From Sphingomicrobium sp. XHP0239 (lineage in GTDB: Bacteria; Pseudomonadota; Alphaproteobacteria; Sphingomonadales; Sphingomonadaceae), in the NCBI RefSeq assembly GCF_039555325.1, contig NZ_CP154608.1:620001-684000 (forward strand): a stretch of DNA of 64,000 nucleotides, written 5' to 3'. Position 1 is the stretch's first letter; each line of letters starts with the position of its first letter. The position numbers were made by a program, and so were the translations under genes. The notes below the pieces were generated by a model that was given only the letters and a program-made list of their open reading frames with translations, did no database searches and was not told the DNA's origin. Shown here piece by piece: positions 1-64,000 of this stretch.

Positions 1-212
1 GTGGCACGGGCGATGGCGTCCGCCTGTCCGTCCAACTGCGTCGCAGCGGCGAGTGCGGCCTGATCGGCGGCGCTCTGCAATTCGGTGTCGAGCGTGGCGA
101 GGCGCGCATAATCGAAGGCGATGCCGCCAGCAGCAACCAGGGCGAAGACGCTCACACCGAGGATCGGCGCCACAGCGCCGTCATTCGAGGTTGCAAGTCT
201 CCGTATCGACAC
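1..212 (-). CDS. TadG-like pilus-assembly protein, N-terminal part (cut by window edge)
   Basis: Only the first 70 codons are present. The product begins with a short polar stretch, then one hydrophobic segment (about residues 14-32, reading GVAPILGVSVFALVAAG in part) followed by FDYARLATLDTELQSAADQAA. That layout is typical of TadE/TadG-like proteins: an N-terminal membrane anchor, then a tyrosine/alanine-rich helix with ALD/AAD motifs. I chose a GTG start because AAGGAG lies about 8 bases upstream and no ATG or TTG is in frame before the lipoprotein gene. It follows the lipoprotein gene by 19 bases and is probably in the pilus operon. It likely acts in the inner membrane or periplasm. The specific role is inferred from context. 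Confidence 0.6.
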   Translation of the reverse strand, partial: MSIRRLATSNDGAVAPILGVSVFALVAAGGIAFDYARLATLDTELQSAADQAALAAATQLDGQADAIARA

Positions 213-231
213 CTTCCATCTCCTTGTCGCT

Positions 232-525
232 CTAGCGCGGCGGGTTGCCCTGGCCGCTTCCGACGCTGCCGTTCGCATTGCCGCCACGAGAACTGGCGCT
301 GGCGCGTTCGATCGAGCCTTCCCGATAGGCCTCGGCTGAATTGACCGCGACGTCGGCATTGTCGCCCGGTTGAGCGGCATCGGCGGACGTAACGACGCCG
401 TCGGGATTGATCGTCTGGACCGTCCTGTTCCAGGCGGTCGCCTCGCCGAACGAGTGATCGACGGGCGCGCAGGCCGCGAGGGCCAGCAAGGGGAGGGCGG
501 CAAGCGCCGTTTTCTCAATAGTCAT
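232..525 (-). CDS. small lipoprotein of the Flp pilus cluster
   Basis: About 97 residues. The product has a signal peptide with a lipobox ending ALAACAP (Cys near residue 19), then a low-complexity polar region with the segment NRTVQTINPD, PGDNADVAVNSAEAYREGSIER, and a Gly/Ser-rich tail. Short lipoproteins of this form are common next to cpaC in Tad loci of Sphingomonadales and other proteobacteria; their function is not known to me, and the name CpaD is sometimes used loosely. The ATG at 525 overlaps the 3' end of cpaC by 11 bases, which implies translational coupling. The in-frame ORF opens further upstream, but that part lies inside cpaC and carries no signal peptide. Confidence 0.65.
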   Translation of the reverse strand: MTIEKTALAALPLLALAACAPVDHSFGEATAWNRTVQTINPDGVVTSADAAQPGDNADVAVNSAEAYREGSIERASASSRGGNANGSVGSGQGNPPR

Positions 526-2050
526 GGCCGACCTCCAGTTCGATGGCGGATGGATCGATCGACGCCATTCCCTGACCCGTGGCGGGGGCGGGGGGAGGGA
601 CGGCATAGGCGCCGTCGCGCGATCGATTGAGCGGCGGCTGTCCGATCGGATTGGCGACCGGTGCCACCGGCGCGGTCGGATCCGGAATTGCCGCAGTCGC
701 GCCGTCGGTCCGACCGAGCAGGAACAGGTCGAGCTCGTCGGGCGGGATCGCGGTGTCGGTGGGATAGCGATAGCTGCCCGCCGGTTGCGGACGAACCAGC
801 CGCGGCGTCACGACGATCACGAGTTCGCTGTCATTCTTCTGGAACCGGGTCGAGCGGAACAGCGAGCCGATGATCGGCAGGCTGCCGAGGATCGGGAATT
901 GGCTGACCGTCGTCTGGAAGTCGGTGCGCAGCAGCCCCGCCAGCGCGAAGCTTTCCCCGTCGCGAAGCTCGACTACGGCTTCGGCGCGGCGGGTCGAAAG
1001 GCCGGGCACGACAAGGCCGTTCACCGTGACCGAGGCAGAGGGGTCGATCGAGCTGACCTCGGGCGCGACGACGAGGTTGATGACCCCGTCGGCGAGCACG
1101 GTCGGCGTGAAGGCCAGGCTGACGCCGAACTGCTTGAATTCGACGGTGATACCGCGGCTGTCGTCGTCGCCGCCGCCGCCCTGGAAGACGGGGATCGGGA
1201 ATTCGCCCCCCGCAAGGAAGGTCGCGGGTTCGCCCGACAGGGTGACAAGCGTCGGTTCGGCCAGCGTCGTCACCAGCCCCTTGCGCTCCAGCGCGTCGAG
1301 CACCGAGGTGATCCGCGCGCCCAGCAGCGTCAGGCTGCCGGTGAAGACGCCGAAGCTGTCGACGATCTCGGAAATGCTGGTGACGGGTCCGGTGGGGCTG
1401 GGCGACACCGCGCCGCCTACGCCGCTTGCCGCACTGAAATTGCCATTACCGACGAACAGGCCCGAACCGATGTCCTTGAGCGCGGAGCGGCTGACCTCGG
1501 AGAAGGTCACCTCCAGCATGACCTGCTGCGAGGCGCCGACCGACATCATGTTGATGACGTTCTCCTCGCCCGCATAGACGGCGGCGAGGCGCATCGCCCG
1601 GTCCGCGGAGATGGACGAGGATACGATGCCTTCGAGCACGACATTGTCGTTGACCATCCGAGCACCGATGCTGTCGCCCGGTATGAGCTCGGACAATTGC
1701 TGGCGCAGCCCCATCACGTCGGGACCGACCGCGACGTCGACGACTGCAATCAGCCGGTCGCGCGCGTCGAACAGGGTAAGGCTGGTCGTGCCCATCGAGC
1801 GTCCGAGGACGTAAAGGCCCTGGTCCGACAGCGGCAGCACGTCCGCGACTTCGGGATTGCCCACGAGTGCACGGGCGTAGGGACGGTCGAGTTCGAGCAC
1901 CTCGCTCTTGTTGACCGGGATCGACAGCGATCCCGCATGGACTCGGTCGGTCTGCATCGAGACCTGGGCATGGGCGGGGGCGACCCAGGCGGTCGCGCCC
2001 CATCCGAGCGTGCCGGCGAGAAGCGCCGTCCTTAGCGTCCTAGCGATCAT
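515..2050 (-). CDS. cpaC: CpaC/RcpA secretin, outer-membrane channel of the Flp pilus
   Basis: 511 residues, close to the usual length. A cleavable signal peptide ends near residue 28 (APAHAQ). The pilus-secretin N-terminal domain follows (residues about 35-110, with VNKSEVLELDRPYARALVGNPEVADVLPL in part). A BON-like segment is next (GIVSSSISADRAMRLA). The secretin beta-barrel domain occupies about residues 240-430 and includes VTTLAEPTLVTLSG, GEFPIPVF, TDFQTTVSQFPILGSLPIIGSLFRS and the ELVIVVTPRLVRP strand. The family forms the gated pore through which the Flp pilus leaves the cell. Its start overlaps the end of cpaB by 11 bases, and its end overlaps the lipoprotein gene. A C-terminal Pro/Ala-rich tail of about 80 residues is probably disordered. 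Confidence 0.95.
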   Translation of the reverse strand: MIARTLRTALLAGTLGWGATAWVAPAHAQVSMQTDRVHAGSLSIPVNKSEVLELDRPYARALVGNPEVADVLPLSDQGLYVLGRSMGTTSLTLFDARDRLIAVVDVAVGPDVMGLRQQLSELIPGDSIGARMVNDNVVLEGIVSSSISADRAMRLAAVYAGEENVINMMSVGASQQVMLEVTFSEVSRSALKDIGSGLFVGNGNFSAASGVGGAVSPSPTGPVTSISEIVDSFGVFTGSLTLLGARITSVLDALERKGLVTTLAEPTLVTLSGEPATFLAGGEFPIPVFQGGGGDDDSRGITVEFKQFGVSLAFTPTVLADGVINLVVAPEVSSIDPSASVTVNGLVVPGLSTRRAEAVVELRDGESFALAGLLRTDFQTTVSQFPILGSLPIIGSLFRSTRFQKNDSELVIVVTPRLVRPQPAGSYRYPTDTAIPPDELDLFLLGRTDGATAAIPDPTAPVAPVANPIGQPPLNRSRDGAYAVPPPAPATGQGMASIDPSAIELEVGHDY

Positions 2051-2972
2051 AATCCCCCACCTCGTACGTCGTCGATGAAAGCCCGCGCGTCACTTCCACC
2101 TTGGGCGCCGGTGGTGGCGGCGGCGGGGGAGGCGGCGCGGGCCGCGATGCAGTCGGCTGGCGGGCCGGGCGGCGCGCGGGCCGCGGCGCGCTGGCTCGGG
2201 AAACGCTGGTGCGCTGCGGCGGCGCGGCGCGGCGCACGGCTTCGCCCGTCATCTCGTAGCGCAGGTCATCAATGCTGATGGTGCGCTGCATCCCGGAATC
2301 CTGTTCGATGCCGGGCTTGCGAAGCACGAGGCTGAGCGAGCCCAACTGCTGGCCGAGGGCGAGCTTCTGCGCTTCGATGGGCGAGACCTCGAGCGTCGCG
2401 GTGCTCGATACGGCGGGCGCGTCGCTCTGGCCTTGCGCGTCCTGGTCCATCGCGATGACGCGGATGTTCTGGAGCAGGAGGTCGGTGATCTGTTCGGTAC
2501 CCGCATCGTTGGCGCGGGTGACGAGCACGTCAACGGTGTCGTTGGGCTTGATGAAGCCCGCGACGCCCGAGACGGCGTTGATCTGGACGGTGGCGGCGCG
2601 CATGCCGTCGGGCAGCGTCGCGGCGATCGAGGCGCCCTGGCCCTCGCCGGTCAGGTCGCTGGCGAGGAGCGGCTGGTTGAGGGCGATCTGGCGCAGCGCG
2701 TGGCGCGTCTGGCCCTCGGGGAAGAGCGCGTCTTCGGTCGTATAGACGCCTGCGGGCAGGCTGTTGGACGGGAATTCGGCCCAGCGGACGCGATCGGGGG
2801 TCACTTCCTGCCCGTAGGCAAGGGGACCGGCGGCGATCGCGACGCGGGTCATCGCGACGTTCGACTGGTTGATCGAATTTTCGCGGGCGGTGAAATAGCT
2901 GTTGGCGAGGAAGACCGCGACGAGGCCGAGCACGATGGCGATCGACAGAGCGATGATCGATTGGCGTCTCAT
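2040..2972 (-). CDS. cpaB: CpaB/RcpC Flp pilus assembly protein
   Basis: 310 residues from the ATG at 2972; an in-frame TTG at 2990 would add six residues (MGGCCK) and is less likely. One N-terminal membrane helix (about residues 4-22) is followed by an SAF domain (residues about 40-105, VAIAAGPLAYGQEVTPDRVRW in part). The RcpC-type domain comes next (MRAATVQINAVSGVAGFIKPNDTVDVL in part). The C-terminal 70 residues are Pro/Ala/Arg-rich, including a run of prolines. CpaB is a periplasmic or inner-membrane component needed for Flp pilus biogenesis. It lies directly after flp, with no cpaA prepilin peptidase gene between them, unlike the classic flp-cpaA-cpaB-cpaC order. Confidence 0.9.
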   Translation of the reverse strand: MRRQSIIALSIAIVLGLVAVFLANSYFTARENSINQSNVAMTRVAIAAGPLAYGQEVTPDRVRWAEFPSNSLPAGVYTTEDALFPEGQTRHALRQIALNQPLLASDLTGEGQGASIAATLPDGMRAATVQINAVSGVAGFIKPNDTVDVLVTRANDAGTEQITDLLLQNIRVIAMDQDAQGQSDAPAVSSTATLEVSPIEAQKLALGQQLGSLSLVLRKPGIEQDSGMQRTISIDDLRYEMTGEAVRRAAPPQRTSVSRASAPRPARRPARQPTASRPAPPPPPPPPPAPKVEVTRGLSSTTYEVGDYDR

Positions 2973-3064
2973 CTTGCAGCATCCCCCCAAACACTGATTT
3001 GGTTTGTTATATCAGAGTTATTCCATTTTGGCTAATGCGCGCAGCTTTTGCGTGCCGAAATGAA

Positions 3065-3100
3065 ATGGGCGACCCACACCCGGAGACATGGGTCGCCCAT
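3065..3100 (-). terminator. hairpin between flp and cpaB, probable attenuator
   Basis: A perfect 12-base stem (ATGGGCGACCCA with TGGGTCGCCCAT) with a 12-base loop lies 10 bases after the flp stop on the minus strand. It is followed by a weak T-rich run (TTTCATTT). This placement fits partial termination or 3'-end protection that yields more pilin mRNA than mRNA for the assembly genes. The structure is directly visible; the attenuation role is inferred. Confidence 0.6.
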
Positions 3101-3110
3101 CTTCGGACGA

Positions 3111-3293
3111 CTAGTCGCAGGTCACGCCGTCGGAATCGATACACTCGGACGCTTCGTCCATCGCATTGCCGATCGATCCACCCAGACCGATCGCCGCAAC
3201 GGCGATCACCGAACCGATAATGGCAAGGATCAGCGCATATTCGGCCGCCGAGGCGCCGCTTTCGTCGCGCAGCATGTTCATGAAGTTCGTCAT
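3111..3293 (-). CDS. flp: Flp/Fap type IVb pilin
   Basis: 60 residues, the normal size for Flp prepilins. A short leader (MTNFMNMLRDES) precedes the G/ASAAEYALIL motif that marks the prepilin cleavage site, with Glu at mature position 5 and the neighbouring Tyr. A hydrophobic assembly helix follows (IIGSVIAVAAIGLGGSI). The C-terminal end has two cysteines (ECIDSDGVTCD), which could form a small disulfide loop in the mature pilin. AGGGGA lies about 9 bases before the ATG. This is the structural subunit of the adhesive Tad pilus, and its gene heads the cpaB-cpaC transcription unit. Confidence 0.93.
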   Translation of the reverse strand: MTNFMNMLRDESGASAAEYALILAIIGSVIAVAAIGLGGSIGNAMDEASECIDSDGVTCD

Positions 3294-3717
3294 TGTTCAG
3301 TCCCCTACTTTTGTCTCCGGCACCCCCAACCCGGAACCCCGGGGGGACTGCCGTTACGAAACCCGAGGGGCCGGGAGCCAAACCATGTTCGGACGCGAAA
3401 CATCCGAACACGACCAACCGAAACCGGTTGAACTCCAAGCACTTCGGATGACCTACAGCATGAACCTGTGTTAAAATCCGTCAACCCTGTTTGTTTGCCG
3501 CGGGTTAACAAACTCGATTTTGTTCCGTTCGAAACAAAGTTTATTTTTCGTTAATTCGGCTATGAATCGAATGGGATACGCCCAGCGCGGGCTTTGACGG
3601 GTCCGCGCGGCAATGCGTACCGATTTGGGACAGTTTGTGCTTTGGATGCAGCGGTTTGCGCCGTCCAAGCTTGCGTCGGGTACCCGACTCGGAGCGAGAA
3701 AGCCGCTATCGGATCGT
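3294..3717 (-). promoter_or_regulatory. flp upstream region with two inverted repeats
   Basis: This 424-base gap has no convincing gene. It is AT-rich between about 3470 and 3560, unlike its surroundings, as expected for a promoter of a highly expressed gene. Two structures lie near flp. One is a GC-rich hairpin at 3319-3352 (GGCA-CCCCC pairing with GGGGG-TGCC with a small bulge) just before the ribosome-binding site. The other is a perfect 8-base inverted repeat with a 9-base spacer at 3386-3410 (TGTTCGGA / TCCGAACA). The repeat could be an operator or a leader hairpin. I could not fix a clear -35/-10 pair. Confidence 0.45.
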
Positions 3718-4488
3718 TCAGGCCGGCACGCGATGCCGATAGGTGACGTTCACCCGCTTCGAGAAGATCAGGTAGGGCGCCCACAGCGCGACGCTGATCA
3801 TGACCTTCTTCACGTTGGCATCGAGCAGCGTCGTCAGCGAGGCCGCGACCTCGGGCGGGAGGTCGGTCGCGGCAATCCGGTCCGCGATGACGAGCTGAAG
3901 CGTCATGTCGACGAGCCAGACGGTCGCGAGCAGGCGCGGGAACAATGGCACGCGGCGAAGCGCGGCGACGAAGGCGATGACGTAGAGCGAGGGCATTAGC
4001 ACCACGTCGAGCGTCATCAGGAAATGCAGCGTCGCGAGCCAATTGGGGACGTCGGCCAGGATGGCGGGTATCGCGACGAGATATTCGGCGGCCCGCATCG
4101 GCACGTTCATCAACATACCGACCAGCAGGCTGACCATGATTCCGGTGGTGCCGTAGAGGCGGTGCCCTCTCGCGGTGGAGAGGTCCACGTCGCGCCATCG
4201 GCCGATGCGCGCGATCCGCCAGTCCGGCTGGGGCAGACGATCGCCGTCCGCGAACCATCGCAATGCCAAGGCCATCGAAACGATCGGGGCGCCCATCAGC
4301 AGGAGGTAGGGTGCGATCGTGCCCAGCCCCGCACCGCCGCTGCCCACCGGATTGATCGATACGCGAAGCGCCCCGCCGCACAGCGCCAGCACGACCCAGA
4401 TCGCCATGAGCATCGGCAGGTTGCGTTCCAGCGAGGCGTGGAGCGACTCGGCACGGCGCGCGAGCGATATTGGCAGACTGGCGAGCAT
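3718..4488 (-). CDS. multi-pass membrane protein, DUF2569-like
   Basis: 256 residues with about six predicted membrane segments: ANLPMLMAIWVVLALCGGA-like at 24-42, then near 55-75, 112-130, 135-155, 160-180 and 225-245. The C-terminal segment ends in a motif resembling SKRVxxTxxHR (YLIFSKRVNVTYRHRV). That motif and the alternating helix/loop pattern resemble DUF2569-type membrane proteins, but the similarity is weak and the N-terminal half is not recognised. It stands alone, divergent from the HerA-like gene. Function unknown. Confidence 0.6.
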   Translation of the reverse strand: MLASLPISLARRAESLHASLERNLPMLMAIWVVLALCGGALRVSINPVGSGGAGLGTIAPYLLLMGAPIVSMALALRWFADGDRLPQPDWRIARIGRWRDVDLSTARGHRLYGTTGIMVSLLVGMLMNVPMRAAEYLVAIPAILADVPNWLATLHFLMTLDVVLMPSLYVIAFVAALRRVPLFPRLLATVWLVDMTLQLVIADRIAATDLPPEVAASLTTLLDANVKKVMISVALWAPYLIFSKRVNVTYRHRVPA

Positions 4489-4645
4489 GATGGTGGGCTC
4501 CCGGGCGGTCGGTTTCCTATGGCGCTAGACCCGAACCCTTAACGAAGGATAAAGCATGATTGCCGAGTCCGAGGGTGAACGTGGTTCGCACCATGCGCGA
4601 TCCGGGGCCGCGGGGCGTGCGGCGACAGAATGGGGGATAGAGGCG

Positions 4646-6289
4646 ATGAACGCGACCGATCGGGACCAGCCGAAGTCAACGGACCTCTTGCGAACGCTGC
4701 CCATCGGCACGGTTCGCGACGTGGCGGGAGCATCGTCGCGGATCGTGCTGTCGGTGGCCGCCCTTCACGCCTTGGCGGAAGCGGACGATCCGGCGCTGCG
4801 GCTGTCCGGACAGGTCGGAAACCACGTGAAGATGCGGGTCGGGGAGGGGATGGTCCTGGCGACCGTACGGGGGCTGCGAACCGGTTCCGACGGGCTGGTG
4901 GGCGAGATCGATTTCGTGGGCGAAGGGTCTGCGGACGAAGAGGGAGTGTTGCGCGACTTCCGCCAGGGCGTGACGCTGTTTCCGCTGCCCGGGACGGAGG
5001 TCTATCCGGTGACCGACGCCGACCTGTCGACCGTCTTCGCCGCCGACGCGCGCGCGCACATCACCGTCGGCACGGTCTATCCGACCAGCGATATCCGCGC
5101 CGCCCTCTATGTCGACCCGCTGCTCGGCAAGCATTTCGCGGTGCTGGGCTCGACCGGTACCGGGAAGTCGACCGCGGTCGCCCTCATTCTCCATCGCATC
5201 GCCGAGATCGCTCCGAAGGGTCATGTCGTCATGATCGATCCGCACGGTGAATATGGCGCAGCCTTCGCGCAGAATGCCGCGCTCTTCTCGGCGGACAATC
5301 TGCAATTGCCCTACTGGCTCATGAACCTCGACGAGCATGCCGAGGTGTTGCTGACGAGCGAGGGTGCGGACCGGCGGCGCGACACCGACATTCTCGCCAA
5401 GGCGCTCCTGACGGCACGGCGAAAGGCGGGGCAGGGCCTCACCACTACGAGCGGGTCGGAGGGCGTCACGGTCGACACGCCCGTCCCCTATCTCCTGAGC
5501 GACCTCCACCAGATCCTCATCGACGAGATGGGACGACTCGATCGCGGAAACGAGGCCGGGCCGTACCAGCGGATCATCAAGAAGCTCGACGAAGTGCGGA
5601 CCGATCCGCGCTATCAGTTCATGTTCGCGGGCATGCTGGTGCAGGACAGGATGGCGGACGTGATGACGACGCTCTTCCGGCTGCCTGCCGAGGGCAAGCC
5701 GCTGTCGATCATCGACGTGTCGGGCGTGCCCTCGGACGTGGTGAGGACGGTGGTATCGACGTTGGGTCGCCTCGCGCTCGACTATGCCGTCTGGGCACGC
5801 GAGGAAGAGCAGCACCCGATCCTGTTCATCTGCGAAGAGGCGCATCGGTACGTGCCGCGCGATGATGGCTCGGGAGGCGGCCAGGCGGTGCGGCGCGTCC
5901 TCGAGCGAATTGCGAAGGAGGGGCGCAAATATGGTGTGAGCCTAGGGCTGGTCACCCAGCGGCCGTCCGACCTGGCGAGCGGCGTTCTTTCGCAATGCGG
6001 AACGATCCTGTCGATGCGTCTCAACAATCATCGCGATCAGGAGGTCGTCGCGGCAGCCATGCCGGAAGGCGCCCAGAGCCTGATCGATGCTATCCCCGCG
6101 CTCCGCAACCGCGAGGCGGTCGTGAGCGGAGAAGGCGTGTCGCTGCCCTTGCGTCTGCGGTTCGATACGCTGGAAGAAGAGCGGCGTCCCAATTCGGACG
6201 ATCCCGCCTTTGCCGCCTTGTGGAACCGCGAGGGGGATGAACGAGCGACCGTCGATCGGGCCATCAGTCGGTGGCGCGGGGGGCGGTAG
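4646..6289 (+). CDS. HerA-like DNA-translocating ATPase
   Basis: 547 residues from the ATG at 4646, chosen for its GGGGGATAGAGG ribosome-binding site; the frame stays open 30 codons upstream. An N-terminal HAS-barrel-like domain (about 10-130) is followed by a RecA-like fold. Walker A is GSTGTGKST at residues 168-176. VVMIDPHGEYG follows, and a Walker B-type strand reads ILFICEEAHRYVP. A sensor region reads SLGLVTQRPSDLASGVLSQCG. This is the DUF87/HerA architecture, whose hexameric members move DNA, classically with the NurA nuclease in end resection. No nurA-like gene is nearby, so its partner here is unknown. Confidence 0.85.
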   Translation: MNATDRDQPKSTDLLRTLPIGTVRDVAGASSRIVLSVAALHALAEADDPALRLSGQVGNHVKMRVGEGMVLATVRGLRTGSDGLVGEIDFVGEGSADEEGVLRDFRQGVTLFPLPGTEVYPVTDADLSTVFAADARAHITVGTVYPTSDIRAALYVDPLLGKHFAVLGSTGTGKSTAVALILHRIAEIAPKGHVVMIDPHGEYGAAFAQNAALFSADNLQLPYWLMNLDEHAEVLLTSEGADRRRDTDILAKALLTARRKAGQGLTTTSGSEGVTVDTPVPYLLSDLHQILIDEMGRLDRGNEAGPYQRIIKKLDEVRTDPRYQFMFAGMLVQDRMADVMTTLFRLPAEGKPLSIIDVSGVPSDVVRTVVSTLGRLALDYAVWAREEEQHPILFICEEAHRYVPRDDGSGGGQAVRRVLERIAKEGRKYGVSLGLVTQRPSDLASGVLSQCGTILSMRLNNHRDQEVVAAAMPEGAQSLIDAIPALRNREAVVSGEGVSLPLRLRFDTLEEERRPNSDDPAFAALWNREGDERATVDRAISRWRGGR

Positions 6290-6359
6290 TGTCGGGATGA
6301 ACGCAGGTCCGCTTTTTAAAATGCCTCGTTCCGAAGTCAGCGCAAGTGTTTGAATTGGC

Positions 6360-6435
6360 TGGTGAGCCGTGCAGGGGTCGAACCTGCGACCTACTGATTA
6401 AAAGTCAGTTGCTCTACCAACTGAGCTAACGGCCC
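6360..6435 (-). tRNA. tRNA-Lys (anticodon UUU)
   Basis: The minus strand folds into a complete cloverleaf of 76 bases, including an encoded CCA end. The acceptor stem is GGGCCGU with ACGGCUC. The anticodon stem ACTGA/TCAGT encloses loop CTTTTAA, giving anticodon TTT. The T-loop GTTCGAC is intact. It lies between the HerA-like gene and folK. Confidence 0.97.
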
Positions 6436-6454
6436 TCACCAGCCGGCCACCGCG

Positions 6455-6964
6455 TTAGCGGGCGGTGGCGGAGGGTTCAAGGGGCTTGGGGGATGCGAGA
6501 CGGGCGGCGAGATGGCGGAGCTTGAGCGAACCGCCGGCACGCCAGTCGGGAGCGATCCGGGCAAGCGGGAAAAGTGCGCTGGCGCGCTCCTCCAGCGCCG
6601 GATGCGGTATGACGAGATCGCGGGCGACGTAGGTGCCGCCGTCCCATGCCAGAATGTCGAGATCGAGGACGCGGTCGCCCCAGCGACGGCCGCCCCTACG
6701 CCCGAAGTCATGTTCGATGATCTTGAGTGCTGCCAGCATGGCGTCGGGTTCGAGTTCGCTTTCCACCAGCGCGGCGGCGTTGGCGAAGTCGCGCCCCGCG
6801 AAGCCGAAGGCACGATTGCCGATGATCGGAGACGCGTCGAAGAGGCTGAAATCGGCCTCGAGCCGCTCGAACGCGGCGGCGACGACCTGTTCGGGGCGGC
6901 CATGCCGATGGTGACGGCGGTTGGAACCGATGCCGATGCCGTAGATGTGATCCGCGCTGCTCAT
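6455..6964 (-). CDS. folK: HPPK, 6-hydroxymethyl-7,8-dihydropterin pyrophosphokinase
   Basis: 169 residues, normal for the family. The enzyme transfers pyrophosphate from ATP to 6-hydroxymethyl-dihydropterin in folate synthesis. Visible marks are the N-terminal GIGSN motif, the signature RWGDRVLDLDIL containing the Mg-binding aspartates, and IPHPALEERASALFPLARI near the C-terminus. It is preceded on its strand by a 66-base gap shared with the divergent UDG-GNAT gene and is followed by tRNA-Lys, so it is probably expressed alone. Confidence 0.93.
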   Translation of the reverse strand: MSSADHIYGIGIGSNRRHHRHGRPEQVVAAAFERLEADFSLFDASPIIGNRAFGFAGRDFANAAALVESELEPDAMLAALKIIEHDFGRRGGRRWGDRVLDLDILAWDGGTYVARDLVIPHPALEERASALFPLARIAPDWRAGGSLKLRHLAARLASPKPLEPSATAR

Positions 6965-7030
6965 CTCGACCCGCTAGAAAGCAAATTCGGGCGTTCGACA
7001 AGATCGGGACGGGCGTATAGGGCGTGAAGC

Positions 7031-8230
7031 ATGTCCGATCCGTTCGCCCCCGACGGGGATGCCTCGACCCTCTCGCCCGCCGACCTGTCGCCGCTGCCGT
7101 CGGCCGAACCGCCCCGCGACTGTCCGCTTTGCCCGCGTTTGGTCGATTTCCGCATGCAGCTGCGGGGAGAATACCCCGACTGGTACAATGCGCCGGTCCC
7201 GGCCTTCGGAGATCGCGAGGCGGGAGTGGCGGTCATCGGGTTGGCCCCCGGGAAGCACGGAGCCAATCGGACGGGGCGGCCGTTCACGGGGGATTTCGCG
7301 GGCGATCTGCTGTTCGACACGTTTCGCAGGGTGGGGCTGTCGGTCGGCACATACGACAGCCGCATCGATGACGGGCTGAAGCTCAAGGGAGCCATCATCC
7401 TCAACGCCGTCAAATGCCTGCCGCCCGAGAACAAGCCGACGGGTCAGGAGGCGAACAATTGCCGCCCGTTCCTGCAGGAAATGCTAGGGATGCTACCCAA
7501 GGTGCATACGCTCTTCTGCCTCGGCAAGATCGCGCACGATGCCGCCTGCAAGACCCTGGGCATGACGTTGAACGCCAACAAGTTCGGGCATGGCGCGGTG
7601 CACGAAGGACCGGACGGACTGCGGCTGGTCGATAGCTATCACTGCAGCCGCTACAACCAGAATACCGGCCGTCTGAGCGACGCGATGTTTCTGGAGGCGA
7701 TGCGCAGGGCCGTGTCGCCGGGGCTGACGGGCGAGCGGGCGGAGGAACTGCGGACCGACCGCCTGGTGCTGCGCCGCGCGCGATCCGACGATGCGGCGGC
7801 GCTGCATGAACTCTTCACCGACGAGGAGACGATGCGTTGCTGGTCGCGTCCGGTCCACGACACGATGTTCGAGACCGAGGAATGGCTGCGGTCGATGATC
7901 GAGGTCGACGAGGCGCATTCGGACGATTTCATCGTCGAGAAGGATGGCGAACTGATTGGCAAGTGCGGGCTGTGGAGCGTTCCCGAGATCGGGTTCATGA
8001 TCCGCCGCGACCATTGGGGCGAAGGGTTGGCGAGCGAGGCGCTGGGCACCTTCGTCGACTATATCGCGGGGCGGGGGCTGCCCTATCTGTTTGCCGACGT
8101 CGATCCCGACAATCCGGGGTCAATCCGCGTGCTGGAAAAAGCGGGCTTCGAACGATCGGGATTCGAGGAGGGATCGTCGCAGGTCGGGGGGCGGCCCGTC
8201 GACAGCATCTACATGCGACGCGATCTCTAG
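7031..8230 (+). CDS. fusion: family-5 uracil-DNA glycosylase (UDGb) + GNAT acetyltransferase
   Basis: 399 residues in one uninterrupted frame. Residues 1-225 are a UDGb-type glycosylase. Four cysteines (C31, C34, C129, C144) fit a 4Fe-4S site. The active-site motif GLAPGKHGANRTG-RPFTGD spans 70-88, and the second motif SYHCSRYNQNTGRL spans 202-215. Family-5 enzymes remove uracil, hypoxanthine and other deaminated bases. Residues about 240-396 form a RimJ/RimL-like GNAT domain, beginning RTDRLVLRRA, with the acetyl-CoA loop RRDHWGEGLASEAL. Stand-alone UDGb is about 210-220 residues, so the second domain is an addition. The stop overlaps that of the convergent aguB by 4 bases. Confidence 0.85.
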   Translation: MSDPFAPDGDASTLSPADLSPLPSAEPPRDCPLCPRLVDFRMQLRGEYPDWYNAPVPAFGDREAGVAVIGLAPGKHGANRTGRPFTGDFAGDLLFDTFRRVGLSVGTYDSRIDDGLKLKGAIILNAVKCLPPENKPTGQEANNCRPFLQEMLGMLPKVHTLFCLGKIAHDAACKTLGMTLNANKFGHGAVHEGPDGLRLVDSYHCSRYNQNTGRLSDAMFLEAMRRAVSPGLTGERAEELRTDRLVLRRARSDDAAALHELFTDEETMRCWSRPVHDTMFETEEWLRSMIEVDEAHSDDFIVEKDGELIGKCGLWSVPEIGFMIRRDHWGEGLASEALGTFVDYIAGRGLPYLFADVDPDNPGSIRVLEKAGFERSGFEEGSSQVGGRPVDSIYMRRDL

Positions 8231-9078
8231 AGGTCTTCCGCGAGCCGGCCGTAGAGCTCCGGCCGACGATCGCGGAAGAAGCCGAAGGCGGCGCGATGCT
8301 GGCGAATCTGGGCGATGTCGAAGCTGGCGGTGAGGACGCCGGTCTCCTCCGCTCCGAATTCGGCCACCAGATCGCCGCGCTCGTCGCAGATGAAACTGTG
8401 GCCATAGAAGCGCTGCCCGCATTCGGTGCCGATACGGTTGGCGGCGACGACCGGGACGACGTTGCTGACCGCATGGCCGATCATCGCGCGGCGCCACAGG
8501 CGGCTGGTGTCGAGATCGGGGTCGTGCGGTTCGGACCCGATGGCGGTGGGGTAGAAGAGGATTTCGGCCCCCATCAGCATCATCGCGCGCGCGGTTTCCG
8601 GATACCATTGGTCCCAGCATACGCCGACGCCCATCGTCCGATCGTCGGGACCCGCCCAGACCTTGAAGCCGGTGTTGCCGGGGCGGAAATAGAATTTCTC
8701 CTCGTACCCCGGACCGTCGGGAATGTGGCTCTTGCGATAGACGCCAGCGATCCTGCCGCCGGGCGCAATCCAGGCGAGCGAATTGTAATGGTGATGGCCG
8801 TCAGCTTCGAAGAAGCTGGTGGGGATCCAGATCGAGAGTTCATCGGCCAGCTTCTGCATCGCCAGTACGCTGGGGTGTTTGGCGGTCGGCCGAGCGGTGG
8901 CGAACAGCGTTTCGTCTTCCTCGCGGCAGAAATACGGCCCTTCGAACAGTTCGGGCGGCAGGACGACCTGCGCGCCGCTGTCTGCGGCCTCGCGAACGAG
9001 GGCGCTGACTGCCGCGATATTGTCCTGCGCCTGTCCGCCGAGTTCGAGCTGGAGCGCGGCTACGGTGATTTTGGTCAT
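8227..9078 (-). CDS. aguB: N-carbamoylputrescine amidase
   Basis: 283 residues, nitrilase superfamily. It hydrolyses N-carbamoylputrescine to putrescine, CO2 and ammonia, the last step of the agmatine route. The catalytic triad is visible: Glu in LPPELFEGPYFC, Lys in GVYRKSHIPDGPGYEEKFYF, and Cys in GVGVCWDQWYPE. The start MTKITVAALQ overlaps the aguA stop in an ATGA, showing a coupled aguA-aguB operon. An upstream in-frame start (9102) lies inside aguA and is unlikely. The 3' end overlaps the convergent UDG-GNAT gene by 4 bases. Confidence 0.94.
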   Translation of the reverse strand: MTKITVAALQLELGGQAQDNIAAVSALVREAADSGAQVVLPPELFEGPYFCREEDETLFATARPTAKHPSVLAMQKLADELSIWIPTSFFEADGHHHYNSLAWIAPGGRIAGVYRKSHIPDGPGYEEKFYFRPGNTGFKVWAGPDDRTMGVGVCWDQWYPETARAMMLMGAEILFYPTAIGSEPHDPDLDTSRLWRRAMIGHAVSNVVPVVAANRIGTECGQRFYGHSFICDERGDLVAEFGAEETGVLTASFDIAQIRQHRAAFGFFRDRRPELYGRLAEDL

Positions 9079-10055
9079 TGGGGCACCTGCTGACTGATGC
9101 AATGGAGGCTTCCGCCGCCGGTAAGGATATGGTCGGCCCGCACGCCGACGATGGCCCGATCGGGAAAGAGCGCGCCGATCGCTTCCAGTGCCGCCATGTC
9201 GTTGGGCGCTCCGTAGAGCGGGACTGCGACTGCGGCATTGCCGACGAGAAAATTCATGTAGCTGGCAGGCACGATTTCGCCGTCGCGAACGACCGCGCCG
9301 GGTGAAGGAATGGCCTCCACGGAAAGGTCGGCATCGAGCAGCCGCGCCATCGCATCGCCATAGATGCCGGCGTTGGGATCGTCATCGCCCGCCGGCTCGG
9401 GGACCGCGACGGTACCGGACGACACGAACCGCGCGAGATTGTCGATATGGCCGTCGGTATGATCGTTCGTCAGCCCGTCGCCGAGCCAGACGATCCGGGT
9501 TGCGCCAAGGTCGCGTGTCAGCCGCGCCTCGATCTCCTCGCGCGAAAGACCCGGGTTGCGGTTGGGGTTGAGCAGGCATTGCTCGGTCGTGATGAAGACG
9601 CCCGATCCGTCACCATCGATCGCGCCGCCTTCGAGAATCCAATCGGCCTTGGCATAGGAGAGATTTGCAGCGGCAGCGAGGCGCTCGCCGATGCTGTCGT
9701 CGCCTTCCAGTTCGTATTTGCCGCCCCAGCCATTGAAGCCGAAGCCCTTCGCTACCCCGTCGCCGCGAACGATCGGTCCGGTGTCGCGCAGCCAGATGTC
9801 GCCGAACGGTTCGACAATCACGCTCGCGAAAGGAGCGAGCTGTCGGGCGGCATCAGCCGCTTCCCCGTTGGCGGCGACGAGGACGATCTCTTCGCCCTTT
9901 CCTTCCTGCCACAGCGCGGCGGCGAGGTGCGCAACCTCCTGCTGCGCGGGTTCGAGATCGTCTTCCCATAGATCCGCATGGCTCGGAAAGCCGATCCACA
10001 TGGCGGCGTGAGTTGCCCATTCGGGCGGGGGAGGGGCGACTGGCGGGTTCTTCAT
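9075..10055 (-). CDS. aguA: agmatine deiminase
   Basis: 326 residues starting MKNPPVAPPPPEW. The family converts agmatine to N-carbamoylputrescine and ammonia. Signature elements are MWIGFPSHADLWEDDL, FGDIWLRDTGPI, the substrate motif ILEGGAIDGDGSGVFITTE, GDGLTNDHTDGHIDN with the catalytic His, and the C-terminal catalytic Cys in GGGSLHCISQQ. The frame is open 322 codons further upstream, but that part is antisense to the M61 peptidase gene and not coding. With aguB it supplies putrescine from arginine-derived agmatine; no arginine decarboxylase gene is in the window. Confidence 0.95.
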   Translation of the reverse strand: MKNPPVAPPPPEWATHAAMWIGFPSHADLWEDDLEPAQQEVAHLAAALWQEGKGEEIVLVAANGEAADAARQLAPFASVIVEPFGDIWLRDTGPIVRGDGVAKGFGFNGWGGKYELEGDDSIGERLAAAANLSYAKADWILEGGAIDGDGSGVFITTEQCLLNPNRNPGLSREEIEARLTRDLGATRIVWLGDGLTNDHTDGHIDNLARFVSSGTVAVPEPAGDDDPNAGIYGDAMARLLDADLSVEAIPSPGAVVRDGEIVPASYMNFLVGNAAVAVPLYGAPNDMAALEAIGALFPDRAIVGVRADHILTGGGSLHCISQQVPQ

Positions 10056-10163
10056 GTGGGGGCGGTTAGCAGGCCGTTGGTCGAACGCCAATCGCGGACG
10101 GCTTGCCGGGGCGCGGCGGGTTCGCCATCGTCGCGCATGAACGATGATCGAAAGGGCCATAGG

Positions 10164-11936
10164 ATGATGAAGAAACTGCTTTGCGGGAGCGGCCTGTTCG
10201 CGCTGTCCATCGGTTCGGCGCACGCGCAGGTCGCCTACGAACTGGATCTGGCCAAGGCGGAATGGCAGCGCGGCGAAGTGACGGCGGTCTTCCCCGACCC
10301 CGACGGTGCCACGCTCGATGTGAAGATGCCCGCGTGGCGGACCGGCCGTTACACCATCATCGACCAGGCCAACGGCGTCCGCGACTTTGCCGCCACCGGT
10401 GCCGACGGAAGGGCGCTTGGCTGGGAAAAGGTCGACAAGTCGACGTGGCGGATCGATGCGCGCGGGCAGGGGCCGATCAAGGTGAGCTATCGCATCCACG
10501 CAGACCAGTTGGGAGACCGCCTTCGCCACTTCGACGACAGTCATGCCTATTTCAATGCGGCCGGGATTTTCGTCTACGCGGACGAGACCCGGGACGAGCC
10601 GATCACGGTGGCGCTGGAGGTTCCCCAGAACTGGCAAAGCTGGTCGGGACTGGACCGGACCGGACCGCACAGCTTTTCCGCTCCCGACTACGACGTCTTC
10701 GCCGACGATCCGATCGAAACGGGCCTCAGCGAACGCGTCACGTTCGAGGCGGACGGGATCGACTATGCGCTGGTGCGCTGGGGCGGCGGCAATCTCGACC
10801 TCGCCGCGGCGCAGCGCGACCTGGCCGCGATCGGGCGCGCCAGCCAGGAGATCTGGGACGGCTATCCCTTCGAGAATTATCTCTACATCGTCCACGCGAC
10901 CGACGATGTCGGCGGAGCGACCGAATATGCGCGGTCGACCATCATGCAACGGCCGCGGAACAGCTTTGCCGGCGGCGGGTATCGCAGCTTCCTGACAACG
11001 GCCGCGCACGAGCTGATCCATGCATGGAACGTGAAGGGGTATCGCGCGGCGGGGATGAACCCGTACGATTATCAGACCGAGAACTATACCGATCTGTTGT
11101 GGCTGACCGAAGGTTCGACCAGCTATTTCTCCTACCTGATGATGGCGTGGGCCGATCTGGTCAGCGTCGAAGAGACGCTGGGCACGCTGGAAGGACAGAT
11201 GCGGTCCAACGCGCTGACTCCGGGACGCGAGGTGCAGTCGCTACGCCAAGCGTCGATGGACGAATGGATCGGGGCGCCCGGCGACATGAGCTACAACGAT
11301 TCGATCAGCATCTATCGCGAAGGGGCCATCGCCTCGATGTTGCTGGACCTGGAAATGATCGCGCGGACCAATGGGCGGGTCAGTTATCGCGACGTCCACC
11401 AGCGCTTGTGGGAGCGGTTCCAGGCGGGGGACGGAGCGTTCACGAGCAATGAGGTGAAGGCGATCCTCCGCGAACTGACAGGGTCGGACTGGAACGACTG
11501 GTGGGCGGCGCATATCGATTCGCCGCTCTTGCCCGACTATGCCGCCGCGCTGGCGCCGGTGGGGCTGCAACTCTCGCAGACCCGGTCCGCCGGCGCGACC
11601 ACGGGCTGGCAGGTTCGGCAAGGCAATGCGGGTGCGACGGTCGGCGCCGTTCCGCGCGGCGGCGCGGCGTGGGATGCAGGCTTCCGCTCGGGCGACGTCA
11701 TCGTGACGATCGATGGCGAAGAAGCGACGCCGGAGATACTGGACGGGCTGAGCGAACGGTCGCCCGGCACGAGCGTGGGGGTCGGCTATCTGCGCCGCGG
11801 GGAACGGTCCGAGAAGATCCTGACGCTCGGCGCTCCCACCGTGTTGCCGGGGATCGAGGCGGTCGCCAATCCCACCGCGGATCAGGCGCGGTTGTTCGAA
11901 GCATGGATGCTCAAGCCGCACCCCAACGCTTCATAG
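10164..11936 (+). CDS. M61 glycyl aminopeptidase-family protein with PDZ domain
   Basis: 590 residues. A signal peptide (MMKKLLCGSGLFALSIGSAHAQ) points to the periplasm. The N-terminal beta-sandwich of M61 proteins spans about 25-190. The metalloprotease core contains HELIHAWNVKG, with zinc ligands H282 and H286, and the third ligand Glu at about 316 in LTEGSTSYFSY. A PDZ domain lies near the C-terminus (about 500-575, GAVPRGGAAWDAGFRSGDVIV in part). The ATG at 10164 was chosen because GAAAGGG precedes it and the signal peptide starts there. It is divergent from aguA. Substrates are unknown; the family trims Gly- or Ala-starting peptides. Confidence 0.9.
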   Translation: MMKKLLCGSGLFALSIGSAHAQVAYELDLAKAEWQRGEVTAVFPDPDGATLDVKMPAWRTGRYTIIDQANGVRDFAATGADGRALGWEKVDKSTWRIDARGQGPIKVSYRIHADQLGDRLRHFDDSHAYFNAAGIFVYADETRDEPITVALEVPQNWQSWSGLDRTGPHSFSAPDYDVFADDPIETGLSERVTFEADGIDYALVRWGGGNLDLAAAQRDLAAIGRASQEIWDGYPFENYLYIVHATDDVGGATEYARSTIMQRPRNSFAGGGYRSFLTTAAHELIHAWNVKGYRAAGMNPYDYQTENYTDLLWLTEGSTSYFSYLMMAWADLVSVEETLGTLEGQMRSNALTPGREVQSLRQASMDEWIGAPGDMSYNDSISIYREGAIASMLLDLEMIARTNGRVSYRDVHQRLWERFQAGDGAFTSNEVKAILRELTGSDWNDWWAAHIDSPLLPDYAAALAPVGLQLSQTRSAGATTGWQVRQGNAGATVGAVPRGGAAWDAGFRSGDVIVTIDGEEATPEILDGLSERSPGTSVGVGYLRRGERSEKILTLGAPTVLPGIEAVANPTADQARLFEAWMLKPHPNAS

Positions 11937-11950
11937 AGAGCGGCCAATGA

Positions 11951-11990
11951 AAAAGGGCGGCAACGGAATGAACCGTTGCCGCCCTTTTTT
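11951..11990. terminator. bidirectional intrinsic terminator between the M61 gene and rpsD
   Basis: A 15-16 base stem (AAAGGGCGGCAACGG pairing with CCGTTGCCGCCCTTT, 6-base loop) has T6 after it on the plus strand. It also has A4 before it, which reads as T4 on the minus strand. It sits between the convergent M61 peptidase gene and rpsD and can end transcripts from both sides. Confidence 0.93.
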
Positions 11991-12009
11991 CGGTGATCGC
12001 GTCGCGTAA

Positions 12010-12624
12010 TTAGCGCGAGTAGAATTCGACGACCAGGTTCGGTTCCATGCGGACGGGGTAGGGCACCTCGTCGAGCGTGGGAACGCGGGTGAACGTGATC
12101 TGGTGGTCGCTGTCGATGCCGACATAGTCGGGGATGTCGCGCTCGGCGAGGCTCTGCGCTTCGAGCACCAGCGCCATTTCCTTGGCCTTTTCGCCCAGCG
12201 AGATTTCATCGCCGACGTCACAACGGCGGCTGGCGACGTTGCACTTCACGCCGTTGACGCGAATGTGACCGTGGCTGACCATCTGGCGCGCGGCCCAGAT
12301 CGTCGGCGCGAACTTGGCGCGATAGACGATCATGTCGAGACGACGCTCGAGCAGGCCGATCAGGTTCTGCGAAGTATCGCCCTTCATGTTCGAGGCGTCC
12401 TGGAAGGTACGCTTGAACTGCTTTTCGGTGACGTCGCCGTAGTAGCCCTTGAGCTTCTGCTTGGCGCGCAGCTGCAGGCCGTAGTCGGACATCTTGCCCT
12501 TACGACGCTGGCCGTGCTGACCGGGACCATATTCGCGCTTGTTGACCGGGCTCTTGGGACGTCCGAAGACGTTTTCGCCCATGCGACGGTCGAGTTTATA
12601 CTTGGCGCTCGTGCGCTTCGACAT
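12010..12624 (-). CDS. rpsD: 30S ribosomal protein S4
   Basis: 204 residues beginning [21 protein letters not shown]. It has the S4 N-terminal domain and the S4 RNA-binding fold ([21 protein letters not shown] in part, then [24 protein letters not shown]), ending in VVEFYSR. The start is set by GGAG six bases upstream; the longer frame to 12651 is not needed. S4 binds 16S rRNA early in small-subunit assembly. It is transcribed alone and ends at the bidirectional terminator. Confidence 0.97.
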
Positions 12625-12762
12625 GCTATTTTCTCCAACTAGCTCAATCAAATGATCCGGAACGCTCCGACAGGCGAGCCTGCCGCGATCACCGCTTCAC
12701 CGGATGTGCGGGATCAATTGCGTGCGCCGCCCTTAGCGGGGGGCGCACGCCGATGCAAGCTG

Positions 12763-13014
12763 TCAGCCTTCGGAGCGGCTGCGGGCCTGTTCCAGACGCT
12801 CGGTTCGGCGCTCGGCCTCGTCCTTGCTGATTTCCTGCCCGTCGGCACCGTAATAGACGGTCCTGCAGCTCTTGCGAGCGGCGCGGCTATCCATTCCGCG
12901 GCTCTCGGTACAGACGCGCTTCTTCTCGACCTCGAGGCTGGCGAGGTCGGTGGCGGGCGGGGCCAGCGGCGTCGGGGCGGCGGCCACCAGGGCGGCGATC
13001 AGCAGGGTAGACAT
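12763..13014 (-). CDS. small exported protein with paired-cysteine motif
   Basis: 83 residues. A short signal peptide (MSTLLIAALVAAAPTPLA) is followed by a charged segment containing KRVCTESRGMDSRAARKSCRTVYY and an Arg/Glu-rich end. The C-x12-13-C-R-T pattern also occurs in the protein at 13389-13715, which suggests that both belong to one small periplasmic family. I recognise the pattern from uncharacterised sphingomonad proteins but no function. It faces away from the chorismate mutase gene. Confidence 0.6.
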   Translation of the reverse strand: MSTLLIAALVAAAPTPLAPPATDLASLEVEKKRVCTESRGMDSRAARKSCRTVYYGADGQEISKDEAERRTERLEQARSRSEG

Positions 13015-13071
13015 AGTGAATTCTCGTTTCTAGGCGGTGGGGCGATACGCGAACGCATCGGGGTCGAGGAT

Positions 13072-13386
13072 ATGAACGACATCAAAATGCCGCGCGATTG
13101 CAACAGCATGGAGCAGGTCCGTGCGGGTGTCGACCATCTTGATCGGCAGTTCGTCGAAATGCTGGCGCGGCGGTTCGGCTATATGGACGCGGCCGCCCGC
13201 ATCAAGCCGAACCGCGAGGCGGTGCGGGACGAAGCGCGCAAGGCAGAGGTCAAAGCAAAGGTGGACGACGCGGCGCGCGAACTAGGTGTCGACCGGGCGC
13301 TGGTCGAGCGGATCTACGAGGACCTTATCGAGACGAGCATCGCCCACGAGCTGATCGAGTATGACCGGCGCGATACGGCCCGGTAG
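13072..13386 (+). CDS. AroQ-type chorismate mutase
   Basis: 104 residues. The all-helical AroQ fold is recognisable: RAGVDHLDRQFVEMLARRFGYMDAAARIK in part, with Arg, Asp-Gln and Lys at the active-site positions, then VERIYEDLIETSIAHELIEYD. It would convert chorismate to prephenate for Phe/Tyr synthesis. Single-domain mutases of this type resemble isochorismate pyruvate-lyases (PchB), so the exact reaction is inferred. The ATG at 13072 follows a close GAGGA; an ATG at 13087 is an alternative start. Its stop is 2 bases from the convergent exported-protein gene. Confidence 0.85.
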   Translation: MNDIKMPRDCNSMEQVRAGVDHLDRQFVEMLARRFGYMDAAARIKPNREAVRDEARKAEVKAKVDDAARELGVDRALVERIYEDLIETSIAHELIEYDRRDTAR

Positions 13387-13388
13387 GT

Positions 13389-13715
13389 TCAGATTCCGGG
13401 GGCGTTCGGGATACCCGTCTTCAGGTCTCCGCTCGTTTCCGCGTCCTGGAATGTCGTGAATTCCTGCCCGTCGCGACGCAGATCCTCGCGCATTTCCTGC
13501 ATATTCGTCACTTCTTCTCGCCAGTCGCGCGGCGTCCGGCAGATCTTCTGCTTGAAGCGCGTTCCTGTCAGCCGGATCGACTTACAGACGGGCTTCGGAA
13601 CTTCCTTTTCCACGACGATTTCCTCATCGGGAGCGGCATCCTCGATGGGTTGCGGCTGTCCGACCGAGGCGCTCGAGGCAAGCGTGGTCGCGAAAAGAAC
13701 GGTCAGGATTGTCAT
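13389..13715 (-). CDS. small exported protein with paired-cysteine motif (second copy)
   Basis: 108 residues. A signal peptide (MTILTVLFATTLASSASVG) is followed by an acidic linker, then KPVCKSIRLTGTRFKQKICRTPRDW, and a polar tail with EMREDLRRDGQEF. The CxnCRT arrangement matches the protein at 12763-13014. The start was chosen because AAGGAG sits 8 bases upstream; a much longer open frame (to 14399) is antisense-like noise overlapping the methyltransferase gene. Two cysteines in a predicted periplasmic protein may form a disulfide. Function unknown. Confidence 0.65.
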   Translation of the reverse strand: MTILTVLFATTLASSASVGQPQPIEDAAPDEEIVVEKEVPKPVCKSIRLTGTRFKQKICRTPRDWREEVTNMQEMREDLRRDGQEFTTFQDAETSGDLKTGIPNAPGI

Positions 13716-13807
13716 CGTACGACTCCTTCTGATCGGAGCATCGTATATCTCTATCGCGCTGCCGTCAAAACCGCGTCTGACACGCGGCACCGTTGAAGTC
13801 GCATGGG

Positions 13808-14527
13808 CTAACGCGCGGGCTTTTCCAGCCCCTTGATGATCGAGAACAGCGCCTTGACCTCGCGGCTCGACCATTGGGGTTTCGTGAGCAAAGTGCGGAT
13901 GGTCGCGCGGGTCGCCTCGGTGCGGTCCTCGGGGAAGAAATAACCGCGCTCCATCAACGCGCCGTCGAGATGACCGATCAGCGCGTTCAGTTCGCCCACA
14001 GGAGCAATGGGTTCGGCGTCCTTGCGGGTGGGCTGCGCCAGAGCGGCGCCGCGCGACCATTCGTAGGCGAGGAGGATGACGGCCTGCGCGAGATTGAGGC
14101 TGCCGAAGTCCGGATTGATAGGAACCGTGACGATCTTCTGCGCCAGATTGACGTCGGGGCCCTCGAGACCGGACCGTTCGGGGCCGAACAGGATCGCGCT
14201 GCGACCATCGGCGGCGTGCATCTCGCTCGCCATTTCCTCGGGCGTGACGACGGGGGTGTGAAGGTCGCGGCGGCGCACGGTCGAGGCATAGACGAGGCTG
14301 CAATCGGCCAGGGCATCGGCGGTCGTGTCGAAGACCTTGGCATCGTCGAGGATGCGGTCTGCGCCGCTGGCGGCGGGCCCGGCATCGGGGTTGGGCCATC
14401 CGTCGCGCGGGGCCACGAGGCGCATTTCGGTGAGCCCGAAGTTGAGCATGGCGCGCGCCGCCTTGCCGATATTCTGTCCGAGCTGCGGATGGACGAGGAC
14501 GACGACCGGCGGGCGCGGATCACTCAT
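13808..14527 (-). CDS. TrmJ-like SPOUT RNA 2'-O-methyltransferase
   Basis: 239 residues. The SpoU/TrmH-type trefoil-knot fold shows its three motifs: [19 protein letters not shown] (motif 1 with Asn and Arg), [16 protein letters not shown] (motif 2), and [23 protein letters not shown] (motif 3). The length and C-terminal helical extension match TrmJ, which methylates position 32 of tRNAs with S-adenosylmethionine. The gene overlaps the nrdR stop by 8 bases and closes the rpiB-glyA-nrdR operon. Other members of the family act on rRNA, so the target is inferred. Confidence 0.85.
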
Positions 14528-14969
14528 CGTCGACGGAACCCGCGAAATTGGCGAAATCGCCGGCCTCCTTGAAGTCGCGATACACGCTGGCGAAGCGAAT
14601 GTAGGCGACGTCGTCGAGTGCTTTCAGCCCGTCCATCACGGCCTCGCCGATCATGTCGGCGGGAACCTCGTCGCCCTGCGTTTCCAACTGTCGTTGGATC
14701 GAGTGGGCGAGACGTTCAATCTGCCCTTCCGAAATGTTGCGCTTGCGACAGGCATGCCGGATCGAGGCTTGCAGCTTGGCCTGTTCGAAGGGTTCGCGCT
14801 TGCCGTCCTTCTTGACGACGGTGAGATCGCGCAGCTGGACCCGTTCGAAGGTGGTGAAGCGCGCGCCGCAACCTTCGCACTGGCGCCGACGACGGATTGC
14901 GGCGCCGTCCTCGGACGGGCGCGAATCCTTCACCTGGCTCGCTTCATGGGTGCAGAAGGGGCAGCGCAT
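14520..14969 (-). CDS. nrdR: transcriptional repressor NrdR of ribonucleotide reductase genes
   Basis: 149 residues, normal length. The N-terminal zinc ribbon uses CPFC and CEGC ([32 protein letters not shown]). It is followed by the ATP-cone domain ([16 protein letters not shown], then [27 protein letters not shown]). NrdR senses dATP/ATP and represses nrd operons at NrdR boxes. It starts one base before the glyA stop codon, which is typical of the alphaproteobacterial glyA-nrdR arrangement. Confidence 0.97.
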
Positions 14970-16271
14970 CTAGCGGCCGGGGTAGATCGGGAAGCGGTCG
15001 CAGAGTACCTCGACGCGCTGTTTGACGTCGGCTTCGATCTGCGGATCGCCCGCGCCCCCGCTTTTCGCCACGCCGTCGAGCACGTCGGCCACCATGTCGC
15101 CGATCTGCCGGAACTCTTCCTCGCCGAACCCGCGGGTCGTCCCGGCGGGGCTGCCCACGCGGATGCCGCTGGTCTTCATCGGGGGAAGCGGGTCGTTCGG
15201 AACGCCATTCTTGTTGCAAGTGATGCCCGCGCGTTCGAGCGCTTCGTCGGCATCCTTGCCCGAGATGCCGAGCGGACGCAGGTCGATCAACCCGACGTGC
15301 GTGTCGGTACCGCCGGAGATGAGATCGGCACCGCGATTCTTCAAAGTCTCGCAGAGCACCTGGGCGTTGCGGATCACCTGCCGGGAATAGGTCTTGAATT
15401 CGGGGCGGAGCGCTTCGCCGAATGCGACCGCCTTGGCCGCGATGACGTGCATGAGGGGGCCGCCTTGCAGTCCCGGGAAGACGGCGCTGTTGAACTTCTT
15501 CCCGAGGCTTTCGTCCTGCGTGAGGATCATGCCGCCCCGCGGTCCACGCAGCGTCTTGTGGGTCGTGGTGGTGACGACATGCGCATGAGGAAGAGGCGAG
15601 GGATGCTCGCCCGCCGCGACGAGGCCGGCGAAGTGGGCCATGTCGACGTGGAGATAGGCGTCGACGCTGTCGGCGATATCGCGGAACCGTTCGAAGTCGA
15701 TCGTGCGCGGGTAGGCGCTGCCGCCCGCGATGATGAGCTTGGGGCGATGGTCCTTCGCCAGCCGTGCGACTTCGTCATAGTCGATGAGATGGTCGTCCTC
15801 GCGTACGCCATACTGAACCGCATCAAACCATTTGCCCGACTGTGCCGGCTTGGCTCCGTGGGTCAGGTGACCGCCGGCATCGAGACTCATGCCGAGGATG
15901 GTGTCGCCGGGCTTGATGAGGGCGAGATTGACCGCGCCGTTCGCCTGCGCACCCGAATGGGGCTGAACGTTGGCGTAAGCGCAGTCGAACAGTTCGCGGG
16001 CACGGTCGATGGCGAGCTGCTCCACGGCGTCGGAGGGCGCGCACCCCTGATAATAGCGTTTGCCGGGATAGCCTTCGGCATATTTGTTGGTGAGAACGGA
16101 GCCCTGCGCATCGAGTACGGCCTGCGAAACGATATTTTCCGACGCAATCAGCTCGATCTGCTTCTGCTCGCGCAACAATTCGCTCTCGAGCGCGCGATGC
16201 ACGTCGGGGTCGGTCGTCGCGACGGAATCGGAGAAAAAGCCGTCGGGGCGGATGTCTGCGGCGGTGGCCAT
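14970..16271 (-). CDS. glyA: serine hydroxymethyltransferase
   Basis: 433 residues, full length. A PLP enzyme that interconverts serine and glycine while charging tetrahydrofolate with a one-carbon unit. Visible motifs are [19 protein letters not shown], the tetraglutamate/aldimine region [33 protein letters not shown], and the PLP-lysine site [19 protein letters not shown]. The C-terminal PAGTTRGF motif is present. It lies 13 bases after rpiB in one operon with nrdR and the methyltransferase gene. Confidence 0.97.
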
Positions 16272-16284
16272 GTGCGAAATGCCT

Positions 16285-16710
16285 CTAGCTGAGTTTGTCG
16301 ACGCGGCGCTGGTGACGCCCGCCTTCGAAGGGGGTGGTCAGAAACGCCTCGACGATCGCCTTGGCCATGTCGGTGCCGATCAGCCGTTCGCCGAGCGCGA
16401 TCACGTTGGCGTCGTTGTGCTGTCGGGCGAGCGCCGCGCTCAAGGGTTCGGAAACGCGCGCACATCGGCAGGCGGGGTTGCGGTTGACGGCGATCGAAAT
16501 GCCGATGCCCGACCCACAGATGGCGATGCCGCGTTCGGCATTTCCAGCGGCGATATGGTCGGCGAGCTTGGCGCCATAGTCCGGATAGTCGACGCTGTCG
16601 GTATCGACGGGACCAAGGTCGGCGACTTCATGACCCGCCGTGGTCAGCGTGTCGACCAGCAGCGCCTTGAGGGAAAAGCCGGCATGGTCGGAAGCAAGTG
16701 CGATTTTCAT
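16285..16710 (-). CDS. rpiB: ribose-5-phosphate isomerase B
   Basis: 141 residues from [11 protein letters not shown]. An ATG three codons earlier (16719, MRIM) is possible and neither has a strong ribosome-binding site. RpiB/LacA signatures are [39 protein letters not shown] with the catalytic Cys, and [15 protein letters not shown]. The enzyme interconverts ribose-5-phosphate and ribulose-5-phosphate in the pentose phosphate pathway. It is first gene of the rpiB-glyA-nrdR operon. Confidence 0.94.
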
Positions 16711-16782
16711 GATGCGCATTGTTAGCCGCCGCACGCCGCGAGGGCTAGCCAAAGGCCCGCGAAAATTGCACCAGTATCGCCG

Positions 16783-17241
16783 ATGCGACCCTTCGGCCTG
16801 CCACCCTGGATCGCGTTGCTCGGATTTGGCGGCCTCCTGCCGCCGCTGGCGTTGATCGTCCTCGGGCAACTCGGCGGTCCCGCTGCCCACTCGATCGAGT
16901 TCTGGGGCGTGGTGTATGGCGGTCTGATCCTGACCTTTCTGGGCGGGACATGGTGGGCGTTCGCGAGCCGGTTTCCGCCGCGCAAGCTGCCGACCGGCAT
17001 CCTGATCCTGTCGGTAATGCCGAGCCTGATCGTGTTCGCGCTGATGGTGATGCTGTTCAGCTTCGCGGCCCTGTCGCCGTTCATCGCCGGGCTGATCGTG
17101 GGCGGCCTCATCCTCTTCTCGCCGCTGGTGGACGCATGGATCGCACGGCGTCGCTACACCCCGCGCTGGTGGATGACTTTGCGCGTGCCATTGTCGATCA
17201 TTCTGGCAGCGTTGACGATCGCCTGCGGCTGGCTGGCCTAG
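16783..17241 (+). CDS. DUF3429 inner-membrane protein
   Basis: 152 residues with about five hydrophobic helices. The second contains [21 protein letters not shown], the conserved DUF3429 segment with Tyr/Gly and a small-residue-rich turn. The family is found widely in proteobacteria and has no established function. It runs divergent from rpiB with a 72-base gap, and its stop overlaps the convergent hemA gene by 4 bases. Confidence 0.8.
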
Positions 17242-18458
17242 GCCGCGCGCACGTCTCGCAGATTGAGCCGGGCCCAGATTTCCATCAGCCCTTTCACCAG
17301 CTCGTCCATCATCGCCTCGGTATGGAAGGGGCCGGGGGTGAAGCGCAACCGCTCGGTCCCGCGCGGGACGGTCGGGAAATTGATGGGCTGAACGTAGCAG
17401 CCATATTCGGCCAGCAGGATGTCGCTGATTTCCTTGGCCTTGACCGGATCGCCGACCATCAGCGGGACGATGTGCGTCTCGCTTTCCATCACGGGAAGGC
17501 CCGCGACCGCCATCTTTTCCTTGAGCGCGCGGGCCGAGCGCTGCTGCGCGTCGCGTTCGACGGACGATTGCTTGAGATGCTTCACGCTGGCGAGCGCGCC
17601 CGCGGTCAGAACCGGCGAGAGCGACGTGGTGAAGATGAACCCCGGCGCGTAGCTGCGGATGCAATCGATGATGGTCCTGTCAGCAGCGACGTAGCCGCCC
17701 ATTACTCCGAACGCCTTGCCCAGCGTGCCCTCGACCATCGTGACCCGCTCGGCGACGCCGTCGCGCTCCGAGATGCCGCCACCCCGCGCGCCGTACATGC
17801 CGACCGCGTGCACCTCGTCGAGATAGGTCAGCGCGCTGAATCGATCGGCCAGATCGCAGATCGCCTCGATCGGGGCGACGTCGCCGTCCATCGAATATAC
17901 GCTTTCGAACGCAATCAGCTTGGGCGTGTCGGCCGGAATGTCGCGCAGCAGTTCCTCGAGATGCTCGAGATCGTTGTGGCGGAAGATCCGTTTCTCGCAT
18001 CCCGAATTGCGAATGCCCGCGATCATCGAGGCGTGATTGAGTTCGTCCGAAAGGATGATGCAGCCGGGAAGCAGCTTGCCCAGCGTCGACAATGCCGCCT
18101 CGTTCGAGACGTAGCCCGAGGTGAAGAGAAGCGCGGCTTCCTTCTCGTGGAGGTCGGCGAGCTCGGCCTCGAGATGGACGTGGAGATGCGTGTTGCCGCC
18201 GATGTTGCGCGTGCCGCCCGAGCCCGCGCCGACGTCGTGCAACGCCTCTTCCATCGCGGCGACGACCTTGTCGTGCTGACCCATCCCCAGATAGTCGTTG
18301 GAGCACCAGACCGTGATCGGACGCGGTCCGTTGTGGCCGTGGAAACAGCGCGCGTTGGGATAGGCACCCTTGTTGCGCATGATGTCGATGAAGACGCGGT
18401 ATCGTCCCTCGTCGTGAAGGCGGTCGATCGCGTTCTTGAAGATGCTCGAATAGTCCAT
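17238..18458 (-). CDS. hemA: 5-aminolevulinate synthase
   Basis: 406 residues. This PLP enzyme condenses glycine and succinyl-CoA to 5-aminolevulinate, the alphaproteobacterial (Shemin) entry to heme. Motifs include [12 protein letters not shown], the glycine-rich [33 protein letters not shown], and the PLP lysine in [15 protein letters not shown]. The frame starts at an ATG followed by [14 protein letters not shown], as in homologues. Heme is also relevant to the ubiquinone and respiratory genes in this window. It is a single gene between DUF3429 and murI. Confidence 0.97.
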
Positions 18459-18499
18459 GGGCCTGTGAGGGGAGCCTCTACTAATTCCTTACGCGTGCG

Positions 18500-19288
18500 T
18501 CAAAGGGTCGAAAGGTCGGTGATTCCGAAGCGGGTCAGCGCCTTTGCGAGACCTGGCGTGGCGGGCGCGGTAAGGAGGCCGCGACCCGGGGGGCGGGTCT
18601 CGGGCCAGTTCTGGTCCTTCGTCAGATAGGCGATCCGGCGCGCGATGCCCTGTCCCCCGTCGATGAAGGTCACGTCAGGATGCTCCTCGCGCAGCCAGTC
18701 GGCGACCAAGGGAAAATGCGTGCAGGCGAGGACGACGGTGTCGAGATTCTCGCCACCCGGCTGATCGAACAGCGGACGGGCGGCGGCGATCACCTCGGCC
18801 CGTTCGACGGGTTCGCCCGTTAGCCGACGTTCCGCCAGTTCGACCAGCGTGGCGGAGCCGTGGCGGAGCACGGTGCAGTCGGTCGCAAAATCGCTGGCCA
18901 GCGTATCGACATAGGGTTGGCGCACCGTGGCTTCGGTACCCAGCACGCCGATGACCCGGGACCGGCTTTGTTCGGCGGCGGGCTTGATCGCGGGAACGGT
19001 GCCGACCACCGGCACGTCGAGCGCGGCCCGGACATGGTCCAGCGCAATTGTGCTGGCGGTGTTGCAGGCAATGGTCACCAGTCTCGGCCGCACTCGTTCG
19101 ACGAGCCGACCGAGCAGGGCGGGAACCCGCGCGGCGATCTCGGCCTCACTGCGTATTCCGTAGGGAAAGGCCGCGTTGTCGGCTGCATAGACGATCGGCG
19201 CCTTCGGCAACCGCTCGCGAGTCGGGTCGAGGATCGACAATCCGCCGATGCCGGAATCGAAGAAGAGAAGGGGGGCGTCGGGCGACAT
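18500..19288 (-). CDS. murI: glutamate racemase
   Basis: 262 residues. It makes D-glutamate for peptidoglycan. The catalytic elements are visible: FFDSGIGGLSILD with the conserved Asp and Ser, the first cysteine in IACNTASTIALDHVR, and the second in VVLACTHFPLVADWL. The length is normal. It is followed by hemA after 41 bases on the same strand, so the two may be co-transcribed. Confidence 0.94.
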   Translation of the reverse strand: MSPDAPLLFFDSGIGGLSILDPTRERLPKAPIVYAADNAAFPYGIRSEAEIAARVPALLGRLVERVRPRLVTIACNTASTIALDHVRAALDVPVVGTVPAIKPAAEQSRSRVIGVLGTEATVRQPYVDTLASDFATDCTVLRHGSATLVELAERRLTGEPVERAEVIAAARPLFDQPGGENLDTVVLACTHFPLVADWLREEHPDVTFIDGGQGIARRIAYLTKDQNWPETRPPGRGLLTAPATPGLAKALTRFGITDLSTL

Positions 19289-19333
19289 TTGCCGCCCTCC
19301 TGCCCGCCCTCTCGTTCGAGTGCAAGAGGCGGG

Positions 19334-20389
19334 CTACCGGTCTTCGTAGGGCACGACTTCGAACAGATATTCGTTGCCCGCATCGTCCGTGAAACTGACC
19401 GTCGCAAATTCGTTTGCCGTGACACGACCGTCCTCGTCCCGGTCCATGAAGGCGAAGATCTCGCGCGCCTCCTTCTCGAACCCCTGGAAGGTCGGGCGAC
19501 CCGATCGAAAGGAGCTGGTGAGAAACTCGTTCAGTTCGATGGCACCGGAGGAATCGCGGTCGGTCCGAGCGAAGGCGAAGTCGTAAAGGTCTTCACCGGG
19601 GGGAGGCGTGAATGCGACGCGATTGGAATATTTGAATGGCTCGCCGCCCGAAAAATCACCCGGCTCTGCAAAATCGCCAAGCTCTGCAGTAAAGAAGGTG
19701 CGCGGGACCATCCCTTCGAGAAAAGCCGCTTCATATTCGCCCTTGTCGATCCGGCCGTCTTCATCGCCGTCGAGGATCGTGAACAATGCCTTGCGCCGCC
19801 GCATAGACTCGGCAAGGGCGGCGTCCAGATCGAAATGTTTGGGCATTCGGCTTTGGGCCAGACTGCCCACCAGCGAAGCAGGGACGAATTCGTCGCGTTC
19901 GATATAGCCCGTTCCGTCGAGGTCGATCCGGGCGAATCCCTCGGCTGCGGCGCCCAGTTCACCGGTCAAGGCATTCTCGACCGCCTCTTCCTGGGTTCCC
20001 TGTGCCGACTGGGATGCGGGGGACGATGAGAGAGCGAAAAAGGCGTACGCGCCCGCCGCCAGAATGCCGATTGTCGTCATGATGAGGGTTCCTTTGCGAA
20101 CAGTCTTGAAGCCAACATGTGTCGGCTCGGTAGTCTGCTGCTCCGGCTGGCCCTCTGCCTCTAGGTCCGGTGAACCGGATACGGTTCGACCGTAGCGGTC
20201 GCGATGCAGCCGCGCCGCATCGAGGGAAGTATCGGCGCCAAGCTTCTGGCGAGCGCGCTTGAGGCGCTTTTCGACCGCGTGGTGCGAGATGCCGAGCTCG
20301 AGAGCCATCTCCTTGGCGGTCTTGTGATCGAGGATCCCTGCAAGAACTTCGCGTTCGCGGCTCGTCAGCGGGTCGGGGGACGTGGACAT
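19334..20389 (-). CDS. membrane-spanning LuxR-type regulator with four periplasmic EF-hands
   Basis: 351 residues from MSTSPDPLTS; an upstream in-frame start (20470) adds an unconserved leader. Residues 8-60 form a GerE/LuxR helix-turn-helix (LTSREREVLAGILDHKTAKE, GISHHAVEKRLKRARQKLG). After a polar linker, one membrane helix spans about 101-121. The remainder, predicted to be outside the cytoplasm, holds four canonical 12-residue calcium loops at 156-167 (DLDGTGYIERDE), 207-218 (DGDEDGRIDKGE), 277-288 (DRDSSGAIELNE) and 316-327 (DRDEDGRVTANE). No receiver domain is present. This looks like a one-step, CadC-like calcium-responsive transcription factor. The domain assignments are visible; the calcium-sensing role is inferred. 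It is divergent from plsY. Confidence 0.85.
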   Translation of the reverse strand: MSTSPDPLTSREREVLAGILDHKTAKEMALELGISHHAVEKRLKRARQKLGADTSLDAARLHRDRYGRTVSGSPDLEAEGQPEQQTTEPTHVGFKTVRKGTLIMTTIGILAAGAYAFFALSSSPASQSAQGTQEEAVENALTGELGAAAEGFARIDLDGTGYIERDEFVPASLVGSLAQSRMPKHFDLDAALAESMRRRKALFTILDGDEDGRIDKGEYEAAFLEGMVPRTFFTAELGDFAEPGDFSGGEPFKYSNRVAFTPPPGEDLYDFAFARTDRDSSGAIELNEFLTSSFRSGRPTFQGFEKEAREIFAFMDRDEDGRVTANEFATVSFTDDAGNEYLFEVVPYEDR

Positions 20390-20508
20390 TCGCCGATTGT
20401 AGGCGAAAGGCGAGCCCAGCGGGAAGGGCGGTCGGACCGTACTTCTCAGAAGAACCAGTGTCCCAATCACCTTGCCAGTCTGGCCCGCACTGCTACCAAG
20501 GCCGGACC

Positions 20509-21147
20509 ATGGACGCTTTCCAGACCTACTACTGGCCGCTGCTGATCGGCTACGCGCTGGGATCGATCCCGTTCGGGGTGCTGATCGTGAAGGCCGCGGG
20601 GAAGGGCGACCTTCGAAGCGTCGGTTCCGGGAATATCGGCGCCACCAACGCGGTGCGTGCGGGCGGCAAGGGCGTCGGGCTCACGGTGCTGTTCTTCGAC
20701 GTCATGAAGGGCGTCGCGGCAGTGCTGATCGCGCGACACGCCTTCCCCCCGCAGGCCGAGATTTTCGCCGCCATCGGCGCGCTGCTCGGGCATCTGTATC
20801 CCGTCTGGCTCAAGTTTCGCGGGGGCAAGGGCGTGGCGACGATGTTCGGCATCCTCGTCGCGCTCGACTGGCGGATCGGACTGATCGCGCTCGCCGTCTG
20901 GATCCTCGCCTTCCTCGTGACGAAGATGTCCTCTGTCGGTGGACTTCTTGCCGCCTTGTCCTCTCCCATCGCCGCCGTATCGCTGGGGCGCGAGGACCTG
21001 TTCAATCTCCTGCTCGGATTCACTCTTCTCATCTGGTGGAAACATCGCGCGAATATCGCCCGGATCCTGAAAGGGACCGAGCCGCGCTTTGGCCGCCGAC
21101 GAGACGTTGCCAGGGCAGACGATGACATCGAACCCCAACCGAATTGA
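20509..21147 (+). CDS. plsY: acyl-phosphate glycerol-3-phosphate acyltransferase
   Basis: 212 residues with five predicted membrane helices. PlsY uses acyl-phosphate to acylate glycerol-3-phosphate, the first step of phospholipid synthesis. The three conserved cytoplasmic motifs are seen: LGSIPFGVLI, GSGNIGATNAVRAGGKG, and KFRGGKGVATMFG. The start at 20509 begins the first helix. Its 3' end overlaps dprA by 26 bases, the order plsY-dprA being common in proteobacteria. The C-terminal tail is about 20 residues longer and more charged than usual. Confidence 0.94.
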   Translation: MDAFQTYYWPLLIGYALGSIPFGVLIVKAAGKGDLRSVGSGNIGATNAVRAGGKGVGLTVLFFDVMKGVAAVLIARHAFPPQAEIFAAIGALLGHLYPVWLKFRGGKGVATMFGILVALDWRIGLIALAVWILAFLVTKMSSVGGLLAALSSPIAAVSLGREDLFNLLLGFTLLIWWKHRANIARILKGTEPRFGRRRDVARADDDIEPQPN

Positions 21148-22210
21148 CGCCATCCGACTGATCCGCAGTCAGCGGATCGGGCCCGTCAGCTATCGTCGCC
21201 TGATCGAGCGGTTCGGAACACCCGGCGCGGCGCTCGAGGCCATCCCCGATCTTGCGCAGCGCGGACGCGGACGTCCGCCGAAACTCGCGAGCGAAGCCGA
21301 GGCGCGACGGGAGGCCGAGGCGGTCGATCGCCTCGGGGCGCGACATGTGATCGTCGGCGATGCGGACTATCCGCTGCTCTTGTCGCGGATCGAGGACGCG
21401 CCACCGGTCCTGAGCGTGAAGGGCGATGTCTCCCTGTTCTCGCGACCCGCGGTGGCGATGGTCGGCGCCCGTAACGCCAGCGCGGCGGCTTGCCGACTGG
21501 CGCGCGAGATGGCTTCGGGGTTGGGACGTGCGGGCCAGGTGGTCGTCTCCGGACTGGCACGGGGCATCGACAGTGCGGCGCATGACGGCGCGCTCCAGAC
21601 CGGAACGATCGCGGTGATCGCCGGCGGGATCGACGTGGTCTATCCGCCCCAGAATGAAGCGCGACAGTCGGTTATCGGAGAACGGGGCCTGTTGGTCGCG
21701 GAAATGCCGCCGGGAACGCAGCCGACCGCACGGCACTTTCCGCACCGCAATCGAATCATCAGCGGCCTTTGTGCCGGAACATTGGTCGTCGAGGCCGCGC
21801 CCCGATCGGGAAGCCTCATCACCGCGCGGCTGGCGGGCGAGCAGGGACGGGAGGTTATGGCGATCCCCGGCAGTCCGCTCGATCCCCGCGCGAGGGGATG
21901 CAACGGGTTGATCCGCGACGGTGCGACACTGATCCAGGATGTCGAGGACATTTTGGCCGAGCTCGGTCCGATCGACGCACGGATGACGCGGGTGGCCGAA
22001 CCGTCCGCACCGGCGCCCGTCGCGCAGCCGGAACCCGACGAAGCGGCCAGCCGGCGGGTCGAGGAATTGCTCGGACCGGTCGCGGTCTCGGTCGACGAAC
22101 TGATCCGCCAGTCGGGTCTTTCGGCGCCCGAGGTGCAGCTGGCCCTGCTCGAGCTCGACCTCGCCGGACGGCTCGACCGCCATGCGGGGGGTAGAGTGAG
22201 CTTGCGCTGA
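21122..22210 (+). CDS. dprA: DNA-processing protein DprA
   Basis: 362 residues from MTSNPNRIDAIR. It protects incoming single-stranded DNA and loads RecA during transformation. An N-terminal SAM-like region (IRSQRIGPVSYRRLIERFG) precedes the Rossmann-like DprA core. That core contains VAMVGARNASAAACRLAREMA, VSGLARGIDSAAHDGAL, GGIDVVYPPQN and FPHRNRIISGLC. A C-terminal winged-helix (DML1-like) follows, VEELLGPVAVSVDELIRQSGL in part. The 26-base overlap with plsY suggests coupled expression. comM (52258) in the same window is another natural-competence gene. Confidence 0.94.
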   Translation: MTSNPNRIDAIRLIRSQRIGPVSYRRLIERFGTPGAALEAIPDLAQRGRGRPPKLASEAEARREAEAVDRLGARHVIVGDADYPLLLSRIEDAPPVLSVKGDVSLFSRPAVAMVGARNASAAACRLAREMASGLGRAGQVVVSGLARGIDSAAHDGALQTGTIAVIAGGIDVVYPPQNEARQSVIGERGLLVAEMPPGTQPTARHFPHRNRIISGLCAGTLVVEAAPRSGSLITARLAGEQGREVMAIPGSPLDPRARGCNGLIRDGATLIQDVEDILAELGPIDARMTRVAEPSAPAPVAQPEPDEAASRRVEELLGPVAVSVDELIRQSGLSAPEVQLALLELDLAGRLDRHAGGRVSLR

Positions 22211-22281
22211 ATTCGCTTGACCCCCACATGGGCCGCCGCACCATCGCGCGTACGTGAAGGCACATTTCGGGGAAGCGGATT

Positions 22282-24813
22282 TTGAAACTCGTCATCGTGG
22301 AATCGCCGGCCAAGGCGAAGACCATCGAGAAATATCTGGGCAGCGGGCACAAGGTGCTGGCAAGCTATGGCCACGTTCGCGACCTGCCGCCCAAGGACGG
22401 GTCGGTCGATCCGGACCACGGCTTCGAGATGAAATGGTCGAACAACTCGGACAAGACCAAGCAGCTGAAGGCCATCACCGATGCGGCCAAGACCGCCGAC
22501 ACGCTGATCCTCGCGACCGACCCCGACCGCGAGGGCGAGGCGATCAGCTGGCACGTTCAGGAATATCTGGCGAAGAAGAAGGCGCTGCCCGAGGACACGA
22601 AGCGGGTGACTTTCAACCAGATCACCAAGAAAGCGGTGAACGACGCGATGGCCGCGCCGCGGGGCCTCGATGAAGATCTGATCGACGCTTACCGGGCGCG
22701 TCGCGCGCTCGATTATCTGGTCGGCTTCACGCTGTCCCCGATCCTGTGGCGCAAGTTGCCGGGCGCTCGATCCGCCGGGCGAGTGCAGTCGGTCGCCTTG
22801 CGGCTGATCGTCGACCGCGAGCGCGAGATCGAAATTTTCAATCCGCAGGAATATTGGCAGGTCGGCGCCCAGTTCGAGCAAGCGGGGACGCCGTTCGATG
22901 CGCGGCTGGTGAAGCTGGACGAGAAGAAGATCGACCGTCTGACGATCTCCAGCAAGGCCGAAGCCGATGCGGCCAAGGCGGTGATCGAGTCGGGCAGCTT
23001 CACGGTCGAGAGCGTCGAGCAGAAGCCGCTGACTCGCAATCCGCCGCCGCCCTTCACGACATCGACCCTGCAGCAGGAGGCAGCGCGAAAGCTGGGCTAT
23101 TCGGCCAGCCATACGATGAGCCTCGCGCAGGGTCTCTACGAAGCGGGTGCGATCACCTACATGCGGACCGACGGGGTGACGATGGCAGGCGAGGCGCTGT
23201 CCGCCGCGCGGCATGCGATCGCGGACCGCTACGACGCGGGATACCTCCCCGACAAACCGCGCCAGTACAAGTCGAAGGCCAAGAATGCGCAGGAAGCGCA
23301 CGAGGCGATCCGTCCCACCAACTTCCGCAAGGATCGTGCCGGATCGGGCGATGCGGCAAAGCTCTACACGCTGATCTACAACCGCGCGCTGGCGAGCCAG
23401 ATGGCGGCTGCGCGGCTGGAACGCACCACGGTCGAGCTGGCCGACGGTGCGGGCCGTGCGACGCTGCGCGCCACGGGGCAGGTCGTGAAGTTCGCGGGCT
23501 TCCTCGCGCTGTATGAAGAAGGGCGCGACGATCGCTCGGACGAAGAAGACGGAGGCAAGATGCCGTTGCTGCGCGAGGGTGATGCGCCGGCAAAGCGCGA
23601 GGTGACCGCGACCCAGCACTTCACCCAGCCGCCGCCGCGCTTCTCCGAAGCGAGCCTGGTCAAACGGCTCGAAGAATTGGGGATCGGTCGCCCGTCGACC
23701 TATGCCGCCACGCTACAGACGCTGAAGGACCGCGACTATGTGCGGCTCGACCAAAAGCGCTTCATTCCCGAGGAGAGCGGCCGGTTGGTGACCGCATTCC
23801 TCGAACGGTTCTTCGAACGCTACGTCAATTACGATTACACCGCCGAGCTGGAGGAGGAACTCGACGATGTGTCGGGTGGCCGGATGGGCTGGCAGGCGAT
23901 GCTTGAGGCGTTCTGGCGTGACTTCAAGCCCAAGGCGGGCGAAGTCATGGAGCAGAAGCCGAGCGACATCACCGCGGCGCTCGACCAGTTTCTCGAACCT
24001 TATCTCTTCCCGGCGACCGAAGACGGCGGCGATCCGCGAACGTGTCCGAAGGACGGAGGTCGGCTGGCGCTGAAGGGCGGCAAGTTCGGCGCCTTCATCG
24101 GGTGCGAAAATCATCCGGAATGCGACTATACGCGCCCGTTCGGGGTGCGCGGCGAGGATGCCAATCCGGGGCCGAGCGAACTTGGCGAGGGGATCGAGCT
24201 GAAGGTCGGTCGTTTCGGGCCCTATGTCGAAAAGGACGTCGAAGGCGAGAAGAAGCGCGCGTCGATCCCGAAGGACATGAAGCCTGAAGATATCGACGTC
24301 GAATGGGCGGAGAAGCTGCTGTCGCTCCCGCGCGAGATCGGGGCGCATCCGGAAACGGGAAACATGATCTCGGCGTCGATCGGCCGCTATGGCCCGTACC
24401 TGCTGCACGACGGCAACTACGCCCGACTGTCATCGACCGACGAGGTGTTCGAGACTGGCATGAACGCGGCGGTGGCGAAGCTGGCCGAAGCGAAAGCCAA
24501 TAAGGGCCAGCGGGGACAGCGCGGGAAGCGCGAGCCGCTCGCGAAACTCGGAAAGCATCCGACGACCGAGGGCGAGATCCTGGTGATGGACGGGCGGTAC
24601 GGCCCTTACGTCACCGACGGCAACGTCAATGCCACCATTCCGCGCGGCACGGATCCGAAGGACGTCACGCTGGATCAGGCGGTGACGCTGATCGACGAAC
24701 GCGCCGCCAAGGCTCCGGCGAAAAAGAAGCGCAAGGCACCCGCCAACAAAAAGGCACCGGCCAAGAAGAAGACGGCGGCAAAGAAGAAGCCGGCTGCGAA
24801 GAAAGGCGACTAG
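22282..24813 (+). CDS. topA: DNA topoisomerase I
   Basis: 843 residues from a TTG start (MKLVIVESPAKAKTIEK) preceded by GGGGAAGCGG. The Toprim domain (IVESPAKAKT, ATDPDREGEAISWHV) leads into the type IA core with the catalytic tyrosine in ITYMRTDGVTM. A C-terminal zinc-ribbon repeat is visible (CPKDGGRLALKGGKFGAFIGC, C-x4-C), then two further repeats of the form GRYGPY. The last 45 residues are a Lys/Ala/Pro-rich tail, probably for DNA binding. It relaxes negative supercoils. Its stop overlaps the convergent moeB gene by 4 bases. Confidence 0.97.
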   Translation: MKLVIVESPAKAKTIEKYLGSGHKVLASYGHVRDLPPKDGSVDPDHGFEMKWSNNSDKTKQLKAITDAAKTADTLILATDPDREGEAISWHVQEYLAKKKALPEDTKRVTFNQITKKAVNDAMAAPRGLDEDLIDAYRARRALDYLVGFTLSPILWRKLPGARSAGRVQSVALRLIVDREREIEIFNPQEYWQVGAQFEQAGTPFDARLVKLDEKKIDRLTISSKAEADAAKAVIESGSFTVESVEQKPLTRNPPPPFTTSTLQQEAARKLGYSASHTMSLAQGLYEAGAITYMRTDGVTMAGEALSAARHAIADRYDAGYLPDKPRQYKSKAKNAQEAHEAIRPTNFRKDRAGSGDAAKLYTLIYNRALASQMAAARLERTTVELADGAGRATLRATGQVVKFAGFLALYEEGRDDRSDEEDGGKMPLLREGDAPAKREVTATQHFTQPPPRFSEASLVKRLEELGIGRPSTYAATLQTLKDRDYVRLDQKRFIPEESGRLVTAFLERFFERYVNYDYTAELEEELDDVSGGRMGWQAMLEAFWRDFKPKAGEVMEQKPSDITAALDQFLEPYLFPATEDGGDPRTCPKDGGRLALKGGKFGAFIGCENHPECDYTRPFGVRGEDANPGPSELGEGIELKVGRFGPYVEKDVEGEKKRASIPKDMKPEDIDVEWAEKLLSLPREIGAHPETGNMISASIGRYGPYLLHDGNYARLSSTDEVFETGMNAAVAKLAEAKANKGQRGQRGKREPLAKLGKHPTTEGEILVMDGRYGPYVTDGNVNATIPRGTDPKDVTLDQAVTLIDERAAKAPAKKKRKAPANKKAPAKKKTAAKKKPAAKKGD

Positions 24814-25553
24814 CCGCAGGCCTTGCAGCTTGGGTCGGCGGGGATCGCGATGGCTCGCCAGCGGTTCTGAAGGCCGTCGTAGAGATGCAGCGTACCCGCA
24901 TCATCGGGTCCGACACCGCAGACGAGGCGGATCGCCATCAGCGCGGCCATGTTGCCCATCATTCCGGTGAGCGCGCCGACGACGCCGGTTTCGGCGCAGG
25001 TATCGCAATCGTCGCTGTCGAACGCATCCCCGACGAAACAACGGTAGCAGGGCCTGCCACGCCACAGGCCGAGTTGACCCTGCAGTTGCTGCGCCGCGGC
25101 GCTGAGAAGCGGGATATCGAGAGACATACAGGTGTCGCTGACCGTCAGACGCGTCGCGAAATTGTCGGTGCCGTCTATCACGAGATCGTGACCGCCAAGG
25201 AGGTCGGCTGCATTTTCGGCGGTGATGTTCGTCGCGTGCGCGTCGATGGCGACGTGCGGATTGCGCGCTTCGGCGAAACGGCGGGCGAGCGGGGCCTTGC
25301 CCGCACCGATGTCGGCGGTGGTGAACAGCGGTTGCCGCTGGAGGTTCGACAGGCTGACGGCGTCGTCGTCGATCAGGGTGATATGGCCGATCCCCGCGCC
25401 GACCAGCGCGGGAAGCGCGCCCGATCCGATCCCGCCCGCGCCGACCAGTGCGACCCGCGCAGCCTTGAGCCGCCTTTGCCCGACGCCGCCGATCTGGGGC
25501 AGGACGATGTGGCGGGCGTAGCGGTCGAGTTCGTCGTCGTTGAGATCGGTCAC
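24810..25553 (-). CDS. moeB: MoeB/ThiF-type E1-like adenylyltransferase
   Basis: 247 residues starting at a GTG that overlaps the dut stop (GTGA). The fold shows [21 protein letters not shown] (nucleotide-binding glycine loop), [18 protein letters not shown] with the Arg/Asn motif, and [13 protein letters not shown] structural zinc site is made by CYRCF and the terminal CKACG. Such proteins adenylate the C-terminal Gly-Gly of MoaD or ThiS for sulfur transfer in molybdopterin or thiamine synthesis. Which carrier is used cannot be told here. Last gene of coaBC-dut-moeB. Confidence 0.88.
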
Positions 25554-25993
25554 TGGGTGCCGGTACTGCCAAACCCGCCTTCGCCGCGTGCGGTATCGTC
25601 GAGCGTGCCGACTTCTTCGAACCGGGCGAGGGTGACGGCGGCGGGAACGAGCTGCGCAATCCGTTCGCCCCGCTCGATCACGAACGGGTCGGGTCCGTGG
25701 TTGATCAACAGCACCTTCAACTCGCCGCGATAGTCGCTGTCGATCGTACCGGGCGTATTGGGAACCGTGACGCCATGCTTGAAGGCGAGGCCGGAGCGCG
25801 GCCGCACCTGGATTTCGTAGCCGCGGGGGATGGCGACCGACAGGCCGGTGGCGACGGCGTGCCGGTGCCCGGGTGCGATCGTCACATCTTCGGCACTGAC
25901 CACGTCCATGCCCGCCGCGCCGTCGGTGGCGTAGGCGGGGAGGGGGAGGCCCTCGCCATGGGGGAGGCGCTTGAGCTGGATACTGATGGTCAT
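25550..25993 (-). CDS. dut: dUTP diphosphatase
   Basis: 147 residues, a normal trimeric dUTPase. It hydrolyses dUTP to dUMP. The five motifs are present: [12 protein letters not shown] (1), [12 protein letters not shown] (2), [13 protein letters not shown] (3), [11 protein letters not shown] (4), and GEGGFGSTG (5). Its start overlaps the coaBC stop and its stop overlaps the moeB start, each by 4 bases. The long upstream open frame is a shadow within coaBC. Confidence 0.97.
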
Positions 25994-27189
25994 GCGAGGT
26001 TTTCCGCGATCCTGTCGATGAGGTGCCGCGCGACGGCGGTCTTGGTCATGCTTTCCCAATCCTCGACGCCTTTTTCCGTGACGAGGTGGATGCGATTGTC
26101 GTCTCCGCCCATGACATCGCCGCTGACATCGTTGGCGAGGATCCAGTCGGCGTTCTTGCGTTCGCGCTTGGACCGCGCGTTCGCGATCACGTCGTCGGTC
26201 TCGGCCGCGAAACCGACGAGGAGCGAAGGGCGGTCCGGATGATCGCCGAGGTCGGCGAGAATGTCGGGGTTCGCCTGAAAGGTCAGTTCGGGCGGGCCCG
26301 CGCCCTTCTTGAGCTTCGCATCGCTGGCCTCGACGCGCCAGTCGGCCACGGCGGCGACCAGGATGGCGGCATCGGCGGGCAGAGCGGCCGTGACCGCCGC
26401 GTGCATCTGGCGGGCGGTCTCGACGTCGATCCGCGCGACACCGGGAGGCGTGTCGAGATTCACCGGACCCGCCACTAAAGTGACCCGCGCGCCCGCGACC
26501 GCGGCGGCGGCGGCGATGGCGAAGCCCTGCTTCCCCGAGGAACGGTTGGCAATCACGCGGACGGGGTCGATCGGCTCGTGCGTCGGGCCGGCGGTCACGA
26601 GAACGTGCTTTCCGGCAAGCTTCCCACGATCCGGTCTGAGCGTCGCCGCAGGATTTTCCGCGGCGTCGAGAGGCAGGGCGTCGATGATCGCGTCGATTTC
26701 CGGTAGGCGTCCCGGACCGAATTCGCCGCAGGCCATCGCACCCTCGTCCGGATCGAGGACGGTGACGCCGTCGGCGCGCAGTCGTTCGACGTTCCGCTGC
26801 GTCGCCGGGTGAAGCCACATGCGCACGTTCATCGCGGGAGCGACGGTTACGGGCTTGTCGGTGGCGAGGAGTAGGGTCGTGGCGAGATCGGTGGCGAGAC
26901 CCGCGGCCATCTTCGCGATCAGATCGGCGGTGGCGGGGCAGACGAGCACGTGATCGGCGGCGCGAGAGAGTTCGATGTGTCCCATCTCCACCTCGTTCTT
27001 GAGATCCCAAAGCGAAGTGTAGACGGGGCTTTCGGAAAGCGCCGCGAGACTCATGGGGGTGACGAAGTGCTGGGCACCGTCGGTGAGCACGGGCGTGACC
27101 TCATGGCCCGCCTTGCGGACGGCGCGAACCAGTTCGGCGGTCTTGAAGGCTGCGATTCCGCCGCCGATGATGAGCAGAAGCCTAGCCAT
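25990..27189 (-). CDS. coaBC: CoaBC, phosphopantothenoylcysteine decarboxylase/synthetase
   Basis: 399 residues from [20 protein letters not shown]. The N-terminal flavoprotein half (CoaC) has GGGIAAFK, the catalytic His region [23 protein letters not shown], and PAMNVRMW. The C-terminal CoaB half has [33 protein letters not shown] in part, and [24 protein letters not shown] binding residues. It links cysteine to phosphopantothenate and then decarboxylates it, two steps toward CoA. In many alphaproteobacteria coaBC lies close to ubiB; here the rhodopsin cassette stands between them. Confidence 0.96.
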
Positions 27190-27351
27190 TCTCGAGATCC
27201 GGAAGTTCACAAAGGTAACGGCAGGTTCCTGCCGAATTACCTTCCCGTGCGGCACCGGACCTGAGCAGGGCGCGAGAGGGAAAGTGAGTGGGCATAGGCG
27301 CCGTCATGACAGGCAAAATCCTAATAGGAAAGTGCTCGAACTCGGCGGGAG

Positions 27352-27383
27352 TTGTGTTTGATAAGATTGCTGTTGTAACACAA
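27352..27383. repeat. inverted repeat upstream of the SHOCT-rhodopsin pair
   Basis: Seven-base arms TTGTGTT and AACACAA, spaced 18 bases, lie about 75 bases before the SHOCT gene in an AT-rich stretch. A second, shorter pair (CAGCTT at 27389, AAGCTG at 27414) follows. The position suits an operator of the cassette promoter, but no regulator or clear -35/-10 can be assigned. Confidence 0.3.
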
Positions 27384-27456
27384 TACATCAGCTTGATCGA
27401 CTCCACACACGATAAGCTGGTTATCGAAAATCGCCAGAACGAAGGAGACGCATTCC

Positions 27457-27621
27457 ATGCAGGATGGGACGAACGACGACTCGGGGATGGTGCGACTGGG
27501 CCAAATGAAGCAACTGCAGTTCGATCAGATCCGTAGGCTGGGCGAGTTGCACAAAGACGGCTTTCTGACAGACGAGGAATACGCGAAAAAGAAAGCCGAA
27601 ATGCTCGAGCGAATTAGATAA
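27457..27621 (+). CDS. 54-residue SHOCT-domain protein
   Basis: Starts MQDGTNDDSG and ends in the SHOCT motif FDQIRRLGELHKDGFLTDEEYAKKKAEMLERI (residues 22-53; quoted in parts IRRLGELHKDGFLTDEEY and KKKAEMLE). The ATG has GAAGGAG 10 bases upstream. SHOCT is a short helical oligomerisation module usually fused to the end of larger proteins, so a stand-alone copy is less usual. The gene lies 92 bases before the rhodopsin gene in the same direction and may be co-transcribed with it. Its role is not known; an interaction or regulatory part for the rhodopsin is only a guess. Confidence 0.8.
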   Translation: MQDGTNDDSGMVRLGQMKQLQFDQIRRLGELHKDGFLTDEEYAKKKAEMLERIR

Positions 27622-27713
27622 GCGCCACCAGCGCCGCGCCCGCAATCGATCGTGTGGGAGCCTTCGCCAGCCACCGGACGTTGGGCGCGAAACGACAGAC
27701 AGGGGTGCAACCG

Positions 27714-28454
27714 ATGACCGAGACGAATTGGCACTGGTTCTATGTGGCATGCATGGCTGCGGGCGCGCTGCTGTTCGTTCTGTGGAGCCGCGATCCCAAG
27801 CGCGTGCCGCAATATGAATATGCCATCGCGATCTTCATCCCCGTCTGGTCGGGGCTGGCCTATACCGCGATGGCACTCGACATGGGTACGATCGAGGTCG
27901 CGGGCCGAACGGTCTATCTCGCCCGCTATCTCGACTGGGTCGTCACGACGCCGCTACTCCTGTTCGCTCTGGGGTCGACCGGCATGTTCTTCCGGCCGCT
28001 CGACAAGACGACGCTGGCGACGTTGATGGGTCTCGACGTCGTCATGATCCTGTCGGGGCTGCTCGCCGATCTGTCGACCGAACCGACGCAGCAGTGGTTC
28101 TGGTACATCACGGGGTGTGTGTGCCTGGCGCTGATCCTGTCGATCCTCTGGGGGCGCGTGAGACGCGAGGCCTATGCGCACAACGAGGAGATCGGGAAAG
28201 CCTATACGAAACTGGCGGGCTATTTCACGCTGCTGTGGTTCGGCTATCCCTTGGTCTGGGCGCTGGGGCCCTCGGGGCTGGGCGTACTGGGCAACGACGT
28301 GGCGCTGTTCGTCATCCTGCCGATCTTCTCCAAGGTCGGTTTCTCGATCTTCGATCTGTACGAATTGCGCAAGCTGGCGCCCAAGTATCCCGATCTGGAC
28401 GAGGAGGATCCCCGCGCGCGGCGGCGCCAGACCGCCGCCGGTTCAGCCGAATAG
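27714..28454 (+). CDS. microbial rhodopsin of the xenorhodopsin / ASR-like clade
   Basis: 246 residues with seven membrane helices. Helix C reads RYLDWVVTTPLLLFA: R71, counter-ion D74, T78 and A85 at the bacteriorhodopsin R82/D85/T89/D96 positions. Helix G reads LPIFSKVGFSIFDLYELRKL: the retinal Schiff-base lysine is K207. The position of bacteriorhodopsin D212 is P203, and D214 lies seven residues after the lysine. Pro in helix G plus this Asp is the signature of Anabaena sensory rhodopsin and of xenorhodopsins such as PoXeR, where the Asp accepts the proton on the cytoplasmic side. An inward light-driven proton pump or a sensor is therefore expected rather than an outward pump. The start at 27714 has an AGGGGTG site. 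No retinal-synthesis gene is in the window. The 3' end overlaps ubiB by 12 bases. Confidence 0.95.
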   Translation: MTETNWHWFYVACMAAGALLFVLWSRDPKRVPQYEYAIAIFIPVWSGLAYTAMALDMGTIEVAGRTVYLARYLDWVVTTPLLLFALGSTGMFFRPLDKTTLATLMGLDVVMILSGLLADLSTEPTQQWFWYITGCVCLALILSILWGRVRREAYAHNEEIGKAYTKLAGYFTLLWFGYPLVWALGPSGLGVLGNDVALFVILPIFSKVGFSIFDLYELRKLAPKYPDLDEEDPRARRRQTAAGSAE

Positions 28455-29975
28455 GGCGACGAGGCCCGCGCCGGCGGATCCTGCGATCAGCGCGGTGAGG
28501 AAATAGCCCAGGAAGTTGGGGCGTTCGATGATCTTCACCTCGGGCAAGGGAGCCGCCGGTGGCGCCCCGCCCTTCTCGGGATAGCTGGCGTCGATCTTGT
28601 CGATGAGGTGCGGCAGCCGCTCGATCGTGCGACGCAGGGCCGTGAGCCGGTCCGCGATCTGCACTTCGGGGCCGAGTTCGGTCCGCATCCAGCCGGCGAG
28701 GAACGGCTCGGAGACTTCCCACATGTTGATGTCGGGATCGAGGCTGACGACCACGCCTTCCTCCATCACCATGGTCTTCTGCAGCAGCAGGAGGTGCGGC
28801 TGGGTCGCCATGTCGAAATCGTGGGTGATGGCGAACAGGCCTTCGAGCATGCGCCCGACGCTGATCTCCTTGACGGGCAGCCCGCGGATGGGTTCGCCGA
28901 CGGCGCGCAGTGCGGTGGCGAATTCATCGACGCTATGGTGCGCAGGAACGTATTGCGCCTCGAAGTGGATCTCGGCGACGCGGCGGTAATTGCCGGTGAT
29001 GAGGCCGTAGAGAATTTCCGCGAGCCAAAGTCGCGCCTGCCGGTCGATACGGCCCATGATCCCGAAATCGACCGCGGCGAGGCGGCCGTCGTCCAGCGCG
29101 ATCAGATTGCCCTGGTGCAGGTCGGCATGGAAGAAGCCGTCGACCACCGCCTGGCGCAGGAACGCCCGGACGAGAACGCGGGCGAGGCGCGGAAGGTCGT
29201 GCCCCTTCTCCACCAGTTGGGCGCGCTTGGTGACCTTGGTCCCTTCGAGCCATTCCATCGTAAGGACGCGGCGCGAGGTGCGGCGCCAGTCGATCTCGGG
29301 GACGTAGAAGCCGGGTTCGGCGACCATGTTCTCCTTGAGCTCGGACGCGCTGGCGGCTTCGCGCTGGAAATCGAGTTCGCGGCGGGTCCACTGGCGGAAC
29401 TGGGCGATGACCTGGCGCGGGCGAAGACGCTCCGCCTCGCCGCCGAAGCCCTCGACCTGCGCGGCGGCCCATTCGTATGTTTCGAGCGCGTCGGCGAACG
29501 TGTCCTCGATCCCGGGGCGCAACACCTTCACCGCGACGGTGCGGCCTTCGGTGGTGACGGCCTTGTGAACCTGCGCGATGGACGCGGCGCCGACGGGGGT
29601 CTCGTCGAATTCGGCATACAGGCTCTCGAGCGGCGCGCCGAGCGCGGTCTCGATCTGGTGGCGAACCTTCGCAAAGGGCGCGGGCGGGAGATCGTCCTGA
29701 AGGAAGCGCAGGTTTTCCGCCGCTTCCTCGCCGACCAGATCGGGACGGGTCGCGAGCGCCTGTCCCAACTTGATGGCGGCGGGGCCGATCTCCTGAAAGG
29801 CGGCGGCATAGTCGGGCGTGGCGGGCTGGCGCGTGCCGAAGCGCGCAATGCGTAGGAGACGGCGGACGTGCGGCGGGGTCAGCGGATCGTTCTCGATCCC
29901 GCGCAAAGCGCCGTGACGGGCGAGCGTGCGTCCCCAGCGCATCAAGCGGGACAGGTGGGTCAGTCGTGTGGCCAT
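28443..29975 (-). CDS. ubiB: UbiB/ABC1-family atypical kinase for ubiquinone synthesis
   Basis: 510 residues from MATRLTHLSRLMRWG. Features are the family-specific KxGQ motif (GPAAIKLGQALATRPDLV), the Ala-rich loop GAASIAQVH, the nucleotide lysine VAVKVLRPG, the ExD and HADLHQGNL motifs, and VDFGIMG. Two hydrophobic helices near the C-terminus (FLGYFLTALIAGSAGAGLVALF) anchor it in the membrane. UbiB is required for coenzyme Q production through an ATPase activity. It follows ubiE by 11 bases on the same strand. Its last codons overlap the convergent rhodopsin gene. Confidence 0.95.
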   Translation of the reverse strand: MATRLTHLSRLMRWGRTLARHGALRGIENDPLTPPHVRRLLRIARFGTRQPATPDYAAAFQEIGPAAIKLGQALATRPDLVGEEAAENLRFLQDDLPPAPFAKVRHQIETALGAPLESLYAEFDETPVGAASIAQVHKAVTTEGRTVAVKVLRPGIEDTFADALETYEWAAAQVEGFGGEAERLRPRQVIAQFRQWTRRELDFQREAASASELKENMVAEPGFYVPEIDWRRTSRRVLTMEWLEGTKVTKRAQLVEKGHDLPRLARVLVRAFLRQAVVDGFFHADLHQGNLIALDDGRLAAVDFGIMGRIDRQARLWLAEILYGLITGNYRRVAEIHFEAQYVPAHHSVDEFATALRAVGEPIRGLPVKEISVGRMLEGLFAITHDFDMATQPHLLLLQKTMVMEEGVVVSLDPDINMWEVSEPFLAGWMRTELGPEVQIADRLTALRRTIERLPHLIDKIDASYPEKGGAPPAAPLPEVKIIERPNFLGYFLTALIAGSAGAGLVALFG

Positions 29976-29986
29976 CGATCGCGCGC

Positions 29987-30736
29987 CTAGACCTTCCAAC
30001 CCGAATGGATCGCGACCAGTCCGCCGAGGATCGGCGTGTGCGAGGTGTTGGCGAACCCGGCGTCGCCGATCATCGCCTCGAACGCGGCCATCCGCGGAAA
30101 GCGGCGGATCGATTCGACCAAGTATTGGTAGCTGTCCGCATCGCCCGCGACGGCTTTTCCGACCCGCGGGATGACATTCTCGGCATAGAGGTCGTAGGCA
30201 TTGCCGAACCCCGGCCACTCGCTGGTCGAGAATTCGAGGCAGTAGAAACGCCCCCCGCGTTTCAGGGTTCGATAGGCTTCCCGCAGCGCTGCGGGGATGT
30301 CGGTGACGTTCCGGATCCCGAAGGCGATGGTATAGGCGTCGTAGGCGTCGTCGGCGGTGTTCAGCGCCTCGGCATTCTCGACCCGCCACGCGAGACCTTC
30401 CAGGCCGCGTTTGCGGGCGCGTGTCCGGCCGACGTCGAGCATATCGGGGTTGATGTCCGCGACGGTGACATCGGCACCGCGCCGCGCCATGCGGAAGGCG
30501 ATATCGCCGGTCCCGCCCGCCATGTCGAGGATCCGCTCGCCGGACCGAGGGGCGACCTTGGCGACGAACCGGTCCTTCCACAGTCGATGCATTCCGCCCG
30601 ACATGAGGTCGTTCATCACGTCGTAGCGCGCCGCGACCGAGGTGAAGACCTCGCCGACGCGGCGGGTTTTCTCCTGGGCCTCGACCGGGGTGTCGCCGAA
30701 CCAGACTTGTCCGTCACTTGTGGGCTTGTCGCTCAT
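29987..30736 (-). CDS. ubiE: UbiE, ubiquinone/menaquinone C-methyltransferase
   Basis: 249 residues. A class I S-adenosylmethionine methyltransferase that methylates the benzoquinol ring. UbiE signatures are FGDTPVEAQEKTRRVGEVFTSVAARYDVMNDLMS in part, DMAGGTGDIAFRMA (SAM loop), and IAFGIRNVTDIPAALREAYR. The first gene of the ubiE-ubiB operon, divergent from mutM. Confidence 0.97.
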   Translation of the reverse strand: MSDKPTSDGQVWFGDTPVEAQEKTRRVGEVFTSVAARYDVMNDLMSGGMHRLWKDRFVAKVAPRSGERILDMAGGTGDIAFRMARRGADVTVADINPDMLDVGRTRARKRGLEGLAWRVENAEALNTADDAYDAYTIAFGIRNVTDIPAALREAYRTLKRGGRFYCLEFSTSEWPGFGNAYDLYAENVIPRVGKAVAGDADSYQYLVESIRRFPRMAAFEAMIGDAGFANTSHTPILGGLVAIHSGWKV

Positions 30737-30796
30737 GCGCCGGTTGCTAGCAGGGCTTGAGGGCAGGGGGAACGGGTCTTACGTCCCGGATCGACC

Positions 30797-31609
30797 ATGC
30801 CCGAGCTTCCCGAAGTCGAAACCACCGTACGTGGGCTGCGCCCGATCTTGGAAGGAGCCACGATCACGCGCGTCGTTCTGCGGCGCGCGGACTTGCGGCG
30901 GCCTTTTCCGGAGGGGCTTGGACAGGCGCTGACGAGTGCGCGCGTCACCGAACTGGCGCGACGGGCGAAATACGGGCTGGTGCGCACCGACCGAGGCGAC
31001 ACGATGATCTTCCATCTGGGGATGTCGGGCCGCTGGCGGATCGATCCCGAGACGTTGGAAACGCACGATCATCTCGTGCTGGAAACCGGGGAAGGGCGCC
31101 GCGTCGCGCTCAACGATCCGCGGCGGTTCGGTTCGATCGACCTGGTGCGTAGCGACGCCGAGGCGTCGTTCGCGGGCTTTGCCGGGATGGGGCCCGAACC
31201 CTTGCCGGTCGTCGATGCGGAAGAATTGCGGGCGCGCCTTGCGGGGAAGAAAGTGGCGATCAAGCTGGCACTGCTCGACCAGCGGGTGATCGCGGGACTG
31301 GGCAATATCTACGTGTGCGAGGCGCTGTTCCGCGCGGGGATCGCGCCCGGACGCAAGGCAGGTAGCGTGAGCAGAATGCGGCTCGAAAGATTGGCGCAGG
31401 CGATCCCCGCGGTGTTGGACGAAGCGATCGCGGCAGGTGGATCGACGCTGCGCGACTATGCCCAGCCCGATGGCGACTTGGGCTATTTCTCCAAGAAGTT
31501 CGACGTGTATGGGCGCGAGGGGAAAGAGTGTCATCGGTGCGGGGCTGCGATCCGACGCCGGGTCCAGGGCGGGCGGTCGACCTTCTATTGCGCCCGGTGC
31601 CAGCGATGA
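30797..31609 (+). CDS. mutM: formamidopyrimidine-DNA glycosylase (MutM/Fpg)
   Basis: 270 residues. N-terminal MPELPEVETTVRGLRP contains the catalytic proline and Glu after removal of Met. H2TH motif: LLDQRVIAGLGNIYVCEALF. The C-terminal zinc finger has CHRCGAAIRRR and FYCARCQ. It excises 8-oxoguanine and ring-opened purines. It lies between the divergent ubiE and rpsT, an order shared by many alphaproteobacteria. Confidence 0.97.
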   Translation: MPELPEVETTVRGLRPILEGATITRVVLRRADLRRPFPEGLGQALTSARVTELARRAKYGLVRTDRGDTMIFHLGMSGRWRIDPETLETHDHLVLETGEGRRVALNDPRRFGSIDLVRSDAEASFAGFAGMGPEPLPVVDAEELRARLAGKKVAIKLALLDQRVIAGLGNIYVCEALFRAGIAPGRKAGSVSRMRLERLAQAIPAVLDEAIAAGGSTLRDYAQPDGDLGYFSKKFDVYGREGKECHRCGAAIRRRVQGGRSTFYCARCQR

Positions 31610-31725
31610 GCGGTCTCGCTTGACCTCATCAGGACATCTTTGTAAGGGAGCGCGCATGCCGGTGCCTGCTCTTGGAGCCTGGGCACCGTTTACTTTTTCA
31701 ACGTACGAGATCGAGGTCATCATCT

Positions 31726-31989
31726 ATGGCGAATTCGCCGCAAGCGCGTAAGCGCATCCGTCGCAACGAGCGCCGCGCGGAAATCAACGGTGCGCGCGTC
31801 AGCCGCATCCGCACCCACATCAAGGCCGTCGAAGCCGCGATCGAGGAAGGCAAGCAGGACGACGCGCAGAAGGCGCTTCGTGCGGCGCAGCCGGAAATCG
31901 CCCGCGGTGTCGCGAAAGGCGTGATGCACAAGAACACCGCGGCGCGGAAGATGAGCCGGCTGTCGAAGCGGGTTGCTGCTCTGGATTAA
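31726..31989 (+). CDS. rpsT: 30S ribosomal protein S20
   Basis: 87 residues, beginning [19 protein letters not shown] and ending [13 protein letters not shown], the standard three-helix S20 pattern with basic patches. The ATG at 31726 follows GAGG by about 10 bases. S20 binds 16S rRNA at the body of the small subunit. A strong terminator follows it, so it is likely its own transcription unit before dnaA. Confidence 0.97.
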
Positions 31990-32013
31990 TTTCGTTTCAT
32001 CGCGAAACAGGTG

Positions 32014-32053
32014 ACGGACCGTCGGGAAAGCCCCCGGCGGTCCGTTTCTTTTT
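32014..32053 (+). terminator. intrinsic terminator of rpsT
   Basis: A 13-base stem with one wobble pair (ACGGACCGTCGGG with CCCGGCGGTCCGT, loop of about 6) is followed by TTCTTTTT. It lies 25 bases after the rpsT stop. Confidence 0.9.
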
Positions 32054-32390
32054 GGTGACTGAAAAAAGTCTAGGACTTTCCGCGATTCGTGACTGTGTCG
32101 AGTAGCAGACAGTCCGAAAAAGACCAGAAAACCGCTATAAATCGATTTTCCGCGGCTTTGCGCTGTCAATACCAATTATTTCATCCAAATGAAAAAACGA
32201 GTCTTGAACAGCGGCGCTCAGGGCTCTTAAAACAGCTTCTCCGGCGGCGATTCAGGTCCCCGGGGGGCAAGGTAGAGACGGCAGTCACGGACGCCGCGGC
32301 ACCCAGGTGTCTGCGCGTAACAGAGCCGCTTTGCCTGACGCACATTTGGTCAAGAGGAGGCGCGAGCCAGTGCAAGGCGAGGGAGAAGCT
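32054..32390 (+). promoter_or_regulatory. dnaA upstream region, no origin elements seen
   Basis: The gap from rpsT to dnaA holds the terminator and then about 340 bases with no gene. Positions 32060-32220 are clearly AT-richer (ATAAATCGATTTTCC, AATTATTTCATCCAAATG) and probably hold the dnaA promoter. I looked for TTATCCACA-type DnaA boxes on both strands and found none convincing, so I do not call this oriC. An in-frame GTG at 32307 extends dnaA by 28 codons but lacks a good ribosome-binding site. Confidence 0.4.
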
Positions 32391-33782
32391 ATGCGTCGAC
32401 GCAACGCTCCCGGGTCCGAGCAGGCTCCGTTCGAGGCAGCGTGGGACGAAATCCGTTCCGGCCTTCGCAAGGACCTTGGTGCGCGCACGTTCGACGGCTG
32501 GGTGAAGCCCGCCGAGCTCGGCCGCTTCGATCCCGAAAGCGGATGTCTTCATATCGTGATGCCTTCGCAGTTTATGGCCGATTGGGTGAAGTCCCATTTC
32601 GGCGATCGGATTGCCTTGGCGTGGCGGCACCTCCTGCCGGTGGTTCGCGACGTGAAGCTGGTGCCCGGCGACGGCGCGCCCCGGCCCTCGCCGATGCTGG
32701 TGCTGGAAAATGCGCCCGCCGCTTCTCACGAGACCGCTTCGTCCGCGCCGCGGCATCCGCGACCTAATTTCGACCCGCGCCAGACGTTCGAACATTTCAT
32801 CGTCGGCAAGGCGAACGAGGTTGCGGCGACCGCTTCCCGGACGCTCGCCGATGCCGACCGCGCGACCTTCAACCCGCTGTTCATTCATGGCGGCACGGGC
32901 CGCGGCAAGACCCACCTGCTGCATGCCATCGGTCAACGGTTTCTCGAGCGCAATCCCGATGCGCTGGTCGTGTCGATGTCGGCCGAGAAGTTCATGGTGG
33001 AGTTCGTCACGGCGCTGCGCGAGAACGACACGTTCACCTTCAAGAACCGGCTGCGTTCGGCCGATCTCCTGCTGGTCGACGACGTCCAGTTCATCGCGGG
33101 CAAGGAATCGACCCAGGAAGAATTCTTCCATACGATGAACGAGATCATCACCGCGGGCCGCCGCCTGGTGATCACGTCCGACCGCGCGCCGCAGGATCTC
33201 GACGGGATCGAGCCGCGCATCCTGTCGCGTCTGTCATGGGGGCTGGTCGCGGACATCAACGCGGCGGATTACGAGCTGCGGCTCAATATCCTGCGCGCCA
33301 AGCTGGACCAGTTGACGGGCGTCGAGATGCCCGCCGACGTGATCGACTTCCTCGCGCGTCGCATCACCAATTCGATCCGCGAGCTTGAGGGCGCGCTCAA
33401 CCGCATTGCCGCTTATGCCATGATGACGGGCAAGGACATCGACGTGCCGTTCGTCGAGGAAGTGCTCGCCAATGTGCTGCGCGCTAATCAGCGCCGCATC
33501 TCGATCGACGAGATCCAGACGCGGGTGGCGGCGCATTTCTCGATCCGCAAGGCCGAGATGACGTCGGCACGACGGGCGCGCGAAGTGGCCCGCCCACGGC
33601 AGGTGGCGATGTACCTGTCGAAGCAGCTCACCCCCAAGAGCCTGCCAGATATCGGACGGCGTTTCGGCGGGCGCGACCATACGACCGTGATTCATGCCGT
33701 GAAGCGGATCGAGAGCTTGCGTGCGGCGGATGCGGAACTCGACGCCGATATCCGGATGCTGCAACGTCAGCTCGAGAATTAG
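32391..33782 (+). CDS. dnaA: chromosomal replication initiator DnaA
   Basis: 463 residues from the ATG at 32391, which has GGGAGA six bases upstream. Domain I is residues 1-90 (AWDEIRSGLRKDLGARTFDGWV). A linker follows, then AAA+ domain III with Walker A HGGTGRGKTHLLHA, Walker B LLLVDDVQFI, and sensor ITSDRAPQDL. Domain IV has the DnaA signature with RDHTTVIHAVKRIE, which contacts DnaA boxes. It initiates chromosome replication. The domain II linker is short, as is usual in alphaproteobacteria. Confidence 0.97.
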   Translation: MRRRNAPGSEQAPFEAAWDEIRSGLRKDLGARTFDGWVKPAELGRFDPESGCLHIVMPSQFMADWVKSHFGDRIALAWRHLLPVVRDVKLVPGDGAPRPSPMLVLENAPAASHETASSAPRHPRPNFDPRQTFEHFIVGKANEVAATASRTLADADRATFNPLFIHGGTGRGKTHLLHAIGQRFLERNPDALVVSMSAEKFMVEFVTALRENDTFTFKNRLRSADLLLVDDVQFIAGKESTQEEFFHTMNEIITAGRRLVITSDRAPQDLDGIEPRILSRLSWGLVADINAADYELRLNILRAKLDQLTGVEMPADVIDFLARRITNSIRELEGALNRIAAYAMMTGKDIDVPFVEEVLANVLRANQRRISIDEIQTRVAAHFSIRKAEMTSARRAREVARPRQVAMYLSKQLTPKSLPDIGRRFGGRDHTTVIHAVKRIESLRAADAELDADIRMLQRQLEN

Positions 33783-33848
33783 GCGCGTTTTCGACCGCTT
33801 GCTCCTGACGCCAAAAGCCGCACCCGCGGTGCCGCAGGACGCTCGGAT

Positions 33849-35000
33849 CTAGCTTCCCGCTTCCAGTTCGACATCTACCGCGCGGCGCTCGCCGTCACGG
33901 ATGAGGGTCAGTCGAACGCGCTCGCCGATCGCATAATCGTCCAGCCGTGCGAGCAGATCGCCGACGCGGTCCACTTCCTGCCCGTCGAGCGCGACGATGA
34001 TGTCGCCCGCGGCAACGCCACGGCGCGTGCGGCGGGCGGGCTGGAGACCGGCGCGGGCAGCGGGGCTGCCGCTTTCGACCTGGAGCACGAACACGCCCTC
34101 GATGCCCGAGGCGCGTTTGAGACGCGCATTGAACGCCTCGTCGCTGTCGATCCCGATACTGGGGCGGGCGTAGCGGCCGTTGGCGATCAGCTGCGGCACC
34201 ACGCGCATGACGGTGTCGACCGGCACCGCGAACCCGATGCCGGCATTGGCGCCCGATGGCGAGAAGATGGCGGTGTTGACGCCGATCAGCCGTCCGGCGC
34301 TGTCAAGCAGCGGCCCGCCAGAATTACCGGGGTTGATGGCCGCGTCGGTCTGGATGAGCTGCCGGATGTCGGGCCCGTCGCCGCGCGGGAGCGAGCGTTC
34401 CAGTGCCGACACGATCCCGGTGGTCAGCGTCCAGTCCAGCCCGAAGGGGTTGCCGATCGCAAAGACCGCCTGTCCGACCTGAAGGTCGTTCGACGAACCG
34501 ACGGGGATGCGGGCGGGAGAGGCGAACGCCGAGCCGCCGATCCGCAGGACCGCAAGATCGTGCGCGGGACTGGCGCCGACCAGCTCGGCATCGAATTCGC
34601 GTCCGTCGGCGAGCTGGACCTGGGCGCCGCTCGCGCCTTCGAGCACGTGCCAGTTGGTGATGACATGCCCGCGCTCGTCCCAGACGAAGCCCGAGCCGGA
34701 GCCGCGCGGCACCTGCATCACGTTGCGGCTCATGAAGTCGCGCACGCTTTCGCTGGTCGAGATGGCGACGACCGATTCGCGCGCAGTCTGGAACAGCTGG
34801 ATTGTCGAACGTTCGTCCGCGCCGAGGTCGCCGCGCGGGGTCACGGTACGCGCCTCGGATGGCTGCGCGGGAAGCGACTGGACGGCGGGTTGGGCCGTAA
34901 GAAGGGCGGCAACGGCGATCAGGAGCATGACATTCACCAATACAAGAAAGACCATGAAGGCCCGGTTCTTGTGAATGGAAGTTGAAGCGGAGGGTTTCAC
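33849..35000 (-). CDS. HtrA/DegS-like periplasmic serine protease
   Basis: 383 residues from a GTG start. One N-terminal membrane helix (about 14-36) anchors it, and no cleavage site is evident. The trypsin-like domain carries the triad His in ITNWHVLEG, Asp in AHDLAVLRI and Ser in NPGNSGGPLLD. A single PDZ domain follows (GIEGVFVLQVESGSPAARAGLQ in part, GDIIVALDGQEV). One PDZ plus a membrane anchor is the DegS layout, which suggests an envelope-stress role, but the target is unknown. It is convergent with dnaA. Confidence 0.88.
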   Translation of the reverse strand: MKPSASTSIHKNRAFMVFLVLVNVMLLIAVAALLTAQPAVQSLPAQPSEARTVTPRGDLGADERSTIQLFQTARESVVAISTSESVRDFMSRNVMQVPRGSGSGFVWDERGHVITNWHVLEGASGAQVQLADGREFDAELVGASPAHDLAVLRIGGSAFASPARIPVGSSNDLQVGQAVFAIGNPFGLDWTLTTGIVSALERSLPRGDGPDIRQLIQTDAAINPGNSGGPLLDSAGRLIGVNTAIFSPSGANAGIGFAVPVDTVMRVVPQLIANGRYARPSIGIDSDEAFNARLKRASGIEGVFVLQVESGSPAARAGLQPARRTRRGVAAGDIIVALDGQEVDRVGDLLARLDDYAIGERVRLTLIRDGERRAVDVELEAGS

Positions 35001-35091
35001 GGCACCGACGTAGGAGCCGCGCCGCGGGGTTCAACCATTCGAATGCCCGCCAGCGGCATCCATGGCTCCGCGCTTCATGAAGCGGTCCTGC

Positions 35092-35682
35092 TTAGACGCA
35101 CTCGCCGATCTTTCCCCATCCGACCAGGTTGGACACGTGGAGACCGTCCTCCGTTCTGCCGCCCGATGTGCGAACCTCTTCGCGTTTTTCTGCGGATTCC
35201 AGCCGAGATGCGAGATCGCTGCGCCGTAGCGGATCCTGGACCAGACCGGTTAGGCCGATCCCGTCCGTAAAAATGTAGACGACGTCGGGATCGTAAGTCG
35301 ATGAAACGAGCCAACGCGATCGCGGCGAATGCACGTAGCCCGAACTCAATTCGTGAAGCACCTCAAATTCGACGGGCTCGCCGTCTCGTGTGTCAACGCT
35401 CCAGCTTTGCCCTGCCTCGTAAGGCCCGCATTCCTTTCGCCACATGATGTTGAAGGTTGTGCCGGTGAGACAATTCCATGTTTCCGACCCGCAGTCTTTT
35501 ATGACTCCCGCGCGGTCACTGCCGCGATTAGTTTCCAGTCCACGATGCAAATCGATGAAGATGTGGGGAAGAAGCGCGAAGCGGGTCTCTCGCTCGGCCG
35601 CATGGGAGGGCGCAGCTTGTTGTTGGAATGAAGGCTCTGCGTTTGGCAGAACCAAAGCGACCAGCAGCGATGTGGAGAGCAT
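35092..35682 (-). CDS. exported protein of unknown function
   Basis: 196 residues from MLSTSLLVALVLPNAEPSFQ. A short signal peptide is followed by a mostly polar protein with four cysteines (CGSETWNC, KECGPYEAG, IGECV). I recognise no domain. AAGGTG lies about 7 bases before the ATG. The gene is AT-richer than its neighbours and lies directly behind the amidohydrolase, whose open frame covers its first 155 bases. It may be a recent arrival. Confidence 0.55.
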   Translation of the reverse strand: MLSTSLLVALVLPNAEPSFQQQAAPSHAAERETRFALLPHIFIDLHRGLETNRGSDRAGVIKDCGSETWNCLTGTTFNIMWRKECGPYEAGQSWSVDTRDGEPVEFEVLHELSSGYVHSPRSRWLVSSTYDPDVVYIFTDGIGLTGLVQDPLRRSDLASRLESAEKREEVRTSGGRTEDGLHVSNLVGWGKIGECV

Positions 35683-36736
35683 GTTCGTCACCTTCGGAGA
35701 ATGTCCTCGTTGTCGAGTCCCATTTCGCCTCGAGACCGTCGATGAATGCGGCGACATTGCGCCCTAGCGCCTCGATCGCGTAGCCGCCCTCCATGACCGC
35801 CACGACCGGCAATTGCGTGGCGGCAATGCGGGCGCCGATGCGGCGCATGTCGTCTGTCGTCAGCGCGAAGAAACTGATGGGATCGTCGATGAACGTGTCG
35901 GCGCCGTAGGACACGACCAGCATCTCCGTGCCCCTGTCTTCGATGGCGGCGATCGCGCGGTCGAGCGCAGGGGCATAGGCGTCCCATCCGGTGCCTCGGG
36001 GGAGGGGGAGGTTGAGCGTCGCCCCTTTGCCGCTGCCGCTGCCGCGTTCGTCGGCATGCCCCCAGAAGAAGGGATAGTCGGTGGACGGATCGGCGTGGAT
36101 CGAGGCGAAGAAGATGTCGCCGTCCTCGTAGAAGATGTCCTGCGTCCCGTTGCCGTGATGATAGTCGACGTCGAGGATGGACACGCGGCCGAGCCCGCGA
36201 GCCTGCGCCGCGCGGGCAGCGATCGCCGCGGCATTGAGATAGCAGTAGCCTCCCCGGTAGTCGGACCCCGCATGATGGCCGGGCGGGCGCGACAGCGCGA
36301 AAGCCTGGCGCACGTCCCCGCGTTCGATGGCGGCAACAGCGGACAGCGCGCATTGCGCGGACTGATAGGTCGCGTCCCACGTTCCCGCGGCGATGGGGGT
36401 CGATGCGTCGAACCCGAACATTCCCAGCCGCGCGTCGATCCGCTCGTGCGATCGTTTGACGCGGCGCACGACGGGGAAGGCGTAGCCGATGGCATCGCCG
36501 GTGCGCCCCGCGGCGACCCAATCTTCATGCGCGGTGCGGAGGAACTCGACATAGTCCGCATCGTGAACCGCGAGGATCGCGTCCAAGCCATGATCGTCGG
36601 GTTCGGCCGTGGGGCCGAGCGCCGCCAGCATGGCATCGACCCGTTCGGGACATTCGGCGAAGTCGGTCCAGTCGCCATTGTGGAATTCGCGGGTCGGCGC
36701 GTGACCCCGCTGGCATTGAGAATGGAAGATCAGCAT
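35528..36736 (-). CDS. histone-deacetylase-family amidohydrolase (acetylpolyamine type), 3' end irregular
   Basis: 402 residues in the open frame from MLIFHSQCQRGHAPTREF. The zinc amidohydrolase core is complete to about residue 338. It has PPGHHAGSDYRGGYCYLN (catalytic His pair), DVDYHHGNGTQDIFYED (zinc ligands), SYGADTFIDDPIS (third ligand) and MEGGYAIEALG (catalytic Tyr region). These resemble acetylpolyamine amidohydrolases more than acetoin-utilisation AcuC. The family ends at about 340 residues, yet here about 60 extra residues run in frame into the next gene. A one-base shift near 35723-35730 would instead give the end NEDILRR and a stop at 35688, just before that gene. A frameshift is therefore suspected. 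Confidence 0.8.
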   Translation of the reverse strand: MLIFHSQCQRGHAPTREFHNGDWTDFAECPERVDAMLAALGPTAEPDDHGLDAILAVHDADYVEFLRTAHEDWVAAGRTGDAIGYAFPVVRRVKRSHERIDARLGMFGFDASTPIAAGTWDATYQSAQCALSAVAAIERGDVRQAFALSRPPGHHAGSDYRGGYCYLNAAAIAARAAQARGLGRVSILDVDYHHGNGTQDIFYEDGDIFFASIHADPSTDYPFFWGHADERGSGSGKGATLNLPLPRGTGWDAYAPALDRAIAAIEDRGTEMLVVSYGADTFIDDPISFFALTTDDMRRIGARIAATQLPVVAVMEGGYAIEALGRNVAAFIDGLEAKWDSTTRTFSEGDEHALHIAAGRFGSAKRRAFIPTTSCALPCGRARDPLRASSPHLHRFASWTGN

Positions 36737-36763
36737 CGCGCGACGATGCGGCACGCGACCCGC

Positions 36764-36800
36764 AAAGAAAAGCCCGCCGCGGCACGAAGCCGGGCGGGCT
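36764..36800 (-). terminator. intrinsic terminator of the DUF4136 lipoprotein gene
   Basis: On the minus strand AGCCCGCCCGGC pairs with GCCGCGGCGGGCT (one bulged base) around loop TTCGT, followed by TTTTCTTT. It lies 26 bases after the lipoprotein stop and 28 bases before the amidohydrolase start. Confidence 0.85.
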
Positions 36801-36825
36801 GTTTCCTTGATGCGGCGGCGATGCG

Positions 36826-37521
36826 TTAACGACGGCGGTCGTCGTCCTCGTCGCGCACCGTGATCTTCACGGTTTCGCCGTTGCGGCCCGGGAAGTCGGT
36901 GAACATCGCTTCGATCAGATTGGGAACGAGCGTGCCGAGATTGTCGGTGCGGCTGCGCGCCAGTGCAGTGCCTTCGAAGATCGCCTGGTTGTCGGCGGTG
37001 CGACGGATGTCGACCTCGAGCCGCGAGCGATATTCGTCGTAGCTGCGGATGCCGCGGCCGTACCAGAAGGGATCGTCCCATCCGAAGGCAAAGCCGAGAC
37101 GCGGACCGTAATAGCGGTGCCGCGAGAAGAGTGAGCGACGATAGAAGGGGTAGTAACCGCCATAGCCCAGACGGCTATAGCCGAGACCGACGCCGAAGCG
37201 CGGGCCGAACCGATCGCCGACGATCCGCTGGCGACCGTCGTCGACGCCATAGCCGACCTCGACCAGCATGGTGGCCGCATCGCGCGACGGCGCGGCGACA
37301 TAGCCTTCCTCGGCCATCTCGCTGGCGACCATCGCGGCATAGCGCGAGAATTCGAGGCCGCCCTCGTTCTCGCTATCCATCGGGACGATGTAGAAACTTT
37401 CGCCCGTTGGGGCGGGCATGGCCTGGAAACGCGACACCTGCGCGGGAAATCCGCTGGTGGCGCAGCCGGTCAGGCCGAGAAGGGCGGTGCTGGCGACCGC
37501 GGCTTTGATGAGCGTACGCAT
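36826..37521 (-). CDS. DUF4136-like outer-membrane lipoprotein
   Basis: 231 residues from MRTLIKAAVASTALLGLTGC. The lipobox LTGC gives a lipidated Cys at residue 20. The body has a YAAMVASEMAEEGYVAA segment. A Tyr/Gly/Arg-rich stretch (LGYSRLGYGGYYPFYRRS) and RLEVDIRRTADNQAIFEGTAL follow; this pattern belongs to DUF4136-type lipoproteins. The C-terminus is rich in Asp and Arg. Function unknown; it ends at its own terminator. Confidence 0.78.
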   Translation of the reverse strand: MRTLIKAAVASTALLGLTGCATSGFPAQVSRFQAMPAPTGESFYIVPMDSENEGGLEFSRYAAMVASEMAEEGYVAAPSRDAATMLVEVGYGVDDGRQRIVGDRFGPRFGVGLGYSRLGYGGYYPFYRRSLFSRHRYYGPRLGFAFGWDDPFWYGRGIRSYDEYRSRLEVDIRRTADNQAIFEGTALARSRTDNLGTLVPNLIEAMFTDFPGRNGETVKITVRDEDDDRRR

Positions 37522-37613
37522 GAAACTCTGAGCTCCTGGATGGGCTGAATAAGTGACTCTGCTTATAGCATAGTTCACCGTGAACCCATCATGAAGCTAT
37601 TAATACTGGCCCC

Positions 37614-38609
37614 TCAACGCCTTAGGCCGAGGGTTCGATAGGCGCGATCGAGGGTCGGTTGCGCCGTGTCGCGCGCCTTCGCCGCCCCGGCGTCAAGGAT
37701 CGAGTCGAGCGTATCGGGATCGGCGCGGAAGTTTTCGAGTCGCGTGCGGATCGGGGCCAGCCGGGCGACCAGCGCATCGCCGAGCGCGGGTTTGAACTGG
37801 CCGAAACCCTGACCGGCGAACTCGCGCAGCACTTCTTCCTCCGAACGATCGGTCACCGCGGCCATGATGCCGACGAGGTTGGTCGCTTCGGCGCGTCCTT
37901 CCAGTCCCCCGGGCGTGTCGGGAAGCGGTTCGGGGTCCGTGCGCGCCTTCTTGATCTTCGTCCGGATGGTGTCGTCGTCGTCGGTAAGGTTGATGCGGCT
38001 CATGTCCGACGGGTCGGACTTCGACATCTTGTTCGACGCATCGCGCAGGCTCATCACCCGTGCGGCGCGACCCGCGCCGATATAGGGTTCGGGCGCGGTG
38101 AACACCTCTTCGCCCGCGTGATGGTTGAAGCTTTCGGCAATGTCGCGGGCCAGTTCGATATGCTGCTTCTGATCCTCGCCCACGGGGACGTGAGTCGCCT
38201 GGTACAGCAAGACGTCGGCGGCCTGCAGCACGGGATAGGTGAACAGCCCCACGCTCGCCTGTTCGCGGTGCTTGCCCGACTTGGCCTTGAACTGCGTCAT
38301 GCGGCTCAACCAACCCATCCGCGCCGTGCAGGAGAGGAGCCACGCCATCTCCGGGTGCGCGGGCACGTCGCTGTGTGCGAACAGGGTCGATCGTTCGGGG
38401 TCGATCCCGCTGGCGAGCAGCGCGGCCGCCATCTCGCGCACGTCACGGCGCAGCTTCTCGGGATTGCTGTCGACCGTGATGGCGTGAAGATCGGCGAGGA
38501 AGAAGAAGCAGTCGGTCTCGTCCTGCATGTCGACCCAGCGAAGGATCGCACCCAGGAGGTTGCCGAGGTGCAGGTCACCCGTAGGCTGAATTCCGGAGAC
38601 GACGCGCAT
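37614..38609 (-). CDS. trpS: tryptophanyl-tRNA synthetase
   Basis: 331 residues. It charges tRNA-Trp. Class I motifs are visible: SGIQPTGDLHLGNLLG (HIGH-like, TGxxHLGN) and NKMSKSDPSD (KMSKS). The start MRVVSGIQPTG is standard. It follows murJ by 2 bases in the order secB-murJ-trpS on the minus strand and may be co-transcribed. Confidence 0.97.
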   Translation of the reverse strand: MRVVSGIQPTGDLHLGNLLGAILRWVDMQDETDCFFFLADLHAITVDSNPEKLRRDVREMAAALLASGIDPERSTLFAHSDVPAHPEMAWLLSCTARMGWLSRMTQFKAKSGKHREQASVGLFTYPVLQAADVLLYQATHVPVGEDQKQHIELARDIAESFNHHAGEEVFTAPEPYIGAGRAARVMSLRDASNKMSKSDPSDMSRINLTDDDDTIRTKIKKARTDPEPLPDTPGGLEGRAEATNLVGIMAAVTDRSEEEVLREFAGQGFGQFKPALGDALVARLAPIRTRLENFRADPDTLDSILDAGAAKARDTAQPTLDRAYRTLGLRR

Positions 38610-38611
38610 CG

Positions 38612-40174
38612 TTACAGCTTCCTCATCTTCTTCTTGCCGAGCAGCAGGAGGATGTCCTGCTTATCCATCGCGCCGATGATCCATGCGAGCACCAGATAAG
38701 CCGCGCCGCCCGACCCGCAGGTGACCGCGAGGGCGAGGAACTGGCGCGCGCTGCCTGCGGCGAACCAGTCGGCGAAGAGAATTTCGCACCCGATCAGGAT
38801 CGCGGCCATGACGGCGGCGCACAGCAACTGTTTCAGCAGTCTGCCGAGCAACCAGGGCTCGATCGAGAAATGACCGCGTCGGGCGAGGATGATATAGAGC
38901 GCCAGCGCATTGGCCCACGCCGCCGCCGCCGTCGCGATCGGCAGGACGATGATGCCGTATTCGCCGATGAACATGAAATTGGCGATCACGCCGAGCCCGA
39001 GGGTCACGATCGTGATGATCGCGGGTGTCTTCATGTCCTTGCGGGCGAAGAAGCCGGGGGCGAGCACCTTGATCATGACGTAGGCCGGCAATCCGAACGC
39101 GAGCATGGAAAGGACCAGACCCGATACCGCCGCGTCCTCCTCCGAGAACCGGCCCCGCGCGAACAGAGCGGTCATGATCGGTTCGGCAACCACCATCAGC
39201 GCGACGGTCGCGGGAATGGTCAGCAGCATGGCGAGTTCGGTGGCGCGGCCCTGTACGTTGGCGGCCTGCTTGAACTCGTCCTGCCCGATATGGCGGCTGA
39301 TCGCCGGAAGGATGGCGACCCCGATGGCCGAGCCGATCAGCGCGAGGGGGAGCTGGTTCAGACGGTCGGCCTGCTGCAGATAGACAAAGCTGCCGTCGTC
39401 GAGCCGGGTGACGAAATAGGCATAGAACAGCTGGCTGACGTAATAGCCCCCCGCACCGATCGTCGCGGGGATCATGAGGCGCAGCAACTCCTTGACCCGC
39501 GGCGTCATGCGCGGCGGACGAAGCGCCAGCTTCAGCCCAGCGCGGCGCGTCGCGATCACGGTCAGCGCCAGCTGGAGCACGCCGCCCGCGAGAACCGACC
39601 ATGCCATCGCCCGCGCCGTCGTCGCGCCGCCGCTATCCCAGATCAGCAGGGCGCCGACCAACGCGACATTGAGCAAGGCGGGTGCGAAGGCCGCGGCCGT
39701 GAAGCGCGACAGTGAATTGAGGATGCCCGAAAACAGCGACACGAGCGCGATGAAGATGAGATAGGGGAAGGTGATCTGCGTCAGTTCGACCGCGAGATTG
39801 AATTTTTCCGGATCGTCGCGCCATCCTGCCCCGATGACGAGCATCAGCGCGGGCATGGCGATCACGAAGACGATCGTGATGACCATGAGGACCGGCAGGA
39901 ACACCGCCTGCACTTCTTCGGCGAAGCGGCGGGCATCCTCGAGATCGCCGTCCTTGCCGACGCGGCGCGCGAACAGGGGCACGAATCCCTGGCTGAAGGC
40001 GCCCTCGCCGAGCAGCCGTCGCAGCTGGTTGGGGATGGTGAAGGCGAAATAGAAGACGTCGGCGGCCGCGCTCGCCCCCATGACGGCGGCGAGCACGATC
40101 TCGCGCACGAAACCGAGGATGCGGCTGACGAGCGTCAGGCCGCCGATCGTGCCCCCGGCCTTGACGAGGTTCAT
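38612..40174 (-). CDS. murJ: lipid II flippase MurJ
   Basis: 520 residues with about 13-14 membrane helices. It moves lipid II across the inner membrane for peptidoglycan. MurJ signatures are GGTIGGLTLVSRILGFVREI, a Pro-Asn pair in FTIPNQLRRLLGEGAFSQGFVPLF, and PYVMIKVLAPGFFARKD-like segments. The essential Arg residues in the central cavity region are present in REI and RRL. It lies between secB (15-base gap) and trpS (2-base gap). Confidence 0.95.
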   Translation of the reverse strand: MNLVKAGGTIGGLTLVSRILGFVREIVLAAVMGASAAADVFYFAFTIPNQLRRLLGEGAFSQGFVPLFARRVGKDGDLEDARRFAEEVQAVFLPVLMVITIVFVIAMPALMLVIGAGWRDDPEKFNLAVELTQITFPYLIFIALVSLFSGILNSLSRFTAAAFAPALLNVALVGALLIWDSGGATTARAMAWSVLAGGVLQLALTVIATRRAGLKLALRPPRMTPRVKELLRLMIPATIGAGGYYVSQLFYAYFVTRLDDGSFVYLQQADRLNQLPLALIGSAIGVAILPAISRHIGQDEFKQAANVQGRATELAMLLTIPATVALMVVAEPIMTALFARGRFSEEDAAVSGLVLSMLAFGLPAYVMIKVLAPGFFARKDMKTPAIITIVTLGLGVIANFMFIGEYGIIVLPIATAAAAWANALALYIILARRGHFSIEPWLLGRLLKQLLCAAVMAAILIGCEILFADWFAAGSARQFLALAVTCGSGGAAYLVLAWIIGAMDKQDILLLLGKKKMRKL

Positions 40175-40189
40175 GTCGTGGCGCTCGCC

Positions 40190-40753
40190 CTAGGCGTCGG
40201 AAGCGGGCGGCGGCGCGGGCGGGGTGTCGCCCGGTCCACCGTTGCCTTGGCCCTGCTGCTGGGCCGCCATCGACTGCATCTGCTGCATGTAGACCTGACC
40301 GAAATCGATCGGGTCGAGGAGCAGCGGCTGGAAGCCCGCCTGATGCGTGGCATCGGCAATGACCTGCCGCGCGAAGGGGAACAGCTGGCGTGGGAGCTCG
40401 ACGAGCATGATCGGCTGGAGCTGGTCGTCGGGAATGTTGCGGAGTGCAAACAGCCCTGCATAGGAAAGGTCGATGACGAACTGGGTGCCCTCGTCGGTCT
40501 TGGCCGAGCAATCGACCTTAAGCGTCACTTCGTGGACGTCGTCCTGGACCTTGTTGACCTCGATGTTGAAGCCGAGGTCGATCTGGGGCTTGCCCTTGTC
40601 CTGGAGGCTCTTCGGCGCGCGCGGATTCTCGACCGACAGATCCTTCACATATTGTGCAAGGCTCTGGATCGAGGGCCGCTGGTCCATGTCCTGCGGCGGC
40701 GGCATGGTGCCGGGCTCGGATGCGGGCGGAAGGTCGTTGTTGTCGTCGGCCAT
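40190..40753 (-). CDS. secB: protein-export chaperone SecB
   Basis: 187 residues. The SecB fold is recognisable between residues 27 and 165: PSIQSLAQYVKDLSVENPRAP, DDVHEVTLKVDCSAK, LSYAGLFALRNIPDDQL, FPFARQVIADATHQAGFQPLLLDPIDF. It is longer than the E. coli protein because of a 20-residue N-terminal and a Pro/Gln/Gly-rich C-terminal tail, as in other sphingomonads. SecB keeps preproteins unfolded and delivers them to SecA. Confidence 0.96.
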   Translation of the reverse strand: MADDNNDLPPASEPGTMPPPQDMDQRPSIQSLAQYVKDLSVENPRAPKSLQDKGKPQIDLGFNIEVNKVQDDVHEVTLKVDCSAKTDEGTQFVIDLSYAGLFALRNIPDDQLQPIMLVELPRQLFPFARQVIADATHQAGFQPLLLDPIDFGQVYMQQMQSMAAQQQGQGNGGPGDTPPAPPPASDA

Positions 40754-40885
40754 GTGATGATATCCTGATTGGGTGACGCGGGGTCGCGGAGGACCGCGTG
40801 CGCGATCAATGATGCGATGGCGCGGTTAGCAGGCCCGCAAATGCGACGCAACGCGGCTTTCGTGCGTTGCCCACCGACACAGGCT

Positions 40886-40914
40886 TTGAAAGCATGGGTT
40901 AAGGGCCCTATGTT
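40886..40914 (+). promoter_or_regulatory. sigma-70-like promoter of timA-mltA-smr
   Basis: TTGAAA at 40886-40891 and TATGTT at 40909-40914 are 17 bases apart and lie 42 bases before the TTG start of the Tim44-like gene. The match to the consensus is good for a GC-rich genome. No experiment supports it here. Confidence 0.5.
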
Positions 40915-40955
40915 AGGGTCATCGCATCGTTACCATCGTTCGTCAGGAAGTTTCA

Positions 40956-41612
40956 TTGACCGCTCTCGTCATCCTCGCCCTCGTCGCCCTTTTCATCGGC
41001 CTCCGGCTGTTCAGCGTGCTGGGCGAACGGACCGGGCACGAACAGTCGCTCGTGGAACCCGCGAGCGACGCCGAACCCAAGATGGTCGAACCGAAACATG
41101 ACATGACCGGTCCGGCGGCCTCGCCGATCGACGATGACAGCCAGATGGCCTACGTCCCGCTCGCCGGGCCGGGTGTGCGCGCCGTGCTGGCTGCCGATCC
41201 GGGCTTCGACGTGGCGCGTTTTCTCGAAGGCGCGACGAGTGCCTATCGGATGATCCTGGAAGCGTTCTGGCAGGGCAGGCTCGAAGATGTGCGCGAGTTC
41301 GTCGACGACAATGTCTACGAAGCGTTCGCGGGTGCCGTCGAGGCGCGCGAGGCGCAGGCACTGACCCTCGACAACCGCCTGATCGCGGTCGAGGATGCGA
41401 TCATCGTGGCGGCACGGCTCGACCAGTCGATCGCCGAACTGACGGTTCGCTTCGAGGCCGATATCGCCGCCGTGACCCGCAACGAGGAAGGCGATGTGGT
41501 CGCCGGTTCGATGGACGATGCCGTCCAGACGCGCGATCGCTGGACCTTCCGCCGTGATGTCGCGGCGAAGGATCCCAATTGGATGCTGGTCGAAACCGAC
41601 GAGGAATCGTGA
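40956..41612 (+). CDS. Tim44/TimA-like membrane-associated protein
   Basis: 218 residues from a TTG start with CAGGAAG upstream. One N-terminal membrane helix (about 3-20) is followed by an acidic linker. The Tim44-like domain spans about residues 80-215: GPGVRAVLAADPGFDVARFLEGATSAYRMILEAFWQGRL in part, RDRWTFRRDVAAKDPNWMLVET. Bacterial TimA proteins resemble the mitochondrial import motor subunit and always sit beside mltA and smr in this group. Its role in the envelope is unclear. Confidence 0.9.
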   Translation: MTALVILALVALFIGLRLFSVLGERTGHEQSLVEPASDAEPKMVEPKHDMTGPAASPIDDDSQMAYVPLAGPGVRAVLAADPGFDVARFLEGATSAYRMILEAFWQGRLEDVREFVDDNVYEAFAGAVEAREAQALTLDNRLIAVEDAIIVAARLDQSIAELTVRFEADIAAVTRNEEGDVVAGSMDDAVQTRDRWTFRRDVAAKDPNWMLVETDEES

Positions 41613-42817
41613 TGGCGCGCGCCTCGGCCCGTGTCGCGGGCCTGTTCGCCCTCAGTCTCGGCATCGGCGCCTGCGCCACCGCGCCCGAACCGTTGCGCCC
41701 GCCGCCGGTCCGGACAGCGCCGGTGACGACCAGCACGGCCGCCGTGCCCCCGACGATCGAAGCCGCAGAACCCGCTTACGAAAGCGCCATTCGCGCCCCC
41801 ATCCGGCGGGTCGCCGCCGAGCCGCTCCGACAGGAGCAGGCCGAGCGGGCGCTGACGGCCTTCATCAAATCCTGTCCCAAGCTGCTTGCCCGCTCCGATC
41901 AGTCGGGGCTGACCGAACGCGCGGACTGGCAGCCGCTGTGCACCACCGCGCGCAGCCTGGCATCGACCCAGGCGATCGAATTCTTTTCCCGTCAGTTCGA
42001 ATGGGTCGAGATCGCCGGTGGCGATGCGTTCGCGACGGGTTATTTCGAACCGCAGATCGAGGGGAGCCGCACGCCCACCGCAACGCTGAACTCGCCCGTC
42101 TATCGCGTTCCCGACGATCTGGTACGCGGCACCTTCACCGACGGGTCGGGCGAGGGACGCGGACGGTACGATCGTGCTGGCAATTTCGTCCGTTACTACG
42201 ACCGCGAAGCGATCGAGAGTGGTGCATTGCGGGGTCGCGGGCTGGAAATCGCCTATGCCGATCCCGTCGATCTGTTCTTCCTCCAGATCCAGGGATCGGG
42301 CCGACTTCTTCTGCCGGGCGGGGAGGTCGTTCGGATCGGCTATGCCAACCAGAACGGGCGCGAATATGTCGCGATCGGGCGGTTGTTGCGCGAGCGCGGG
42401 ATCATGGAAAGCGGCACGATCACGCTGGAATCGATTCAGAACTATCTGCGCGCCGACCCGGTTCGCGGCGCGGCGCTGATGAACGAGAATCCGAGCTACA
42501 TCTTCTTCCGCGAATTGACCGGGGAGGGGCCCTTGGGGGCGCTCGAAGTCGCGGTCACGCCCCTCGGCACGGTCGCCGCCGATCCCAAGTTCGTGCCGCT
42601 CGGCGCGCCGGTATGGCTCGACATGGAAAATGACGTGGCCGACGGCATCTGGGTGGCGCAGGACACGGGTGGCGCGATCAAGGGCGCGAACCGCTTCGAC
42701 ACTTTCTGGGGCGCGGGCGCGGCGGCCAAGCGGATCGCCGGCGAGATGTCCTCGAACGGGCGGGCGCGGCTGTTGCTGCCGCGCGGGGCGGTGGCACGTG
42801 CGCTCGCTCAGCGCTGA
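41612..42817 (+). CDS. mltA: membrane-bound lytic transglycosylase A (MltA)
   Basis: 401 residues. A lipoprotein signal ends at GIGAC. The MltA domain has TGYFEPQIEGSRTP, FLQIQGSGRL, GYANQNGREY and, near the C-terminus, VAQDTGGAIKGANRFDTFWGAG with the catalytic Asp. It cleaves peptidoglycan glycan strands to give 1,6-anhydro ends. The ATG shares one base with the timA stop (TGATG), so the two are coupled. The end overlaps smr by 20 bases. Confidence 0.95.
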   Translation: MARASARVAGLFALSLGIGACATAPEPLRPPPVRTAPVTTSTAAVPPTIEAAEPAYESAIRAPIRRVAAEPLRQEQAERALTAFIKSCPKLLARSDQSGLTERADWQPLCTTARSLASTQAIEFFSRQFEWVEIAGGDAFATGYFEPQIEGSRTPTATLNSPVYRVPDDLVRGTFTDGSGEGRGRYDRAGNFVRYYDREAIESGALRGRGLEIAYADPVDLFFLQIQGSGRLLLPGGEVVRIGYANQNGREYVAIGRLLRERGIMESGTITLESIQNYLRADPVRGAALMNENPSYIFFRELTGEGPLGALEVAVTPLGTVAADPKFVPLGAPVWLDMENDVADGIWVAQDTGGAIKGANRFDTFWGAGAAAKRIAGEMSSNGRARLLLPRGAVARALAQR

Positions 42818-43355
42818 GGAAAAGGAGCTCTGGGCAAAGGTCGCGGCGACCATCCAGCCGCTCTCACGCGACCGTGCAACGGATAGCCAGAACGAGGTGT
42901 CGGGTCCGCGCCCGGTGTCTGCTCCCGCTCCTACGGCCCAGCAGGTTGCGACTGCGCGCAGTGCGGTCAAGCGGGACCGACCGACGATCGTTCCACGACC
43001 GGCCGACCGGCACCTCGACGCGACGCTGGATGGCGGGTGGGACCGTCGGCTGCGGCAGGGAAAATTGTCCCCCGACCGCACCATCGACCTGCACGGATGC
43101 CGCCTCGACGATGCCTGGGAAGCGATCGACCGAGGGCTGGAACGGGCGATCGGTTCCGGCGAGCGGTTGGTCTTGCTGATCACCGGTCACGCGCCCAAGG
43201 GCGAACCACCGGTCACGCGTGGACGCATCCGTGGCGCGGTCCACGACTGGCTCGGCGCGTCGCGCCATGCCGACGCCATCGCGGCGGTGCGTCCCGCGGC
43301 TCCCCCGCATGGTGGTCGCGGCGCGCTCTATCTGGTGCTCCGACGCCCCCGATAA
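42798..43355 (+). CDS. Smr-domain endonuclease-like protein
   Basis: 185 residues from a GTG at 42798 inside the mltA end. The Smr domain (about residues 95-180) has DRTIDLHGCRLDDAWEAI and LLITGHAPKGEPPVTRGRIRGAVHDWL. This is the small MutS-related nuclease domain of stand-alone E. coli SmrA/SmrB-type proteins, some of which cleave collided-ribosome mRNA. The N-terminal 90 residues are Pro/Ala-rich and probably disordered. It closes the timA-mltA-smr operon. Confidence 0.88.
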   Translation: MRSLSAEEKELWAKVAATIQPLSRDRATDSQNEVSGPRPVSAPAPTAQQVATARSAVKRDRPTIVPRPADRHLDATLDGGWDRRLRQGKLSPDRTIDLHGCRLDDAWEAIDRGLERAIGSGERLVLLITGHAPKGEPPVTRGRIRGAVHDWLGASRHADAIAAVRPAAPPHGGRGALYLVLRRPR

Positions 43356-43499
43356 GGTCGTTGGGGACAGGGCGGAGAACCGCCGGGGTGACTCTTTATT
43401 AACGCTCCTCGTTTACATGGCGAAGTGGTCGCTCTCGCGCCGGCTCGGACAACCGGGGCCCGCGCAGTGGCGGATCCAGAAGGGGGGACAGACGTCAGC

Positions 43500-45221
43500 G
43501 TGGATCGAAGCAAGGCCATCACGCAGCGCGTATCGAACGTCATCCTGTCCGGGATGGCGGGGATGGCCTCGTTCGTGTTCTCGCTCGCGGCCTTCTTCTA
43601 TCTGACCGAACTCCCCGACCAGATTCTCGCCAGCGTCGTGGCGGGCACCTTTTGCCTGCTGATCTGCTACATCGCGTCGGAGCGGCCCAATTCGCAGAGT
43701 ACGCGGGCACTGTCGGCGCTCGGCAATCGTCTGCTGGCGGTCGAGGACGGCGATTTTTCCAGCCCGCCGCCGGAGATCGTTCGCAAGACCATGCCCGCGG
43801 TCGCGCAGGCAGTCGACACGTTGTTCAGCGAAGTGCGCACGTCGCTCGAGAACGCCAACGCGCTCGGCATGTTCGACACGGTGACCTCGCTTCCCAATCG
43901 ATTGTTCTTCCGCGCCGAAGTCGACAAGCAACTGGCACTGCGGGAGGAGGGGGCGCAGGCGGCGATGCTGTTCGTCGATCTCGACCGGTTCAAGGCGGTC
44001 AACGATTCGATGGGTCACGCGCGCGGCGACCAACTCTTGCGGATGGTCGCCAACAGGCTCCGCATCGTGGTGACGGCCGAGATGGACGAAAGTAGTCTCG
44101 CCAAGCCACTCGTCGCGCGGCTGGCGGGAGACGAGTTCACCGTTTTCCTGTCGGACGTGGACGGCCTTACACAGGTCGAGCGGGTGGCGCGGCGGATCGC
44201 GATGGCGATCGCCGAACCGTTCGAGCTGCACGGCCATTCGATCGATGTCGGCGCGTCGGTCGGGGTCGCATTGTGCCCGCGCGACGGCACGAGCGTGGAG
44301 CATCTCATGCGCGCGGCCGACATCGCCATGTACGATGCCAAGGCACGGGGCGGGGGCCAGTACCGCCTGTTCACCGAGCAGTTGAGCGAGGAATATCGCC
44401 TGAAGGTCGAGACCGAGCGTGCGTTGACCGAAGGGCTGCGGCGCGGGGAATTCAGCCTGGCGCTGCAACCGCAGATGAGCCTTCGCACGGGCGAGATCAT
44501 CGGTGCCGAGGCGTTCCTTCGCTGGAACCACCCGCAAGGCGATGTACGCAAGCCGTCGACCTTCATCGAAATCGCCGAGAATTGTGGCGTGATCAGCGAC
44601 ATCGGCGACTGGGTGCTGGAGGAATGTGCCGACATCCTGGCGCAATGGGCCAAGACGGGGCGTCCGCGCCGGCTGGCCGTCAACGTCAGCCCGCGACAGC
44701 TCGACCGGGCCGACTTCTTCGACCGGGTGCGCAGCGCGTTCGCCCGTCGCAATGTACCCCTCAGCCTCGTCGAACTGGAATTGTCGGAAAGCGCGGCGAT
44801 GCGCTGCTCCGACGAACAGATTGCGGCGATGGCGAAGATCCGCAGCGAGGGCGCCACCATCGCCATCGACGATTTCGGCACCGGCTTTTCCAATATCGCG
44901 CGGCTGCGGTCGATGCCGCTCGACCGGGTCAAACTGGACCCGACGCTGGTGGCGGACATCGACCGGTCGGAAAAGGCGCGCAACATCGTCCAGTCCGTGA
45001 TCGCGCTGATCCATGCGGTCGGCGCCGACATCGTCGCCGAATCGATCGAGAATGCCGCGCAGGCGGACATCCTGCGGACGATGGGCGCGCAGGTCGTGCA
45101 GGGGTATGTCTTCGCCCCGCCGATGGACGAGGCGGAATTCTTCGAATGGGTCGGCAACGCCGAACGGGGGCCGGGCGAACGGCTCGAGATCGTACCGGGC
45201 ACCGGGACCGACGCGGCCTGA
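43500..45221 (+). CDS. membrane-anchored GGDEF-EAL protein (cyclic-di-GMP metabolism)
   Basis: 573 residues from a GTG at 43500 (AGGGGGG 12 bases upstream). A GTG at 43425 adds 25 codons of little conservation. Two adjacent membrane helices (about 15-60) are followed by a GGDEF domain with DLDRFKAVNDSMGHARGD and the signature AGDEF at 209-213. The EAL domain starts at EAF, 337-339, and keeps the catalytic Asn in NVSPRQL, Glu in ELELSES, DDFGTG, the Lys in RVKLD, and QGYVFAPP. The signature variants A for G and F for L are tolerated in known enzymes. A single protein could both make and destroy c-di-GMP; the dominant activity is not evident. Confidence 0.9.
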   Translation: MDRSKAITQRVSNVILSGMAGMASFVFSLAAFFYLTELPDQILASVVAGTFCLLICYIASERPNSQSTRALSALGNRLLAVEDGDFSSPPPEIVRKTMPAVAQAVDTLFSEVRTSLENANALGMFDTVTSLPNRLFFRAEVDKQLALREEGAQAAMLFVDLDRFKAVNDSMGHARGDQLLRMVANRLRIVVTAEMDESSLAKPLVARLAGDEFTVFLSDVDGLTQVERVARRIAMAIAEPFELHGHSIDVGASVGVALCPRDGTSVEHLMRAADIAMYDAKARGGGQYRLFTEQLSEEYRLKVETERALTEGLRRGEFSLALQPQMSLRTGEIIGAEAFLRWNHPQGDVRKPSTFIEIAENCGVISDIGDWVLEECADILAQWAKTGRPRRLAVNVSPRQLDRADFFDRVRSAFARRNVPLSLVELELSESAAMRCSDEQIAAMAKIRSEGATIAIDDFGTGFSNIARLRSMPLDRVKLDPTLVADIDRSEKARNIVQSVIALIHAVGADIVAESIENAAQADILRTMGAQVVQGYVFAPPMDEAEFFEWVGNAERGPGERLEIVPGTGTDAA

Positions 45222-45226
45222 AGCGT

Positions 45227-46360
45227 TCAGTCGGCGGCGTAGATCCCGTCGATGACCCGTCCGTAGATGCGCGCAAGGGCGCGGATATCCTCGAGCGCCG
45301 CCGCTTCGCCAACCTTGTGCATGGTGGCGTTGGGCAGACCGAAATCCACCACCGGGCATACGGCGATCAGGAAGCGTCCATCGGACGTGCCGCCCTTGGT
45401 CGACAGATCGGTATCGATCCCGGTCTCGGCCCTGATCGCGTCCGACAGGACGTCGTAGAGCGTGCCGGGGGGCGTGAGGAAGCTCTCGCCCGAGATACGG
45501 GTCTTCACCTTCGCCTTCGGATCGACCGCGTGGACGCGGCGCACGATCTCGTCCGACAGGTCGGCGCCCGACTGCTTGTCGGTGAAGCGGATGTTGAGTT
45601 GGGTCGAGGCAGTGCCGGGGATGACGTTGGAAGCGTCGGTGGGGGTCTTGAGCGCGACATGTTCGAGGTTCGAGGGCTGAAAGGCATCGGAGCCTTCGTC
45701 GATGACCCATTCGTCGAGCGCCGTGACGATCTTCGCAAGGCGCGGGATCGGATTGTCGGCGAGGTGGGGGTAGGCGACATGGCCCTGGTGACCCGGCACC
45801 TCGATCCAGACGTTGAGCGAGCCGCGCCGCCCGATCTTCACCGTATCGCCGAGCCGGTCGACCGAGGTCGGTTCGCCGATGATGCACAGATCGGGCTTGA
45901 TGCCGCGTTCGTTGAGCCAGTCGACGATGCGCGGCGTGCCGTAGGTGGCATAGCCTTCCTCGTCGCCCGTGATCAGGAAGCTCTGCGTGCCGCGGTCGGG
46001 CAGATGATCGGCGAGCGCGGCGACATAGGCGGCAATGGCGCTCTTCATGTCGCATGCGCCGCGGCCATAGAGAATATGGCCCTCGATCACGGGGTCGAAG
46101 GGGTCGTGGGTCCAGCCCTCGCCCGGCGGGACGACGTCGAGATGCCCAGCGAAGGCGAAATGCGGGCCGGGGGTACCGGTGTCGCGGATGGCGACCATGT
46201 TCTCGGTCGGGCCGTCGGGCTCTTCGCCCAGGACGAACCGATGAATGGTAAAGCCGAGCGGCTCGATCGCCTCCGCCAGCACATCGAAGACGGGGCCTCG
46301 GGCGGGGGTGATGCTGGGCTCGGCGATGAGGCGCGCGGCCAGGTCGATGGGGTCGATCAT
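45227..46360 (-). CDS. dapE: succinyl-diaminopimelate desuccinylase
   Basis: 377 residues from MIDPIDLAARLIAEPS. A di-zinc M20 enzyme of lysine/diaminopimelate synthesis. Visible are the metal motif FAGHLDVVPPGEGWTHDPF, GRGACDMKSAIAAY, ITGDEEGYATYGT (catalytic Glu), CIIGEPTSVDRLGD and GGTSDGRFL. Overlaps the stop of the upstream GST gene by 4 bases. Confidence 0.96.
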   Translation of the reverse strand: MIDPIDLAARLIAEPSITPARGPVFDVLAEAIEPLGFTIHRFVLGEEPDGPTENMVAIRDTGTPGPHFAFAGHLDVVPPGEGWTHDPFDPVIEGHILYGRGACDMKSAIAAYVAALADHLPDRGTQSFLITGDEEGYATYGTPRIVDWLNERGIKPDLCIIGEPTSVDRLGDTVKIGRRGSLNVWIEVPGHQGHVAYPHLADNPIPRLAKIVTALDEWVIDEGSDAFQPSNLEHVALKTPTDASNVIPGTASTQLNIRFTDKQSGADLSDEIVRRVHAVDPKAKVKTRISGESFLTPPGTLYDVLSDAIRAETGIDTDLSTKGGTSDGRFLIAVCPVVDFGLPNATMHKVGEAAALEDIRALARIYGRVIDGIYAAD

Positions 46361-47013
46361 GCGTCCGGCTCGTACTGCTCGATCTCCCACGGCTCTTCCT
46401 GTGCCAGTTCGATCCACTCGACCATGTGCGCGTGGTGGATGACGTTCGAGACATATTCGGCGGCGAAGGGGGGCAGGGGGACCTTGTAGGTGACGAGGCG
46501 CGTGCAGACGGGGGCGAACATCATGTCGACCGCGCCCCAGTTGCCGAACAGATAGTCGCCGGGACCCGAGCGGCGCGCGCGCGCCTGTGCCCAGAGCGTG
46601 AGGATGCGGTCGATCTCGGGGATCAGTTCCTCGCCGACGTGGAAGTCCTCGACCCGCTTGCGCACGTTCATCGGCATGTGGCGACGCACGTTCGGGAAAC
46701 TGGAATGCATTTCGGCGGCCATCGACCGCGCCATGCCGCGCGACGCGGCGTCTTCGGGCCAATAGGCGAAATCGGACCGCTCGCCGCACGTCTCGATGAT
46801 GGCGAGACTGTCCCAGATGACGGTCTCGTCGTCCCATAGCACGGGCACCTTGCCGCCGCCGGGCGCGAATTCATTGCCCTCGCGGCGCTGCTCCCATTTC
46901 TCGTCGAACAACGGCACGACCAGTTCTTCGAAATCCAGCCCCGATGCCTTCATGGCGAGCCAGGCACGCAGCGACCAGCTCGAGTAAGCGCGATTGCCGA
47001 TGATGAGTTTCAT
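46357..47013 (-). CDS. glutathione S-transferase family protein
   Basis: 218 residues from MKLIIGNRAYSSWSLRAWLAMK. The N-terminal thioredoxin-like domain has the Ser region SSWSLR and the cis-Pro segment GKVPVLWDDETVIWDSLAII. The C-terminal helical domain is typical (FGNWGAVDMMFAPVCTRLVTYKV). Substrate unknown; detoxification is the usual role. It is coupled to dapE by an ATGA overlap and may be co-transcribed with it. Confidence 0.88.
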   Translation of the reverse strand: MKLIIGNRAYSSWSLRAWLAMKASGLDFEELVVPLFDEKWEQRREGNEFAPGGGKVPVLWDDETVIWDSLAIIETCGERSDFAYWPEDAASRGMARSMAAEMHSSFPNVRRHMPMNVRKRVEDFHVGEELIPEIDRILTLWAQARARRSGPGDYLFGNWGAVDMMFAPVCTRLVTYKVPLPPFAAEYVSNVIHHAHMVEWIELAQEEPWEIEQYEPDA

Positions 47014-47115
47014 GGAAAGTTGAGGTTCCGTGGTTAAGGAGACAAGGATGGGCGGGCGATGCGAGAAGGGCATCGCGCAAGGCCGGGTTCTTGGCAAGGG
47101 GGACAGGACGAGGTG

Positions 47116-48621
47116 ATGGAAACGCAGGCGACCGAGCGCGCGCCGCTTCGTTCGTGGTGGGCGTGGCTCGCCATGATCGTGGTCGTGGGCGGTGTGCTGC
47201 GACTCGTTCCGGCACCCGACGCGCCCTTGTGGGGCGACGAGGCATTGAGTCTGGTCATCGCGCATTTCCCGGCGACCGACCTGCTTTTCCAGCCTGTCGA
47301 TCCGTCGGGCGGGCTCTATTATCTTGTCCAGAAGGCGTGGTTGCCGTTCGGCACCGATCCCGTCGTGGTGCGGTTGCCGTCGATCCTGTTCGGAACGTTG
47401 ACGATCGTGGCGGCTTTCGCGCTGGGCGCGGCGGCGCGCGATGCGCGGACGGGCCTGTGGTGCGCGGCATTCTTCGCGGTTTCACCCATGCTCGTTGTCT
47501 ACGCGAAGGAAGCGCGGACCTACGCACTGATGCTTTTTCTGCTCACGACGGCAGCAGCACTTACCGTTCATGGTTTCGCTAGGCAGAAGGACGATGGGCG
47601 ATGGCTTGTCGCGGCGCTGGTCACCGGAGTTCTTGCGCTATACGCTCACCCGACTGCCTGGCTGGTGATCGCGCCCTTGGCTCTTTTCGGGTTCGCCCTT
47701 CGCACAAGGTGCCGCCGGGGAAGTTTGCTTCAAAACACGGCTTTCGGAGCGGGCGCATTCATCCTGTCACTGCCCGAGCTTCGTCGCCTATTGCTAATGC
47801 GGGAGACGGAGCAATTCAGCTGGCTTCGACAGGCGAACCCAATCGAAATCGCCTCCTATCTCATGGAGATTGCCTTCGGATGGCGAGCATCGGCCGATTT
47901 GCTCGCTTTCAACCTTTGCCTTTTCATCATCTCGGTGGGTGCATTCGCTTATCTGTTGGTTCGCCGAGAAGCGCGCGGGCGGTCAGATATCACCAATTAT
48001 GTCCTGCTCACCTTCTTGTTGATCTATCCACTTCTTCTCTATGTCGTTGGCGGGGTGACGCCGATCGCCATGCTGCGAACGAGCTTACCCTTCTCTATCG
48101 GTTTTGCTTTGTGGTTCGGCCTGTCGATACGAACACGAATGAGCTCAATCGCCGGTGCAATTTTCATTTTGGCAATAGCTGCCAATCAGCTGACCAACGA
48201 TCAGGCCCACGAAAAGCGCGATTGGCGAGCTATCGCGACAATGGTGAACAACATAAACCCCAATATTCCGTTACTCATTTGCGCCGACTATCTCGTACCG
48301 TCCTATCTCCTTGGCGATCGCACTACCTCGCGAGATGTCTATATCAGTGGGAATAGTGCGCTTTATCGCGCGCGTAAAACGGGCGAAGTCGGGTTGGGAG
48401 CGGCTTATATCCCTTATTGGCGAGCGCGGGTGGATAAGACGGCTCCGCGTCCCGAGAAGGTTGCGCCGGAAATCTTCAGCGAGGCACTATATCTTTCGGT
48501 AGATTGTCACCCTGTCCTCGATGCGCGGGTGACCGAAAATTACGGCTTCGAGCGCAAGGCTGATGTCGATGGATACGACAATTTGGGCCAGCCGATAAGC
48601 ATCTCGCGATTGAGTCGTTAA
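47116..48621 (+). CDS. GT39-like multi-pass membrane glycosyltransferase
   Basis: 501 residues from METQATERAP. A conserved N-terminal loop, GDEALSLVIAHFPATDLL, contains the Asp-Glu that binds lipid-phosphate donor sugars in GT-C glycosyltransferases. About ten hydrophobic helices follow. AKEARTYALMLFL is the second signature. The C-terminal 100 residues are soluble. The first 400 bases are GC-rich like the region, but from about 47560 the gene is clearly AT-richer. It stands between engB and gst-dapE in the opposite direction. Donor and acceptor are unknown. Confidence 0.8.
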   Translation: METQATERAPLRSWWAWLAMIVVVGGVLRLVPAPDAPLWGDEALSLVIAHFPATDLLFQPVDPSGGLYYLVQKAWLPFGTDPVVVRLPSILFGTLTIVAAFALGAAARDARTGLWCAAFFAVSPMLVVYAKEARTYALMLFLLTTAAALTVHGFARQKDDGRWLVAALVTGVLALYAHPTAWLVIAPLALFGFALRTRCRRGSLLQNTAFGAGAFILSLPELRRLLLMRETEQFSWLRQANPIEIASYLMEIAFGWRASADLLAFNLCLFIISVGAFAYLLVRREARGRSDITNYVLLTFLLIYPLLLYVVGGVTPIAMLRTSLPFSIGFALWFGLSIRTRMSSIAGAIFILAIAANQLTNDQAHEKRDWRAIATMVNNINPNIPLLICADYLVPSYLLGDRTTSRDVYISGNSALYRARKTGEVGLGAAYIPYWRARVDKTAPRPEKVAPEIFSEALYLSVDCHPVLDARVTENYGFERKADVDGYDNLGQPISISRLSR

Positions 48622-49250
48622 AGTTCGATCATCTCGATCATTGCGGTGCGCAGTTCATCGAGGCCCATGCCCTTCTCGCTCGAGGTGACGAACATGTGAG
48701 GGTGCGCGGCGGGATGTTTGCGGGCTTCGGCGTCGGTCGCCTCGCGGACCCGTTCGAGTTCGCTGGCCTTGAGCTTGTCGGCTTTCGTCAGGACGATGTG
48801 ATAGTTGACCGCCGCACCGTCGAGCATCGTCATCAGCTCGCGGTCGACATCCTTGATGCCGCGGCGGGCGTCGATCAGGACCATCGCGCGCGTCAGCACC
48901 TGCCGTCCGCGCAGATAGTCCTGAACCAGCGCCTTCCACCGCGCGACCATCGCGACGGGCGCCTTGGCGAAACCGTATCCGGGCATGTCGACGAGGCGCA
49001 ATCGAACGGGCTCTCCGACCTCGAAGAAGTTGAGTTCCTGCGTCCGGCCCGGGGTGTTGGAGGTGCGGGCGAGCTTCTTGCGGCCCGTCAGCGCGTTGAG
49101 CAGCGAGGACTTGCCCACGTTCGAACGGCCCGCGAACGCGATCTCCGGGACGGTGGCGTCGGGCAGGAACTCGAGCTTCGGCGCGGAGAGCAGGAACTCG
49201 ACCTTGCCGGTCAGCAGCTTGCGCGCTTCTTCGGCGGGGCTATCCGGCAT
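48618..49250 (-). CDS. engB: ribosome biogenesis GTPase EngB (YihA)
   Basis: 210 residues from MPDSPAEEARKLL; the longer frame to 49298 lies inside yidC. GTPase motifs are seen: GRSNVGKSSLLNAL (G1), the switch I threonine in NTPGRTQEL, VDMPGYG (G3), TKADKL (G4), and TSSEKGMG (G5). Its start overlaps the yidC stop by 11 bases. It is required for 50S assembly. Its stop overlaps the convergent GT39-like gene by 4 bases. Confidence 0.95.
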   Translation of the reverse strand: MPDSPAEEARKLLTGKVEFLLSAPKLEFLPDATVPEIAFAGRSNVGKSSLLNALTGRKKLARTSNTPGRTQELNFFEVGEPVRLRLVDMPGYGFAKAPVAMVARWKALVQDYLRGRQVLTRAMVLIDARRGIKDVDRELMTMLDGAAVNYHIVLTKADKLKASELERVREATDAEARKHPAAHPHMFVTSSEKGMGLDELRTAMIEMIEL

Positions 49251-50979
49251 TTTTGGCCGGATGCGCGGGCTCGCCCATCCCCTCGCTTTCCAGATCATAG
49301 CGCCAGTAGAGCCATTTCTGCTGCGCGATGGTGAGGATGTTCGATGTCACCCAGTACAGCTGAAGGCCGGCCGCGAACGGCGCCATGATGAACATCAGCA
49401 CCCACGGCATGATGCCGAAGATCTGCTTCTGCATATCGTCCATCGGCGCGGGATTGAGGCGGAACTGCAGCCACATGGTGAAGCCCAGGAGGATCGGCAG
49501 GATCCCGATGGCGAGGAAGCTGGGCGGCGCGAAATCGAGGAGGCCGAACAGGTTGACGGGCGTCAGCGGGTCGGGCGCGGACAGATCCTGCAACCACAGC
49601 GCGAAGGGCTGGTGACGCATTTCCACGCTGACCAGCAGTACCTTGTAGAGCGCGTAGAAGATCGGGATCTGGATGAAGATCGGCAGACAGCCCGCGAGCG
49701 GGTTTATCTTCTCGGTCTGGTAGAGCTTCAGCATTTCCTGCTGAAGCTTCGGCTTGTCGTCCTTGTAGCGTTCCTGAAGCGCTTTCAGTTTGGGCTGCAC
49801 CTTGCGCATCCCGGCCATCGACCGGAACTGCTTGTTGGCGACGGGGAAGAGCACGAAGCGCACGAGCACCGTCATCAGGATGATGGCGACACCGAAGTTG
49901 CCCGTCACCTTGAAGAAGAAGCGCAGCAGGTCGAACATCGGGCGCATGAACCATTCGAACCAGCCCCAGTCGATCGCCTTTGACAGCATGGGGATGCCGG
50001 CGTCGTCATACTGGTCGAGAAGACCTTTTTCCTTCGCGCCCGCGAACAGGCGCGCGTCGAAGTTCATCGCCTGACCCGGCTGGATGATGGTGGGGCCGGC
50101 GAGATAGTCGGTCTGGTAATCGCCGCCCGGGGCCTGGACCATGCGCGCGGCGACGTCGGCGTTCTGGGCCGGGATCAATGCGGTCAGCCAGTACTTGTCG
50201 GTGAAGCCGAGCCAGCCACCTTCGCTGGTGAAGCGCTCGCCGTTCGACCCCGCATCTTCGAGATCGTCATAGTCGACGCCATATTCGGCGGCGCCGTCGA
50301 ACACGCCCATCGGACCGACATGGACGGTCCACAGCCCGAGGCTGGCGGGCTGGTCGGCACGGATCGCGCGAGCGTAGGGGCGCACCGCGATGGCATCGCC
50401 GCTGCGGTTCTCGACGCGCTGTTCGATCTCGAACAGATAGTCTTCGTCGACGCTGATCTGCTGAAGGAAGGTCTGACCCGCACCGTTCTGCCAGCGAAGG
50501 GTAACGGGATTGCCGGGCGACAGCGTTTCGCCATCGGCCTGCCAGACCGCGTCCTGTCCTGGAACCTCGACGCCGTCGCCGACCCAGCCATATTGCGCGA
50601 AATAGCTGTTTTCGACGCCCTGCGGGGTGAAGAGATGGATGTCGTCCTCGGCCTCTAACGTTTCGTGGTGCCGAAGGAGCTTGAGATCGTCGAAACGGGC
50701 GCCCGTGAGGTTGATCGAACCATCGAGTGCGGGCGTGCGGATTTCGACGCGGTTCCCCTCGGCCACCACGTCGGCATAGTCGCGGAGCGCAGCGGGCGTT
50801 TCGGGGCCGGGATCGATGGCGACGTCGCTCGGCCCAGGCACATCGACGACTTCGCCGTCCTGGACAGTGACGGTTTCGTCCGCGGCGGTCGGGAAATAGC
50901 GTTCGGAGGCAAAGCTCCAGCCGATCAGGATGAGGACGCTCAGCACGATGGCGAGCATCAGGTTGCGGCTGTCGTTCAC
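49240..50979 (-). CDS. yidC: YidC membrane-protein insertase
   Basis: 579 residues from a GTG with an AGGCGAA site. An N-terminal helix is followed by a large periplasmic beta-sandwich (about 60-340). The conserved five-helix core follows, with SMAGMRKVQPKLKALQERYKDD (cytoplasmic coiled region), LAGCLPIFIQIPIFYALYKVL with hydrophilic-groove residues, and IMPWVLMFIMAPFAAGLQLYWV. It inserts small membrane proteins and assists SecYEG. It lies 15 bases after yidD. Confidence 0.97.
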   Translation of the reverse strand: MNDSRNLMLAIVLSVLILIGWSFASERYFPTAADETVTVQDGEVVDVPGPSDVAIDPGPETPAALRDYADVVAEGNRVEIRTPALDGSINLTGARFDDLKLLRHHETLEAEDDIHLFTPQGVENSYFAQYGWVGDGVEVPGQDAVWQADGETLSPGNPVTLRWQNGAGQTFLQQISVDEDYLFEIEQRVENRSGDAIAVRPYARAIRADQPASLGLWTVHVGPMGVFDGAAEYGVDYDDLEDAGSNGERFTSEGGWLGFTDKYWLTALIPAQNADVAARMVQAPGGDYQTDYLAGPTIIQPGQAMNFDARLFAGAKEKGLLDQYDDAGIPMLSKAIDWGWFEWFMRPMFDLLRFFFKVTGNFGVAIILMTVLVRFVLFPVANKQFRSMAGMRKVQPKLKALQERYKDDKPKLQQEMLKLYQTEKINPLAGCLPIFIQIPIFYALYKVLLVSVEMRHQPFALWLQDLSAPDPLTPVNLFGLLDFAPPSFLAIGILPILLGFTMWLQFRLNPAPMDDMQKQIFGIMPWVLMFIMAPFAAGLQLYWVTSNILTIAQQKWLYWRYDLESEGMGEPAHPAKNAG

Positions 50980-50994
50980 TTGAGTTCGCCTTGT

Positions 50995-51207
50995 CTACGG
51001 GACCGGATCATGACCCTGTCCCCCCCACGGATGACAGCGTGCAATGCGTTTGGCGGCAAGCCAGCTGCCTTTCAAGGCCCCATAGCGCGTCCAGGCGGTG
51101 ATCGCATAGGCCGAGCAGGAAGGCTGGAAGCGGCAGGATGGCGGCAGAACCGCGGAAGGGCCCTTTTGCCAACCCTTCGCGATTAGGATGAGGGCCTTTG
51201 CGATCAT
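50995..51207 (-). CDS. yidD: YidD, membrane protein insertion efficiency factor
   Basis: 70 residues. The family pattern is complete: LPPSCRFQPSCSAYAITAWTRYGALKG in part, with the paired cysteines and RIARCHPWGGQGHDPVP. It is amphipathic and inner-membrane associated, assisting YidC. The ATG overlaps the rnpA stop by 4 bases. Confidence 0.95.
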   Translation of the reverse strand: MIAKALILIAKGWQKGPSAVLPPSCRFQPSCSAYAITAWTRYGALKGSWLAAKRIARCHPWGGQGHDPVP

Positions 51208-51533
51208 TCGCCGGTCGCCCGTACCAGAGCCTTGGCGAGTTCATCGCGAAGCAGTGCGAAATCACGCTCGACCCCGCGCTGGCGTGCGATGATGATGTGA
51301 TCCGCGCCGGTCTTCCCATGCTCGGGAAGAAGCGCTCGCGCCAATTCGCGAAGGCGGCGTTTCATGCGGTTGCGGACGACGGCATTCCCGACCTTGCGGC
51401 TGACCGTGAAGCCGACGCGCTTGGCGGGATCGCCGTCATCGCGAGTCCGAACCAGCAGCACGAAGCCGGGAGTCGCGACTCGCTTGCCCGCGTTGGCCGC
51501 GAGAAAATCGCGGCGGGCGCGGACGGTACGCAG
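51204..51533 (-). CDS. rnpA: ribonuclease P protein component, start codon uncertain
   Basis: 109 residues if started at the CTG at 51533 (MRTVRARRDFLAANAGKR). The core has FVLLVRTRDDGDPAKRVGFTVSRKVGNAVVRNRMKRRLRELARALLP in part, the RNA-binding RnpA motif, and is intact. No ATG, GTG or TTG exists in this frame between this CTG and a TTG at 51677, 7 bases before the rpmH start. Starting at that TTG would add 48 Pro/Arg/Gln-rich residues encoded antiparallel-free inside rpmH in another frame. Conservation argues for the short form; an overlap start is known from Thermus. The protein helps RNase P process tRNA 5' ends. Confidence 0.85.
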   Translation of the reverse strand: MRTVRARRDFLAANAGKRVATPGFVLLVRTRDDGDPAKRVGFTVSRKVGNAVVRNRMKRRLRELARALLPEHGKTGADHIIIARQRGVERDFALLRDELAKALVRATGE

Positions 51534-51535
51534 GT

Positions 51536-51670
51536 TTAGGCCGAAAGCTTCTTGCGGCCCTTGGCGCGGCGGCGGGCCAGCACCTTGCGACCGTTGGCGT
51601 CGGCCATGCGGGTGCGGAAGCCGTGGCGGCGCTTGCGGACGAGGTTGCTCGGCTGGAACGTGCGTTTCAT
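51536..51670 (-). CDS. rpmH: 50S ribosomal protein L34
   Basis: 44 residues, [20 protein letters not shown] to [12 protein letters not shown], too short for most gene finders but invariant in sequence. It heads the rpmH-rnpA-yidD-yidC-engB operon, with rnpA starting two bases after its TAA or overlapping it. Confidence 0.97.
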
Positions 51671-51690
51671 CGCTCAAATCCTTGGGTTTG

Positions 51691-51726
51691 CGATTAAAAA
51701 GAAAAGGGCCGCGCTGCGGCGGCCTT
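51691..51726 (-). terminator. intrinsic terminator before rpmH
   Basis: On the minus strand a GC-rich stem (AAGGCCGCCGC with GCGGCCC, loop AGC) is followed by TTTTCTTTTT. It lies between the PGPGW-protein stop and the rpmH start, so it ends the upstream unit and separates it from the rpmH operon promoter. Confidence 0.8.
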
Positions 51727-51772
51727 CCGTTGCGCGCGGCATTACTGTCTTCCACGCGCAAAGTCAAACCGC

Positions 51773-52108
51773 TCACGACTGGGTTTCTTGGTGCCCGACG
51801 CGGGACGCGTCCTGAACATCCTCGCCCTTTTCGCGCAGCTTGGCGCGGCGGCGGGCCGATTTGCGGCGCAGGCCCCAGTCGGCCCAGCGTCCGGCTTCGG
51901 GCTGCCAGCGTTTGAAGCGGACATATTGCCGCCGTGCCCAGCGACTGGTGCGCAGGCACAGAGCGAGGCCGAACGCGAACACGAAGACGCCGCCGGGACC
52001 GGGGATCGCGCCGACGATCGGCGAGACCAGAACGGTGATGACCCCGACCGCGAACACGATGGTTCGCGCCGGCTCGTGATCCAACCATTTCTTCCGCCGT
52101 GCCGCCAT
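51773..52108 (-). CDS. small PGPGW-motif membrane protein
   Basis: 111 residues from MAARRKKWLDHEPART; the frame to 52180 begins with TTG and is not needed. Two hydrophobic helices (about 15-34 and 40-58) enclose the motif GPGGVFVFAFGLAL of the PGPGW family. A basic Arg/Lys-rich C-terminal tail of about 50 residues follows. Function unknown, inner membrane. It is transcribed before rpmH but ended by its own terminator. Confidence 0.72.
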   Translation of the reverse strand: MAARRKKWLDHEPARTIVFAVGVITVLVSPIVGAIPGPGGVFVFAFGLALCLRTSRWARRQYVRFKRWQPEAGRWADWGLRRKSARRRAKLREKGEDVQDASRVGHQETQS

Positions 52109-52257
52109 CCTTCTCAAATGGGAAGCGAGGGCGCCTCGCTCAAGAGCGTTTCGACAAGCTGCGTGCTTTTCATTGCGCAACGGTCACGATAGGTTCGCTC
52201 CGCCGAGCCAGGGGGACTTTTGCGTGATCGAGTGATGCAAGTGCGGGGCGGGGCCTG

Positions 52258-53763
52258 ATGGTCGCGATCGTCGATACGGTCGCCTATCTGGGTTTGGAGG
52301 CGCGCGGGGTCGAATGCCAGGTCCAGCTGTCGGCCGGCATCCCCAATTTCGTCATCGTCGGCCTGCCCGACAAGGCCGTGGCGGAGAGCCGCGAACGGGT
52401 GCGGAGCGCGCTGTCGGCGGTGGGCCTGTCGCTGCCGCCCAAACGGGTGACGGTGAACCTGTCGCCCGCCGACCTGCCCAAGGAAGGGTCGCATTTCGAC
52501 CTGCCGATCGCGTTGGGTCTGCTGGCGACGATGGGCGTGATCGATGCCGAGATGCTGTCGCACTATGTCGCGGTCGGCGAGCTGGGGCTCGACGGACGAG
52601 TGGCGGCGTCGCCGGGCGTGCTGCTGGCGGCGATGCATGCGGCGGGGAGCGACAAGGGGCTGATCTGTCCGCAGAGCCAGGGAAGCGAGGCGGCCTGGGC
52701 GGGGGACGTCGAGGTGGTGGCGGCGAGCGATCTGCTGGCGCTGCTGGGGCACTTCAAGGGAACGAGCGTCATCCGGCCTCCGGAAGCGGGGGAGCCCGAG
52801 GCCCTGGGGTCCGGACCCGACCTCAGACAGGTAAAGGGGCAGGAAACCCCCAAGCGCGCGCTCGAGATCGCGGCGGCGGGTGGGCACAATCTGCTGATGA
52901 GCGGGCCGCCGGGGTCGGGCAAGTCCATGCTGGCGGCCTGTCTGCCCTCCATCCTGCCGCCGCTGTCGCCGTCCGAGGCGCTCGAAGTCTCGATGATCGC
53001 GAGCGTGGCGGGCACGCTGGAGGGCGGACGGTTGAAGCGGCGGCGGCCGTTCCGCGATCCGCACCATTCGGCGAGCATGCCCGCGCTGGTCGGCGGGGGG
53101 CTCAAGGTCAAACCCGGCGAAATCAGCCTCGCGCATCTCGGCGTGCTGTTTCTCGACGAACTTCCGGAATTCCAGCGCGGCGTGCTCGATTCGCTGCGCC
53201 AGCCGCTGGAGACGGGGACCGTCAGCGTGGCGCGGGCCAACGCGCATCTGACCTTTCCCGCGCGGGTGCAGCTGGTGGCGGCGATGAACCCCTGCCGGTG
53301 CGGGCATCTGGGCGATCCGGCGCTGGCGTGTGCCAGGGCGCCGCGCTGCGCGGCGGACTATCAGGCGAAGGTTTCGGGACCGCTGATGGATCGCATCGAC
53401 CTGCACGTCGAGGTCGGGGCGGTCAGCGCGGCCGATCTCACGCTGCCGACACCGGCCGAGGGAAGCGCGGAGGTCGCCGCGCGGGTCGCGGCCGCGCGGG
53501 ACGTGCAGGCCGAGCGCTACGGGGGCGAAGTGCGGACGAACGCGGAGGCGGACGGCGCCCTGCTCGAAACGCACGCGACACCCGACGAGGCGGGTGCGCG
53601 GCTATTGAGCGATGCGGCGGCAGCGATGCGCCTATCGGCGCGCGGCTATCACCGGGTGTTGCGCGTGGCGCGGACGATCGCCGATCTGGCGGGGGCAGCG
53701 ACGATCGGGCGCATCCACATCGCGGAAGCGCTCAGCTATCGGCACCAGCCCCCGCGGAACTAG
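52258..53763 (+). CDS. comM: ComM/YifB, Mg-chelatase-like AAA+ protein
   Basis: 501 residues. An N-terminal Lon-like S16 domain begins MVAIVDTVAYLGLEARGVECQVQ in part. The Mg-chelatase AAA+ core carries Walker A GPPGSGKSML, LFLDELPEFQ (Walker B) and MNPCRCGHLGDP. A C-terminal helical Mg-chelatase domain follows. In competent bacteria ComM is a helicase that helps branch migration of incoming DNA; with dprA (21122) it hints at transformability. Overlaps the convergent gene by 4 bases. Confidence 0.94.
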   Translation: MVAIVDTVAYLGLEARGVECQVQLSAGIPNFVIVGLPDKAVAESRERVRSALSAVGLSLPPKRVTVNLSPADLPKEGSHFDLPIALGLLATMGVIDAEMLSHYVAVGELGLDGRVAASPGVLLAAMHAAGSDKGLICPQSQGSEAAWAGDVEVVAASDLLALLGHFKGTSVIRPPEAGEPEALGSGPDLRQVKGQETPKRALEIAAAGGHNLLMSGPPGSGKSMLAACLPSILPPLSPSEALEVSMIASVAGTLEGGRLKRRRPFRDPHHSASMPALVGGGLKVKPGEISLAHLGVLFLDELPEFQRGVLDSLRQPLETGTVSVARANAHLTFPARVQLVAAMNPCRCGHLGDPALACARAPRCAADYQAKVSGPLMDRIDLHVEVGAVSAADLTLPTPAEGSAEVAARVAAARDVQAERYGGEVRTNAEADGALLETHATPDEAGARLLSDAAAAMRLSARGYHRVLRVARTIADLAGAATIGRIHIAEALSYRHQPPRN

Positions 53764-54491
53764 CGCCGCGGCGGACTGCTGGGCGGCGGGGCGACGGGTC
53801 GGTCGTCCCGCGTATCCGCAGCATTGGGCATGCCGTCTCCATCGCGATCGCCGAGCGGACCGCGGTTGCGGTCGCTGGCTTCGTCCCGGGCATCGAGCGC
53901 GTTGGGCGTGCCGTCGCGATCCCGGTCGCCCATCGGACCGTCACGATTCGCCGAACCGTCGTCGGCATCGCGCATGAGTTCGTCGAACAGGGTGCGATAG
54001 TGGATCATGCCGCGGCGCATCTCCTCGGTCGTGGCATCGCCGTCCTGGTGCCGCGAGACGATGTCGTGGCCGGCGCGATACTCCTTCACCACGACGGGGT
54101 GATTGACCGACAGATCCTCGTACTGATGTTCGAAATCGTCGATCGGATAACCCTTGTCGCGCATCACGTCGTCGATGAGCGTGTGAGCGCGATTCATTGC
54201 ATTGTCGGGATGGTCGACGAATTCCTTCTGCACGTCGTCCCACGTACCGACGTAGCGATCGCGCTGCGCCATGGTGAGGGGCCGAATGTCGTATTTCTCG
54301 ACGCGTTGCTGGCGTTCCTCGAGCGACTGTTCGGCAGCGTGGCGCGAATCGGACCGATCGACGGTGCGATCATATTCCTCGCCGAACTGGTCACGAAGCT
54401 TGTCGGTATGCTGCTTGCGCATGTTGAGGACGAACAGGCCGACCACGACCAGCGCGACGATGATGAGAATGACGATGAGGGTATTGTCCAT
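53760..54491 (-). CDS. membrane-anchored protein with TSP3-like aspartate repeats
   Basis: 243 residues. One N-terminal membrane helix (4-23) precedes a charged helical body of about 150 residues. Two aspartate-rich repeats follow: DRDRDGTPNALD at 189-200 and DRDGDGMPNAAD at 215-226, the pattern of thrombospondin type 3 calcium-binding repeats. The end is Pro-rich. Such repeats bind calcium in outer-membrane or secreted proteins. The protein has no other recognised domain and its role is unknown. It is convergent with comM. Confidence 0.75.
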   Translation of the reverse strand: MDNTLIVILIIVALVVVGLFVLNMRKQHTDKLRDQFGEEYDRTVDRSDSRHAAEQSLEERQQRVEKYDIRPLTMAQRDRYVGTWDDVQKEFVDHPDNAMNRAHTLIDDVMRDKGYPIDDFEHQYEDLSVNHPVVVKEYRAGHDIVSRHQDGDATTEEMRRGMIHYRTLFDELMRDADDGSANRDGPMGDRDRDGTPNALDARDEASDRNRGPLGDRDGDGMPNAADTRDDRPVAPPPSSPPRR

Positions 54492-54650
54492 GACGCGAAA
54501 CCTTCCCTGACAGTCGCGGCGGAGATGCTGCGGTTCGATGAGGTGAATGCCGGAAGGGCGAAAGGCGTTCCCTCGCGCGCTCGCCGATCCGCGCGGGCGA
54601 TGCTTGCGGGGGCCGGGCGCGTGGGGTAGGGCGCGCCTTCGCTGGTGTTT

Positions 54651-54735
54651 GCCTCCGTGGCGGAATTGGTAGACGCGATCGACTCAAAATCGATTTTCTC
54701 ACGAAGTGCCGGTTCGAGTCCGGCCGGAGGTACCA
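54651..54735 (+). tRNA. tRNA-Leu (anticodon CAA)
   Basis: 85 bases including an encoded CCA. The acceptor stem is GCCTCCG with CGGAGGT. The anticodon stem ATCGA/TCGAT holds loop CTCAAAA (anticodon CAA). A long variable arm (TTTTCTCACGAAGTG region) marks a class II tRNA. T-loop GTTCGAG. Reads UUG codons. Confidence 0.95.
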
Positions 54736-54852
54736 GCATCGGGGCTCTGCCGGGGGGAGTGCAGCGCCGCGCTACCGGCGCGATGGGACGGCGTCGCGGG
54801 TCAAGCGCGAAGTCCTCTTCCCCGCCATTCCCGGCCCCGCTACGCTGCCGCG

Positions 54853-56004
54853 ATGGCGAGCCCGCTTCCCGACGAACATATCGAGCTGCAGGACAGCCAT
54901 ACGCTCGAGGTGAAGCGCGTCCGGCTGCTGGCCGCGGTGGCGCTTTTCATGGGGATGACCTTCATCCTCGCGCTGCCCTTCGCCTTGTCGGCGGGGGAGG
55001 AATTCTTCCTGCCCACGGCCGCCGCGCTGGTGATCGCGATCGCACTGGTGCCGCTACTCGAATGGTTCGAACGGCGCGGGCTGCCGAGTGCGCTCGCCTC
55101 GATCGCCAGCCTCATCATGTTCATCCTGTTCGCCAGTTTCGTGATCGCCTCGATCGTGTTGCCCGCGATCGACTATTTCGCGCTCATTCCCGAGCGGATC
55201 GACCGCATCCAGGAGACGGTCGCGCCGATCCTCCAATATTATGCCGAACTGGAAGCGTTCATCGAGGACGCCATTTCGGACATGGCGGTCAACGAGGGGA
55301 CGACGGCCGTGGCGATCACGACGCCCGATTCGGTGCTCGACCTGTTCGCCACCTCCGCGCCCATCGCGCTCATCCAGATGTTCTATGGGATGCTGGTGAT
55401 CTTCTTCTTCCTGTCGCGCTGGACCGCGATGCGCGAGCGGACGATCACCTCCCGCGGCAGTTTCGAAGGCGCGCTGACGACGGCGCGGGTGATCGGGCAG
55501 GTCGTCGATGCGACCTCGACGTACATCGGCACCATCACCTTCATCAACGTCGCGCTGGGGATCGTGACCGCGCTGGCGCTGTGGGCCATCGGCATGGACA
55601 GCCCGATCATGTGGGGCGGCATCGTGGCCGTGACCAACTTCATCCCCTACCTCGGCCCGATCGGAGCCACGATCCTGCTGGCGGTCGGCGGGCTGATGGC
55701 GTTCGCCGATCCGTGGGCGGCGTTGCTGCCTCCGCTCATCTTCGTCCTGTTCCACACGATCGAGGCCAATGTCGTCACGCCCATGGTGGTCGGGCGACGG
55801 GTGCAAGTCTCGCCGCTGCTAATCCTGATCTCGCTGAGCTTCTGGGCATGGATCTGGGGCGTGGTCGGGGCGCTGCTCGCGGTGCCGTTGCTGATCATCA
55901 TCAAGACCGTGATCGCCGCCGCGGGGACGCCCGATATCGCGGGATTCCTGTTCGAACACGGCACCTTGACGCATGTCGGCGAGGACGACGACGAACGAAG
56001 TTGA
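54853..56004 (+). CDS. AI-2E family transporter
   Basis: 383 residues with about eight membrane helices. The family's conserved C-terminal region reads GGIVAVTNFIPYLGPIGATILL and VTPMVVGRRVQVSPLLILIS, followed by GVVGALLAVPLLIIIKTV. These proteins include autoinducer-2 exporters but also permeases of unknown or ion-transport function (TqsA/YdiK/PerM group). The ATG at 54853 begins the conserved frame. Substrate cannot be told. Confidence 0.9.
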   Translation: MASPLPDEHIELQDSHTLEVKRVRLLAAVALFMGMTFILALPFALSAGEEFFLPTAAALVIAIALVPLLEWFERRGLPSALASIASLIMFILFASFVIASIVLPAIDYFALIPERIDRIQETVAPILQYYAELEAFIEDAISDMAVNEGTTAVAITTPDSVLDLFATSAPIALIQMFYGMLVIFFFLSRWTAMRERTITSRGSFEGALTTARVIGQVVDATSTYIGTITFINVALGIVTALALWAIGMDSPIMWGGIVAVTNFIPYLGPIGATILLAVGGLMAFADPWAALLPPLIFVLFHTIEANVVTPMVVGRRVQVSPLLILISLSFWAWIWGVVGALLAVPLLIIIKTVIAAAGTPDIAGFLFEHGTLTHVGEDDDERS

Positions 56005-56080
56005 GAAAATCGGGCCGGTCGCCCTCCTTATCGGTTGACAGCCTTGTTGCCCTGTCATAGTTCGCCGCCACCACGCATCA

Positions 56081-56157
<77 letters not shown>

Positions 56158-56187
56158 TTTTCCAGGCGCGCGGTCCTCACCGAAAAT

Positions 56188-56415
56188 CTAGTTCCAGCGG
56201 CCCGTTTCCATCCAGCGAAGCGCGGGCTTGAGCGGCACGATCCATCCAAGGCCCGCGATCAGATAGAAGAGCATCTGGACGAGCGTGGGCCATCCCTCGA
56301 TCGTCGGTGCGGCGCTCACCACCAGCACCGACCAGGCGACGATCCACAGACAGATCGCCGCCACCCCGACGATGACTCGCGACTTGGGCTCGTGCGGATC
56401 ATCTTCGTTTTTCAT
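56188..56415 (-). CDS. DUF2842 small membrane protein
   Basis: 75 residues, the usual size. Two hydrophobic helices are seen, VGVAAICLWIVAWSVLVV and LVQMLFYLIAGLGWIVPL, ending in the conserved RWMETGRWN. The family is confined mostly to alphaproteobacteria and is uncharacterised. Its ATG overlaps the fau stop by 4 bases, so it is translated with fau. Confidence 0.85.
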   Translation of the reverse strand: MKNEDDPHEPKSRVIVGVAAICLWIVAWSVLVVSAAPTIEGWPTLVQMLFYLIAGLGWIVPLKPALRWMETGRWN

Positions 56416-56981
56416 CGGAAATCCTCGATCCCGCGTGGGCTGACGAACAGGTCGAGCGGCACGTCCCAGTCCTCGGCCGGAATGTCGCGATCGAGGCGCT
56501 GCATCTGCCACCCGATGCCGCAGAAGGTCGCTCCCTGAAGCGTGGGCAGCACGCGGTCGAAATGACCCTTGCCTTGCCCGATGCGAATGCCGCCGTTGCC
56601 GACCGCGACCAGTGGAACGAGGACGAGGTCCGGCTTGGTTTCGGCGCATTCGGGGCCGGGCTGGGGAATGCGGTGGGGGCCGGGAATGGCAGGTTCGCCC
56701 GCGCGGAAGGTGAAGCAGTCCTCGTCTCCCTCGAACGCGGGATAGACGATCGTGCGGCCCAGTCGCCGCGCCCGTGCGATCGCCGGGACGGGCGAAATCT
56801 CTCCGCCGATGGGGCAATAGGCACCGACCACATGGGCGCTCGCGATCAGCGGACTCAGGAGTTCGGCCAACTGCTCCTCGAGCGCGGCGCGGGCGCGCGG
56901 TTCGAGCGAGGAGACGAATTCGCGCCGACGGCGCCGCATGTCGGCGCGGACGTCGTGCTTGTCGGGGTTACGCACGGTCAT
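56412..56981 (-). CDS. fau: 5-formyltetrahydrofolate cyclo-ligase
   Basis: 189 residues. Converts 5-formyl-THF to 5,10-methenyl-THF with ATP. Motifs are MRRRRREFVSSLEPRARA (basic N-terminal helix), FRAGEPAIPGPHRIPQP, and the signature VPLVAVGNGGIRIGQGKGHFDRVLP with the Gly-rich substrate loop. It shares the folate theme with folK and glyA. The zapA-6S-fau order is the same as in E. coli. Confidence 0.92.
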   Translation of the reverse strand: MTVRNPDKHDVRADMRRRRREFVSSLEPRARAALEEQLAELLSPLIASAHVVGAYCPIGGEISPVPAIARARRLGRTIVYPAFEGDEDCFTFRAGEPAIPGPHRIPQPGPECAETKPDLVLVPLVAVGNGGIRIGQGKGHFDRVLPTLQGATFCGIGWQMQRLDRDIPAEDWDVPLDLFVSPRGIEDFR

Positions 56982-56989
56982 AATTGGGT

Positions 56990-57160
56990 CATGGGTGACG
57001 GGACCACCTCGGTCGTTGCCTCTGTATCCTCTGACGCCAGAACGTCAGGTGGGCGCCATATATCCCAGGCCACGGCCCGGGTAGGGACGGCTCCCTAGGA
57101 TGTAGTTAGCCTCAGGGATAGTCGAATGCTCGTGCCAGGCAGTACCCGTCATGAACGATG
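56990..57160 (-). ncRNA. ssrS: 6S RNA candidate (ssrS) between zapA and fau
   Basis: This roughly 200-base gap has no ORF but folds with a long-range closing stem: TGACGGG at 56996-57002 pairs with CCCGTCA at 57145-57151. It is extended inward by AC/GT and CC/GG across small bulges and outward by TCAT/ATGA. An inner hairpin (CTGACG 57031-57036, CGTCAG 57043-57048) is present. In E. coli and many proteobacteria 6S RNA lies between zapA and fau in this direction. The long stem interrupted by an open middle is the 6S shape. Identification rests on synteny and fold, without a sequence match. Confidence 0.7.
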
Positions 57161-57181
57161 TAGGGTGCGGGAAGCCCAAGC

Positions 57182-57520
57182 TCAACCGTCCGCGCCGTTT
57201 CGATCGTCTTCGAGCCGCGCGGCCAGCGACTCCAACCGGTCGGCGAGGGCGGCAACGCGGGAGCGGGCTTCGGAAGAAGCGGACTCGTCGGCCGGGGTCA
57301 TGGCGGTCGGGGACGAGGGTTCATCGTCGACCATCTCGTCGGCCAGCATCAGCGCGGCGTAGAAATAGAGGCTGGTGTCCGACAGGGTGCCCATCGCGGC
57401 CCGCGCCTTTTCGCAGCGTTCCTCGACGATCTCGCCCGCGCGGACGAGCTTGTCTTCCTCGCCGTCGCGCGCACGGACGCGGTAGTCGCGGCCGTTGATG
57501 CGAAGCACGACCTCGCTCAT
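57182..57520 (-). CDS. zapA: cell division protein ZapA
   Basis: 112 residues. The N-terminal ZapA globular part (EVVLRINGRDYRVRARDGEED) is followed by a helical region (LVRAGEIVEERCEKARAAMG) and a longer than usual coiled tail. It binds and bundles FtsZ. Its ATG overlaps the stop of the preceding small gene by 4 bases. The 6S-like gap follows. Confidence 0.88.
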   Translation of the reverse strand: MSEVVLRINGRDYRVRARDGEEDKLVRAGEIVEERCEKARAAMGTLSDTSLYFYAALMLADEMVDDEPSSPTAMTPADESASSEARSRVAALADRLESLAARLEDDRNGADG

Positions 57521-57687
57521 CGGGGCGTATCCGCCGCCGCGATCAGTGCGTCGAGATCGGCCAGAACGGCGGTCATTTCGCGCCGAAGCGCCTGCTCGCG
57601 GTCGGGCCGTTCGTCGAGCGCTCGGCGAATCCGGTCCAGCGCGGCTTCGGCGCGGCTCAGTTCGTCCTCGAAGGTCGTTTCGGCCAT
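57517..57687 (-). CDS. small coiled-coil protein preceding zapA
   Basis: 56 residues from MAETTFEDELSRAEAALDRI; an ATG two codons upstream (57693, MVMAE) is possible. The product is almost entirely a heptad-like Ala/Leu/Arg/Glu helix. Not recognised. It is coupled to zapA by an ATGA overlap, so it is probably a divisome-linked partner or regulator of ZapA. The 162-base gap to the divergent tkt gene holds its promoter. Confidence 0.6.
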   Translation of the reverse strand: MAETTFEDELSRAEAALDRIRRALDERPDREQALRREMTAVLADLDALIAAADTPR

Positions 57688-57849
57688 GACCATCTGCGCT
57701 ATCCGACGCGTATCAAGCCCGCAAGACCGTGTGCGACGGGCCGACGGTGGGCGAGGTGTTGACGCTGCCGCTGCGGGCATACAATAGCGGGCTCCAGTTT
57801 CGAGCCTTGCGATGCGCATCTGCATCGCCCCACCCAACGAGGAGCCGGC

Positions 57850-59826
57850 ATGCCGACCAAGCGCCGCCTAGCCAATGCCATTCGCGCCCTGTCGATGGAC
57901 GCGGTGCAAGCCGCTAATTCTGGCCATCCCGGCATGCCGATGGGCATGGCCGATGCGGCCGTGGCGCTGTACGCCGATCACCTGAAGCACGACCCCAGCG
58001 ACCCGCATTGGCCCGATCGCGACCGGTTCGTCCTGTCGGCGGGCCATGGCTCGATGCTGGCCTACGCCTTGCTTCACCTGACCGGATATGCCCATCCGAC
58101 AATGGAGGAAATCCGGAATTTCCGCCAGTTGGGCAGCCCGTGCGCGGGCCATCCCGAGAATTTCATGCTCGATGGGGTCGAGACGACCACGGGGCCGCTC
58201 GGGCAGGGCCTTGCGACCGCGGTCGGCATGGCGATCGCCGAGCGGCACCTCAATGCGATCTATGGCGACGATCTGGTCGATCACCACACCTATGTGATCG
58301 CCGGCGACGGGTGCCTGATGGAAGGGGTGAACCACGAAGCCGCTGGGCTTGCCGGACATCTGCAGCTCGGACGGCTGATCGTGCTATGGGACGATAACGA
58401 GATCACCATCGACGGCTCCACCGATCTGTCCCGGACCGAGGACGTGCTTAAGCGGCACGAGGCGATGGGCTGGTCGACGCACCGCTGCGACGGGTTGGAC
58501 GCGGACAGCGTGTCCAAGGCCATCGCCGAGGCGAAGGGTAGCGACAAGCCGAGCATCATTCGCTGCCGCACCACCATCGGCTACGGCGCCCCCACCAAGC
58601 AGGGCACTGCCGCGACTCACGGCGCGCCGCTTGGCGAGGAAGAGATTGCGGCGGCACGCGAGGAACTCGGCTGGAACGCCGAGCCCTTCGATATCCCCGC
58701 CGACGTCAGGGACGCGTGGCGCGCGCTCGGACGGCAGGGCGCCGAACTTCACAAGTCGTGGAAAGATCGCCTGGCAGCGAGCGACAAGAGCGAGGAATTC
58801 GAACGCCGCATCGCGGGCAAGCACGATCAGGACTGGCTGTCCGGGCTGCTCGACGACCTGGTCGCCAAGGGCGAGAAGATGGCGACCCGCAAGGCGAGCC
58901 AGATCGTTCTCGACGCGATCAACGAGGCGGTGCCCGCGACCATCGGCGGGTCCGCAGACCTCACCGGATCGAACAATACCAAGGCCGGCGGAATCGAACC
59001 GCTGACCGCATCCAACTATGGCGGGCGCTATATCTACTACGGCATCCGCGAATTCGGCATGGCCGCGGCGATGAACGGGATGGCCCTGCACGGCGGGGTG
59101 ATGCCCTATGGCGGCACCTTCCTCGTTTTTGCCGACTATTCGCGTCCGGCGATCCGGCTGGGTTCGTTGATGGGGGCCAAGGTCGTCCACGTCATGACCC
59201 ACGACAGCATCGGCTTGGGCGAGGACGGACCCACGCATCAGCCGGTCGAGCATTTGCAGAGCCTGCGGGCGATGCCGGGGCTCACCGTCTATCGTCCTGC
59301 CGACGCGGTCGAGACGGCGGAAGCCTGGGCCGACGCGCTGGCGGGCGAGGGGCCGAGCCTGCTCGCGCTGTCGCGGCAGGGGCTGCCCGCGGTGCGGACC
59401 GAGCGTGTTGGCGACAATCTCACCGCCAAGGGCGCCTATCGCCTGAAGACGGCCGGCAAGGACCGCCGCGTCATCCTGATCGCGACGGGCAGCGAGGTGC
59501 ACCTCGCGCTCGAAACCGCCGAGCGGCTGGAGAATGAGGGGGTCGGGGCGGACGTCGTCTCGATGCCGAGCTGGGAAAAGTTCATGGATCAGGACGCGGG
59601 CTACCGCGAGGACCTGCTGCCCGATGTCGATCCGTCGGAAATCCTGCGCGTATCCATCGAAGCGGGCACGACGTTCGGCTGGTCCGACATCACGATGAAG
59701 AACGGGCTCAACATCGGCCTCGACCGGTTCGGCGCCAGCGCGCCGGCGCCCGACCTGTTCGACAAGTTCGGCTTCACTCCCGAAGCCATCAGCAAGAAGA
59801 TCATGGAGCATCTGAAGAATGACTAG
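57850..59826 (+). CDS. tkt: transketolase
   Basis: 658 residues from MPTKRRLANAIRAL with AGGAG 9 bases upstream. A thiamine-diphosphate enzyme of the pentose phosphate pathway. The ThDP/Mg motif GDGCLMEGVNHEAAGLAGH is present, with the GHPGMPMG start region, HGSMLAYALLHL and FREFGMAAAMNGMALHGG-type pyrimidine-binding segment (EFGM). First gene of tkt-gap-pgk; the stop overlaps the gap start by 8 bases. Confidence 0.96.
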   Translation: MPTKRRLANAIRALSMDAVQAANSGHPGMPMGMADAAVALYADHLKHDPSDPHWPDRDRFVLSAGHGSMLAYALLHLTGYAHPTMEEIRNFRQLGSPCAGHPENFMLDGVETTTGPLGQGLATAVGMAIAERHLNAIYGDDLVDHHTYVIAGDGCLMEGVNHEAAGLAGHLQLGRLIVLWDDNEITIDGSTDLSRTEDVLKRHEAMGWSTHRCDGLDADSVSKAIAEAKGSDKPSIIRCRTTIGYGAPTKQGTAATHGAPLGEEEIAAAREELGWNAEPFDIPADVRDAWRALGRQGAELHKSWKDRLAASDKSEEFERRIAGKHDQDWLSGLLDDLVAKGEKMATRKASQIVLDAINEAVPATIGGSADLTGSNNTKAGGIEPLTASNYGGRYIYYGIREFGMAAAMNGMALHGGVMPYGGTFLVFADYSRPAIRLGSLMGAKVVHVMTHDSIGLGEDGPTHQPVEHLQSLRAMPGLTVYRPADAVETAEAWADALAGEGPSLLALSRQGLPAVRTERVGDNLTAKGAYRLKTAGKDRRVILIATGSEVHLALETAERLENEGVGADVVSMPSWEKFMDQDAGYREDLLPDVDPSEILRVSIEAGTTFGWSDITMKNGLNIGLDRFGASAPAPDLFDKFGFTPEAISKKIMEHLKND

Positions 59827-60841
59827 AGTCGCGATCAACGGTTTCGGGCGCATCGGCCGCCTCGTCGCGCGGGCGATCCTCGAGCGCGACGATCACGATC
59901 TCGAACTCGTCGCCATCAACGACCTCACCGACACCGAGCATAATGCGATGCTGTTCCGCTACGACAGCACACACGGGCGTCTCAACAAAACGGTCGAGGT
60001 CGGCGACAAGGTCGGCGAGGGCGAGCGGACCATGACGGTCGACGGGCACGTCATCCAGATGGTCGCGGACCGCGATCCGTCCAATCACCCGCACAAGGAC
60101 ATGGGCATCGACATCGTGCTGGAATGCACGGGCGCGTTCCAGAGTCACGAGGCCGCCATGCCGCACATCGAGGCGGGAGCGAAGCGCGTGCTGATCAGCG
60201 CGCCGGCGAAGAACGTCACCAAGACGATCGTCTATGGGGTCAACCACGATACGCTGACCGCGGACGACATCATCGTGTCGAACGCCAGCTGCACGACCAA
60301 CTGTCTCGCCCCCGTAGCGAAGGTTCTGCACGACACCGTCGGGATCGAACGCGGCTTCATGACCACGGTGCATAGCTACACCAACGATCAGCGTATTCTC
60401 GACCAGACGCACTCCGACCTGCGCAGAGCGCGGGCAGGGGCGCTCAACATGATTCCGACGACGACGGGCGCGGCGCGCGCCGTCGGCCTCGTTCTTCCCG
60501 AACTGAAGGGCAAGCTCGACGGCAGCTCGGTGCGCGTCCCGACGCCCAACGTGAGCCTGATCGACCTCGTGTTCCAACCGGGGCGCGATACGGATGCCGA
60601 TGAACTCAATGCCGCGCTCAAGGCCGCGGCCGACGGCGCGATGAAGGGCGTTCTCGACTATACCGACGAACCGCTCGTCAGCAGCGACTTCAACCACCAT
60701 CCCGCCTCGAGCACGGTCGACAGCCTCGAGACCAGCGTGATGGAAGGCAAGCTGGCCCGCGTGGTCAGCTGGTACGACAACGAATGGGGCTTCTCGAACC
60801 GGATGATCGACACGGCCGGTGTGATGGGCAAACTAATCTGA
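59819..60841 (+). CDS. gap: glyceraldehyde-3-phosphate dehydrogenase
   Basis: 340 residues. NAD-binding start INGFGRIGRLVARAIL, catalytic SNASCTTNCLAPV with the active-site Cys, HSYTNDQRILD with the catalytic His, and C-terminal SWYDNEWGFSNRM. It oxidises glyceraldehyde-3-phosphate to 1,3-bisphosphoglycerate, feeding pgk, which follows 26 bases later. Overlap with tkt suggests one operon. Confidence 0.97.
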   Translation: MTRVAINGFGRIGRLVARAILERDDHDLELVAINDLTDTEHNAMLFRYDSTHGRLNKTVEVGDKVGEGERTMTVDGHVIQMVADRDPSNHPHKDMGIDIVLECTGAFQSHEAAMPHIEAGAKRVLISAPAKNVTKTIVYGVNHDTLTADDIIVSNASCTTNCLAPVAKVLHDTVGIERGFMTTVHSYTNDQRILDQTHSDLRRARAGALNMIPTTTGAARAVGLVLPELKGKLDGSSVRVPTPNVSLIDLVFQPGRDTDADELNAALKAAADGAMKGVLDYTDEPLVSSDFNHHPASSTVDSLETSVMEGKLARVVSWYDNEWGFSNRMIDTAGVMGKLI

Positions 60842-60866
60842 TCGTGGCGAAATCGCCGGGGAACGA

Positions 60867-62078
60867 ATGATGACCTTCAAGACGCTCGACGACCTGCCCG
60901 ACGATCTGACCGGAAAGATCGTGCTGGTGCGTGCCGACCTCAACGTGCCGATGCACGATGGCGACGTCAGCGACGATACGCGCCTGCGCGCGCATCTGCC
61001 GACCATTTGCGAACTGTCGGACAAGGGCGCCAAGGTGCTCCTCCTGTCGCATTTCCGCCGCCCCAACGGCGCGCCGCAGCCGGCCATGTCGACCGCTCTA
61101 TTGGTCGAGCCCATGCGCGAGCTAACGGGGCGCAGCGTTCGCTACGTCGAGGACTGCCAGGGCGACGAGGCCGCCCGTGCCGTCTCGATCATGCTGCCCG
61201 GAGCGATCGGCATTCTGGAAAACACGCGCTTCCACAAGGGCGAGACCGAAAACGATCCCGAACTGGCTAAGGCGATGGCCGCGCTGGGCGACTATTTTGT
61301 CAGCGATGCCTTTTCGGTCGCGCACCGTGCGCATGCCTCGACCGTTGGCATCGCCGATCATCTGCCCGCCTATGCCGGGCGCGCGATGGAAGTCGAACTG
61401 GCGGCGCTCGAACAGGCATTGGGCGACCCGGAGCGGCCAGTCGTCGCGGTCGTCGGCGGCGCGAAGGTCTCGACCAAGCTGCAGGTACTCGAGCATCTCG
61501 TCGAAAAGGTCGATCACCTCATCATCGGTGGCGGAATGGCCAATACCTTCGTCGCCTCGCGCGGGGTCGATGTCGGCAAGAGCCTGATGGAAAAGGACCT
61601 GATCCCCGATGCCGAGGGGATTTTCGACGCGGCGCTGAAGGCCGATTGCACGATCCACCTCCCCTACGACGTGGTGGTCGCCAAGGAGTTCGCGGCCAAC
61701 CCCGACAGCATGCGGACCTGCAACGTCCACGAAGTCGGCCCCGACGAAATGATCCTCGACCTCGGCGCATCGGCGACCGAGGCGCTGGCCGACGTGCTCA
61801 AGACGTGCCGCACCCTGGTATGGAACGGGCCGCTGGGCGCGTTCGAGACCGAGCCGTTCGACGCGGCCACCGTGGCCCTCGCGCGGACGGCGGCGGCATT
61901 GACGAAGGAAGGCTCGCTGGTCAGCGTGGCGGGCGGCGGCGACACGGTCGCGGCACTCAACCAGGCAGGCGTCGCGGAAGATTTCACCTTCGTCTCGACC
62001 GCCGGCGGCGCCTTTCTCGAATGGATGGAAGGCCGCGAGCTGCCCGGGGTGTCGGCGATCGAGAAGAAGGATGGCTGA
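60867..62078 (+). CDS. pgk: phosphoglycerate kinase
   Basis: 403 residues; an ATG at 60867 or 60870 (MTFKTLDDLP). It has VLVRADLNVPMHDG (3-PGA site), LLSHFRRPNG, ALGDYFVSDAFSVAHRAHAS, VVAVVGGAKVSTK and the ATP loop LVSVAGGGDTVAAL. It makes ATP from 1,3-bisphosphoglycerate. The end overlaps the NTF2-like gene by 8 bases. Confidence 0.97.
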   Translation: MMTFKTLDDLPDDLTGKIVLVRADLNVPMHDGDVSDDTRLRAHLPTICELSDKGAKVLLLSHFRRPNGAPQPAMSTALLVEPMRELTGRSVRYVEDCQGDEAARAVSIMLPGAIGILENTRFHKGETENDPELAKAMAALGDYFVSDAFSVAHRAHASTVGIADHLPAYAGRAMEVELAALEQALGDPERPVVAVVGGAKVSTKLQVLEHLVEKVDHLIIGGGMANTFVASRGVDVGKSLMEKDLIPDAEGIFDAALKADCTIHLPYDVVVAKEFAANPDSMRTCNVHEVGPDEMILDLGASATEALADVLKTCRTLVWNGPLGAFETEPFDAATVALARTAAALTKEGSLVSVAGGGDTVAALNQAGVAEDFTFVSTAGGAFLEWMEGRELPGVSAIEKKDG

Positions 62079-62496
62079 CCTCAACGCCACGATCGAGGCG
62101 CTCGAACATCAGTGGATGCGTGCCTGGATCGAACAGGACACCAAGGCCCTGAAGGCCCAGACGGCCCGCAATTTCCGCTTCGTGCTCGGCGCCGAACGGC
62201 CGGTCCTCCTGGACCGCACCAGCTTGATCGAAGCGCCCAGCCAGGGGTTCGCGTGCAAGGGATACCGCTTCGGCAAGATCTACGCCCGCAAGCACGGCCG
62301 CATCGCTCTGTTCGCGACGCCGGCCGAGATCGAGATGCGGCTCGACCACGATGTGTGGAAGGGCCATTTCTGGGTGCAGGACCTGTGGACCAAGCTGCGC
62401 GGGCGCGGCTGGAAGCTCCTCGAGCGCAACCTGGCGCGGCTCGAAGGCGACGAGGAGGTCGCAAAGGCGCTCCACGCCCTGCAGTTGTGGCATTAG
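62071..62496 (+). CDS. NTF2-like (DUF4440) protein
   Basis: 141 residues. A cone-shaped NTF2/SnoaL-like fold is suggested by the N-terminal helix ATIEALEHQWMRAWIEQDTKAL, then ARNFRFVLG, KIYARKHGRIALFATPAEIEMR and a C-terminal strand region WKGHFWVQDLWTKLRGRGWKLL. Function unknown; DUF4440 proteins may bind small ligands. It is coupled to pgk by an 8-base overlap, so it is expressed with glycolysis genes. It ends one base before the convergent PAP2 stop. Confidence 0.7.
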   Translation: MADLNATIEALEHQWMRAWIEQDTKALKAQTARNFRFVLGAERPVLLDRTSLIEAPSQGFACKGYRFGKIYARKHGRIALFATPAEIEMRLDHDVWKGHFWVQDLWTKLRGRGWKLLERNLARLEGDEEVAKALHALQLWH

Positions 62497-62497
62497 C

Positions 62498-63235
62498 TCA
62501 GTCGATCTCCTCGCCCGCACTGGCCGGTTCGATCTCGTGTCTTTCCTGCAGTCGCTTGGCGACCAGCGAGGCGAGCGCGGCCCAGAGCGCGCCGACGCCC
62601 CATCCGGCCAGTACGTCGGTCGGCCAGTGGACACCCAGATAGACGCGGCTGACCCCCACGAAGAAGGTCAGCAATAGCGCGACCCCCATCAGGTAGATAC
62701 GCACGCCCGTATCGGTGCGGGTGCGCGCGACAAGGGCGGCGAGCGTCAGGTAGACCAGCGCCGAATTCATGGAATGACCGCTGGGAAAGCTGCGCGAGGA
62801 TACCTCCACCATGTGCGGGACGAGATCGGGGCGGGCGCGGTCGAAGAACATCTTCAACAGGTCGGTCGCGATGGCGCCCGACACGATCACCGCGGCGACC
62901 AGCATGGCGATGCGATACCGCCCTAGTGCGGCGAGATAGCCGACAGCGAACAGGGTGACGAGGGTCAGCACGGTCCCACCGCCCATCGCGGTGATGTCGA
63001 TCATCGCGCTGGTGACCCAGCCGGGCGCGATCGCCTGAGCCGGATCGGTCGCGGTCCGCAATCCGGTGACGAGCGCGCGATCGAAGGCGAAACTGTCGCC
63101 CTCGAGGATCTCGCTCGCCAGCTTGCCGAGCCCCGTCAGCACGACGATGGCGACGATGAAGCCGAACAGCATCCAGCTGTCGATGCGGTGGGCACGGTGC
63201 CAGAGACGATGAACGAAGGAGCGGGGATCGGTCAT
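62498..63235 (-). CDS. PAP2 family membrane phosphatase
   Basis: 245 residues with six membrane helices. The three acid-phosphatase motifs are KMFFDRARPDLV (KX6RP), RSFPSGHSMNS (PSGH) and SRVYLGVHWPTDVLAGW (SRX5HX3D). Members dephosphorylate lipid phosphates such as undecaprenyl diphosphate or phosphatidic acid. The start MTDPRSFVHRLWHRA at 63235 is preceded by GGGGATC and the region shared with the fba promoter. Substrate unassigned. Confidence 0.92.
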   Translation of the reverse strand: MTDPRSFVHRLWHRAHRIDSWMLFGFIVAIVVLTGLGKLASEILEGDSFAFDRALVTGLRTATDPAQAIAPGWVTSAMIDITAMGGGTVLTLVTLFAVGYLAALGRYRIAMLVAAVIVSGAIATDLLKMFFDRARPDLVPHMVEVSSRSFPSGHSMNSALVYLTLAALVARTRTDTGVRIYLMGVALLLTFFVGVSRVYLGVHWPTDVLAGWGVGALWAALASLVAKRLQERHEIEPASAGEEID

Positions 63236-63271
63236 GGGGTGAGCAGCGCGGCGAAGGGCGGGTTGGTTCCT

Positions 63272-63283
63272 GTGAACGTTCAC
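63272..63283. promoter_or_regulatory. perfect palindrome GTGAACGTTCAC, candidate operator
   Basis: A 12-base perfect palindrome with a central CG, like LacI-family operator half-sites. It lies 70 bases before the class I aldolase gene and 37 bases before the PAP2 start, between the two divergent genes. The regulator is unknown. Confidence 0.4.
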
Positions 63284-63322
63284 CCGCATTGCGGTTCGCC
63301 CTCCCGCTCGCTACGCCGCGCC

Positions 63323-63334
63323 GCATACGTATGC
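63323..63334. promoter_or_regulatory. perfect palindrome GCATACGTATGC, candidate operator
   Basis: A second 12-base perfect palindrome, 40 bases after the first and 19 bases before the aldolase ATG. It overlaps the probable leader or promoter of fba. Its symmetry differs from the first (TACGTA centre). Confidence 0.4.
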
Positions 63335-63352
63335 AGTGAGGGTGATTCAGTT

Positions 63353-64000
63353 ATGCACGATCCGAAGATGATGGCGCAGATCGTCGGCGGCGCGGGGTTC
63401 ATCGCGGCGCTCGACCAGTCGGGCGGATCGACCCCCAAGGCGCTGGAAGGCTATGGCGTCGGGCCCGATGCCTATTCGAGCGACGAGGAAATGTTCGCCC
63501 GCATCCACGAGATGCGCCAGCGGATCGTGACCGCGCCGAGTTTTTCGGGCCGCAAGGTGCTGGGCGCCATCCTGTTCGAACGGACGATGGACGGCGATGC
63601 CGACGGCAAGCCGGTCCCACAGCTGCTGTGGGAACGCGGCGTGGTCCCGTTCCTGAAGGTCGACAAGGGTCTCGAGGACACCGATCGCGGCGTCCAGATG
63701 ATGAAGTCGATGCCCGACCTCGACGGGATGCTCGACCGCGCGCGCACCCGCGGCATCTTCGGTACCAAGATGCGGAGCGTCATTCACGAAGCGCACGACG
63801 ACGGGATCGGCGCGATCGTCGATCAGCAGTTCGAGGTCGCCAATCGGATCATCGACAAGGGACTGATGCCGATCGTCGAGCCCGAGGTGAGTTTGAAGAG
63901 CCGCAGTCGCGCCGAGGCGGACCGCATGCTGATGACCAAGCTGGTGGCGGCGCTGGGCGCGCTCGAGCCGGGGCGGCGGGTGATGCTGAAACTCAGCCTG
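63353..64000 (+). CDS. class I fructose-bisphosphate aldolase, N-terminal 216 codons (cut by window end)
   Basis: The frame from MHDPKMMAQIVGGAGFIAALDQSGGSTPKAL in part runs to the window end. The pattern (FIAALDQSGGSTPKALE, LGAILFERTMD, GVVPFLKVDKGLED, GIFGTKMRS, IVEPEV) is the bacterial Schiff-base class I aldolase (Fda type), not the zinc class II enzyme common in many bacteria. It splits fructose-1,6-bisphosphate and completes the lower glycolytic set with gap and pgk. The C-terminal third lies outside. Confidence 0.94.
   Translation, partial: MHDPKMMAQIVGGAGFIAALDQSGGSTPKALEGYGVGPDAYSSDEEMFARIHEMRQRIVTAPSFSGRKVLGAILFERTMDGDADGKPVPQLLWERGVVPFLKVDKGLEDTDRGVQMMKSMPDLDGMLDRARTRGIFGTKMRSVIHEAHDDGIGAIVDQQFEVANRIIDKGLMPIVEPEVSLKSRSRAEADRMLMTKLVAALGALEPGRRVMLKLSL

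Follow-up and report, generated by a model that had tools for sequence, protein, structure and literature searches.

A predicted membrane-tethered LuxR-type regulator with four EF-hands, encoded beside murI in Sphingomicrobium and preceded by a candidate operator

The membrane-bound regulators CadC and ToxR carry an OmpR/PhoB-type winged helix-turn-helix (HTH) domain (Trans_reg_C), which defines their family, and their sensor domains have folds other than the EF-hand. LuxR binds its target site near position -43. In eukaryotes, the EF-hand repressor DREAM/calsenilin is a soluble protein with no separate HTH. Many bacterial EF-hand proteins have, to our knowledge, no known job. In the accessible part of its description, EfhP of Pseudomonas aeruginosa (PA4107) is a Ca2+-linked protein predicted to lie in the inner membrane with two periplasmic EF-hands (PMC4053335). 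LadS is similarly described, in the part of the source available, as a Ca2+-responsive histidine kinase with seven transmembrane (TM) helices and a DISMED2 domain that acts on a cascade (PMC10574481). A survey of transmembrane transcription regulators (TTRs) counts more than a hundred DNA-binding domains; LuxR, GerE and EF-hand do not occur in its main text, though GerE-TM proteins may well be counted in its supplements (PMC10269533). The same three terms are absent, by term search, from the accessible text of a review (PMC5936718). We found no GerE-TM-EF-hand regulator in the open-licence literature searched, in agreement with a first-pass annotation of this DNA that knew of no named system of this type.

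The window analysed here, a stretch of 64,000 nucleotides from Sphingomicrobium sp. XHP0239, contains on its minus strand a gene (19334..20389) that encodes a regulator of the order HTH, flexible linker, membrane helix and four EF-hands. The reading frame begins with ATG, has zero internal stops and runs as a single intact frame of 351 amino acids. The LuxR/GerE-type HTH occupies residues 6-60 (20210..20374, minus strand); its Pfam GerE match scores 33.6 bits against a cut-off of 23.5, and the structure model shows a four-helix fold. The sole clear hydrophobic segment, residues 102-120 (20030..20086, minus strand), has a mean Kyte-Doolittle value of 1.99 and is read from hydropathy as a single membrane helix; in the structure model, a helix spans residues 108-119 and is flanked by stretches with pLDDT <50. 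The EF-hand_1 family matches at 61.5 bits over four stretches. A chance occurrence is excluded by the Pfam E-value of 2.5e-17 together with full-length relatives that share the domain order. Thus the reading frame, the Pfam scan and hydropathy bear out the annotation's placement of a DNA-binding domain, a membrane helix and four EF loops on one chain. Neither a kinase nor a receiver domain accompanies the DNA-binding domain and the TM helix, which supports the proposed one-component layout resembling that of CadC and ToxR. No autoinducer-binding or receiver domain was found among the Pfam families listed at E<=1, and Trans_reg_C is absent among the 16 families so listed. Since the VIA rows extend for the most part over residues 3-68, an absent match for other parts is uninformative.

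The four 12-residue EF loops lie on the minus strand: loop 1 at residues 156-167 (DLDGTGYIERDE; 19889..19924), loop 2 starting at residue 207 (DGDEDGRIDKGE), loop 3 at residues 277-288 (DRDSSGAIELNE; 19526..19561) and loop 4 at residues 316-327 (DRDEDGRVTANE; 19409..19444). As expected of EF-hand proteins, canonical loops with flanking helices are arranged in pairs. The claim that all four loops keep the canonical positions stands for loops 1-3, which have Asp or Glu at position 9, and falls for loop 4, where position 9 is Thr. "Calmodulin-like", as the module had been called, is a loose description: successive loops lie 51, 70 and 39 residues from one another, and the structure model places beta strands, not an F helix, after the fourth loop. 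Two other assignments were rejected. Lanthanide sensing of the lanmodulin kind is contradicted by an NCBIfam score of 20.3 bits against a cut-off of 135; lanmodulin is marked by Pro at EF loop position 2, where the regulator has L, G, R and R. Nor is the protein a sigma factor, since only its region-4-like HTH matches (Sigma70_r4_2, over the Pfam cut-off) and the combination of regions 2 and 4 is not present.

Because the chain has a single TM helix, we infer that the HTH is cytoplasmic and the EF-hand domain periplasmic. The 15 residues before the helix include three K/R and one D/E, and the 15 after it include no K/R and two D/E; across the family this bias is modest, with more charge before than after in 79/133 members. 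Given the canonical loops, Ca2+ sensing by the EF-hand domain is plausible.

Relatives of the regulator were readily found. A phmmer search returned 55 further proteins, 32 of which have an EF-hand Pfam domain; 29 combine GerE with EF-hand, the architecture for which the annotation had suggested searching. Full-length relatives with identical domain order include P0002, P0003, P0004 and P0006 (52%, 47%, 45% and 36% identity, respectively), and a profile search reached 172 proteins, the best 120 of which were examined. Database labels for these relatives are "EF-hand domain-containing protein" and "LuxR C-terminal-related transcriptional regulator". That an assembly frameshift had joined two genes, or that the gene is a pseudogene, has a negligible chance of being true: the architecture recurs, intact and homologous, in independent genomes and metagenomes, the frameshift that was to overturn the first reading was not seen, and nothing was found in its favour.

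The gene is patchily distributed. Within the genus, 20/71 genomes have a match at E<=1e-8 and 8 carry the regulator at murI, indicating that it is dispensable. At the larger scales, matches were found in 31/197 genomes of the order (1e-20, all within the home family), 33/397 of the family (1e-30) and 3/289 of the class (1e-20, all three in the home family); these counts are lower bounds, made from the best few candidates scored per genome, and include EF-less members. Scanning the DNA of named genomes yielded 50 loci, which come almost entirely from Sphingomonas or Erythrobacter relatives; one Rhodobacteraceae record and one Maritimibacter record matched weakly. One record, L047, is named Microvirga sp. 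SRT01 and groups with Sphingomonas members; a wrong record name or a gene transfer may explain this.

The HTH-TM part behaves as a chassis that bears differing C-termini among paralogs. Among 135 proteins with the HTH signature, a regular expression counted four EF loops in 5, three in 7, two in 30, one in 13 and none in 80. In L042, the EF-hands are replaced by a sensor-kinase input domain, 2CSK_N (Pfam, 24.5 bits against a cut-off of 23.2). With 68 rows and few columns, a tree of the HTH-TM part has poor resolution; the EF and murI labels cluster in it but form no single clade. We made several side observations on these C-termini. P0099 also joins the chassis to 2CSK_N, according to a precomputed Pfam list. 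P0032, P0051 and L015 were scanned and carry a C-terminal domain with no Pfam family over the cut-off, and L020, L029, L030, L033, L034, L037, L039, L040 and L044-L047 resemble them; this domain is repeated in the longer members, and its loci lie away from murI where the flank allows a judgement. Finally, P0007 seems to have its EF pairs in reversed order relative to P0001, with the pair that precedes a strand-like FTNDDG..FAFE stretch coming first.

In the window, the regulator gene is followed after 45 bp by murI (18500..19288, minus strand; glutamate racemase), then by hemA (17238..18458, minus strand; 5-aminolevulinate synthase), and it faces a divergent plsY-like gene (20509..21147, plus strand), the three names being read from sequence. 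By tblastn with the window genes, topA-dprA-plsY faces regulator-murI-hemA in Erythrobacter-like, Sphingomonas and home-genus genomes. Of the 35 A1 matches among the 197 order genomes, 12 adjoin murI, and they make up 12 of the top 13. We found, in 70 distinct members, that EF-bearing members lie directly upstream of murI in 37/43 distinct cases, and EF-less members adjoin it in 4/25 cases with enough flank (two more are cut by contig or locus ends). Loci L007 (4872-6937) and L011 (1430-3060) have tandem HTH-TM paralogs before murI, and a copy of the operator precedes every one of them. The listed genomes of the order's other families gave no MurI match at E<=1e-20, although the enzyme is usually essential.

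Does the regulator act on murI, or is its place merely inherited? The second view, in which there is no functional link, draws support from the regulator gene being so often missing and from what remains without it: in 18/20 chosen family genomes with no regulator at murI, plsY and murI stand back to back with nothing regulator-like between them (in the remaining 2/20, plsY was not found beside murI). Because the plsY-murI neighbourhood is kept without it, the regulator is an optional gene in a shared locus. Against mere inheritance, the gap between regulator and murI stays at 34-82 bp in 38/41 adjoining members over wide divergence, and EF-less members seldom hold the murI place. We regard an inherited position as a substantial possibility, though one at less than even odds. 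No terminator-like site was found in the regulator-murI gap, and the regulator is probably co-transcribed with murI.

The EF-hands may not be sensors. They may instead carry Ca2+ in the periplasm at all times, as a structural scaffold, while the protein responds to something else, such as a cell-wall fragment, a partner protein or the state of the membrane. Constant loading fits the micromolar binding often seen with such EF loops and the roughly 10 mM Ca2+ of seawater. Paralogs sharing the chassis have non-EF C-termini, members differ in having 1 to 4 EF loops and the neighbouring gene is a cell-wall gene, all of which points the same way. Within A1, which was drawn from the EF-bearing matches, F152, D156, E167 and E218 never vary, and EF members keep to the murI locus; neither observation speaks strongly against constant loading. 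We therefore treat constant loading as a serious rival to Ca2+ sensing, if on the whole an unlikely one. The greatest doubt in our reading is whether Ca2+ carries a signal or is simply always bound; the direction of control is the second.

Upstream of the regulator gene we found a palindrome, predicted to be an operator. In the window it reads TACGGTCCGACCGCC (20427..20441, minus strand), scores 21.2 bits with our position weight matrix and has a weakened right half, with two mismatches to the palindrome; a -10-like TACAAT (20396..20401, minus strand) lies directly before the ATG, and the distance between it and the operator centre is 33 nt, as against 32 nt in most relatives. Given the weakened half and the spacing of 33, the window's site may be less typical than those of its relatives. 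The dyad GGT-N6-GTA was present in 26/35 distinct regulator intergenic regions and in 0/40 plsY-murI intergenic regions without a regulator, and ten shuffles gave a maximum of 14-16 for any dyad of this kind. A matrix score >=12 was reached in 31/37 regulator regions, the matrix having been trained on the same loci as first tested, and controls reached at most 5.7; the score occurred in 0/1096 random windows from those loci and at five places in 484 kb of shuffled loci.

The palindrome TAC-N9-GTA lies upstream of 43/70 members: 30/37 EF-bearing members beside murI, 3/4 EF-less members beside murI, 2/6 EF-bearing and 6/21 EF-less members elsewhere, and 2/2 cut loci. Paralogs with other C-termini keep it (L015, L020, L041, L042 and L062), and the palindrome thus accompanies the HTH to other loci. 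Its distance to the -10-like element is also fixed, with the TA exactly 32 nt from the palindrome centre in 35/43 distinct sequences (next commonest offset, 3) and in 26/32 representatives under 60% identity. A strict sigma-70 scan of 17000-20600 found no promoter, and the one terminator-like site in the scan of this interval is located within the regulator coding sequence. Because the ATG follows the -10 element so closely, the regulator mRNA may be leaderless. The predicted operator would then be centred near -44, roughly where class II activators such as LuxR sit. This position favours positive autoregulation, without proving it; a repressor at -44 could look alike.

A second predicted operator lies within the gene itself. 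The sequence TACGGTCGAACCGTA (20180..20194, minus strand) forms codons Y66-V70, where a Tyr-x-x-x-Val motif after the HTH is encoded as TAC-N9-GTA, in a geometry equal to that of the upstream palindrome. When Val is present, its codon is GTA in 36/36 members and 22/22 representatives, as compared to 68/881 Val codons (7.7%) elsewhere in these ORFs. Other residues at this position keep the final A as well: Gly is GGA in 4/4, Ile ATA in 2/2 and Thr ACA in 1/1. Ala is GCA in 2 and GCC in 5, and Leu is CTT in 1. The third base is A in 45/51 at this position vs 13%, a count that leaves out the 19/70 members without a rule-matching Tyr. Some Sphingomonas members (L050, L051, L052) have both halves changed, to TACCAG-N3-CTGGTA, and have no upstream match above threshold. 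The two sites tend to occur together: among 62 members, 27 have both, 10 the upstream site only, 8 the intragenic site only and 17 neither (Fisher p 0.0019, an optimistic value as members are related). Their centres lie 246-294 bp apart with no evident helical phasing. In G023, an exact palindrome (G023:C1:1917069-1917083) comes shortly after the HTH part of another paralog, showing that the intragenic site is not confined to the murI locus.

We examined a fresh draw of members with predictions fixed beforehand. The matrix reached 12 or more in 5/7 new members, and the Val codon was GTA in 2/2. Among the three new EF members beside murI, the prediction on the upstream site did not hold: only 1/3 scored >=12, with the close relatives L205 and L206 failing, and only 1/3 had two or more EF loops.

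The palindromes need not be operators of this protein. The upstream copy could be an ordinary promoter element, as it reaches the -35 position; the intragenic copy could be an mRNA hairpin, since TACGGT..ACCGTA could fold into a short one, or a pause after the HTH, GTA being a rare codon in these ORFs. A codon pause has no need for the coordinated change of both halves seen in the Sphingomonas-type members, and third-base A is kept across several residues. Self-complementarity of at least 5 of 7 pairs at the intragenic site, found in 28/48 members vs 223/11,235 in-frame 15-mers, likewise argues against this rival, and RNA pairing is poor in many of the upstream copies (TACCAGCCGACCGTA), though TAC-N9-GTA is common to both places. 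That neither palindrome is an operator of this protein seems to us improbable.

Genome-wide, such sites are few. In 16 genomes the exact TACGG-N5-CCGTA occurs at 1-3 places each: 21 places in 8 carriers (25 for the reversed control), of which 8/21 are at the murI-side regulator, and 12 places in 8 non-carriers (control, 28). Two of the three exact places in each of G001 and G005 are the regulator's two sites, one of two in G000 is the intragenic site, G016, G022 and G023 each have one at the regulator, and G032 and G033 have no exact palindrome there. The 17-mer with up to 3 mismatches occurred at >=76 places in 8 genomes vs >=115 for its control; a second pattern, searched at the same tolerance, matched twice, each time at the regulator, and its control also matched twice. 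A composite of operator and TA gave 4 matches in 8 genomes, all at the regulator's promoter, and none in 4/8 carriers, the window genome included; because the reversed control gave 14, the evidence here is the location of the matches, not their number. We took a one-mismatch site elsewhere in the window genome (L184), which lies inside an ORF, as chance. A different palindrome, TACGGTTTTGCCGTA, recurs away from the regulator in G002, G003, G010, G012, G014, G022, G023, G032 and G033. With no excess of sites over controls in the genome-wide searches, we rejected a large regulon, and we favour instead a local circuit consisting of the regulator itself and, by read-through across a gap lacking a terminator-like site, murI and perhaps hemA.

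Our main reading, to which we give a probability of roughly 0.6, is of a membrane-tethered one-component regulator with a ToxR/CadC-like layout, a LuxR-type HTH and an exchangeable sensor, self-regulated via two predicted operators. In the mechanism we propose, the periplasmic EF domain would bind Ca2+, and the metal (or a partner) would alter the pairing of receptors within the membrane. Paired HTHs would then recognise the TACGG-N5-CCGTA site around -44, thereby switching the regulator-murI(-hemA) transcript, and the intragenic site, 246-294 bp downstream, could tune the response through looping or as a roadblock. A wider proposal, which we hold tentatively and think rather more likely wrong than right, is that these proteins are modular transmembrane LuxR-type receptors with exchangeable periplasmic inputs (EF-hand, 2CSK_N and others), controlling their own leaderless promoter via an operator pair whose second member lies in the post-HTH codons, with Y-G-x-T-V kept partly for the DNA, and that the EF-hand branch couples external Ca2+ to murI and so to cell-wall D-glutamate. 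The murI linkage, the two predicted operators and the swapping of C-terminal modules go beyond what the first-pass annotation had claimed. If the intragenic operator is real, a protein motif is conserved at least partly by a constraint on DNA, and the question becomes how a membrane-bound factor reaches two sites on its own gene. Predicted binding sites together with a predicted target gene make the regulator directly testable.

How, then, does this regulator compare with known systems? Like CadC and ToxR, it places an N-terminal cytoplasmic DNA-binding domain, a linker, one TM helix and a C-terminal sensor, here inferred to be periplasmic, on one chain with no phosphorelay; unlike them, it combines a four-helix LuxR/GerE HTH with EF-hands. 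As their defining winged HTH was sought with Pfam and not found, the regulator stands outside the ToxR/CadC family proper. Like LuxR/NarL/FixJ proteins, it has this type of HTH and, near -43, a predicted palindromic site of the kind bound by dimers, but its HTH is N-terminal and membrane-anchored, and we found no autoinducer or receiver domain. EfhP has two EF-hands to the regulator's four, and the accessible part of its description mentions no DNA-binding domain. LadS, as far as its available account goes, resembles the role proposed here in linking Ca2+ to gene expression, but does so through a kinase cascade. DREAM/calsenilin likewise unites EF-hands and DNA control in one protein. Set among these systems, the regulator would offer a plausible direct route from calcium outside the cell to a promoter, within one chain of 351 residues.
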